From a bacterium (GTDB taxonomy: Bacteria > Sysuimicrobiota > Sysuimicrobiia > Sysuimicrobiales > Segetimicrobiaceae): DNA of 34,910 bases. Positions 1 through 34,910 of the stretch are shown here, piece by piece. The stretch spans positions 1 to 34,910 of the forward strand of contig DATGHU010000021.1 of the NCBI GenBank assembly GCA_035307765.1, written 5' to 3'. The translations under genes were made by a program, and so were the position numbers. Under the pieces are notes generated by a model. That model was given only the letters and a program-made list of their open reading frames with translations. It had not been told where the DNA came from and did not search any database. The stretch's first letter is position 1. Each line of letters begins with the position of its first letter.

Positions 1-45
1 GCGCGGGCTGGCGGGAAACCCGGCCCCGGAGGCGAAGGGTCCGGC

Positions 46-1051
46 ATGCGGTACGCGCGCATCCTCCAGACGATCGACTGCCACGCCGCGGGGGAGCCGC
101 TGCGGATCATCACCGGGGGACTCCCGCCGATCCTGGGAGGCACCATGCTCGCGCGACGCCGGTACATGCACGACCACCTCGACCACGCGCGCCGGCTGCT
201 GATGTGGGAACCGAGGGGGCACCAGGACATGTACGGTTGCGTCGTCACGCCCCCGGTCACGGCGGGGGGCGCAGGCGGGCGTGCTCTTCATGCACAACGA
301 GGGGTACAGCACGATGTGCGGGCACGGCGTGATCGGCCTCGTGACCGTGCTGCTCGAGACCGGGCAGCTCCCCGCGGTGGCTCCGGAAACGTCGGTCACC
401 CTGGACACGCCCGCCGGGGTTGTGCGGGCACGCGCGCGCGTCGAGGCCGGCCGCGTGCGGGACGTGACGATCGCCAATGTGCCGTCGTTCACCTACGCGA
501 CCCGCGAGGTCGCGGTGCCGGGGTGGGGCGTGGTGGCGGCGACGGTGGCCTACGGGGGGGCGTTTTACGTGCTGGTGGATGCCCCCGCCGCGGGCTTGGG
601 AACCTCACCCGGTCCGCTCCCCTCGCTCGTCGCGACGAGCGCGGCGATCAAGGCGGCGGTCGGCGCGGCGCTGGAGGTGGCGCATCCGCTGGAGCCGGAG
701 ATCCGCGGTCTCTACGGCGTCGTCCTCTCCTGGCCCGGGCAGCATCCGGGGGCAAACCGCACGAGCCTCACCGTATTCGCGGACTCCGCCGTCGATCGAT
801 CCCCCTGCGGTACCTGCACCTCGGCGCTGATGGCCGCCCTCTGGACGGCGGGGGCCCTGGCTTTGGGTGAGCCGTTCGTCAACGAGAGCCTGGTCGGCAC
901 GCGGTTTTCGGGGCGGCTGCTTTCGGAGACCACCGTGGCGTCCTATCGCGCGGCGGTGCCGGAGGTGACGGGATCGGCGGCGATTACGGGGTTTCACACC
1001 TTCGTGTTGGACGAGGACGATCCACTTCCGGAGGGTTTTCTGTTGCGCTGA
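46..1051 (+). pseudogene. Proline racemase / 4-hydroxyproline 2-epimerase family gene, frameshifted
   Basis: This family interconverts L- and D-proline or epimerises 4-hydroxyproline with two catalytic cysteines. The N-terminal part (from ATG 46, with GGAGG upstream) reads [11 protein letters not shown], then [10 protein letters not shown] and TPPVT. The family's next segment, [17 protein letters not shown] (first catalytic Cys), lies in the next frame and continues to [11 protein letters not shown] (second catalytic Cys) and the stop at 1051. The switch falls at a run of six G at 264-269. Removing one G restores [15 protein letters not shown] and gives an intact protein of about 335 residues. 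Having both cysteines argues for a racemase/epimerase rather than the related trans-3-hydroxyproline dehydratase, which has lost one. The extra G could be a genuine mutation or a homopolymer sequencing error; the rest of both halves looks well conserved, so an error or a very recent mutation is likely. Confidence 0.85.
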
Positions 1052-1075
1052 GGCGCAGGGGGAATTGCCGCGGAT

Positions 1076-1693
1076 TCAGCGCGCCGGATTCTTCAGCCGG
1101 TACTCCCGCACGAGCCGCAGGTTCTGGTTGGCTTCCCCAAGGATCTCGGCGCGCGTGTCGGGAGGGAGCGGAGCCACCGCCTGCCGGACCGCCGAGACAT
1201 ATTCGTCATCGGACCGGAAGCTGGTTTCGGCAAGCCCGGCGGACACGACCCCGGTCCCCCCGATCTGGCTGCCGCTTCCCACCACCGAAAACGACAGCCG
1301 GGACCCAAGGTAGGTTCCAAAGAAGAGCAGGGTCGTCTGCTTCCCATCGTTGGTCATGAGGATTTCTCCGGCGTTGACGGATCCCGCTCGAGTCGCCAAG
1401 GTGAATGTTCCGCCGCCGGCGCGTTCGCTGGCACCGTTGCCATAGGCAAAGGTGGCGCCCGTGAGCGGGAGGCCGCCGAGGACCCCGCGGAGGGTTCCGG
1501 CGAACGAGCGCTTGGTGCCGTTGTCGGTCAGGGTGAACGCGGGGGTCGCCAGCGGGATCTCGAACCGATAGTACAGCGTGTAGACCGACTCGTCTTGGGC
1601 GGATGAAGGGGAACGGGGGACCCCCGCCAGCACCATGGCCAGTGCCAGGGCACCGGCGCACACCCACTGCCACCGCGGGGGACATCGAAGCAC
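1076..1693 (-). CDS. Exported protein of unknown function
   Basis: I do not recognise the family. The chosen GTG at 1693 lies just after a strong GGAGAGGAGGGAG ribosome-binding site; the ATG further upstream has no such signal. The product is about 205 residues. It starts with a basic patch and a hydrophobic core (WVCAGALALAMVLAGV) ending near PSSAQDE, a typical Sec signal peptide. The mature part is rich in Thr, Ser and Gly with alternating short hydrophobic stretches (FTLTDNGTKRSFAGTL, SRLSFSVVGSGSQIGGTG), which suggests a small beta-sheet domain. The C-terminus (about 45 residues) looks helical and charged. The gene is convergent with the epimerase gene, 24 bp away. It is most likely a secreted or periplasmic protein; no enzymatic motif is visible. 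Confidence 0.7.
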   Translation of the reverse strand: MLRCPPRWQWVCAGALALAMVLAGVPRSPSSAQDESVYTLYYRFEIPLATPAFTLTDNGTKRSFAGTLRGVLGGLPLTGATFAYGNGASERAGGGTFTLATRAGSVNAGEILMTNDGKQTTLLFFGTYLGSRLSFSVVGSGSQIGGTGVVSAGLAETSFRSDDEYVSAVRQAVAPLPPDTRAEILGEANQNLRLVREYRLKNPAR

Positions 1694-1764
1694 GGGTCTC
1701 CCTCCTCTCCTCCGGACCGGTTCGCGGTCCGCGGCCGCATCCCTTCGCCGAGGCCGCCGACGGC

Positions 1765-1794
1765 TTGTCACCTCGAGAGGCACAATCGTATAAT
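1765..1794 (+). promoter_or_regulatory. Sigma-70 type promoter of the zinc-ribbon gene
   Basis: TTGTCA (1765-1770) and a perfect TATAAT (1789-1794) are 18 bp apart. Transcription would start near 1801, leaving a leader of about 50 nt before ATG 1850. It lies between divergent genes. Confidence 0.7.
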
Positions 1795-1849
1795 CAGGCT
1801 AAGCTTGGCGTGCGCCGCCAGGACGAGTTGGTCTCGGGGGGAATGTCGC

Positions 1850-2149
1850 ATGCCGTTCGTCGACAAGACCCTTCATTGCCTCGATTGCGGAAAGGAATTC
1901 GTCTTCACTGCCGGAGAGCAGGAGTTCTACCAAAAGAAGGGGTTCACGAACGAGCCGCTGCGGTGTCGAGACTGCCGGGACGCCCGTAAGCGATCCCGAG
2001 AGGGGGCGATGGGGACGCGGGAGTTGTTCGATGCCGTCTGCGCGAAGTGCGGAGCGAAGACCCAGGTCCCGTTTCGGCCCCGGGAGGATCGCCCCGTATA
2101 CTGCCAGGAGTGCTTCCGCGAAATCCGCAGCCAGCAGCACGTGGGGTAG
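1850..2149 (+). CDS. Small protein with two zinc-ribbon motifs
   Basis: A 99-residue protein starting at an ATG preceded by GGGGGGA. It has two CxxC-containing units: LHCLDCGKEF...LRCRDC in the first half (the pattern of probable zinc-binding zf-trcl domains) and VCAKCGAKTQVPFRPREDRPVYC-type spacing ending in CQECF in the second half (the CxxC_CxxC family pattern). Eight cysteines could bind two zinc ions. Proteins of this type are common in several high-GC phyla and are thought to bind nucleic acid or other proteins, but no specific role is established. The gene has its own promoter and its stop lies a few bases before the putative start of the next gene, suggesting co-transcription. Confidence 0.85.
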   Translation: MPFVDKTLHCLDCGKEFVFTAGEQEFYQKKGFTNEPLRCRDCRDARKRSREGAMGTRELFDAVCAKCGAKTQVPFRPREDRPVYCQECFREIRSQQHVG

Positions 2150-2153
2150 GGTT

Positions 2154-2927
2154 CTGGGCCGTTTCGGCATCCTGGTCGGGTTCGTCCTCCTCGGACTGTC
2201 CGCGTGCCGCGCCCCCGCGGCGCGGCCGCCGCTACCGCCGGCTCCCCATCCCTCGATCGCCGGCCCGGCGGTGAGGTCGATCAAGCAGGCTGGTGTGCTC
2301 CGGATCGCCGCGGATCTTTCCTATCCCCCGCTGGCGTTCCGTGAGGGACAGGTGCCGAGAGGGTTCGAGGTCGACCTCGCCGCGTTGCTGGCGTCGTCGC
2401 TGGGGGTACGCCTCGAGGTGCGCGATACGCCCCTGGCGCTGCTGGCGCAGGGACTGGCCGGGGCGGACATGGTCATCGGCCTGCCCCAAACCGCGGCCCC
2501 CCAAGGACTGGCGTCGGAGCCCTTCTACACGATGACGCAGGCGATCTTGTGGCGCGCCGGCGCCGCCCCCCCTGGCGTCCCTCCATTGCGGCATGTGCGC
2601 GTGGCGGTGCAGGCGAAGAGCGTGGGCGAGACGGTGGCGGAGCAGATGGGGGCGGGGCCGATCCTGCTGACCTACCGGCCCGGCGAAGCGCTGGCCATCG
2701 TATCCCGTGGGGAGGCGCAGGCCGCCGTGGCGGATCTGCCGTTGGTGGTCGAGTACCAGCGCACGCACCGGCATCTCAACGCCACGATGGGTCCGTGGGC
2801 GCCGACGCCGCTGGTCGTGCTGGTTCGGGCCGACGCCCCGGATCTGCTGGCGTTCACCTCCGCCGCGATCGGGGAACTCAAGCAGAACGGCGGCCTGGCG
2901 CAGTTGCGCCAGCGGTGGCATCTCTAA
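2154..2927 (+). CDS. Amino-acid ABC transporter substrate-binding lipoprotein (SBP_bac_3 family)
   Basis: Family 3 solute-binding proteins deliver polar amino acids to ABC importers. The mature part has the family pattern GVLRIAADLSYPPLAF near the start, followed by GFEVDLAALLASSLG and, at the C-terminus, IGELKQNGGLAQLRQRW. The N-terminus is a lipoprotein signal (GRFGILVGFVLLGLSAC, lipobox LSAC), so the protein is membrane-anchored through Cys. No ATG/GTG/TTG fits this signal peptide. A CTG at 2154, behind GGGGTAGGG, would give M-GRFGILVG..., but an upstream start within the zinc-ribbon gene is possible. No permease or ATPase gene is adjacent, so it either serves a distant transporter or acts as a sensor. 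The family call is firm; the start is uncertain. Confidence 0.8.
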   Translation: MGRFGILVGFVLLGLSACRAPAARPPLPPAPHPSIAGPAVRSIKQAGVLRIAADLSYPPLAFREGQVPRGFEVDLAALLASSLGVRLEVRDTPLALLAQGLAGADMVIGLPQTAAPQGLASEPFYTMTQAILWRAGAAPPGVPPLRHVRVAVQAKSVGETVAEQMGAGPILLTYRPGEALAIVSRGEAQAAVADLPLVVEYQRTHRHLNATMGPWAPTPLVVLVRADAPDLLAFTSAAIGELKQNGGLAQLRQRWHL

Positions 2928-2981
2928 CGCCGGATTGGGGTATTAGCAGGAGAAGACGGTGGATGGCCCCAGGAGGAACCG

Positions 2982-3560
2982 ATGAACATCATCGTGGCCG
3001 GTCGGAACATCGAGGTCAGCGAGGCCCTTCGCGCAAAAGTCACGGAGAAGGTGGAGCGGCTGGCGCATCACTTTGAGCGGGTGCAGAAGGCGCAGGCGCT
3101 GCTGCGGGTGGAGCCGCATCCCGGCCGGAACCAGGTCGCCGAGGTGACTCTATGGGGAGACGGCGTCGTCCTTCGAGGAGAGGAAGCCAGCCAGGATATG
3201 TACGCCTCGATCGATCTTGTGGTCGACAAGTTGGATCATCAGATCAGCAAGTTTCGAGGCAAGTCGATCACGCGACGACGGGTGCTGGCGGGCCGCCACA
3301 AGCAGCAGGTGGCCGCCGCCGCGGAGGCGGCGCTGCGCGCCCAGGCGTCGGCGGACGCGGAGGGATCGGATGTTTCCTCTATCGAAATCACCCGGCGCAA
3401 GCGCTTCGACATGAAGCCGATGACCCCGGAAGATGCGGCCGTGCAGATGGAACTTCTGGGGCATGCCTTCTATATGTTCCGAAACTCGGAGACCTCAGAG
3501 GTCAATGTCGTCTACCGCCGCGCCGACGGACGGTATGGGCTGATCGAACCGGAAGGATAA
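2982..3560 (+). CDS. hpf: Ribosome hibernation promoting factor, long form
   Basis: This protein binds the 30S decoding region in stationary phase and, in its long form, dimerises 70S ribosomes into inactive 100S particles. The 192-residue product has the N-terminal S30AE domain (MNIIVAGRNIEVSEALRAKV...; VEPHPGRNQVAEVTLWGDG) and, after an alanine-rich linker at about 100-125, the C-terminal dimerisation domain (IEITRRKRFDMKPMTPEDAAVQMELLGHAFYMFRN). The length matches the long form. The ATG is preceded by AGGAGG. It is followed after 10 bp by a conserved unknown gene, and SecA lies two genes further on; hpf next to secA is a common bacterial arrangement. Confidence 0.95.
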   Translation: MNIIVAGRNIEVSEALRAKVTEKVERLAHHFERVQKAQALLRVEPHPGRNQVAEVTLWGDGVVLRGEEASQDMYASIDLVVDKLDHQISKFRGKSITRRRVLAGRHKQQVAAAAEAALRAQASADAEGSDVSSIEITRRKRFDMKPMTPEDAAVQMELLGHAFYMFRNSETSEVNVVYRRADGRYGLIEPEG

Positions 3561-3570
3561 GGAGCCCGCA

Positions 3571-4221
3571 GTGGAACAGCAGGAGCACCGGTCCCTGGCC
3601 CGCGATGCCGAAGGGGTGATCCGCCGCCTCCACGGGGTTTCCGCGGTGCGCGTGGAGCTCAGCGGCAACGGCCGGATCGGGCAGGTGCACGTTCTCGGGT
3701 CTCCCGACCGCACCGCTCGGGTCATTGCCGCAGATGTCGTCGCGGCGCTGGGCGCCGAGCTCGGCGAGGTTGTGGAGCCTTCCCAGGTCCGGGTCGCGGT
3801 CCTGCGGCCGGGGCAGACGCAGCCGGGGCCGGCGCCGCTGAGGGCGCGGCTCAAGTTCGTCGGGCTCAGCCTGGCGACGCTCCGCCAGTCCCTGGAGGTG
3901 AAGGTGCAGGTGGAGCACGAGGGGCTGACCTATGAAGGCGCGGCCGCCGGTGGAGAGGTGCCGGGGGACGAGGTCGTCGGGCAGGCGGCCCTGCGCGCGG
4001 TGGAAACGTACCTTCGGTCCGACGGGGTGTTTCAACTGAAGACGGTCACCGTCGTCCCCCTCGGCACCCAGCGGGTCGCGCTGGCCCTCGTCGCCTGGGC
4101 CGGGCCCGAACAGGAACTCCTCAGCGGGGCGGCGGTGGTTCGCGACGATCCCAGGGATGCCGTCGTGCGCGCCGTGCTCGACGCCGTCAACCGGCCCGTG
4201 AGCTGGCTTGGGAGCCGGTAG
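3571..4221 (+). CDS. Conserved protein of unknown function
   Basis: A 216-residue cytosolic protein with no signal peptide or membrane segment. It starts at a GTG with AAGGAG eight bases upstream, 10 bp after hpf, so it is probably in that operon. It looks like two alpha/beta modules: residues about 12-70 (IRRLHGVSAVRVELSGNGRIGQVHVLG), resembling a small ACT-like or ferredoxin-like fold, and residues about 90-216 (LKFVGLSLATLRQSLEVKVQVEHEG ... AVVRDDPRDAVVRAVLDAVNR). The second half has the strand-helix rhythm of a regulatory dimer domain. I do not recognise a named family and see no catalytic motif. Position between hpf and a deacetylase does not define a role. Confidence 0.75.
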   Translation: MEQQEHRSLARDAEGVIRRLHGVSAVRVELSGNGRIGQVHVLGSPDRTARVIAADVVAALGAELGEVVEPSQVRVAVLRPGQTQPGPAPLRARLKFVGLSLATLRQSLEVKVQVEHEGLTYEGAAAGGEVPGDEVVGQAALRAVETYLRSDGVFQLKTVTVVPLGTQRVALALVAWAGPEQELLSGAAVVRDDPRDAVVRAVLDAVNRPVSWLGSR

Positions 4222-5008
4222 GTCCGGAGGCGGAACAAGCCGCATCGCGTGGGGCCTGGTGGTATTCGCCCTCGGCGTCGGCCCGATCGGCGCGCTCCCC
4301 GTCGCGGGGGCGACGGGGTCCGCGGGCGGGCGCGTGCCGGTGCTGATGTACCACCGAGTTGACCCGCAACTGACCGCGCACGATCCGATCACCGTCTCCC
4401 TCACCGTGATGGAACCGACGTTTCGCGCACAGCTCATGCTTCTCCGCGCGAACGGGTTTCAGACGATTACCCTGGGGGCCCTGCGGGACATGCTGGACCA
4501 TCACGTGCCGCTGCCTCCGCGACGCGTCGTGCTGACCTTTGACGACGGGTACGTCGACAACTATGCGGTCGTCTTCCCGCTGCTTCGGCGGTACGGGTTC
4601 GTGGGCACGTTCTTCGTGGTGACGTCGTCGGTGGGCACTCCGGGCCATCTGACCGTGTCTCAGATTCGCGAGATGGCCGGGGCCGAAATGGAGATCGAGT
4701 CGCACGGCGTGCACCACGTCGATTTCTCGAGGCTCCCGCCGGGACAGGCGCGGCGCGAGCTCATCGACAGCCGAAGCGCGCTCGAGGGATGGACCGGCCG
4801 CTCGGTCGCGTTTTTCGCCTATCCGGCCGGGCGGTACAGCACCGCGGTCGAGCACCTCCTGGCGGACCTGGGGTATCGGGGGGCGCTGACCGAACGCCCT
4901 GGGTTCGTGTCCGCGGCCAGCCCGCCCTACCTCCTCGAACGCGTCCGGGTCTCCCACGACGAGACCCTCGGCGCGTTTGCCAGCACCCTCGGCCTCTCCG
5001 CACGGTGA
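4208..5008 (+). CDS. Exported polysaccharide deacetylase (NodB homology, CE4)
   Basis: CE4 enzymes remove acetyl groups from peptidoglycan or exopolysaccharide GlcNAc. The motifs are in order: VPVLMYHRV near residue 43, TFDDGY (motif 1, metal and base Asp), SHGVHHVDF (motif 2, H-x3-H metal ligands) and FAYPAGRY (motif 3). The N-terminus has a hydrophobic segment (IAWGLVVFALGVGPIGALPVAGA), so the enzyme is exported or anchored. The TTG at 4208 overlaps the upstream gene by 14 bp and lacks a good ribosome-binding site; GTG at about 4257 is an alternative that would shorten the signal peptide. Length of about 266 residues is normal for the family. Confidence 0.88.
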   Translation: MGAGRSGGGTSRIAWGLVVFALGVGPIGALPVAGATGSAGGRVPVLMYHRVDPQLTAHDPITVSLTVMEPTFRAQLMLLRANGFQTITLGALRDMLDHHVPLPPRRVVLTFDDGYVDNYAVVFPLLRRYGFVGTFFVVTSSVGTPGHLTVSQIREMAGAEMEIESHGVHHVDFSRLPPGQARRELIDSRSALEGWTGRSVAFFAYPAGRYSTAVEHLLADLGYRGALTERPGFVSAASPPYLLERVRVSHDETLGAFASTLGLSAR

Positions 5009-5055
5009 CCGGGGCGGACCCCAGCCGCCGCGGCCCGCTGGCCTCCCCGCGGCGC

Positions 5056-5096
5056 TTGCGGGGCGGATGGGGTACATTATAGAGGGACATTATAAT
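5056..5096 (+). promoter_or_regulatory. Probable secA promoter region
   Basis: The 155-bp gap before secA has an AT-rich patch in otherwise GC-rich DNA. TTGCGG (5056-5061) lies 16 bp from TATAGA (5078-5083), and a perfect TATAAT follows at 5091-5096 without a clear -35. The word ACATTATA occurs twice (about 5074 and 5088). Either -10 would leave a leader of roughly 60-70 nt. Confidence 0.5.
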
Positions 5097-5163
5097 TGAG
5101 GAAGGCTGCGGGGGGATCGAACGTTTTCCCGTATAGTGCGATCTCGGCCACCAGGAGCTGCGG

Positions 5164-7803
5164 ATGCTGAAACTCTTCCAATCCTTGCTCGGCGACCATA
5201 GCGATCGGGTCGTCAAGCACCTGCGGGAATCGCTGGTCCCGCAGGTGGGAGCGCTGGAACCGGAGTTCGAGGCGCTCTCTCCCGAGGCGCTCGGGGGCAA
5301 GATCCAAGAGCTGCGCTCGCGGGCGCAGGGAGGGGAAACGCTCGCGGATCTCATGCCCGAGACGTTCGCCCTGGTGCGGGAGGCGAGCAAGCGCACGCTC
5401 CACCAGCGCCACCACGACGTCCAGTTGATCGGCGGGGCGGTGCTCTTCAGTGGAAAGATCGCGGAGATGCGGACCGGCGAAGGCAAAACCCTGGTCGCCA
5501 CGCTCCCCCTGGTGCTCAACGCCCTGGAGGGACGCGGCGGTCACCTCGTCACCCCGAACGACTACCTCTCCCGGGTGGGGGCGGGCTGGATGGGTCCGAT
5601 CTACACGCTGCTCGGCCTGCGGGTCGGGGTGATCACCCACGAGTTTGCCGGCATCTACGACCCCGCCTATGAGGATCCCGCCCACCACGCCGACGATCGC
5701 CTCAACCACTTCCGTCCGGCCCCACGGCGCGAGGCGTACCTCGCCGACATCACGTACGGGACCAACAACGAGTTCGGGTTCGACTACCTCCGCGACAACA
5801 TGGTCATCCGCCGCGAGGATCTCGTCCAGCGGGACCTGCGCTATGCGATCGTCGATGAAGTGGACTTCATCCTGATCGACGAGGCGCGCACCCCGCTCAT
5901 CATCTCCGGCCAGGTGGAGCAGTCCGTCGACGAATACTACCGCTTCGCCAAGCTGATCCCTCGGCTGCAATCGGACCGCGACTACCACGTCGACGAGAAG
6001 CTCAAGACGTCGGTGTTCACCGAGGACGGGATCACCACGTTCGAGGGGATGCTGGGCATCGAAAATCTCACCGACCCCCAGCACATCGAGTTGATGCACC
6101 ACGCGCAGCAGGCGCTGCGGGCGCACACCCTCTACCACCGCGACGTCGAGTACGTCGTGAAGGACGGCCAGGTGATCATCGTCGACGAGTTCACCGGGCG
6201 GCTGATGTTCGGGCGCCGGTACAGCGACGGGCTCCACCAGGCGATCGAGGCCAAAGAAGGCGTCAAGATCGAAAAGGAGAGCCAGACCCTCGCGACGATC
6301 ACGTTCCAGAACTACTTCCGGATGTACGACAAGCTGGCCGGGATGACCGGCACGGCGAAGACCGAGGAGGCGGAGCTGACCCAGATCTACAACCTCCCGG
6401 TGGTCGCGATTCCGACCGACCGGCCGATGGTCCGCAAAGATCTCGCCGATCTCGTCTACAAGCACGAGAAGGCCAAGAACCAGGCCGTGGCGGCGGAAAT
6501 CGAGGAGTGCCACAAACGGCGGCAGCCGGTGCTCGTCGGGACCCGGTCGATCGAGAAGAGCGAGGCGCTGAGCGCGTTGCTCCGCCGGCGGGGCGTCCCC
6601 CACCAGGTGTTGAACGCCAAGTACCACGAGAAGGAGGCCGAGATCATCGCCCAGGCTGGCCGGTCGGGGGCGGTGACGATCGCCACCAACATGGCCGGCC
6701 GCGGAGTGGACATCATCCTCGGCGGCAGTCCACCGGATTCGGTCGATGGCGATCGGGTCCGGACGCTGGGCGGGTTGCACATCATCGGGACCGAACGGCA
6801 TGAGGCCCGGCGGATCGATAACCAGCTCCGCGGGCGGGCCGGCCGCCAGGGGGACCCCGGATCGTCGCGATTCTACGTGGCGCTGGACGATGAGCTGATG
6901 CGGCTGTTCGCCGGCGAGCGGATCGCCGGCATCATGGAGCGGTTGGGGATCGAGGACGACGTGCCGATCGAACACGCGATGGTGACGCGCCAGATCGAGG
7001 GCGCGCAGAAGAAGGTGGAATCCTATCATTTCGACATGCGCAAGCACGTCCTGGAGTACGACGATGTGATGAACGTCCAGCGCCAGGTCATCTACGCCGA
7101 ACGACGCAAGGTCCTCGTGGGCGACAGCGTCGCCGAGAACATCGTCGATTTCATCGAGACCCTCGTGGGCGATCTGGTCGATGGATTCTGCTCGACCGAG
7201 GTGCGGCCGGAAGAATGGGACTTGGCCGGATTGCTCGAGGAAGCCCGATTCATCTTCCCACTCCCCTCCGAGCTCTCCGAGGAGGGCCTGCACCGTCTTG
7301 ACGCCGGGGAGGTCCGCGAGCGGATCGTCACCGCGGCGCTCGCCGCCTACGAGGCGAAGGTCCAGTCCGTGGGGCCGGAGACGATGCGGCAGCTGGAGCG
7401 GCTGGTCCTGCTGCAGACCCTTGACCGGAAGTGGATCGACCATCTGTACGCGATGGACGCGCTCCGCGAGGGCATCGGGTTGCGGGCCTACGGGCAGGCG
7501 AATCCGCTCATCGAGTACCAGAAGGAGGGGTACGCCCTCTTCGATCAGCTGAAACACGACGTCCAGGAGGAGACGGTCAAGTTCCTCTACCTGGTGCAGG
7601 TCCAGACGACCGGCCCGGTCCCGGTTCAGCCCGCCCGTCCGGCGTACCGGATCACCCCGCAGGATGGCAATGGGGCGCGCGTCCGCACCGCGGCGGCCGC
7701 AGGAGCGCCGGTGCCGGCGCGGGGGGCGAAGGTGGGCCGAAACGACCCGTGCCCGTGCGGCAGCGGGAAGAAGTACAAGAAGTGCCACGGCAGGGACGAG
7801 TGA
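5164..7803 (+). CDS. secA: Preprotein translocase motor ATPase SecA
   Basis: SecA drives unfolded preproteins through SecYEG using ATP. The 879-residue product has the usual length. Landmarks: Walker A MRTGEGKT at 102-109, the [16 protein letters not shown] Walker B segment at about 231, [23 protein letters not shown] of the preprotein cross-linking domain, [17 protein letters not shown], the second nucleotide-binding domain ([36 protein letters not shown]) and the helical scaffold (YDDVMNVQR). The C-terminus has the zinc-binding SecB/ribosome-contact motif [12 protein letters not shown] from residue 863, after a Pro/Ala-rich linker. ATG 5164 follows CACCAGGAGCTGCGG. All motifs look intact, so it is the housekeeping SecA. 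Confidence 0.99.
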
Positions 7804-7824
7804 TCCCCAGGCCGCCGGATGGAG

Positions 7825-7886
7825 AGGGGGGGGCGTGAGCGGCCGCGCGTCCCGCCCGGCTCCGCGTTCGAGAGCGGCCCCCCCCT
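7825..7886. repeat. G8/C8 inverted repeat between secA and lnt
   Basis: AGGGGGGGGC (7825-7834) is the exact reverse complement of GCCCCCCCCT (7877-7886), separated by 42 bases. In RNA this would be a 10-bp all-but-one GC stem ending three bases before the lnt start codon. There is no T-tract, so it is not a classical terminator. Confidence 0.6.
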
Positions 7887-7889
7887 GGT

Positions 7890-9959
7890 GTGACTAGCGC
7901 GCGCCGTCTCGGCCGCGCCGACGTCCTCGCTTCCTCGAGGTCCGATCGTCCCGCGCGCCCCAGGCAGCTCCTCGCGGTGCTGCTCTCCGGGGCCGGGTTC
8001 GTCCTCGCGTATCCGATCCCCGATCTTGGCGTCGTCGCCTGGGTGACCCTCGTTCCCCTTTTCCTCGCCGCGCACCAGCGGACCCTTCGGACCGCGTTCT
8101 GGTTGGGATACCTCTGGGGGATCGTCGCCTTCGGCGGGGTCTTGTGGTGGATCACCACGTTTGGGGTGGGGGTGTGGGTGCTGACCGCGGCGCTCGCCGC
8201 CGTCTTCCCCGCGCTGGCGATGCTGGGGATCGCCGTGGTGGAGCGGGATCACGACGGCCCGTTGGTCTTCCTCTGGATCGCGCTGGTGTGGACCGCCGTC
8301 GAATTTCTGCGCGGGCAGGGCGCGCTCGGGTTCCCGTGGGCGCTGCTCGGCGCTTCCCAACACCGGGCGCTGCCGCTGATCCAGATCGCCTCACTGGGGG
8401 GCGTGTACGCCGTCAGCGGCGTTGTCGCGCTCACCAACGCGACCCTCTATGTGATCCTGACTCGCCGCGCCGTCGTCGTTCCCGTGGTGGGAACCGGCCT
8501 GGTGCTTGTCGGAACGCTCCTCTACGGACTGAACGCCCTGCGCCATCCGATTCCCGCTGTGTTTACCGCCGCCGTCGTGCAGCCCGATGTGTCCGGTCGC
8601 GGCCCCCTGCGGCCCGAGGAAGTGCGGCGGGGGCTCCTCGATCTGCAACAACTGACCCACGACGCGGCCGCGCGGGGCGCCCGCCTCGTCGTCTGGCCGG
8701 AGACCGCATCACCCACCGGAATCCTCGGGGAGGCATCCACCTTGGCGGCGATCCGCTCCTGGGTGCGGAGCGATCGCGTCGCCTTGATCGCCACCAGCCT
8801 CGAGGGGGACGTGACGAACTCGGCATTCGCGTTCGCGCCAACGGGTGCGCTGGTGGGCCGGTACGACAAGGTCCGGTTCGTCCCGTTCGCCGAATACGGC
8901 GAGCACGCCGGGTCAGCCTTCACGGTCCTCCGGACTCCGGAGGCCAGGGTGGGCGTGGCCATTTGCTTCGAGAGCATCTTCCCGGGGATCGCCCGGCGGT
9001 ACGCGCAGGAGGGCGCCACGCTGCTGGCCGTGGTGAGCAACGATGCGTGGTTCGACGGCCGCGCGGCGCCGGAGCAGCACGCGGCGCTGGCGCCCTTTCG
9101 CGCGGTTGAGGAAGGGCGGTACCTGCTTCGGGCGGCGAACGAAGGGATCAGCGCCATCATCGACCCCCGGGGCCGAGTCCTCGATGCGCTGCCGCTGGGC
9201 GCGCGGGGGATTTTGGCGGCGCCGGTGGCCTCGCTCTCCGCCCTCACCCCGTACGCCCGATACGGCGACCTCGTCGGCTGGGGCGCGGTGCTCGCCACCG
9301 CCGGTCTCCTCGCGCCCCGCGCGCTGGCGTTCGCCGCGGAGGGGGCGGGGGGGGCGGCGTTCTCGCGGCTCTTCATCGATTCCGCGTTGCCGTTCCTCGC
9401 CCTTGTCGGTACGGCGTGGTTGGGTGGGGACCGGCGGGTCGACGTGGGGCCGGTGGCGCTGCCGGTCCCGATCCTGGCCCTCCTGGCGATCACAGGCCTC
9501 CTCAGCCTTGGACGGCCCCTGCGCGATCTCGGATTTCGGGTGCGGGGATTTGTCCCCGCCTCCGTCGTCGGGCTCGCGGGCGTCGGCCTGCTCGCCGCCG
9601 TCGCGCGGCATGCGTTTGCGAGCCACGGCGCGTCGGTGGCCGCGCTGCTGCCGCCCGCGGGGGAGTGGGGCGGGGCGGCCGTGCGGGCGCTGGTGGTCGG
9701 CGTGGCGCTGGAATGGTGGCTCCGCGGGTTGGTCTTCGCCGCGGCCGCTTCGTGGCGGACCTGGAGGTTCGCGGTGCTCTGGTCGGCGCTCCTTGGACTG
9801 GCCGCCGCGTCCGTGCAGGGCGCCGAGGCCATGGTCTGGGGGCTGTGCGCGGGAGTGATCTTTGGGCTGGTGCGCGCGCGGTGGAGCCAGGTGCCGGCGT
9901 GCGCCGTCGCCCACGCCGCGGGCATCGTCCTGCTCGGCTTTTTGTTTTCCGCGTGGTGA
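7890..9959 (+). CDS. lnt: Apolipoprotein N-acyltransferase with C-terminal CPBP-like membrane domain
   Basis: Lnt adds the third acyl chain to lipoproteins in the cytoplasmic membrane. Residues 1 to about 500 form a complete Lnt: five or six N-terminal membrane segments, then the nitrilase-type domain with the triad E271 (VVWPETASP), K327 (RYDKVRFVPFAEYGE) and C359 (AICFESIFP), and SNDAWF. The positions are close to the E. coli triad. The protein goes on to 689 residues, about 180 more than usual. The extra part has several membrane segments, EWWLRG at 608-613 and a late AHAAGIV, like motifs 1 and 3 of CPBP (CAAX-protease/Abi) proteins. The motif-1 glutamate pair is reduced to one and the middle His motif is not evident, so protease activity is doubtful. 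GTG 7890 has no clear ribosome-binding site. Confidence 0.9.
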   Translation: MTSARRLGRADVLASSRSDRPARPRQLLAVLLSGAGFVLAYPIPDLGVVAWVTLVPLFLAAHQRTLRTAFWLGYLWGIVAFGGVLWWITTFGVGVWVLTAALAAVFPALAMLGIAVVERDHDGPLVFLWIALVWTAVEFLRGQGALGFPWALLGASQHRALPLIQIASLGGVYAVSGVVALTNATLYVILTRRAVVVPVVGTGLVLVGTLLYGLNALRHPIPAVFTAAVVQPDVSGRGPLRPEEVRRGLLDLQQLTHDAAARGARLVVWPETASPTGILGEASTLAAIRSWVRSDRVALIATSLEGDVTNSAFAFAPTGALVGRYDKVRFVPFAEYGEHAGSAFTVLRTPEARVGVAICFESIFPGIARRYAQEGATLLAVVSNDAWFDGRAAPEQHAALAPFRAVEEGRYLLRAANEGISAIIDPRGRVLDALPLGARGILAAPVASLSALTPYARYGDLVGWGAVLATAGLLAPRALAFAAEGAGGAAFSRLFIDSALPFLALVGTAWLGGDRRVDVGPVALPVPILALLAITGLLSLGRPLRDLGFRVRGFVPASVVGLAGVGLLAAVARHAFASHGASVAALLPPAGEWGGAAVRALVVGVALEWWLRGLVFAAAASWRTWRFAVLWSALLGLAAASVQGAEAMVWGLCAGVIFGLVRARWSQVPACAVAHAAGIVLLGFLFSAW

Positions 9960-9969
9960 ATGCTATAAT
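9942..9969 (+). promoter_or_regulatory. Promoter of prfB
   Basis: TTGTTT (9942-9947) and a perfect TATAAT (9964-9969) are 16 bp apart, overlapping the end of lnt. Transcription would begin near 9977, giving a leader of about 70 nt before the prfB GTG. Confidence 0.6.
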
Positions 9970-10001
9970 AGGTCGTTGACCGCGCGCCGATGGGAGCCCG
10001 G

Positions 10002-10021
10002 CGAGGGCCGCGCGGCCCTCG
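10002..10021. repeat. Perfect 20-bp palindrome in the prfB leader
   Basis: CGAGGGCCGC followed directly by its exact reverse complement GCGGCCCTCG. As RNA it folds into a hairpin with an 8-bp GC stem and a 4-nt loop, 10 nt upstream of the prfB ribosome-binding site (GGGAGG, 10032-10037). It has no T-run. It may be a leader control hairpin or a DNA-binding site. Confidence 0.65.
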
Positions 10022-10045
10022 GCGCGTCGACGGGAGGGTGACCGG

Positions 10046-11195
10046 GTGACGAGTGAGGAACTCCGCCGCACGCTCGGCGCGTATCGAGAGCGCGTGGAGA
10101 GCATCGGGAGGCACCTTTGACCTGCCCCGACAGCGGGCCCGCCTTGGCGATCTAGACCAGCGCATGCAGCAGCCGACGTTCTGGGAGGATCCGGAGGCGG
10201 CCCGTCGGACCTCGCGCGAGGTGGCGGCCCTCCGCTCCCGGATCGATGAGATCCACCGTCTGGAGCGAGAGGTTACCGATCTGTTGGAACTGGTCGACCT
10301 CGCGGCGGGGGAGGGAGATCGCGCTCTCGCCGAAGTCGAGGCGGAGGTCCAGAATCTCGGCGCCACGATCGACCGTCTCGAACTGGCGACCCTGCTCGGC
10401 GGCGAGCACGATGCCAGCAACGCCATCCTCTCCATCCACGCGGGCGCGGGCGGCACCGAGTCTCAGGACTGGGTGGAAATGCTCCTGCGCATGTACCTGC
10501 GGTGGGCGGAAGCGCACGCGTACCGCACGGAGGTCGTCGACATGTCCCCCGGCGAGGAAGCCGGGCTGAAGAGCGTCACCGTCATCGTCACCGGTCCAAG
10601 CGCGTACGGATATTTGAGAGGCGAGCGCGGCGTGCACCGCCTGGTGCGCCTCTCCCCATTCGACGCCGCCCACCGGCGCCACACGTCGTTCGCGCTCGTG
10701 GACGTCATCCCGGAAGTGGAGGCCGCCGAGGTCCACGTCAAAGAGGATGAGCTCCGCATCGACACGTACCGCTCCGGGGGCGCGGGCGGCCAGAACGTGA
10801 ACAAGGTGGAGACGGCGGTGCGGATCACCCACCTCCCCAGCGGGATCGTGGTGCAGTGCCAGAACGAACGCTCGCAGCACGCCAACAAGCTCACGGCGAT
10901 GAAGCTGCTCAAGGCCCGGCTCTACGAGCTGCAGCACGAGGAGCAGCGCCAAAAGCTTTCCGCCATTCGCGGCGAGCGCAGGGACGCAGCCTGGGGAAAC
11001 CAGCTCCGGTCGTACGTGCTGCACCCGTACACGCTCGTGAAGGACCACCGCACCGGTCTGGAGACCGGGAATACGCAGGCGGTCCTCGATGGGGGGCTCG
11101 ATGCCTTCATCGGCGCCTGGCTGCGCCTGGGGGCGCCGGGTGGGACCGCCGCGATCGCCGAGGGGCGGGGAGCGGGACCCACGGCGAGGCCCTAG
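10046..11195 (+). CDS. prfB: Peptide chain release factor 2, expressed by programmed +1 frameshift
   Basis: RF2 terminates translation at UGA and UAA. The short first frame starts at GTG 10046, behind GGGAGG, and encodes 24 residues ([20 protein letters not shown]...) up to CTT TGA at 10115-10120. A +1 shift at CTT then reads GAC (Asp) and continues to the TAG at 11195, giving about 382 residues. Downstream features are standard: [13 protein letters not shown], the SPF tripeptide anticodon ([13 protein letters not shown]) that recognises UGA/UAA, and the peptidyl-hydrolysis motif GGQ in [19 protein letters not shown] at about 247-249. The two frames together match RF2 from end to end, so this is autoregulation rather than a broken gene. 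Confidence 0.96.
10106..10121 (+). promoter_or_regulatory. RF2 programmed frameshift signal
   Basis: GGGAGG (10106-10111), a Shine-Dalgarno-like stimulator, then CAC CTT TGA C. The slippery CTT and in-frame TGA followed by C are the classical arrangement; spacing from the stimulator to the TGA matches the E. coli site. Low RF2 slows termination and favours the +1 shift. Confidence 0.93.
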
Positions 11196-11197
11196 CC

Positions 11198-11905
11198 GTG
11201 CCGCGTGCCCCTCGGCTGGGGAGGCTGTGGGCGGTCGTGGTCGGGGCGCTGGCGCTCGCGGTAGCGGTGAACCTCGGTACCCCGCTCGTCGCGGCGGCTG
11301 CGTTCAGAGGATACCTCAGGACCCTCCTGCCCTCGCGGGGACTGGACGTTCGGTTGGTCGCCCGGCCGCCGCTGGCGCTGTGGTGGGGACGCGTCGACCT
11401 CGTGACCGTGGCGGCCGACGACGTGCAGATCGGGACGCTGCAGCTGGCGCGCTTCGATGCGACGCTGAGCGGTGTGCGGTTCGATCCCGAGGCGCTGCTC
11501 GTGCACCACAGGGTGGTGGTCGACTCGGTGAGGTCCGGCGTGGCCCACGCTACGGTGTCCCAGGCCGAACTCGCGCACGCGCTGGTGCTGCAGCCGAATG
11601 TGCGGGTCGATTCGATCGTGCTCCGGCCCGGTCAAGTGCTCCTCCGGGGTGCCGTTCGGGTCCTCGGGGCGGAACTCCCCGCCGCAGGCGTTGGCCACCT
11701 CGTGCTGGCGGGGGACGAGGCGATCGACCTGGTTCTCGATCACGTCACGGTCGCCGGTGGGCCCGTCCCCGTGCCGGTGGGAGGGGCCGCGCTGACGCTC
11801 AAATCGGTCATCGTCGTCCCCCCGCTGCCGTTTGGCTTCCGGCTCACCGCGGTGCGCACCGATGACGGAGTGCTCGTGCTCGATGCCGGGACGGGCGCCT
11901 CGTAA
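11198..11905 (+). CDS. DUF2993-like (LmeA-type) membrane-anchored lipid-binding protein
   Basis: A 235-residue protein starting at GTG 11198, two bases after the prfB stop. One N-terminal hydrophobic helix (LWAVVVGALALAVAVNLGTPLVAAAAF) anchors or exports it. The rest is beta-rich, with repeated Val-rich strands and the pattern LDVRLVARPPLALWWGRVDLVTVAADDVQIG, then LRPGQVLLRGAVRVLG. This is the layout of DUF2993/LmeA proteins, which bind lipids and in mycobacteria support lipomannan formation. No catalytic residues are expected. It heads the envelope cluster with DUF5693, CsaB and WecG/TagA, so a role in carrying or tuning envelope lipids or polymers is reasonable. The family call rests on layout and composition rather than a diagnostic motif. 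Confidence 0.6.
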   Translation: MPRAPRLGRLWAVVVGALALAVAVNLGTPLVAAAAFRGYLRTLLPSRGLDVRLVARPPLALWWGRVDLVTVAADDVQIGTLQLARFDATLSGVRFDPEALLVHHRVVVDSVRSGVAHATVSQAELAHALVLQPNVRVDSIVLRPGQVLLRGAVRVLGAELPAAGVGHLVLAGDEAIDLVLDHVTVAGGPVPVPVGGAALTLKSVIVVPPLPFGFRLTAVRTDDGVLVLDAGTGAS

Positions 11906-11929
11906 CCTCGTGCCTTCCGGAGGACATGG

Positions 11930-14038
11930 ATGACCCTGCGACCCCTCATCACCCGGCACCCGCTGCTCAGCGCATGCGTCGTCGTCGGGCTCCTGGCCGC
12001 GTTGATCGTCCTCGCCCATCGCCAACACCTTGAGCAGTCCTACCGCACGGTGGAGATCACGGTCGATGGGGACGACTGGACCACCCTGGGCCGGCGTACC
12101 GGCACCGCCCCCGGGGTGCTCTACGACGCCCTGTACCGGGCGGGGGCGCGCAGCGTCACCGTGTATTCGGCCTCGCTCCGCCGCCTCGCCGATAGCGGCC
12201 GGGTGACCTACTTGACCGGGGCCGACGTGACGAACGCGGCTCGGACGTCCCCGATCGTCGGACCGCTCGGGGATCTCCTGCGGGGGAATCGGATCCAGCC
12301 GGGCGACACCTACGTCGCGGGGCCGCGGCCGCTGCTGGAACAGATTCGGATCGGGTTGTCCGCGCAGTTGCTGCCGCACATGGGCACGGCCCGGGCGACG
12401 ATCCTCGACGGGAGTGCCCCGGTCCTCGAGATCCAGGGTCGGGGGCAGGAGCTGGAGGACGACTCGATCGGCCTGCTCTCGGAGGACGTCGCCGCGATCC
12501 GCGAGCACCATCTGGCCGTCGAAGCCCGGATCAAGAACCTGCACGAGGTCGCCCCGGACGGGCTGGAGGCGTTCTTCGCCCGGTTGCGCTCCGCGGGGGA
12601 ACGCTTCACGTTGATCTTCGATGGGAACCAGGTGCTGGGGTTCGATCAGCTCATCCCCGACGTCGCGGCGCAGATGAAGAGCGCCGGGTTCGCGTTCGGA
12701 CAGATCGAGAGCTTTACCGCCAGGCGCCGACAGCGGGGGGACCTCGACCTCGCCCGCGCCGTGGCCCCCGCCGTGATCCGGGTCTTCAGCCTGACCCCGG
12801 ATGAGCTGGCCGGCCTCAGCCCCGACGATGCGCGGGACAAATTCGTGCTCGCCGCGCGGGAGCGCAACGTCCGGATCCTGTACATCAGGCCGTTCTTGGC
12901 GACGTCCGCCGGGATCGATGAGGTCCAGGCGAACGTGGACTACGTGGAGTCGATCTCCAACGACCTCCGCGGCGCCGGGTTCCAGATGGGCAAGGCCTCG
13001 TCGTTGCCGTTCGAGCCGATCTTTCCCCTCTGGGTTGTGTTGATGGCGCTCGGGACGCTCGCGGCGTCCGCGATCGCCGTCGCCGAGGGCGCAAGGCTCC
13101 TCGGCCGCCCCGTCCCCGCCCGGCCTCTCTACGTCGGGGTGGGTATCGGGCTCGTCCTCACCGTGGGTGTCCTGGCGGCGCACCACCTCACGCTCTGGAG
13201 CCAAGCCCTGGCGTTTCTCGCCGCGCTGGCCTTTCCCACGCTGTCGTTGATGGGGCTGCTGCCGGCGGTCGGCCCCGCCGCACCCCGCCCGGGCGCCGAC
13301 GGGGGCCGCGCCCGGATCAGCGGCGGGGGGATGATCGCCAGGAGCATCGGGCGCCTCTGGGCGCTCTCGGGAGTGACCGCACTCGGCGGCGTGATGGTCG
13401 CGGCCCTGCTCAGCCAGTGGTCGTTCATGATGGAGATTCGGGAGTTCCTCGGCGTGAAGCTGGCGCACATCGTCCCGGTTGCGGTGCTCGGACTGCTGCT
13501 CGTCGCCGCGGAGGCACCGCCCGGGCAGCTCTGGCCGCGCCTTCGGGCGTGGGGGCGGCGGCCGCTTCTGCTGGAGTACGGGGTCGCGTTCATCGTCGTC
13601 GGGATCGCCGCGGTGTTTGCGCTGGGGCGGACCGGGAACGCGGGGCTGCCGGTGTTGGGGTCGGTGGAGCTGCGGACCCGTGTGATCCTGGAGCACCTCG
13701 TGATCGCACGCCCGCGGACCAAGGAGTTTCTGATCGGCGATCCGTTCATGGTCTTGACCTTTGCGCTCGCCATGCTGGGGGCTCGCCGGTGGCTCCTCCC
13801 GGCGGCGCTGATCGGGGCGGTGGGCCAGGTGGGGTTGGTGAACTCGTTCTCGCACATCCACACGCCGCTGGTCTACATCATTCTCCGCACGATCTACGCG
13901 CTCGCGATCGGGTCGGCCATCGGCGCGGTGCTGGTGGGCGTCGTGTTGTGGAGCCGGCGGGGGCCGGCGTCCGCCCCGGCGCGTCCCGATCCCGCCGCGG
14001 CCGGGGTCGGGGGCGTCGGATCGCCGCCGATGCGATGA
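11930..14038 (+). CDS. DUF5693 family polytopic membrane protein
   Basis: A 702-residue protein with ATG 11930 after GGAGGACATGG. One N-terminal membrane helix (PLLSACVVVGLLAALIVLAH) is followed by a large extracytoplasmic domain to about residue 350 containing VEITVDGDDW, DLLRGNRIQPGDTYVAGPR and EVQANVDYVESISNDLRGAGFQMG. Then come about eight to ten membrane segments from 365 to 690. This domain order and the position immediately before csaB are typical of DUF5693 proteins. Their biochemical role is not known; constant association with CsaB and WecG/TagA suggests export or assembly of a secondary cell-wall polymer. The stop overlaps the csaB start (ATGA), indicating translational coupling. 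Confidence 0.85.
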   Translation: MTLRPLITRHPLLSACVVVGLLAALIVLAHRQHLEQSYRTVEITVDGDDWTTLGRRTGTAPGVLYDALYRAGARSVTVYSASLRRLADSGRVTYLTGADVTNAARTSPIVGPLGDLLRGNRIQPGDTYVAGPRPLLEQIRIGLSAQLLPHMGTARATILDGSAPVLEIQGRGQELEDDSIGLLSEDVAAIREHHLAVEARIKNLHEVAPDGLEAFFARLRSAGERFTLIFDGNQVLGFDQLIPDVAAQMKSAGFAFGQIESFTARRRQRGDLDLARAVAPAVIRVFSLTPDELAGLSPDDARDKFVLAARERNVRILYIRPFLATSAGIDEVQANVDYVESISNDLRGAGFQMGKASSLPFEPIFPLWVVLMALGTLAASAIAVAEGARLLGRPVPARPLYVGVGIGLVLTVGVLAAHHLTLWSQALAFLAALAFPTLSLMGLLPAVGPAAPRPGADGGRARISGGGMIARSIGRLWALSGVTALGGVMVAALLSQWSFMMEIREFLGVKLAHIVPVAVLGLLLVAAEAPPGQLWPRLRAWGRRPLLLEYGVAFIVVGIAAVFALGRTGNAGLPVLGSVELRTRVILEHLVIARPRTKEFLIGDPFMVLTFALAMLGARRWLLPAALIGAVGQVGLVNSFSHIHTPLVYIILRTIYALAIGSAIGAVLVGVVLWSRRGPASAPARPDPAAAGVGGVGSPPMR

Positions 14039-15108
14039 GCCGGATCGTTCTCTCCGGCTACTACGGCTTCAACAATCTGGGGGACGAGGCGGTGCTCGGG
14101 GCGACCGTGGACGCCCTGCGCCGGCGGGATCCCGGGGTGGAGATCGCCGTCCTCTCCGCGGATCCGCGTTCGACCACGGGGACCTACGGCGTGGAAGGGA
14201 TCCCGCGGGCGAGCCCGCGGGCCCTGCTGCGGGGCCTCAAGCGGTGTGACCTCTGCCTCTCCGGGGGCGGGAGCCTGTTTCAGGATGTCACGAGCTGGCG
14301 GAGCCCCTGGTACTACTTAGGGGTCCTGGCGCTGGCCCAGCGATTCGGCCGCCGCACCGCCGTGTACGCGCAGGGGATCGGGCCGCTGCGGGGCCGGGTG
14401 GTTCGATCGGCGGCCCGCCGGGTGTTGAACAGGGTCGACCTCGTCACACTGAGGGATCCGGCATCGCTCGCCTCCCTCGCGGAGTTGGGAGTGGACCGCC
14501 CGCCGGTCGCGCTTGCCGCCGACCCCGCGTTGCTCCTCGAGCCCGACCCCACCGCGCGTGTCGCGGCCGAGTACGCCCGGTGGGGGAGCGGCACATCGTT
14601 CGGGCTGGCGGTGCGAGCGTGGGACACGGGCGCGTGGCTCGCCGCCGTGGCGGCCGCCGCGCGAACGGTCGCGGAGCGGCGCGCCGCCCGGTGGATCTGC
14701 GTGCCGATGCACCCCCCGGGGGACGTGGCCGTGGCGGCGCGCCTCGCGGAGATGATTGGGGGAGGTGCCACCGTGGTCGAGGCGGCGCTGGGCCCCCGCG
14801 AGATGCTCGCGCTCTTCGGACGGCTAGCGGTCGTCGTCGGGATGCGCCTGCACGCGCTGGTGTTTGCGGCGATCCAGGGGGTGCCCCTGATCGCGCTTGC
14901 CTACGACCCCAAGGTCGCCGCGTTCGCCCGCGAACTGGGGGAGCCCGTCCTTCATCCGGGCACGCTGGAGATCGGCGCGCTCGTCGAGGCGATCGAGCAC
15001 GCCGCCGACACCCAGGCCGCGGGCCACGCCCGACTCCTGGCGGCCGTCGCACCTCTTCGGGCGCGCGCCGCCATCGCCCCGGAGTTGGTCGGCCGCTTGG
15101 TGTCGTGA
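14035..15108 (+). CDS. csaB: Polysaccharide pyruvyl transferase CsaB
   Basis: CsaB adds a pyruvate ketal from phosphoenolpyruvate to a cell-wall polysaccharide, creating the ligand for SLH-domain surface-layer proteins. The 357-residue product shows the family signatures: LSGYYGFNNLGDEAVLGATV at the N-terminus, CLSGGGSLFQDVTS, YAQGIGPLRG, TLRDPASLASLAELG and a C-terminal VVVGMRLHALVFAAIQGVPLIALAYDPKV. ATG 14035 overlaps the DUF5693 stop by four bases and its own stop overlaps the next start (GTGA), so the three genes are coupled. The presence of CsaB predicts SLH-domain proteins elsewhere in the genome. Confidence 0.93.
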   Translation: MSRIVLSGYYGFNNLGDEAVLGATVDALRRRDPGVEIAVLSADPRSTTGTYGVEGIPRASPRALLRGLKRCDLCLSGGGSLFQDVTSWRSPWYYLGVLALAQRFGRRTAVYAQGIGPLRGRVVRSAARRVLNRVDLVTLRDPASLASLAELGVDRPPVALAADPALLLEPDPTARVAAEYARWGSGTSFGLAVRAWDTGAWLAAVAAAARTVAERRAARWICVPMHPPGDVAVAARLAEMIGGGATVVEAALGPREMLALFGRLAVVVGMRLHALVFAAIQGVPLIALAYDPKVAAFARELGEPVLHPGTLEIGALVEAIEHAADTQAAGHARLLAAVAPLRARAAIAPELVGRLVS

Positions 15109-15842
15109 ATCGGGTCGACGTCCTCGGGGTCGGATTCGATCCGGTTGATCTCGAGGCCGCCGCTGCGTTCGTCGTGGACCTGATTCGCCTGGGCGGTCCC
15201 CATCTCGTCGTGACCGCCAACGTGGAATTGGTGATGCGGGCCCGGCATTCCCCGGATCTGCGGGCGCTCCTCGGCCGCGCCGCCCTCGTCGTCTCCGACG
15301 GGGTGGGGGTGGTCTGGGGTGCCCGTCAGCTGGGGCGTCCGCTCCCGGGGCGCGTGCCGGGGATTGACCTCGCGGGTCGGCTGTGCCGCGAGGCGGCACG
15401 GCGCGGGTGGCGGATTTACCTTCTCGGCGGCGCCCCCGGGGTGGCCCTGGCGGCGGCCGAACGTTTGCGGGTCCAGCACCCCGGGATCCAGGTCGTCGGC
15501 GCGGCCCCCGGCTATTTTGCCCCCGCGGACGAATTGGCGGTGCTGGCCGCCATTCGCGGTGCCGCCCCGACGCTCTTGCTGGCCGGGCTCGGCAGCCCTC
15601 AGCAGGAGCAGTGGCTCGACCGTCACCTCGACGTCCTCGGCGTCCCCGTGGCGATCGGCGTGGGGGGGACGCTCGACGTGTGGGGGGGACGGGTCCGCCG
15701 CGCGCCGGTCCCGGTGCAGCGGCTGGGACTGGAATGGTGCTACCGGCTCATTCGCCAGCCCGGCCGCGCCGGCCGCCAAACCGCGATCCCGCGGTTTGTG
15801 ATGGCTGTTTGGCAAGAGCGCCGCCGCACCGCGCGACGCTGA
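15105..15842 (+). CDS. WecG/TagA/CpsF family glycosyltransferase
   Basis: These enzymes transfer N-acetylmannosamine-type sugars onto an undecaprenyl-linked GlcNAc to begin teichoic-acid or related polymers. The 245-residue product has the family core: DVLGVGFDPVDLEAA, LVVTANVELVMRARHSPDL, the catalytic-region VSDGVGVVWGAR, RVPGIDLAGRLC, IYLLGGAPGVALAAAERL, and GLGSPQQEQWLDRH followed by GVGGTLDVWGGRVRRAP. The length is usual. GTG 15105 overlaps the csaB stop. It probably starts the polymer that CsaB pyruvylates. The actual sugar donor cannot be read from the sequence. Confidence 0.93.
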   Translation: MNRVDVLGVGFDPVDLEAAAAFVVDLIRLGGPHLVVTANVELVMRARHSPDLRALLGRAALVVSDGVGVVWGARQLGRPLPGRVPGIDLAGRLCREAARRGWRIYLLGGAPGVALAAAERLRVQHPGIQVVGAAPGYFAPADELAVLAAIRGAAPTLLLAGLGSPQQEQWLDRHLDVLGVPVAIGVGGTLDVWGGRVRRAPVPVQRLGLEWCYRLIRQPGRAGRQTAIPRFVMAVWQERRRTARR

Positions 15843-15930
15843 GCGCAGGGGAGGAGTTCTGAGACGGGTCATGGAATAGGGGCGGACACCCGGCCGGGTT
15901 CTCGGCAGTAGGGCTAGGAGCAGAGACGGC

Positions 15931-16194
15931 ATGGGGGAGTTCCTCAAGGTCTCAGCCGACTCAAAGCCGAAGGCCGTTGCCGGGGCCCTGGCCGCCGTGT
16001 TGCGGGAAAAGGGATCGGTGGAGATCCAGGCGATCGGGGCCGGGGCGGTCAACCAGGCCGTCAAGGCGATCGCGATCAGCCGAGGGTTCGTAGCTCCGAA
16101 CGGCATCGATCTCATCGCCATTCCCGCGTTCACCAAGGTCGTGATCGACGGGGAGGAACGCACGGCGATCCGGTTCATGGTGCAGGCCCGCTGA
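15931..16194 (+). CDS. spoVS: Stage V sporulation protein S (SpoVS/Alba-like)
   Basis: An 87-residue protein that matches SpoVS along its whole length (FLKVSADSKPKAVAGALAAVLREKG, VEIQAIGAGAVNQAVKAIAISRGFVAP, IDLIAIPAFTKVVIDGEERTAIRFMV). ATG 15931 follows AGGAGCAGAGACGGC. SpoVS is a small Alba-fold, probably nucleic-acid-binding protein; in Bacillus it affects coat assembly and septation, but it is also found in many bacteria that do not form spores. No other sporulation gene is in this window, so its presence does not show that the organism sporulates. Its stop overlaps the proposed start of the next gene. Confidence 0.95.
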   Translation: MGEFLKVSADSKPKAVAGALAAVLREKGSVEIQAIGAGAVNQAVKAIAISRGFVAPNGIDLIAIPAFTKVVIDGEERTAIRFMVQAR

Positions 16195-17120
16195 AGATCT
16201 TCTGCGGCACCGCCAACCGAGCGCTCGGCCAGGAGGTGGCCTCCGAGCTCGAATTGCCGCTGGGACGCGTCACCATCCAGCGATTCGAGGATGGGGAGAT
16301 CTACGCTCGATTCGAGGAGAGCGTCCGCGGCGAGGACACCTTCGTGATTCAGCCCACCTGCCCTCCGGTCAACGAGAACCTGATGGAACTGCTGGTGATG
16401 GTGGATGCGCTGCGCCGGGCCTCGGCCGGGCGGATCACGGCGGTCATCCCGTACTACGGGTACGCGCGTCAGGATAAGAAGCACGCGCCCCGGGAACCGA
16501 TCACGGGGCGGCTCGTGGCCGACCTCCTCCAGAGCGCGGGGGTGCATCGGATCCTCGCGCTCGACCTGGACGCCGATCAGATCGAGGGGTTCTTCAACAT
16601 CCCGGTGGACCATTTGCGTGCGCTGCCGCTGTTTGCGGAATACCTCCAGCATCAGGCACTGGCCTCGGCGGTGGTGGTCGCGCCCGATGACGGCGCCGTC
16701 AAGATCGCCTACCGGCTCGCCGAGCGGCTGCGGCTTCCGCTGGCCGTGGTGTTCCAACGGCGGCCGACCCCCGACGTGAAGCAGACGGTCCAGGTGGTCG
16801 GTGAGGTGGAGGGCCGCATTCCCATCCTGATCGACCGCATCGTGTCGACCGGCGGCACCATCGCCAGCGCCTTGGACGCCTTGACGCGGCACGGGGCGCG
16901 CCCCGAGGCCTACGTGTGCGCGACCCACGCCGTGCTCGTCGGGTCCGTCTCGGAGACGCTGGAGCGCGAGGACGTTCGGGAGTTCGCCTTCACCAACAGC
17001 ATCCCGGTGGCCCCCGAGATCGCGGACGACCGGATCCGGATCCTTTCCGCCGCGCCGCTGCTGGCCCGCGCGATGCGGAACATCAACCTCAACCAGTCGG
17101 TGAGCACGCTCTTCAGCTAG
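16191..17120 (+). CDS. Divergent ribose-phosphate pyrophosphokinase homologue
   Basis: PRPP synthetase makes PRPP from ribose-5-phosphate and ATP. Homology runs end to end: KIFCGTANRALGQEVA, EDGEIYARFEESVRGEDTFVIQP, YYGYARQDKKHAPREPITGRL, ending with NLNQSVSTLF. The N-terminal motif lies upstream of any ATG/GTG, so translation most likely starts at CTG 16191 in a CTGA overlap with spoVS, giving 309 residues (the usual length is about 315). Several catalytic positions differ from E. coli Prs: the metal/ATP His in DLHA is Asp127 (DLDADQ), the catalytic loop DKRR is FQRR (Lys to Gln189), and VDDMIDTGGT reads IDRIVSTGGT (second Asp to Arg216). The protein may be inactive, regulatory, or have changed activity. 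Confidence 0.85.
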   Translation: MKIFCGTANRALGQEVASELELPLGRVTIQRFEDGEIYARFEESVRGEDTFVIQPTCPPVNENLMELLVMVDALRRASAGRITAVIPYYGYARQDKKHAPREPITGRLVADLLQSAGVHRILALDLDADQIEGFFNIPVDHLRALPLFAEYLQHQALASAVVVAPDDGAVKIAYRLAERLRLPLAVVFQRRPTPDVKQTVQVVGEVEGRIPILIDRIVSTGGTIASALDALTRHGARPEAYVCATHAVLVGSVSETLEREDVREFAFTNSIPVAPEIADDRIRILSAAPLLARAMRNINLNQSVSTLFS

Positions 17121-17154
17121 CGGCGTCCCCCACCGGCGCGCCGACCGGCGCGGT

Positions 17155-17184
17155 TTGCAGGCGCGCGAGGTCGTGTGTTACCCT
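17155..17184 (+). promoter_or_regulatory. Possible gltX promoter placing the start at the ATG
   Basis: TTGCAG (17155-17160), an 18-bp spacer and TACCCT (17179-17184), with six bases before ATG 17191. No Shine-Dalgarno is visible. The -10 is weak, so this is tentative, but the spacing is the same as at three better promoters in the window. Confidence 0.3.
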
Positions 17185-17190
17185 GGCATC

Positions 17191-18684
17191 ATGACGGTCC
17201 GCACCCGGTACGCCCCGAGCCCGACCGGGTATCTCCACGTCGGCGGCGCCTGGATGGCATTCTTCAACTGGCTGTTCGCCCGCCACAGCCGGGGGGAGTT
17301 TGTCATCCGGATCGAGGACACGGATCGGAGCCGGTCCACCGAGGAGTTCGAGGCCGCGATCATCCAGGATCTGCGGTGGCTCGGCCTCGACTGGGATGAG
17401 GGCCCGGATGTGGGCGGTGCCGCCGGCCCGTACCGCCAGACGGAGCGGACCGCGCTCTACCGGGCGCACGCCGAGGATCTCGTCGCCAGGGGGGCGGCCT
17501 ACCCGTGCTACTGTACCCGTGAGGAGCTCGAGGCGGATCGGGAGCGCGCCGTGGCCGAGCACCGCGCGTACCGCTACGTCGGCCGGTGCCGGGGGCTGTC
17601 CCCGGCGGACCGCCGGCAGCGCGAAACCGAAGGGCGGGTATCGACGCTGCGGTTCCGCATTCCCGACGGGCACCCGCCGATCGTGGTCCAGGATCTCGTG
17701 CTTGGCCGCATCGAGTTCGCCCCGGCTGATCTCGATGACTTCATCATCCAGCGCTCGGACGGCACCCCGCTGTACAACTTCGCCAACGTCGTCGACGATC
17801 ACGGGATGCAGATCACCGACATCGTGCGCGGGTCGGAGCACCTCTCGAACACGCCCCGCCAGTTCCTCATCTACGAGGCATATGCATGGCAGGTGCCGCG
17901 CGTCGCCCACCTGCCGGTCCTCCTGGGGATCGACCGGAAGAAGCTCAGCAAGCGCCACGGGGACACCTCGGTCCGCGACTACGCCGCGCAGGGGTATCTG
18001 CCGGAGGCGCTGGTGAACTTTTTTGCCCTGATGGGATGGTACCCGGAGGACGGCCGCGAACTTTTCACCCCCCGCGAACTGGTCGAGCGGTTTCGGATCG
18101 AGGAGATGGGGAAGAGCGGGGCGGTCTTCGACATCCAAAAGCTGAACTGGATGAACGGCGTCTACATGCAGGCCGCGATCCGCGAGGCCCCGGATCGAGT
18201 GATCGATCTTGTGATCGCCTGCCTGAGGGACGACCACCTCCTCGACGGAGAGGTCGGCCCCGCAACCCGCGCGTACGTGGGCCGCGTGGTCGAGATTCTG
18301 GGCGAGCGCCTGCGGCTGCCGAAGGATGTTGTGGTGTACGGGGACTTCTTCTTTCGAGAGGTTGCCTACGACCCCCAGGCCGTCTCAAAGCATCTCGGCG
18401 CACCCGGAGCCGCCGATCTGCTCCGGCGAGCCCGCGAGACCTTCGCGGCGCTCGACCCGTGGAATCTCTCAACGATCGAAGCGGGGGTGCGCGGGGTGGC
18501 CGAGCGCTTGGGGATCCCGGCGAAGGCGGTGATCCATCCGCTGCGGGTTGCCTTGACCGGCAAGACCGTCGGGCCGGGGTTGTTTGAATTGATCGATGTG
18601 CTGGGGAAACAGCGGGTCCTGGAGCGGCTGGACCGGGCGGTTGAACTGGTCGGGGTGTCCGATGCGCCGGCTTCGGGGAGTTGA
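17191..18684 (+). CDS. gltX: Glutamyl-tRNA synthetase
   Basis: Charges tRNA-Glu (and in many bacteria mischarges tRNA-Gln for later amidation) with glutamate. The 497-residue product has the class I signatures: RYAPSPTGYLHVGGAW (HIGH-type motif, residues 16-19), FVIRIEDTDRSRS, a zinc-site-like YPCYCTREEL region, VVDDHGMQITDIVRGSEHLSNTPRQ, and the KMSKS-type motif KKLSKRHG around residue 251. The C-terminal helical anticodon-binding domain follows. ATG 17191 fits the conserved N-terminus; a TTG 12 codons upstream is also open but adds non-conserved residues. A tRNA-Gln gene lies about 360 bp downstream. Whether this enzyme is discriminating cannot be judged here. Confidence 0.97.
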   Translation: MTVRTRYAPSPTGYLHVGGAWMAFFNWLFARHSRGEFVIRIEDTDRSRSTEEFEAAIIQDLRWLGLDWDEGPDVGGAAGPYRQTERTALYRAHAEDLVARGAAYPCYCTREELEADRERAVAEHRAYRYVGRCRGLSPADRRQRETEGRVSTLRFRIPDGHPPIVVQDLVLGRIEFAPADLDDFIIQRSDGTPLYNFANVVDDHGMQITDIVRGSEHLSNTPRQFLIYEAYAWQVPRVAHLPVLLGIDRKKLSKRHGDTSVRDYAAQGYLPEALVNFFALMGWYPEDGRELFTPRELVERFRIEEMGKSGAVFDIQKLNWMNGVYMQAAIREAPDRVIDLVIACLRDDHLLDGEVGPATRAYVGRVVEILGERLRLPKDVVVYGDFFFREVAYDPQAVSKHLGAPGAADLLRRARETFAALDPWNLSTIEAGVRGVAERLGIPAKAVIHPLRVALTGKTVGPGLFELIDVLGKQRVLERLDRAVELVGVSDAPASGS

Positions 18685-18703
18685 GGGCGGGACCGGTCCG
18701 CGG

Positions 18704-18892
18704 TTACTCGTCGACGGAAGGAATCGACCGCCCCGCCCCTGATGTCAGCCATTCCAGGTGACCGCACGCGAAGCACAGCCAGGCATCGGGGTCGCGGTCC
18801 TCATAGAGGAACATCGGGTGCATCTCCCCACGGCACTTCGGACAGGGGAGGGTGGCATCGCGGATCTCGTCGGGCGTTGGCGCATCCGCCAT
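18704..18892 (-). CDS. Small zinc-ribbon protein
   Basis: A 62-residue protein with two cysteine pairs, PCPKCRGEM and CFACGHLEW, about 20 residues apart, so one zinc site. ATG 18892 is preceded by AGGAGC at good distance. A TATGAT at 18953-18948 on this strand could be its -10. It is convergent with gltX with only 19 bp between stops. The reading frame stays open upstream to 19120, but that part would cross the tRNA promoter and lacks a start signal. No further function can be inferred. Confidence 0.75.
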   Translation of the reverse strand: MADAPTPDEIRDATLPCPKCRGEMHPMFLYEDRDPDAWLCFACGHLEWLTSGAGRSIPSVDE

Positions 18893-18993
18893 CGCTTGCT
18901 CCTGGTCTGATCGTCCCACTCGTGGGCAGACGGGACAACCCCATGGTATCATACGGCGCACGCCCGCTCCACCGGACCCCGCGTGCGTTCGCG

Positions 18994-19023
18994 TTGACAC
19001 TGGTCTTTGGGCCTCAGTATAAT
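18994..19023 (+). promoter_or_regulatory. Near-consensus promoter of tRNA-Gln
   Basis: TTGACA (18994-18999), 18-bp spacer, TATAAT (19018-19023). Both hexamers are perfect. Start of transcription would be about 13 nt before the mature tRNA. The recombinase reading frame on the other strand ends inside this promoter. Confidence 0.9.
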
Positions 19024-19042
19024 GAGGACGCTTCGCCGCCGT

Positions 19043-19116
19043 TGGGGGATCGTCTAGCGGTAGGACGACGGGCTCTGGACCCGTTAGCGGGGGTTCGAAT
19101 CCTCCTCCCCCAGCCA
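19043..19116 (+). tRNA. tRNA-Gln (anticodon CTG), CCA encoded
   Basis: Acceptor stem TGGGGGA pairs with TCCCCCA; the D-arm follows (TCTAGCGGTAGGA). Anticodon stem ACGGG/CCCGT encloses loop CTCTGGA, so the anticodon is CTG and it reads CAG. The T-arm is GGGGG TTCGAAT CCTCC with one G-T pair. Discriminator G at 19113 and CCA at 19114-19116. The unpaired-style U1-A72 start is typical of tRNA-Gln. Its 3' end is the apparent attachment site of the adjacent islands. Confidence 0.96.
19097..19116 (+). repeat. Attachment-site copy 1: 3' end of tRNA-Gln (attL of island 1)
   Basis: The last 20 bases of tRNA-Gln including CCA. CTCCCCCAGCCA recurs exactly at 25069-25080, with GAATC also matching five bases earlier (17 of 20 in total). 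A third copy at 24814-24829 matches the last 16 bases at 15 positions. Insertion restores the tRNA end, as is usual for islands in tRNA genes. Confidence 0.75.
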
Positions 19117-20777
19117 CCAAAACGCCGATTAGTTGACCCTCCCCGGCCCGCCGCGAGCGTCAGCACCCCCGCGAGCGTCCCGGCGACCTCCGCTTCCAGA
19201 TGGCCCCCGACCGGGTGGAGCGTGACCGTCGTCTGGAACCCGGCGAGGACGGCCTTGGCGCGGTCCACATCTTCGACGGCGAGCAGGGTGTCGAGGTCTG
19301 AGAGGACCTCCCGCACGAGATCGGGGAGCCGCTCCAGCGCGGCCGCGACCCGTGCTGAGTCACCGTCTTCGGGGACACCGGTGGCCGCCACTAACTCGTC
19401 CCGTCGCCGTTGGGCCTCTTCGAGCATCCCCAGCAGGGTCGACGTCGCCTTGCCGAGGCGCACGGCCTGCTTGACGTGCTCGATCTCCCGCTCGATCCCG
19501 CGCAGCGCCTTGGCTTGGTTCTGGGAGGGCCCTGAGACGCGGCGCCCGAGGGCACGCACCCGGTTCGTGAAGGCCGCGAGGTGCTCCTCACCGCAGAGGC
19601 GGTCGCGGAGGATCTCAAGGACGGCCCGCTCAAGGCGCCGCCGCGAGATGGTCAGGTGGTTCGCACAGGCCACCTCGCCCCGGTTGCGGAAGGTCCCGCA
19701 CCGATAGGAGTGTCGCGTGGCGATGGTGTAGTTCCCGCCGCACACCGCGCACTTGACGAACCCGCTGAGCAGGTACTTCCGGCGGCCGTCGCGCTCGCAC
19801 GCCGTCGGGGCCACCCGCTGCGCCGCGAGCCACGCCTGGGCCCGGTCCCAGAGATTCTGTGGGACGATGCGCAACGTCGAGTCCTTCACCTCGATCCAGT
19901 CGCCCATCGGCCGCAGCCGATACGCCTCCCTACGGGTCTCCGGGTTGCGCAGCCACTTCGAGCGGTTCCACAGGACCGTCCCGGTATAGATCGGGTTGTG
20001 CAGGATGCCTTTTCGGAGTTGTCGGTGTGCGGTGATCGCCGTGTAACTCCATGTCGTGCATTGGCGCTTCGCCCGCCCCTGCCACCGCGCGCCCGGCGGG
20101 GCGATCCCGTCCCGGTTCAGGATCTTGGCGACCTCGCGGGCCAAGTGGGGGCGCCCGTCCTCATCGCCGACGTAGAGGCGGAAGATCTTCCTCACGACCT
20201 CGGCCTCGGGCTCGTAGACCACGCGCCGGTGGCCCAGGACCCGAACGATCTGTCCTCGGTCGTCGAGGACGGGTTCGCTGCGGTAGCCGTAGGGGAGGCC
20301 ACCCGCGCTGTACCCTGCCCGAACCCGACCCTCCAGGCCCCGCCAGGTCTTCTCGGCGAGGTCCCGCCTGAACTCCTCGTTCATCACGCCTTTGATCCCG
20401 TAGACGAACCGAGAGGTCTTGGCGTTCGCCAGCGTATCGACACCGTCCGATCTACTCACGAACCCAACGCCGAGGAACTCTAGCACCTTGAAGGCCATCT
20501 ACGCGTCAACGCTGTCGCGGCTGAGGCGCGAGGTGTCGTCAACCAGGAGCACATCAAACTCCCGCCGCTTCGCCGCCGCCATCATGGTCCGGTACCCCGG
20601 CCGCTGGTCCTCGCCGAGCGCGCCGCTGAGCGCGGCGTCGCTGAACTCGTTCACCACGATCCAGCCGCGCTGATCTGCCTCCTGACGACATAGGCGGATC
20701 TGGTCGTCGATCGACGATGCCCGCTGGTTCTCCGAACTGTACCGCGCATAGATCGCCGCTCTCATCTCATTCCCCCT

Positions 20778-21371
20778 TCACAAGCCGGCCTGCTGCTCTT
20801 GCCGCAGGAAGTCCTCGACCTTCACGTCGTTGATCGGCACACGGACGTGGTGCGCCAGCGCATAGGCCGCGAAGTTGTCCATCAGGGATTGGAACCCGTT
20901 CCAGAGATCGTCGCCGTTGGTAGCGCGGTCCTTGCGGACGAAGCCGTGCAGCGCAACCCAGTAGTGCAGGCCCCAGTGGTAGAAGAACTCAAACGCCATG
21001 GCGGTGTCGATGTGCTTGCGATCGTGCATGGTCGCCAAGGACTCGAAGAAGTTGGGCACCTCGTCGCCGATCACGGCGAACGTGGAATCCTGCATGACGG
21101 CATCGGCTTTGTACGCACCGCTGCCCAGTAGATGCCCGGCGAGCGCGCGCCGCCGCGCCATCATTTCAGAAGTCTCGAAGCGCTGCTCGTAGTCCAGCAG
21201 CAGCCGCATCTTGAGGTCCTCGTGCATCATCCGCAACTGTTCGCGGGCCGTCCGATGCTGTTCGGCGATGGCCTGCCGGGCAATGGTGCCCTGCCAGATC
21301 GCGACACCGAGAGCCAGGACCGCCGCCGCAGCGATGATGACCTGGGCCACGTCGACGATTTCTTTCAGCAT
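20778..21371 (-). CDS. One-TM protein of unknown function in island 1
   Basis: A 197-residue protein. ATG 21371 is preceded by GGAGATG; an upstream in-frame ATG lacks such a site. Residues about 6-28 (VAQVIIAAAAVLALGVAIW) form one membrane helix. A charged helical region with possible coiled coil follows (QAIAEQHRTAREQLRMMHEDLKMRLLLDYEQRF). The rest is a soluble helical domain with several aromatic residues (FEFFYHWGLHYWVALHGFVRK). The layout, TM helix plus cytosolic helical domain, recalls DUF4760-type proteins, but I cannot confirm that. It ends 12 bp before the recombinase start and so is probably in one operon with it, in the place taken by the abortive-infection-like gene in island 2. 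Confidence 0.7.
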   Translation of the reverse strand: MLKEIVDVAQVIIAAAAVLALGVAIWQGTIARQAIAEQHRTAREQLRMMHEDLKMRLLLDYEQRFETSEMMARRRALAGHLLGSGAYKADAVMQDSTFAVIGDEVPNFFESLATMHDRKHIDTAMAFEFFYHWGLHYWVALHGFVRKDRATNGDDLWNGFQSLMDNFAAYALAHHVRVPINDVKVEDFLRQEQQAGL

Positions 21372-21436
21372 GGCGTCATCTCCGTGCGGGTCTACTTGAG
21401 GATTAAAAAGACGAAAAGGACCCACATGGATCCAGT

Positions 21437-21454
21437 ATGCTTCTCGAGAAGCAT
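21437..21454. promoter_or_regulatory. Perfect 18-bp palindrome in the divergent region of island 1
   Basis: ATGCTTCTCGAGAAGCAT reads the same on both strands. It sits between the leftward recombinase operon and the rightward small-protein gene, so it is a candidate operator for a dimeric regulator or a recombinase-binding site. As RNA it would form only a short hairpin without a T-run. Confidence 0.55.
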
Positions 21455-21479
21455 GGGCGTCAATGCCTCTCCGGAGCGT

Positions 21480-21509
21480 TTGCCGACCATGCTCACCGGG
21501 AGGTATACT
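21480..21509 (+). promoter_or_regulatory. Promoter of the island 1 small basic protein, probably leaderless
   Basis: TTGCCG (21480-21485), 18-bp spacer, TATACT (21504-21509). The start codon GTG lies six bases after the -10, so the transcript should begin at or next to it. GCTCACCGG (21491-21499) inside the spacer is repeated before the homologous gene of island 2. Confidence 0.65.
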
Positions 21510-21515
21510 TCACTC

Positions 21516-21665
21516 GTGACGCGCAAGAGGAAGAATCCGCACGCCCAGGCGCTCTCCCGCCTCGCCCAGAAGGCCCGGACACGGGCGCTGTCCCCCGAAC
21601 GCCGCTCGGAGATTGCCCGCAAGGCCGCCCGGGCTCGGTGGAAACGGGCGAAAGAGACAAGATAG
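21516..21665 (+). CDS. Small basic protein, RSEIARKAA-type motif (island 1 copy)
   Basis: A 49-residue, Arg/Lys-rich protein starting at GTG 21516: MTRKRKNPHAQALSRLAQK..., then SPERRSEIARKAARARWKRAK near the C-terminus. There is no Shine-Dalgarno, and the -10 lies six bases upstream, so it is probably translated from a leaderless mRNA. The second island encodes a clear relative (MRRRRKDPHAVAMARKAAK..., PPERRAEIARHAVMMRWKRAK) at the same place and with the same promoter spacing. The (S/P)PERRxEIARxAxxxRW motif is seen in many small bacterial proteins and next to helix-turn-helix domains. High positive charge suggests nucleic-acid binding; a regulator of the divergent recombinase operon is my inference. 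Confidence 0.75.
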   Translation: MTRKRKNPHAQALSRLAQKARTRALSPERRSEIARKAARARWKRAKETR

Positions 21666-21679
21666 GCGGAGGTGCAAGA

Positions 21680-22060
21680 GTGTCTCACCAGCGCGATCTC
21701 ATAGGGCCCCTCGCATTGCTTGTGATCGGCGTGATCCTGCTGCTTCGCAACCTCGGCTACCTCCCGGCCTCTTTGGACCAATGGTGGCCGGTGGTCCTGA
21801 TCGTGATCGGTCTGGGAATTATCCTCCGTCGATCCAGTCCGGACGAGATGGTGCTCCCGAAAGAACCAAGCCCCGCCGCGCCGGGTTCCGCACGGCAGCC
21901 GGGGACCATGAAGGGACGCCGCCATTCTACGACCGGTGGCTTGATCTTGATCGGCCTTGGGTTAGCGTTCCTCGCCAGTAATCTGTTCGGCGGTCGGAGC
22001 ACCGGCGCGCTAGTCATGATCGCCCTGGGACTTGCGCTCCTCATCGGCCGTATCTGGTAG
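21680..22060 (+). CDS. LiaF-like / DUF5668-type small membrane protein
   Basis: A 126-residue protein starting at GTG 21680 after GGAGGTGCAAGA, 14 bp after the small basic gene. Two helical hairpins, each of two membrane segments, are visible: LIGPLALLVIGVILLLRNLGYLP with WWPVVLIVIGLGIILRRS, and TTGGLILIGLGLAFLASNLFG with LVMIALGLALLIGRIW. The spaced GLxxxxxNLG and WWPVxLIxxG signatures are those of the LiaF transmembrane / DUF5668 domain, here duplicated and without the cytosolic C-terminal domain of LiaF. Such proteins often take part in envelope stress sensing. The role here is unknown. Confidence 0.8.
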   Translation: MSHQRDLIGPLALLVIGVILLLRNLGYLPASLDQWWPVVLIVIGLGIILRRSSPDEMVLPKEPSPAAPGSARQPGTMKGRRHSTTGGLILIGLGLAFLASNLFGGRSTGALVMIALGLALLIGRIW

Positions 22061-22142
22061 GGGCCCAGCGGAGAGCGGACAAGCCCGAGGGTGCGAGAAC
22101 CACCCACGCGCTGGCCCAGTCCTCCGGGGCGACCGAAATGAG

Positions 22143-22922
22143 ATGCTCGCGCTGATGCTGTCACTCCCACTCGTGCGCTTCTTGCTATGGATGATCGCTG
22201 CGGTGGTCATCGCCATCGCCCGAGTCCATCCGGAGATTCACCGCTTTCTCCTGGTGATTTCGTCCGGCCTGACAGTCGATCGCTTTCGCCAAATCATCGC
22301 ACCGTGGGGGCCATGGGCAGCGGGGGCATCCATTCTTATCATGGTCGTGCAGACATTTCTTCCACTACCCGCCGACCTCTTGATCATGGCCAACGGCGCT
22401 GCGTTCGGGATCTGGGAAGGCCTCGTCGTATCCATCATCGGAGCGGTCCTGAGCGGGTGCGTCGCTTTCGGGCTCGGGCGGATCTTGGGACGTGGCGTTG
22501 CCCTCCGTATCATGCCCGCGTCACTCGTAGATTGGGTAGGCGACATTGCGGCTCACGGAGCCTGGATGGCCGTCCTGTTGCTCCAGTTCATCCCGCTCAT
22601 TCCTTTCAGCCTGCTGAACTTTCTCTTGGGGCTGACCCGGCTGTCGTGGATGACCTTCCTTTGGACGCTTGCCGCGAGCATCCTGCCCGCCGACGTGATC
22701 CTTGTTATGCTCGGGCGCGGGGTGGGGGAGGGGCACAGCGCCGTGCCGTGGGCGCTCGCCGCGTTGGGGCTGCTCACCATCGCGAGCGTGACCCTTCGGT
22801 CCCGGCTCGCACGTGTGTGGCAAGCCCCGCAGATGCCGCCGGTAGTCGACCGACCAGGACGCCGGGTCCCGCCCGCCAGTCTCGATCTGCATGACCCTGG
22901 AGGGAGGGACCCCAGGGGGTGA
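22143..22922 (+). CDS. VTT-domain (TVP38/TMEM64, DedA-like) membrane protein
   Basis: A 259-residue polytopic protein. ATG 22143 is the first start that gives a hydrophobic N-terminus; the open frame upstream to 22032 overlaps the previous gene. About six membrane segments and the family core are visible: QTFLPLPADLLIMANGAAFGIWEG (the VTT re-entrant segment), the Gly-rich GAVLSGCVAFGLGRILGRG, and LLLQFIPLIPFSLLNFLLGLTRLSWMTFLW. This family includes lipid scramblases and undecaprenyl-phosphate or ion transporters. The C-terminal 40 residues are Pro/Arg-rich and probably cytosolic. It follows the LiaF-like gene by 82 bp and is probably co-transcribed. Confidence 0.88.
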   Translation: MLALMLSLPLVRFLLWMIAAVVIAIARVHPEIHRFLLVISSGLTVDRFRQIIAPWGPWAAGASILIMVVQTFLPLPADLLIMANGAAFGIWEGLVVSIIGAVLSGCVAFGLGRILGRGVALRIMPASLVDWVGDIAAHGAWMAVLLLQFIPLIPFSLLNFLLGLTRLSWMTFLWTLAASILPADVILVMLGRGVGEGHSAVPWALAALGLLTIASVTLRSRLARVWQAPQMPPVVDRPGRRVPPASLDLHDPGGRDPRG

Positions 22923-22989
22923 CCGAGGGGCGCTCGCGCCAGCGGGCGTCGGCGACCGCGACCGCCGCCTCCTTCCAAGCCGTCATCGC

Positions 22990-23214
22990 TCAGCGTCGCC
23001 GGTGCACCTCGTTCGTGTATTGGGTGTAAAGGCTCGGGTCGCGCTTGAAGACCTCGACGAACGCCTGGGCCTCGGTCAACCGGCCGCCGCTCGACTTGGC
23101 CAATTCCTTGGCCATTGAGCGCGCCTTCCGCTCCGCCCGCGACTTCCCGGCTGCCTCTGCCCCGTCGCCGTCATCCCTGTTCCCGCCGACGGCGTCGAGC
23201 ACGTCAGACGCCAT
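22990..23214 (-). CDS. Small acidic/basic protein of unknown function
   Basis: A 74-residue protein; ATG 23214 follows ATAAGGAC. The N-terminal part is acidic (DVLDAVGGNRDDGDGAE), the middle is basic (KSRAERKARSMAKELAKSSG), and the end reads LTEAQAFVEVFKRDPSLYTQYTNEV. The last segment resembles short C-terminal helices of phage-associated hypothetical proteins, but I do not recognise the family. It is convergent with the VTT gene and lies downstream of the REC-REC-GAF gene on the same strand, with 78 bp between. It is probably real because of the start signal and its non-random composition. Confidence 0.5.
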   Translation of the reverse strand: MASDVLDAVGGNRDDGDGAEAAGKSRAERKARSMAKELAKSSGGRLTEAQAFVEVFKRDPSLYTQYTNEVHRRR

Positions 23215-23292
23215 GTCCTTATCCCACTTGGCCACAAGTAGACAGCGAAACGTGGAGCACCCTCGATCCAGCGGCACCAATGTGCTGGTGGT

Positions 23293-24714
23293 TCATGAGC
23301 TTCTGATCGATGCGGCCAGCGCCTTGATCATCCCCAGGGTTTGCCCGAGTCGGGCTCCGACGGTCCTCGCAAAAGGCAGCATCTCATCCGTGAACACCCT
23401 CGTGCCGGACGTCATGGCGAGTGCGCCGAGGCACGCGGTGTCGTTGAGAATTGGGGCGATAAGCGCCGTCTGGTCCGACCGCTCGCTGGGACGTATGACC
23501 TCCTCTGGCATGGTGAAGGAGAAAATCAGAGCGGGCGTTTGCTCTTGGATCAAGCGATGGAGCACCTCAGCGTGGCCGAAGAAGTCGCCTATGGCCTGCT
23601 CGGCCGAATACGGAAACCCACAGTGCGCTCGGGGCAGAAGGGCCCCATCAGACCCGAGCAAGTAAATGATCCCCTTGGACACACCCACCGTATGCAGGAT
23701 CCGGTCAAGTATCTCATCCAGGATCTCATCCACGGAGCCTTGCTTGAGCCCACCCAAGAAAGCCGAAAGAACGGCCATCTCAGCTTCTCGCCGCATCAAT
23801 CGTTCCCGGATGTTCGCATTGAGATTCACTTGCCGATTGAGTTGCTGTCCAAGCCGTTGCGCGTAGCTCTCTCTCAGTTCGGACGTGAGGGCGGTCGCTG
23901 GCGGTGGTGTCATGCTCAGGGCGGCGGTCACGGCATTAATAATCGACTCGTACCCTGGTGACATCACCACCAACTCACTGGCTCCCACTTCACGCGCGAA
24001 TTGACGGTCGGTGTCGTCGCCTAACGCTAAGGAGAAGAGCACCACCGGGACAGCGGCGAGCACAGGATCCTTTCGTATCGTCAGACAGAATTGAAAGCCG
24101 TCCATCTGCTGCAGCAAGATGTCGGCCAGGATCAGATCGGGCGGAGACTCACGGGCGTAGGCGAGCGCTTGGGTCACATCCGAGCAGTGTGCAACGGCGA
24201 ACCCCGCGCGCACCAACCGGCCTTTGATCAGGTTGAGGATGATCGGATCCTGATCTACGACAAGGAGTCGTTGCCCCACTCCAACCCGTTCGTGGCTGTC
24301 CTTCGTCGGCAGGTAGGTTTCGATGGTCTCGAGGAGGAGCGCTGGCACGATCGGTTTGAAAAGGTAATCGGTGAACCCGACCTCGATGCTCCGCGCCTCT
24401 TCGAGCCTTGTCATGACCCCCGAATAGGCGATGACTGGCATCTCTGCGCCGCCTGGGAGGGTTCGAAGCTTCTGAATAACCTCAAATCCGTCGATGTCCG
24501 GAAGGGCCAGATCTAGAATGACGAGGTCGGGGTGATGTGCCATCTGCTTGAGAGCGGAGCGTCCGTCCCGAGCTTGAAGCACGGCGTACCCGGCCTTCTC
24601 CAACGCCACCCGGACGATTTTCAGACCATTGGGGTGGTCTTCAGCGACCAATACAGTATATGGTTTCTGATCGACAGACGGTTCGGGCGATGTACTTGAA
24701 TACTGTCGCTCCAA
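23293..24714 (-). CDS. Two-receiver response regulator with C-terminal GAF domain
   Basis: Translation most likely starts at TTG 24714, eight bases after GGGAGGTGA, giving 473 residues. The first receiver (about 20-135) has acidic E25/D26, phospho-acceptor D68 (VILDLALPDIDG), S98 and K120 (LFKPI), so it looks functional. The second (about 150-270) keeps D154/D156 and D198 (LILADILLQQMDG), but the conserved Lys is missing (VVMSPGYES), so its switch is probably impaired. A linker helix (RQVNLNANIRERLMRREAEMAVL) leads to a GAF domain (GVSKGIIYLLGSDGALLPRAHCGF ... GALAMTSGTRVFTDEMLPFARTVGARLGQ). There is no DNA-binding, kinase or cyclic-di-GMP domain. It probably works by binding partner proteins; no histidine kinase is nearby. 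Confidence 0.88.
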   Translation of the reverse strand: MERQYSSTSPEPSVDQKPYTVLVAEDHPNGLKIVRVALEKAGYAVLQARDGRSALKQMAHHPDLVILDLALPDIDGFEVIQKLRTLPGGAEMPVIAYSGVMTRLEEARSIEVGFTDYLFKPIVPALLLETIETYLPTKDSHERVGVGQRLLVVDQDPIILNLIKGRLVRAGFAVAHCSDVTQALAYARESPPDLILADILLQQMDGFQFCLTIRKDPVLAAVPVVLFSLALGDDTDRQFAREVGASELVVMSPGYESIINAVTAALSMTPPPATALTSELRESYAQRLGQQLNRQVNLNANIRERLMRREAEMAVLSAFLGGLKQGSVDEILDEILDRILHTVGVSKGIIYLLGSDGALLPRAHCGFPYSAEQAIGDFFGHAEVLHRLIQEQTPALIFSFTMPEEVIRPSERSDQTALIAPILNDTACLGALAMTSGTRVFTDEMLPFARTVGARLGQTLGMIKALAASIRSS

Positions 24715-24813
24715 GGCGAGGTCACCTCCCACGAGTTTCCGAGGACCAGTGAAAAATGTTTCGACTGGTCTACCTGTGGTCGGTCGTGCCGCCGAAGGTG
24801 GCAGCACCTCCCA

Positions 24814-24829
24814 CCTCGTCCCCCAGCCA
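24814..24829 (+). repeat. Attachment-site-like copy 2
   Basis: CCTCGTCCCCCAGCCA matches the last 16 bases of tRNA-Gln at 15 positions. It lies 247 bp before copy 3, in the non-coding stretch 24715-25047. It may be an earlier integration scar or an alternative right end of island 1. A near-palindrome around GCCCATGGGC (24850-24859) follows. Confidence 0.5.
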
Positions 24830-24919
24830 TGTTCCCCCGGGCATGTAGCCCATGGGCCTGGGATGTTCAGGAGCCTCGTTTCTAGACGTGCTCCTTGACT
24901 AACCCCGTTGGTAACTCAT

Positions 24920-25033
24920 ATGAGTACCCGCGATAAGATCTCCTCAGACCTCAGCGAGCCTTCCCCGGCGCGAGCCGAGCCCCCTCAGCCGACGTCAGAA
25001 GGGGCTAAACCGTCAGCGGCACGCGCACCGTGA
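24920..25033 (+). CDS. Doubtful small ORF in the 24715-25047 gap
   Basis: The 333-bp gap between the REC-REC-GAF gene and recombinase 2 has no convincing gene. This 37-codon frame (MSTRDKISSDLSEPSP...) lacks a ribosome-binding site and is disordered in composition. Its last codons, TSEGAKPSAARAP followed by TGA, resemble the end of a frame at 32221 (TSEGGGLKPRVARGP), so the stretch may be part of a repeated element end rather than a gene. Confidence 0.2.
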   Translation: MSTRDKISSDLSEPSPARAEPPQPTSEGAKPSAARAP

Positions 25034-25034
25034 G
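24991..25034 (+). repeat. Dispersed repeat, copy A (right end of island 1)
   Basis: GACGTCAGA, GGGCTAAA, CCG, GGCACGCG, ACC and TGAG occur in the same order here and at 32173-32222, with one 6-bp gap and a few substitutions. Here it ends 27 bp before attachment copy 3. Confidence 0.6.
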
Positions 25035-25047
25035 CGATTCTCCCAGG

Positions 25048-26724
25048 TCAACAAGTGGAGGAATCGGGCTCCCCCAGCCAACGTTTTTGACCTGCGATCG
25101 ACCCGAGTAGGGGAAAGATCCCTTCTAGTTTCCCCGTGATCTCGACCTCGAGGTGATCCCCGCAGGGGTGCAGCGTGACCTTGGTGTCGAGCGCGCTCAG
25201 GATCTGCTTGCCCCGCTCGATCTGATGATCGGCGAGCAGGGCGTCGAGATCCGTGAAGCGCTCTGCCACCAGCTCCGGCAGCTGGTCAAGCACGCGCGCG
25301 AGACGCTCGGGCACCCCGCTACTGTTCCCGCCGTCGGCGGCCGAGAGGGTCGCGAGGCGGCGCTCGGCATCCTCCAGCATCTCGAGCAGGGTCGAGGTCG
25401 CTTTCCCAAGGCGCACCGCCTGCTTCACGTGCTCGATCTCCCGCTCGATCCGGCGCCGCTCCTTGGTCCGGTTCTCGCTCCGCGTCTCCAGGGCGTGCCG
25501 GCGGGCGCGCTCCACGAGGGCCTCGCGCACCCGGTCGGTGATCGCACGAATTCGCTCCTCGGTGTAGAGGCGGGTGCGCAGCGCCCCGAGCACGGTCGCC
25601 TCCAACCGCCGGCGGGAGACGGCGAGCGAGTTCGAGCACCCGACGGGCCCGCGGCTCTTGAACGTGCCGCAGCGGTAGCTGTGCCGCGTCGTGATGATGT
25701 AGTTCCAGCCGCAGGTCGCGCACTTCACGAACCCGCTGAGGAGATAGCGGTGCTGCGCCGGGGCCATCGGTTTCCCGCCGATGCGGCACGCGGCCATGCG
25801 CGCGCGGGCGCGGTCCCAGAGGTCCTGCGGGACGATGCGCAGCTCGGGGGCATCGATCTCGACCCACTCGTCCGGCCGGCGGAGCTGGTAGGTCTCGCGC
25901 TTGGTCACGGGGTGCCGGAGCCAGCGCGTCTTGTTCCAGACGTGCTTGCCGACGTAGAGGGGGTTGTGCAGGATCCCCTTGCACAGGCTCCGGTGCGCGG
26001 TGATCGCGGTGAAGCCACACGTCGCGCACTGGCGGGTCGTCTTGCCCTGCCGGCGGGCGCCGGCGGGCGGGATCCCGTCCAGATTTAGCGCATGCGCGAT
26101 CTCGCGGGCGGAGTGGGGGTGCCCGCCCTCGTCGCCGACATAGAGCCGGAAAATTCTCCTCACGACCTCGGCCTCCGGCTCGTGGATCACGCGCTTGTGC
26201 CCCACGACCTGGCCGCGGCCGTCCAGTACAGCCTCCGACCGGTAGCCGTAGGGTAATCCGCCCGCGCTGTAGCCGGCCCGCACGCGCCCCTCGAGGCCGC
26301 GCCAGGTCTTCTCGCCGAGGTCGCGGAGGAATTCCTCGTTCATGGCCGACTTGATCCCGTACAGCAGGCGGGAGCTCTTGCCGTTGGCCACGGTGTCGAT
26401 GCCGTCGGCGCGCGCGACGAACTTGACGCCGAGGAAGTCGAGCATGCGCAGCGTGACCGTGGCGTCCGCGCTATCGCGGCTGAGGCGCGAGCTATCGTCG
26501 ACCACGAGCACGTCGAACTCCCGGCGCGACGCCGCGGCCATCATCTCCCGAAACCCCACCCGCTGGTCCTCACCGAGGGCGCCGCTGAGCGCCTCGTCCT
26601 TCTAGGTCGACACGACCGTCCAGCCGCGCCGCTCGGCCTCAGCCTTGCACAGGCGGATCTGGTCCTCGATCGACGACGCCCGCTGGTTCTCGCTGGAGTA
26701 CCTTGCGTAGATCGCCGCCCTCAT
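25048..26724 (-). pseudogene. Large serine recombinase (island 2), interrupted by one in-frame TAG
   Basis: A close relative of the island 1 recombinase over its full length. The catalytic domain reads MRAAIYARYSSENQRASSIEDQ and ALSGALGEDQRVG, then VDDSSRLSRDSADATVTL. TAG at 26604-26602 falls between GWTVVST and KDEALSGAL, earlier than in the first copy. After it the frame is open to the end: recombinase domain (GLPYGYRSEAV, KGILHNPLYVG), zinc ribbon (KCATCGWN...YRCGTF...CSNS) and a coiled coil (KERRRIEREIEHVKQAVRLGKATSTLLEMLEDAERR). The tail (KRWLGEPDSSTC) is encoded by attachment copy 3. ATG 26724 follows GGCGGAGA. The only other start after the TAG is ATG 26559, which would lack the catalytic serine, so without readthrough the product is inactive. 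Confidence 0.88.
25061..25080 (+). repeat. Attachment-site copy 3: junction of the two islands
   Basis: GAATCGGGCTCCCCCAGCCA matches the tRNA-Gln 3' end at 17 of 20 bases, with the last 12 identical. Like copy 1 it is followed after a short AA-CG stretch by TTGACC and then by a leftward serine recombinase gene, whose C-terminal codons cross it. It would be the right end of island 1 and the left end of island 2. Confidence 0.75.
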
Positions 26725-26761
26725 TCTCCGCCCCCCCTTTTGTATGCTCCATGGCGGTTCG

Positions 26762-27571
26762 TCACCTCTTCGCGGCCAGCGCCCGTTGCGCAACATATTG
26801 TACCGTCGCTTCAGTTACTTGGAGCACAAAACTCGCGTCTTCACGCGAGGGCAGGGGTGGATGGCTCCCTGGGCGGGAAGTCACGTTGAAGAAGGCTTCA
26901 AGAAGTGATGCTAACGCATCGACGAACGCTGCCTCGTGCTGATTGAATATCCCCTGCTTCACCAACGCCTGTTTCCCTTTAGCAAAATTCGTTGTCCCTG
27001 TGATGGTGCGGATCAGGCTCTCGATGGCGTTCCTGCAATTGGTTTTGACGTCGCCCATCGCTTCGGCAGTACCCTCTTCGAAACGTCGCCTGGCGTTGGT
27101 GAGATAAGTGACGGCCTCGGTGATGCCCAACTTTGATGAGAGCTCGTGCAGCATGATGATGTCCCGTGTCAATCGCTGAGCAACTGCCTCGACGGCATCC
27201 CTTCTGATCTTCCCGGTCGCGTTGACTGCTGTTCGAGGAAACGCAATCAAAAAAGGATTCTGGAAGCCGAATTCGCGCTGCACCTCCCTCATGACGATCT
27301 GGGGGTCGACGTCCGATTGATTCCTGGCATCTTTGTATCTCAGGCTGGCGGTATCTCCCGATGCAGGATCGCCGACAATTACCACCACCATCGGTCCATA
27401 CCATACGTAGCGATGATGGGGATGCTCCCACTGCAGTCTTGTCCTACTCAACCCATGAGACTTCAGCTGAGTCTGCGCAGCTTGGATGACCACATTCATA
27501 AAGTCTTCGAGCGCCTCCCGGTCGGGAGCGGGCAAATCACTATGGTCGTAAGCCATGCTGGGTCGCCACAT
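26762..27571 (-). CDS. Abortive-infection-like protein of unknown function (island 2)
   Basis: A 269-residue soluble protein; ATG 27571 is preceded by GGAG at 8 bases. The N-terminal half is a mixed domain (LQWEHPHHRYVWYGPMVVVIVGDPASGDTASLRYKDARN), followed by helical segments. The C-terminal 100 residues (NCRNAIESLIRTITG... FVDALASLLEAFFNVTSRPGSHPPLPSREDASFVLQVTEATVQYVAQ) resemble the C-terminal domain of abortive-infection family proteins, in which a conserved SREDA-type segment precedes a last helix. This is a weak resemblance, not a firm assignment. It ends 37 bp before the recombinase start and shares its strand, in the slot filled by an unrelated one-TM protein in island 1, as expected for exchangeable cargo such as phage-defence genes. 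Confidence 0.55.
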   Translation of the reverse strand: MWRPSMAYDHSDLPAPDREALEDFMNVVIQAAQTQLKSHGLSRTRLQWEHPHHRYVWYGPMVVVIVGDPASGDTASLRYKDARNQSDVDPQIVMREVQREFGFQNPFLIAFPRTAVNATGKIRRDAVEAVAQRLTRDIIMLHELSSKLGITEAVTYLTNARRRFEEGTAEAMGDVKTNCRNAIESLIRTITGTTNFAKGKQALVKQGIFNQHEAAFVDALASLLEAFFNVTSRPGSHPPLPSREDASFVLQVTEATVQYVAQRALAAKR

Positions 27572-27608
27572 ACTATCACTCCAAGTCAATTTTCTAGTCG
27601 CGCAAGAC

Positions 27609-27669
27609 GAGTATACCATACTCACCGAAGAGTATACAGGCGAACACGCTCACCGGTGTGTAGTATAAT
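27609..27669. promoter_or_regulatory. Divergent promoter/operator region of island 2
   Basis: GAGTAT-ACC-ATACTC (27609-27623) is an inverted repeat; GAGTATAC recurs at 27630-27637, so two GTATAC cores are 21 bp (two helical turns) apart. CTCACCG occurs at 27621 and again in GCTCACCGG (27648-27656), the word shared with island 1. Rightward TATAAT (27664-27669) lies six bases before ATG 27676, with no clear -35. Leftward, TATACT (27615-27610) could serve the abortive-infection-like gene. Confidence 0.6.
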
Positions 27670-27675
27670 ACGCTC

Positions 27676-27828
27676 ATGAGACGACGCCGGAAGGACCCCC
27701 ACGCAGTCGCGATGGCACGTAAGGCGGCGAAAGCTCGGATGGTGAAGATCCCGCCCGAGCGACGTGCGGAGATCGCAAGGCACGCGGTCATGATGCGCTG
27801 GAAACGGGCGAAAGCGGGGCGGGCGTAG
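27676..27828 (+). CDS. Small basic protein, RAEIARHA-type motif (island 2 copy)
   Basis: A 50-residue protein homologous to the one at 21516: RRRRKDPHAVAMARKAAKAR at the N-terminus and PPERRAEIARHAVMMRWKRAK at the C-terminus. ATG 27676 is six bases after a perfect TATAAT and has no Shine-Dalgarno, so the mRNA is probably leaderless, as in island 1. It diverges from the leftward operon with the abortive-infection-like and recombinase genes. Strong net positive charge and a helical C-terminus suggest DNA or RNA binding. Its conservation while the neighbouring cargo changes suggests it serves the island itself, for example as a repressor or as a partner for the recombinase; that is inference. 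Confidence 0.75.
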   Translation: MRRRRKDPHAVAMARKAAKARMVKIPPERRAEIARHAVMMRWKRAKAGRA

Positions 27829-27974
27829 GGGGGGCTGTAGAGCTCCCGCCTGCCTTGAGTGTACATTACTAGAAACTGAGTCCAGGAAAACACGCTTTGG
27901 ATTCTTATGGGTGGGGGAGAAGCCTGGCAAATGGTCGTGCCAAGTACAGTAAGCGATTCAAGGGGGGCATCATC

Positions 27975-28478
27975 ATGGACATCTCGCTCTTGATCCTTCG
28001 GCTCGTGATCGGGCTCTTCGTTGCCGGCCATGGCACGCAGAAGCTCTTCGGGTGGTTTGAAGGGCACGGGCTGAAGGGTACGGCGGGCTGGCTCGGATCG
28101 ATGGGCCTTCGGCCCGCAGGCGTCTGGGCGTTCCTGGCCGGCCTCGCCGAGTTCGGCGGAGGCGTACTGTTCGCTCTTGGTCTCGCGAGCCCACTGGGCG
28201 CGCTCGGGATCAGTGCCGCCATGGTGGTCGCGATCACGGGGGTGCACTGGCCGAAGGTATGGGCGGCCAAGGGTGGCTTTGAACTCCCCTTGATCAACCT
28301 CGCGGTCGCGGCGGCGGTGGGGATCGCGGGACCCGGTGGGTTCTCCCTAGACCAGCAGTTCGGGACGGCCCTTCCAGGGCCGGCCGCGCGTGTGGTCACC
28401 GTGCTCGTGGTTCTCGGCTGGCTCGCTGTCTTGACGATGAAGGCCGTGCGACCGGCGACCAACAACCCTTCCCACTAA
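27975..28478 (+). CDS. DoxX family membrane protein
   Basis: A 167-residue protein with four membrane segments and the family signature ILRLVIGLFVAGHGTQKLFGWFEGHGLKG at the N-terminus, then AGLAEFGGGVLFALGLASPLGALGISAAM and HWPKVWAAKGGFELPLINLAVAAAVGIAGPG. ATG 27975 follows AAGGGGGGCATC. DoxX-like proteins are found in thiosulfate:quinone oxidoreductases and in redox-stress membrane complexes, but most short members have no proven role. It stands alone, 146 bp after the small basic gene, as rightward cargo of island 2. The 268 bp that follow, up to the UbiD gene, show no convincing gene or terminator. Confidence 0.9.
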   Translation: MDISLLILRLVIGLFVAGHGTQKLFGWFEGHGLKGTAGWLGSMGLRPAGVWAFLAGLAEFGGGVLFALGLASPLGALGISAAMVVAITGVHWPKVWAAKGGFELPLINLAVAAAVGIAGPGGFSLDQQFGTALPGPAARVVTVLVVLGWLAVLTMKAVRPATNNPSH

Positions 28479-28746
28479 GCGATCGGCCGGTGACTCCTAC
28501 CGCTGCCCGACCTAATGAGCCGCCCCTTTCCAAGTGCCCGACTAAAGATTGAGCGGGCATACTACCATCTGGACTGCCTTGAACAGAAGATCCGTTTGTT
28601 CTCCGCCAGCCCATCTTCCCGATGCTCTCCTCCCCCTCTCCGAAGCTTGCGAGGTCTCGGTTGGAGGTTCCGGAGGTAGAGTGGTGACCCTCTTTTCATG
28701 GAGGACGCCTCCTCCAGTGTTAACACTAGATCGAAACAGTACAACC

Positions 28747-30141
28747 CTAGAGTGTGATCCCCGCCCGCCCCAGGATGGAGCGGATGCGCGTGCGCTGCGC
28801 GTCTGCGATGGTCAAGCGTTCCCCGAAATCCTCCCCGATCGGCGTGGTTGCGTCGATGCCGACCTTGGTGACGGTGTGATCGCCGGGGTCTGAGGTGGGG
28901 TCAAGCACCGCACCCATCGCGCCGGGGATTAGGATGAGACCTTTCTCCGCCCGCGTCCGGGTCAGGACCGCCCAGATGACATCCGAGAGATTGAAGATGT
29001 CGACGTCGTCGTCGACGACGATCGCCCATTTCATATAATACTCCGTCCCGAACGTGCTCATCATCGCCTGCTGCGGCTGGCCTTCTGCGGTCTTTTTCAT
29101 AGAGATGATCGCCATCAGCGCACCGACCCCGGCCGTCGGCACGTGGACGGCCCTTACATTGGGCAGGTTGCGGCGCAGGGCGTTTAGGATCTCCGCCTCG
29201 CGGCTGATGGAGCCCACGAGGATGTGGTCGGCCGCCGTTCCGGATGCGATGCTGTGAAACATCGCATCACGCCGCATCTGCACGCACTTCGCCACGAAGA
29301 CGTTCTGCGTGCTGCGATGGGACGCATAACCGGTGAACTCGCCGAAGGGGCCTTCGGGTTCGCGCACCTCGTTCAAGATCTCCCCTTCGATCACGATCTC
29401 GGCACCCACAGGTACCTCGAGGTCCACCGTTCGGCAGCGGGCGACGCGATAGGGCGCGCCGAAGAGTCCGCCGATGATCTCGTATTTCCTCACTTGAGAC
29501 GGATAATGGTAGGCCATCGAGCCCATGTAGTGGAGCGGATGGACGCCGAGGACGACTACAGCGGGAAGAGACCGGCCGCGGGCCTCTGCGCGGCGGTGGA
29601 ACTCGTACATGCGCCGCCGGGAATGCAGCGAAACGCCCAACCGGTTCTTATCCTTCAGCATCAGCCGGTGGAAGCCGGTCGTGTCGACGCCGGTCTCGGG
29701 ATCGCGCGCCACGATCTGGCCGGCCGTGATGTACGGTGCCGCGTCGACCGCGAAGTGCCGGGGGATGGGGAGCCGCGTCAGGTCGATGTCTTCCCCTTCC
29801 CACACCGCGTCGTGCCACGGCGCGCGGTCGACGAGCTCCACGGGCTGATAGTGCTGACAGCGCTCGCGATAGGCGGTCGCCACTTCGTCGGGCCGCACTC
29901 CCAGGGCCGCGGCGAGCAGCTTGCGATTGCCCGCGAGGTTTGTGACGACGGGCAGCGGCGAGCCCTCCACGTGCTCAAAGATCATCACCGGGCTTTTGCC
30001 GGCGCGCGCGAGCTCGAATACGGCCGAAGTGATGTCGAGATCTCGGCGTACCGGCGCGGAGATCCGCACGATCTCGTCGGGATAGTCGGACTCGACCATC
30101 TCGAGATACGCCCGCATGCTTTGATCGTCTGACGAACCCAT
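28747..30141 (-). CDS. UbiD family decarboxylase
   Basis: UbiD enzymes reversibly decarboxylate aromatic or unsaturated acids using prenylated FMN. The 464-residue product covers the family: SPVMIFEHVEG, NRKLLAAALGV, HFAVDAAPYITAGQIVARDPETG and RLGVSLHSRRRMYEFHRRAEARG for flavin and metal binding, the catalytic-region EPEGPFGEFTGYASH, and the C-terminal AIVVDDDVDIFNLSDVIWAVLTR. The glutamate-rich EPEGPFGE segment is intact. No UbiX-type prenyltransferase, which makes the cofactor, is in the window. The substrate cannot be predicted. The ribosome-binding site before ATG 30141 is weak. It may be island cargo or part of the chromosome beyond the island. Confidence 0.92.
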   Translation of the reverse strand: MGSSDDQSMRAYLEMVESDYPDEIVRISAPVRRDLDITSAVFELARAGKSPVMIFEHVEGSPLPVVTNLAGNRKLLAAALGVRPDEVATAYRERCQHYQPVELVDRAPWHDAVWEGEDIDLTRLPIPRHFAVDAAPYITAGQIVARDPETGVDTTGFHRLMLKDKNRLGVSLHSRRRMYEFHRRAEARGRSLPAVVVLGVHPLHYMGSMAYHYPSQVRKYEIIGGLFGAPYRVARCRTVDLEVPVGAEIVIEGEILNEVREPEGPFGEFTGYASHRSTQNVFVAKCVQMRRDAMFHSIASGTAADHILVGSISREAEILNALRRNLPNVRAVHVPTAGVGALMAIISMKKTAEGQPQQAMMSTFGTEYYMKWAIVVDDDVDIFNLSDVIWAVLTRTRAEKGLILIPGAMGAVLDPTSDPGDHTVTKVGIDATTPIGEDFGERLTIADAQRTRIRSILGRAGITL

Positions 30142-30158
30142 CGTTCTTGGAAATCCCC

Positions 30159-30422
30159 TTACTTCAGGTTGTGAAGGTCCCGAACTGCGGGGCCGAAGGG
30201 CAACTTGGCGGCGCTAAGAGACTCGCTCATGACGAAGTTCGCGGTCCGCACGGCGGCGTAGTGGCCTGGAGGGAGGAGTGCGCGAGGCTCCGGAACAGTT
30301 TGTGCGTGCGGTATCAGCAGCGCCCGATCCCATTTCCCGCGGCTCCGCAATCTTCCGCTGGACCCTGACCTCCTCCTAAGTCCGGCCCGCACCAACACCT
30401 GGGCATACTCCCGAATTTCCAT
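30159..30422 (-). CDS. Doubtful ORF in the 30142-30686 gap
   Basis: The 545 bp upstream of the UbiD gene hold this 87-codon frame (MEIREYAQVLVRAGLRRRSG..., ending VRTANFVMSESLSAAKLPFGPAVRDLHNLK). It lies 17 bp before the UbiD start on the same strand. The N-terminal third is low-complexity Arg/Ser/Gly, typical of a chance frame, while the last 40 residues look more protein-like and could be a remnant of a decayed gene. There is no clear ribosome-binding site. I see no other gene in this gap. Confidence 0.25.
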   Translation of the reverse strand: MEIREYAQVLVRAGLRRRSGSSGRLRSRGKWDRALLIPHAQTVPEPRALLPPGHYAAVRTANFVMSESLSAAKLPFGPAVRDLHNLK

Positions 30423-30686
30423 CTGTGGTTGAAGTCAAGACGAAGCAGGTGTTCGCCGACGGCTCATCACATCCTCTTCTTCTCGAGCGTCTGCAGTTGG
30501 CCGCCGAGTGACGTCCTTTAGACACTGCAGTCGGCACGAGACTCCTCCAAAAGTTGCACGCCACCCATGAGGGCCTCCGGCTGACCTCGTCACGTCCGCT
30601 CCGTCATCGAGAGGGAGGCCGGGTCAACGCTCGGCCACATAATTTGTGCTCCGGCCGTGGCCGGGTAGCCTCCGGATGCAGATCTT

Positions 30687-30729
30687 TTCATAATTTCTTC
30701 ACGAGATTTTCACCGGGACCGTTTACCAT
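30687..30729 (+). promoter_or_regulatory. Three 11-bp TTCAY direct repeats and -10 upstream of yceI
   Basis: TTCAT at 30687, TTCAC at 30698 and TTCAC at 30709 are spaced exactly 11 bp. TACCAT (30724-30729), a possible -10, starts 10 bp after the last repeat, and there is no -35 hexamer at the usual place. This is the layout of PhoB/OmpR-family activator sites that replace the -35. The leader to ATG 30818 would be about 80 nt. Confidence 0.55.
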
Positions 30730-30817
30730 GACTGTGGTGGTACTCGGACCAATCGGGACACCCGCGGGTCGCGTGATCGGGCGGATGCCGCGTATCCCAG
30801 CGCGAAAGGAGAAACAC

Positions 30818-31531
30818 ATGGGTTGCAAATGGAAGGGCTGGACGCGGTTACAGTGGCGGGACGGCGTGCCTGGACGCCGCGTGATTCCTCCGATGCTGGC
30901 GCTGTTGCTGGCGGCCTGGATACCCTTCGGCAGCGTGCTCTGGATGGCGCCCGTCCACGCGGCGGCGGCGGTTTCGGCCGCAGTAGGCGTCGAGCGGTTC
31001 GTGATTGATCCGTCGGCATCGGAGGCGCTCTACCACGTCGGCGAAACGTTCTTCAATAGGAACAACCAGTTCAAGGTCGCGGTCGGCACCACGCACGGGA
31101 TCCAGGGCCAGATCCTGATCGATCGGGTCCATCCGTTGCAGAGCCGGATCGGGCCGATCAGTGTGGACATCAGTCAGCTCACTTCGGACAGCCGCCGGCG
31201 CGACCGGGAGATCCGAAGCCAGTGGCTCGAATCATCGCGATATCCGACCGCGGTGTTCACCCCGACCGCGATCGATGGACTCCCAGGCGCCTATGTGGAT
31301 GGCCGCGCGATCCCTGTCAGGATTGCCGGAAGCCTCGAGGTCCATGGCGTTACCAAGCCGGTCCTCTTCGCGGGCACAGTCACGCTCAGCGGACAGACGC
31401 TGTCCGGTGACGCCACCGCGAGCGTTCTGATGACCGACTTCGGATTCGATCCGCCGTCCCTCCTGGGCTTTCTCCAGGCGCAGAACAAGGTGGAACTGGA
31501 GATCCAATTTACTGCGCACCCCGGGCAGTAG
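30818..31531 (+). CDS. Exported YceI family protein
   Basis: YceI proteins are periplasmic lipocalin-like barrels that bind isoprenoid or other hydrophobic molecules. ATG 30818 follows AAAGGAG. The first 45 residues are a long basic n-region and hydrophobic core (IPPMLALLLAAWIPFGSVLW) ending near VHAAAAV, a Sec signal. The mature part shows the family pattern: FVIDPSASEALYHVGETF, VAVGTTHGIQGQILID, IGPISVDISQLTSDSRRRDREIRSQWLESSRYPTAVFTPT and LEVHGVTKPVLFAGTVTLSGQTLSGDATASVLMTDFGFDPPSLLGF. Total of 237 residues is normal. It has its own upstream regulatory region. Confidence 0.92.
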   Translation: MGCKWKGWTRLQWRDGVPGRRVIPPMLALLLAAWIPFGSVLWMAPVHAAAAVSAAVGVERFVIDPSASEALYHVGETFFNRNNQFKVAVGTTHGIQGQILIDRVHPLQSRIGPISVDISQLTSDSRRRDREIRSQWLESSRYPTAVFTPTAIDGLPGAYVDGRAIPVRIAGSLEVHGVTKPVLFAGTVTLSGQTLSGDATASVLMTDFGFDPPSLLGFLQAQNKVELEIQFTAHPGQ

Positions 31532-31658
31532 CAGACGCGCCTCCGGCGCACGCGCCGTGTGAGACAGAAGGGGCCGTCCTGGCAGCACGGTGGTCCTCAT
31601 CGACGGCGATTGAGAGCGTCGCCGAGCCACTCATCTTCCCCGGAGAGGAGGGAGGCGA

Positions 31659-31874
31659 ATGAGCGTGTATCCACAGGGCGGACAAATGTGTGTGTGCGGC
31701 GCCGAGTTGCAGCGGTTGGGGGAGGGGGAACATTTTGAGGTCCCGCTCACACACGCGACGCTCGAGCATAGGGCGGGGATTGAGGTGGAGGTATTTCGCT
31801 GCCCGACGTGTCGCCGAATTGAGTTTTTCCAAGTGGGAGGCGGACCAGAAGCCATCGTACGTTACGGCGGCTGA
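31659..31874 (+). CDS. Small zinc-ribbon protein
   Basis: A 71-residue protein starting at ATG 31659 behind GGAGGCGA. Cysteines are in two groups, MCVCGAELQRLG and VFRCPTCRRIEFF, about 38 residues apart, which fits one zinc-ribbon site although the first pair is CxC rather than CxxC. The strand-rich segment between them (EVPLTHATLEHRAGIEVEV) supports a rubredoxin-like or ribbon fold. It follows yceI by 127 bp on the same strand. No function is known; it is unlike the other two zinc-ribbon proteins in the window in sequence. Confidence 0.7.
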   Translation: MSVYPQGGQMCVCGAELQRLGEGEHFEVPLTHATLEHRAGIEVEVFRCPTCRRIEFFQVGGGPEAIVRYGG

Positions 31875-31930
31875 GCCGAGGCGGTCAAAGACTGTCGCCA
31901 TCGTCGTCACTTCCGTCGGCTTCGTCGTGG

Positions 31931-32221
31931 TTGTCGCGGGGAGGGACGGCCGATAGCCGTGCCTTCATCACGGCTCCACTTCCAGTTAGCGCGGACTCCC
32001 GGTACCACGTTGCCGCTCCCACCGTCGGGGATCATGAGGATCGGGGTGCCGCTTCTCGCTCCAAGGAACGCCCCCGAGTAGCCGCCGAGGTCGCTGGCGA
32101 CCATCTACCCGAGGGTCTCGGCCAATTGCCCGACCCAGCCGATGTCCCCCCCATGATAGTATGCAAGGCTGAGACGTCAGAGGGAGGAGGGCTAAAGCCG
32201 CGAGTGGCACGCGGACCCTGA
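31931..32221 (+). CDS. Doubtful ORF in the 31875-32345 gap, ending in the dispersed repeat
   Basis: The 471-bp gap between the zinc-ribbon gene and the small secreted protein holds this 96-codon frame. It has no ribosome-binding site and no recognisable domain. Its last codons (TSEGGGLKPRVARGP, TGA) lie in repeat copy B, and the same ending is seen in a frame at 25033. It is probably non-coding DNA or a remnant. Confidence 0.2.
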   Translation: MSRGGTADSRAFITAPLPVSADSRYHVAAPTVGDHEDRGAASRSKERPRVAAEVAGDHLPEGLGQLPDPADVPPMIVCKAETSEGGGLKPRVARGP

Positions 32222-32222
32222 G
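32173..32222 (+). repeat. Dispersed repeat, copy B
   Basis: Counterpart of 24991-25034: GACGTCAGA, GGGCTAAA, CCG, GGCACGCG, ACC and TGAG in the same order, 50 bp here against 44 there. In island 1 it sits directly inside the right end, so here it may mark an end of island 2. Confidence 0.6.
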
Positions 32223-32345
32223 GGGGTCAAATGCCAGGAGAATAGCGCCACTGCGTCTAGCCGGGCGGCCAGCGGGGTACTCTCCCCAAGTGAAGGGGTG
32301 AGACGGAGGGCACGTTTGAGGTTTGGTGACGCGGAGGTCAAGGAG

Positions 32346-32696
32346 ATGAGGAAGATCGTTTGGACGTGGTTGGCCATTACGCTGTGCTTGGCGGCCGTCC
32401 CCCTCGCCGCCCGGGCGCAGTCGATGGGTACATGTCTCGCGATTAGCAATACTTATGACGGGCAGGCCGTGTCCATTACCGTGGATGGCTGGGGGAGTGG
32501 CACGTGGGATTATGCCCCGTATGAGGGCATTTCGGGTTTGTCAGTCCACGGCGAACGGATTCACAGCGGTCTATCTAACGGGGCTTTCACCATCCACTGG
32601 ACCGGGTCCCATACCGTGTCTTGGCAATGGGAAGGTGACTACACCGGTGAGAATGGCGGCGAATGTGCCGGGGAGTGGGTTGGATACATTCACTGA
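32346..32696 (+). CDS. Small secreted protein of unknown function
   Basis: A 116-residue protein; ATG 32346 is preceded by GGAGGT at seven bases. Residues 1-23 (MRKIVWTWLAITLCLAAVPLAARA) are a classic signal peptide with an ARA-Q cleavage site. The mature part of about 93 residues has two cysteines (GTCLAISN near its start and GECAGEW near its end) that could form a disulfide, and many Trp and Gly residues (VDGWGSGTWDYAPYEG, HTVSWQWEGDYTGENG). That composition suggests a small secreted beta-sheet domain, perhaps carbohydrate- or surface-binding. I do not recognise the family. Confidence 0.7.
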   Translation: MRKIVWTWLAITLCLAAVPLAARAQSMGTCLAISNTYDGQAVSITVDGWGSGTWDYAPYEGISGLSVHGERIHSGLSNGAFTIHWTGSHTVSWQWEGDYTGENGGECAGEWVGYIH

Positions 32697-32717
32697 ACTG
32701 AGAACAAGATTCTCAGT
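32697..32717 (+). terminator. Hairpin directly after the small secreted protein
   Basis: ACTGAGAA and TTCTCAGT form a perfect 8-bp stem with a 5-nt loop, starting at the base after the stop codon. No T-run follows, so it is at best a weak intrinsic terminator or a 3' stabilising hairpin. Confidence 0.4.
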
Positions 32718-32735
32718 CCTGTGGCACGGCTGGGC

Positions 32736-32755
32736 GAATCGGGCTCACCCGGCCA
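32736..32755 (+). repeat. Attachment-site-like copy 4 (possible right end of island 2)
   Basis: GAATCGGGCTCACCCGGCCA differs from copy 3 (25061-25080) at only two of 20 bases, and from the tRNA end at five. It shares the GGG triplet that distinguishes copy 3 from the tRNA. Confidence 0.45.
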
Positions 32756-32890
32756 AATATTGGCGGTCTATATGGATCCCACTTCCGGCAATCTAAGCGC
32801 AATCCCGGAGGGAGTCTTACAACAGGACATAAAGGTAGTTCGATCTTAATGCCTCAGTGCGTTTGAGACATGAGCTTCAGCCCTACCTCG

Positions 32891-33871
32891 CTACCCGTCG
32901 GTGCGTAGCGCTCGCGAAAACCATTCGAGGGACAACTGGATGCGCTCGAACAGGCGGCTTCCGTGTGTCCCGTCGTGCTCGACCGCCTCGTGCGCAATGC
33001 CGGCTGCGGCCAACGCCGCGCTTAGGATGCGGTGACCGTAGTGGAGGTCAAATTCGTCGCGGTACCCGACGTCCAGTCGAATGCCGCGCAGCTGGCGTAG
33101 CTGTTCGGTTCGGGACCGCCATGAGACTATCGGATCATAGCTGAGCCAGCGATCCCACAAGCCCTTGATGATCTGACCACTCGGGAACTCGATCGGCAAG
33201 TCGACGTAGAATGGGGGCTTGGTGACGTTCGGCGTATAACACGAAGCCAGCCCGTAGGCGAACCACGAGTCGAGGTTCCCGTTGATCGGCCCATTCGGCA
33301 CCCCTGGATACACCGCGTTGTAGAATCGGTACAGCCAAGGTTTGTGCGTGAAGTCAAAATACGAATCGGCGGAGAGCAGCAGCATCGCCCCGAAAACGGT
33401 GGGGTTGCGGGAGCCGAGGTGCCACGCACCGAGCCCTCCGGACGAGATGCCGAAGACGCCGCGGCTGTCTCGTTCCGGTATCGTTCGATAGCGGCGATCC
33501 ACGTAGGCTACGACGTCCTCAGTAACGTACCGCTCGAAGTTCCCGTTTACCGGAGAGTCCACCCACTGGCTGCATCCCCACCGGCTCCACCCATCCGGCA
33601 TCGCCACGATCATCTCGGCCGCTCCGTGCCTTGTGATAGCCTCGCCGATGACGTCCTCGATGGATGGCCGAAAGCTGCCGCGCTCCACGAGCGGGCCGGC
33701 GATCCAGCTGGTCGCCCGCCGGCCGAAACCGTGGAGGAGATAGGCCACCGGGTAGCGGCGGCGTGAAGCACCGTACCCCGGGGGCAGATAGATGACGATA
33801 TCTCGTCGGCTGGGGTCGCCGACCAGATTCCCGGCTAGGTGCTGGCTATCGATCTGTGAAACCTCGACCAC
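32891..33871 (-). CDS. Alpha/beta-hydrolase esterase (esterase D / putative esterase family)
   Basis: A cytosolic carboxylesterase of 326 residues. GTG 33871 follows GGGAGGAGG at good distance; the frame is open 47 codons upstream but that part is not family-like. Motifs: RDIVIYLPPGYGASRRRYPVAYLLHGFG with the oxyanion HGFG, AEMIVAMPDGWSRWGCSQWVDSPVNGNFERYVTEDVVAYVDRRYRT, and the nucleophile elbow GVFGISSGGLGAWHLG. The likely acid is in VGYRDEFDLHYGH and the His in VEHDGTHGSRLFERI. The DxPxNGxxxxY segment is typical of enzymes related to S-formylglutathione hydrolase and mycolyl-transferase-like esterases. The substrate is unknown. Confidence 0.85.
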   Translation of the reverse strand: MVEVSQIDSQHLAGNLVGDPSRRDIVIYLPPGYGASRRRYPVAYLLHGFGRRATSWIAGPLVERGSFRPSIEDVIGEAITRHGAAEMIVAMPDGWSRWGCSQWVDSPVNGNFERYVTEDVVAYVDRRYRTIPERDSRGVFGISSGGLGAWHLGSRNPTVFGAMLLLSADSYFDFTHKPWLYRFYNAVYPGVPNGPINGNLDSWFAYGLASCYTPNVTKPPFYVDLPIEFPSGQIIKGLWDRWLSYDPIVSWRSRTEQLRQLRGIRLDVGYRDEFDLHYGHRILSAALAAAGIAHEAVEHDGTHGSRLFERIQLSLEWFSRALRTDG

Positions 33872-33898
33872 GATGTTTGCCTCCTCCCGTTTGGTCCG

Positions 33899-34120
33899 AT
33901 GAAGGACTTCGAGTCTGTGTATTGTGTGTATGGTATTCTGGATTCCCGGAGTCTTGACCCCGATATCTTCGCAGGCTGTTTGGACGCATTCACGTGCGGC
34001 GTGCCTCCGCATGACGAGTTTGCGATCGGTTTGGCGCAGTGGGTTGCCGCACTGGTCGAGATCCCCAATGACCAGGAAGCGGCGCTATTTCCGCGCGATC
34101 GCCAGTGGTTACTCCAGTGA
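33899..34120 (+). CDS. Doubtful ORF in the 33872-34274 gap
   Basis: The 403 bp between the esterase and the two-TM protein gene hold one 73-codon rightward frame (MKDFESVYCVYGILDSRSLDPDIFAGCLDAF...). Its composition is balanced, unlike the Arg-rich shadow frames of this genome, but there is no ribosome-binding site and no recognisable domain. It could be a small unknown gene or a remnant. The rest of the gap contains a hairpin at 34158-34190. Confidence 0.3.
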   Translation: MKDFESVYCVYGILDSRSLDPDIFAGCLDAFTCGVPPHDEFAIGLAQWVAALVEIPNDQEAALFPRDRQWLLQ

Positions 34121-34157
34121 ACGGACCCGGAATAACATGATCAATACCGTGGTGCTC

Positions 34158-34190
34158 CCTCGGGGGGCGGCGGACTATGCCCTCCCGAGG
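34158..34190. other. Strong GC hairpin
   Basis: CCTCGGGGGGC (34158-34168) pairs with GCCCTCCCGAGG (34179-34190), 11 bp with one bulged base and a 10-nt loop. No T-run on either side. It lies between two genes and may be a terminator remnant or a mobile-element end. Confidence 0.4.
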
Positions 34191-34274
34191 TACTTCGCTT
34201 CTCGGATTTACCTAGCCCCTTGGCGGTTGGGAGGGTTATCCGTTCGCCATTTGTGTACAGTGTGGATGCAGTTC

Positions 34275-34736
34275 TCACAGTTGATCGCTCATTCTAAGTC
34301 CAATGGAGGTCGATGCCTGTTCCGCAGCGTGGCGAACCCAACCGAGTTTCCAGGAAGCGGACAAAGCCACTTCTCGCTCACGTCCAACCAGTGTCGCTCG
34401 ATAACCCCCGCGAAAGGCACGATGTAGACTGATCCGGTCGAACTGCGAAAGGTCAGACGTTCTTCTGTAGACGGGGACCCCAAACAATTTGTAGATGTGA
34501 AAGACTTTTCGCTGCGTTTGATCGATGCCGACCCACACATTGGTCGTCAGGTGGATCAGTAGAAAGCAGACTGCAAACGAAGCCACTAAGAATCCCGCCA
34601 CGATCGGCAAGCCACCAGAGGCCATTTGATCCAACGATCGAAAAACCGATGAGGTAAAGATTATGGGCATGAACATTGCCAATGATATAATCGTGCCCAA
34701 CTCTCGTGTCACTTTATCGTAAATAGGATTTTCCAC
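34275..34736 (-). CDS. Two-TM membrane protein of unknown function
   Basis: A 153-residue protein starting at GTG 34736 with no clear ribosome-binding site. Two membrane helices (LGTIISLAMFMPIIFTSSVF and LPIVAGFLVASFAVCFLLIHLTT) are followed by a soluble part with alternating strands (VWVGIDQTQRKVFHIYKLFGVPVYRRTSDLSQFDRISLHRAF). This layout, a TM hairpin then a domain with xxIDxxxRxV and a later FDRI, resembles bacterial PH-like domain proteins. The DNA here is visibly more AT-rich than the housekeeping region, suggesting recent acquisition. Function unknown. Confidence 0.6.
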   Translation of the reverse strand: MENPIYDKVTRELGTIISLAMFMPIIFTSSVFRSLDQMASGGLPIVAGFLVASFAVCFLLIHLTTNVWVGIDQTQRKVFHIYKLFGVPVYRRTSDLSQFDRISLHRAFRGGYRATLVGREREVALSASWKLGWVRHAAEQASTSIGLRMSDQL

Positions 34737-34759
34737 TCTAGTGCAATGTCCGAAATGTA

Positions 34760-34788
34760 TTGATACTTAACGATGGCTGGTGTATGCT
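34760..34788 (+). promoter_or_regulatory. Promoter of the transposase, probably leaderless
   Basis: TTGATA (34760-34765), 17-bp spacer, TATGCT (34783-34788), then six bases to ATG 34795. There is no Shine-Dalgarno. Same -10 to start distance as at 21516 and 27676. Confidence 0.5.
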
Positions 34789-34794
34789 CCATGC

Positions 34795-34910
34795 ATGAGC
34801 CGACCCGCCGCGCCCCTGACGGTCCTGGAGGCGCAACGTCGTGAGATTCACCGACACCTGCGCCAACGCACGCTGCCCATGGGACGAGCGCTCCGCCTGC
34901 GCGCCGTCTT
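34795..34910 (+). CDS. Probable IS630-type transposase, N-terminus only
   Basis: The frame runs off the window after 38 codons: MSRPAAPLTVLEAQRREIHRHL then RQRTLPMGRALRLRAV. The pattern L-T-x-x-E-x-x-x-L followed by a basic R(S/Q)RT segment and RALRLRAV matches the beginning of IS630 transposases and their helix-turn-helix domain. The catalytic DDE part is outside the window, so the assignment is tentative. An ATG four bases earlier is in another frame. Confidence 0.5.
   Translation, partial: MSRPAAPLTVLEAQRREIHRHLRQRTLPMGRALRLRAV

Follow-up and report, generated by a model that had tools for sequence, protein, structure and literature searches.

Two related serine recombinase islands, very probably accreted in tandem, at the 3′ end of a tRNA-Gln gene in the Sysuimicrobiota

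Serine-type integrases usually do not use tRNA genes. The locus described here raises the question of how two homologous large serine recombinase (LSR) genes, rec1 and rec2, both reading leftward, came to lie against separate copies of the 3′ end of one tRNA-Gln(CTG) gene in a member of the Sysuimicrobiota (CSP1-3), a phylum once classed under Armatimonadota (PMC11604079). The window, by which we mean the whole stretch of 34,910 nucleotides that was analysed, is an entire contig (G000:C21) from a genome of 3.8 Mb that is 96% complete, and it was compared with 43 genomes of the phylum, a set that spans a single class and a single order in GTDB. Our analysis indicates that the locus very probably holds two related integrative islands that accreted in tandem at the tRNA-Gln 3′ end and later lost integrase function.

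The tRNA-Gln(CTG) site and the island boundaries

The region is not ordinary conserved chromosome: nucleotide similarity to family relatives extends through gltX, a zinc-ribbon ORF and tRNA-Gln up to positions 19116–19117 and then ends, a break found at the tRNA 3′ end in all nine relatives whose contigs run past it. Beyond tRNA-Gln, all these relatives carry DNA other than that of the window and most differ among themselves; two genomes of one genus (G008 and G009) have the same DNA there, which does not match the window. The next common landmark, where found, is tRNA-Glu(CTC), 3.3–7.2 kb beyond tRNA-Gln (in G006, G007 and G008), and in the source genome this tRNA lies on a different contig, adjoining the same FAD-oxidase gene. 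The landmark, together with the differing DNA in between, therefore marks the interval from tRNA-Gln to tRNA-Glu as a variable site. The contig ends at 34910, with the original right flank beyond it, and G+C is 64% in each of the two elements versus 70% upstream.

Three copies of the tRNA 3′ end can be recognized: an exact one at 19097–19116, which is the last 20 nt of the tRNA itself and part of attL of element 1, one at 25061–25080 that agrees at 17 of 20 positions, and a decayed one at 32736–32755 (15 of 20). A search with GAATCNNNCTCCCCCAGCCA at two mismatches or fewer finds these three sites and no other, where shuffles give an expectation of 0.02. The tRNA gene is intact, and each island has a tRNA 3′ fragment in the same orientation at its far end. 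We infer ends at about 19117 and 25080 for element 1 and at about 25081 and 32755 for element 2, the copy at 25061 being the predicted left closure of element 2 and that at 32736–32755 its predicted far end, a role that the first-pass annotation had missed.

The boundaries and order of the elements can be read from the DNA itself. A P half, GAATCGGGCT, is common to attR1 and attR2; it is unlike the tRNA (GAATCCTCCT) at three positions, differences that place the predicted crossover in CTCCCCCAGCCA. In silico deletion of 19117–25080 joins the tRNA-Gln end to ACGTTTTTGACC, and exactly these 12 bases follow tRNA-Gln in G004, a genome of another genus, matching the element-1-free junction only. 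The G004 junction fits element 2, or a relative of element 2, lying directly at the tRNA before element 1.

A further tRNA-like copy at 24814–24829 (CCTCGTCCCCCAGCCA) leaves a margin of about 230 bp on where element 1 ends at the right; it is a possible end, though the copy at 25061 is the better fit, having the shared P half and a right half that matches G004. There is also a similarity of 44–50 bp between the right ends of the elements (24991–25034 and 32173–32222), and a matching stretch occurs, inverted, beside tRNA-Gln in G001.

In the history that we propose, each island encoded a CcrB-like LSR and brought, within its attP, a copy of the acceptor-stem end of the tRNA (CTCCCCCAGCCA). The LSRs would have catalysed recombination of attP with the chromosomal tRNA end; the tRNA would have been made whole by the incoming copy, and the fragment that this displaced would have stayed behind at the far end. 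Of the two islands, element 2 would have arrived first; element 1 would then have entered the regenerated tRNA end and pushed element 2 outward, thereby leaving rec2 against a hybrid tRNA fragment. Both LSR genes would later have gained an amber codon. The array is most likely fixed now, and its cargo presumably behaves as ordinary chromosomal genes.

Table 1. Features of the tRNA-Gln locus, with positions in the window
Feature	Position	Strand	Remarks
tRNA-Gln(CTG), intact, target gene	19043..19116	+	ARAGORN; synteny with relatives ends at 19116
rec1, LSR	19014..20765	-	Codon 88 followed by an in-frame TAG (20499-20501)
Slot gene 1, DUF4760 membrane protein	20778..21425	-	Pfam DUF4760 9e-7; weak SLATT_4 6e-4; PADLOC and NCBIfam scanned
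18-bp perfect palindrome ATGCTTCTCGAGAAGCAT	21437..21454		Separates slot gene 1 from the divergent basic protein 1
Small basic protein 1	21516..21665	+	GTG start
LiaI/LiaF-type transmembrane protein	21653..22060	+	Element 1; Pfam
VTT/DedA-type membrane protein	22032..22922	+	Element 1; Pfam VTT_dom 2e-21; true start probably inside ORF
Protein with two receiver domains plus GAF	23293..24807	-	Element 1; Pfam
Predicted hybrid of element-1 attR and element-2 attL	25061..25080	+	P half GAATCGGGCT, then CCCCCAGCCA, then element-2 ACGTTTTTGACC
rec2, LSR	25048..26724	-	In-frame TAG at 26602-26604
Slot gene 2, no family assigned	26762..27625	-	Helical C-terminal half; start uncertain
Inverted repeat GAGTATaccATACTC	27609..27623		Upstream of basic protein 2
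Small basic protein 2	27676..27828	+	Homologue of copy 1
DoxX family membrane protein	27897..28478	+	Element 2; Pfam 4e-20
UbiD family decarboxylase	28747..30141	-	Element 2
YceI-like secreted protein	30554..31531	+	Element 2; Pfam 3e-20; true start probably near 30819
Predicted secreted protein without family match	32298..32696	+	Element 2
Predicted attR of element 2	32736..32755	+	P half GAATCGGGCT with CACCCGGCCA, a decayed piece of the tRNA-Gln 3′ end

Interrupted recombinases, their neighbours and the cargo

As the first-pass annotation had proposed, rec1 and rec2 are homologous, with 63% amino acid identity and, in blastn, 70% nucleotide identity over 1.6 kb. Both contain the Pfam domains Resolvase, Recombinase and Zn_ribbon_recom, and the match in PHROGs is to the integrase family phrog_95. 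The gene rec1 adjoins the intact tRNA 3′ end, its C-terminal codons being an antisense reading through tRNA-Gln, and rec2 adjoins the displaced copy. Among curated families rec2 matches CcrB best, at 61.8 bits against a cut-off of 900 bits for the CcrB equivalog. Viral contigs searched with rec2 yielded no relative, and phage and plasmid records yielded distant LSRs only, the best below 35% identity among the matches listed.

Though all domains are present, neither gene has an uninterrupted integrase ORF. Each is cut by an in-frame TAG that had escaped earlier notice, in rec1 between ...SRDSVDA and MAFK... and in rec2 after ...WTVVST, where the equivalent residue of the LSR of G020 is a Trp, whose codon is a single transition away from TAG. 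In both genes the stop comes after the catalytic Ser motif, YARYSSENQ, and severs the Ser from the remaining domains, which argues that neither fragment should be active. Both LSR genes are probably broken, and both elements probably immobile. Comparison of the two genes gives dN 0.29 and dS 0.87, a ratio of 0.33; because dN is below dS, constraint would have acted through most of the history of both, and the stops are probably recent. That ratio, along with the facts that both interruptions are TAG and that the frames are otherwise open, would also suit integrases kept functional by readthrough of a suppressed or recoded TAG. We find this hardly credible: the two stops do not occupy homologous sites, one of them standing where G020 has a Trp, the full-length related LSR genes that were aligned have no internal stop, and no evidence of a suppressor was found.

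The divergence between rec1 and rec2 also bears on local duplication, in which a single element would have entered and its LSR and basic-protein genes would then have been copied in place. Such copying would account for rec1 and rec2 being sisters among the sampled LSRs, but dN and dS are too large for a simple recent event, the LSRs and small basic proteins are all that the two elements convincingly share, the intervening genes and cargo differ, and each LSR has its own att copy, boundary and P half. Moreover, the G004 junction already points to one element alone at tRNA-Gln. We thus judge local duplication very unlikely and retain accretion of two separate islands.

The first-pass annotation had instead placed the islands in a family with a fixed module (recombinase, small basic protein and att) and an exchangeable slot. 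Much of the anatomy behind that proposal stands: there are two distinct tRNA-Gln elements with att bounds and unlike cargo, in which no conjugation genes were found; the two LSRs are immediately preceded by different genes, here called slot genes; the small basic proteins are homologous (60% identity, E=7e-12); and rightward membrane-protein cargo is present in both elements (LiaF-TM and VTT in element 1, DoxX in element 2). Neither the general fixed-module family nor the description of slot gene 2 as abortive-infection-like is supported, the latter finding nothing in its favour in Pfam, NCBIfam or PADLOC. The AlphaFold model of slot gene 2 is of low confidence (pLDDT 61), and slot gene 1 probably starts at an ATG near 21371.

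A defined family of small islands, in which the basic protein serves as regulator or directionality factor of the recombinase, is possible but unlikely. Both elements do carry the LSR, a same-strand slot gene and the divergent basic protein in the same order, and the two basic-protein genes have a similar upstream stretch (GCTCACCGG...TATA) and palindromes, ATGCTTCTCGAGAAGCAT and the inverted repeat GAGTATaccATACTC being possible operators. However, across the 43 genomes of the phylum this arrangement turned up in the two window elements alone. In G020, which holds the nearest LSR relative with upstream sequence, a different small gene of 92 aa directly precedes the LSR and the basic protein is absent nearby; genes of 75–98 aa with a similar LAxxIAxxI motif, compared by eye, precede the LSR at related loci. 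Homologues of the basic protein, whose family signature is NPxAxALxRxxxxARxxxLSPxxRxEIxRKAxxARW, occur in G004–G006 and G023 apart from these LSRs, and the protein was for that reason rejected as a marker of the element family. It may be common to the window elements through the descent of just these two.

The cargo, consisting of membrane, signalling and metabolic genes, is not remarkable, and the UbiD decarboxylase has no close homologue in family relatives. Pfam searches of the main ORFs detected no relaxase, coupling protein or T4SS domain and no phage structural genes (a PHROGs scan covered a few proteins), and there was no second serine recombinase among the scanned ORFs. Transfer would therefore have been passive or helper-driven.

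LSRs at tRNA genes across the phylum

Among LSRs from the 43 genomes, rec1 and rec2 cluster with those of G020 and G033 with support of 100/100. Three of the four members of this Gln clade, those of G020 and G033 included, lie at an intact tRNA-Gln(CTG), and rec2 lies at the displaced copy. The sister group is located at tRNA-Leu(GAG), tRNA-Leu(CAA) and tRNA-Met. At these loci the LSR frame reaches the tRNA 3′ end in antisense and in most takes its stop there, giving C termini such as ...WLGEEDSNPR and ...GAGRGI. The source genome itself has a related LSR element (G000:C7) with tRNA-Leu(GAG) at one end, a displaced piece of tRNA-Leu 18 kb away at the other, and a DnaB-like helicase aboard; a primase-polymerase is aboard in G001. 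In G005:C83 an LSR abuts part of a tRNA-Leu gene, the complete tRNA being absent there; this is a further case of the displaced state seen with rec2. These relatives look more complete than the two window elements, and the integrase genes of G020 and G000:C7 are intact.

An LSR clade dedicated to tRNA genes is somewhat new. A bolder reading, which we consider quite improbable, is that the lineage specialised on tRNA genes, that its subclades were retargeted among Gln, Leu and Met, and that the LSR tail signals whether the element is integrated and could govern directionality; the tail would do so because its last codons and stop come from the tRNA if the element is integrated and from attP if it is circular. 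The locus and its relatives present a phylum-level case of serine, rather than tyrosine, integrases docking at tRNA genes. Moreover, their anatomy yields predicted attP/attB pairs for several tRNA-specific LSRs. The window copies themselves are probably fossils; the intact integrases of G020 and G000:C7 are candidate genome-engineering tools, with a conserved tRNA site that is entered without being destroyed.

Comparison with known systems

The CcrA, CcrB and CcrC recombinases of SCCmec likewise integrate a cargo cassette at a single site, but rec2 falls far below the CcrB cut-off, and SCC uses a CcrA/CcrB pair and another target (see PMC3146451). Islander-type tRNA islands (PMC4383910) resemble the window in being framed by an intact tRNA and, at the opposite end, a displaced 3′ piece with the same orientation, and in having an integrase aboard, the last matched here by integrase genes that adjoin the attachment sites. 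Their integrases are tyrosine enzymes, in contrast to the serine recombinases of the window, and the design of the Islander tool presupposes that serine integrases do not use tRNA genes (PMC4383910). Tandem accretion is also seen in ICE/CIME arrays (PMC5704250). Paracoccus phage vB_PamS_Pami6 has a serine recombinase and is predicted to integrate at tRNA-Met (PMC6536676); this is an active phage and a single case, with no tandem array described (PMC6536676).

The first-pass annotation knew of no named element with such a layout, but the Dehalococcoides ssrA islands (DsiB; PMC3146451), the nearest published analogue in the open-access literature, have nearly the same one. They too lie in tandem downstream of one RNA gene, with RNA 3′-end repeats of ~20 bp and variable cargo, and have at the left edge a CcrB-like LSR; the 3′ end of this gene extends into attL, and its stop codon is supplied from outside. 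The target there is the tmRNA gene ssrA rather than tRNA-Gln(CTG), and those islands carry a six-gene module, including a second, small serine recombinase (DsiA) and ParB and Mom homologues, none of which was found in the window. Some of the Dehalococcoides islands, too, are probably fixed (PMC3146451).

Other apparent occupants of the tRNA-Gln site

In the relative G004 (contig C127), a remnant of the rec2-type C-terminus (GGQKRWLGEEDSNPR) follows tRNA-Gln, and beyond it lie, as judged by eye, an rmuC-like gene and apparent type I CRISPR-associated genes. Downstream of tRNA-Gln in the relatives G006 and G001, nearby ORF pieces resemble tyrosine integrase C-termini by eye; the site therefore seems to serve both serine and tyrosine integrase families.

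Repeats within the tandem elements

Similar stretches of 44-50 bp lie close to the right ends of both elements, and a 37 bp match to them occurs in G001, inverted, shortly past tRNA-Gln. Element 1 carries a further tRNA-Gln 3'-end-like stretch directly upstream of its receiver/GAF gene, which was recovered in none of 200 shuffles and is possibly an older attachment site.

Features of the source genome
Feature	Position	Detail
Right-end stretch, element 1	24991-25034	
Right-end stretch, element 2	32173-32222	
tRNA-Gln-like copy	24814-24829	CCTCGTCCCCCAGCCA; 15/16 match
Transposase-like pieces, window end	34790-34910	by eye
Transposase-like pieces, contig C31	1-1000	by eye
LSR element, contig C7	2496-20442	~18 kb; at tRNA-Leu(GAG)

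Contig ends and a related element

Judged by eye, pieces resembling insertion-sequence transposases sit at the ends of both contigs, which probably explains why the assembly is interrupted between tRNA-Gln and tRNA-Glu. Elsewhere in the same genome, the large serine recombinase (LSR) element on contig C7 has an uninterrupted integrase gene and carries a DnaB-like helicase and an NB-ARC/LuxR regulator.
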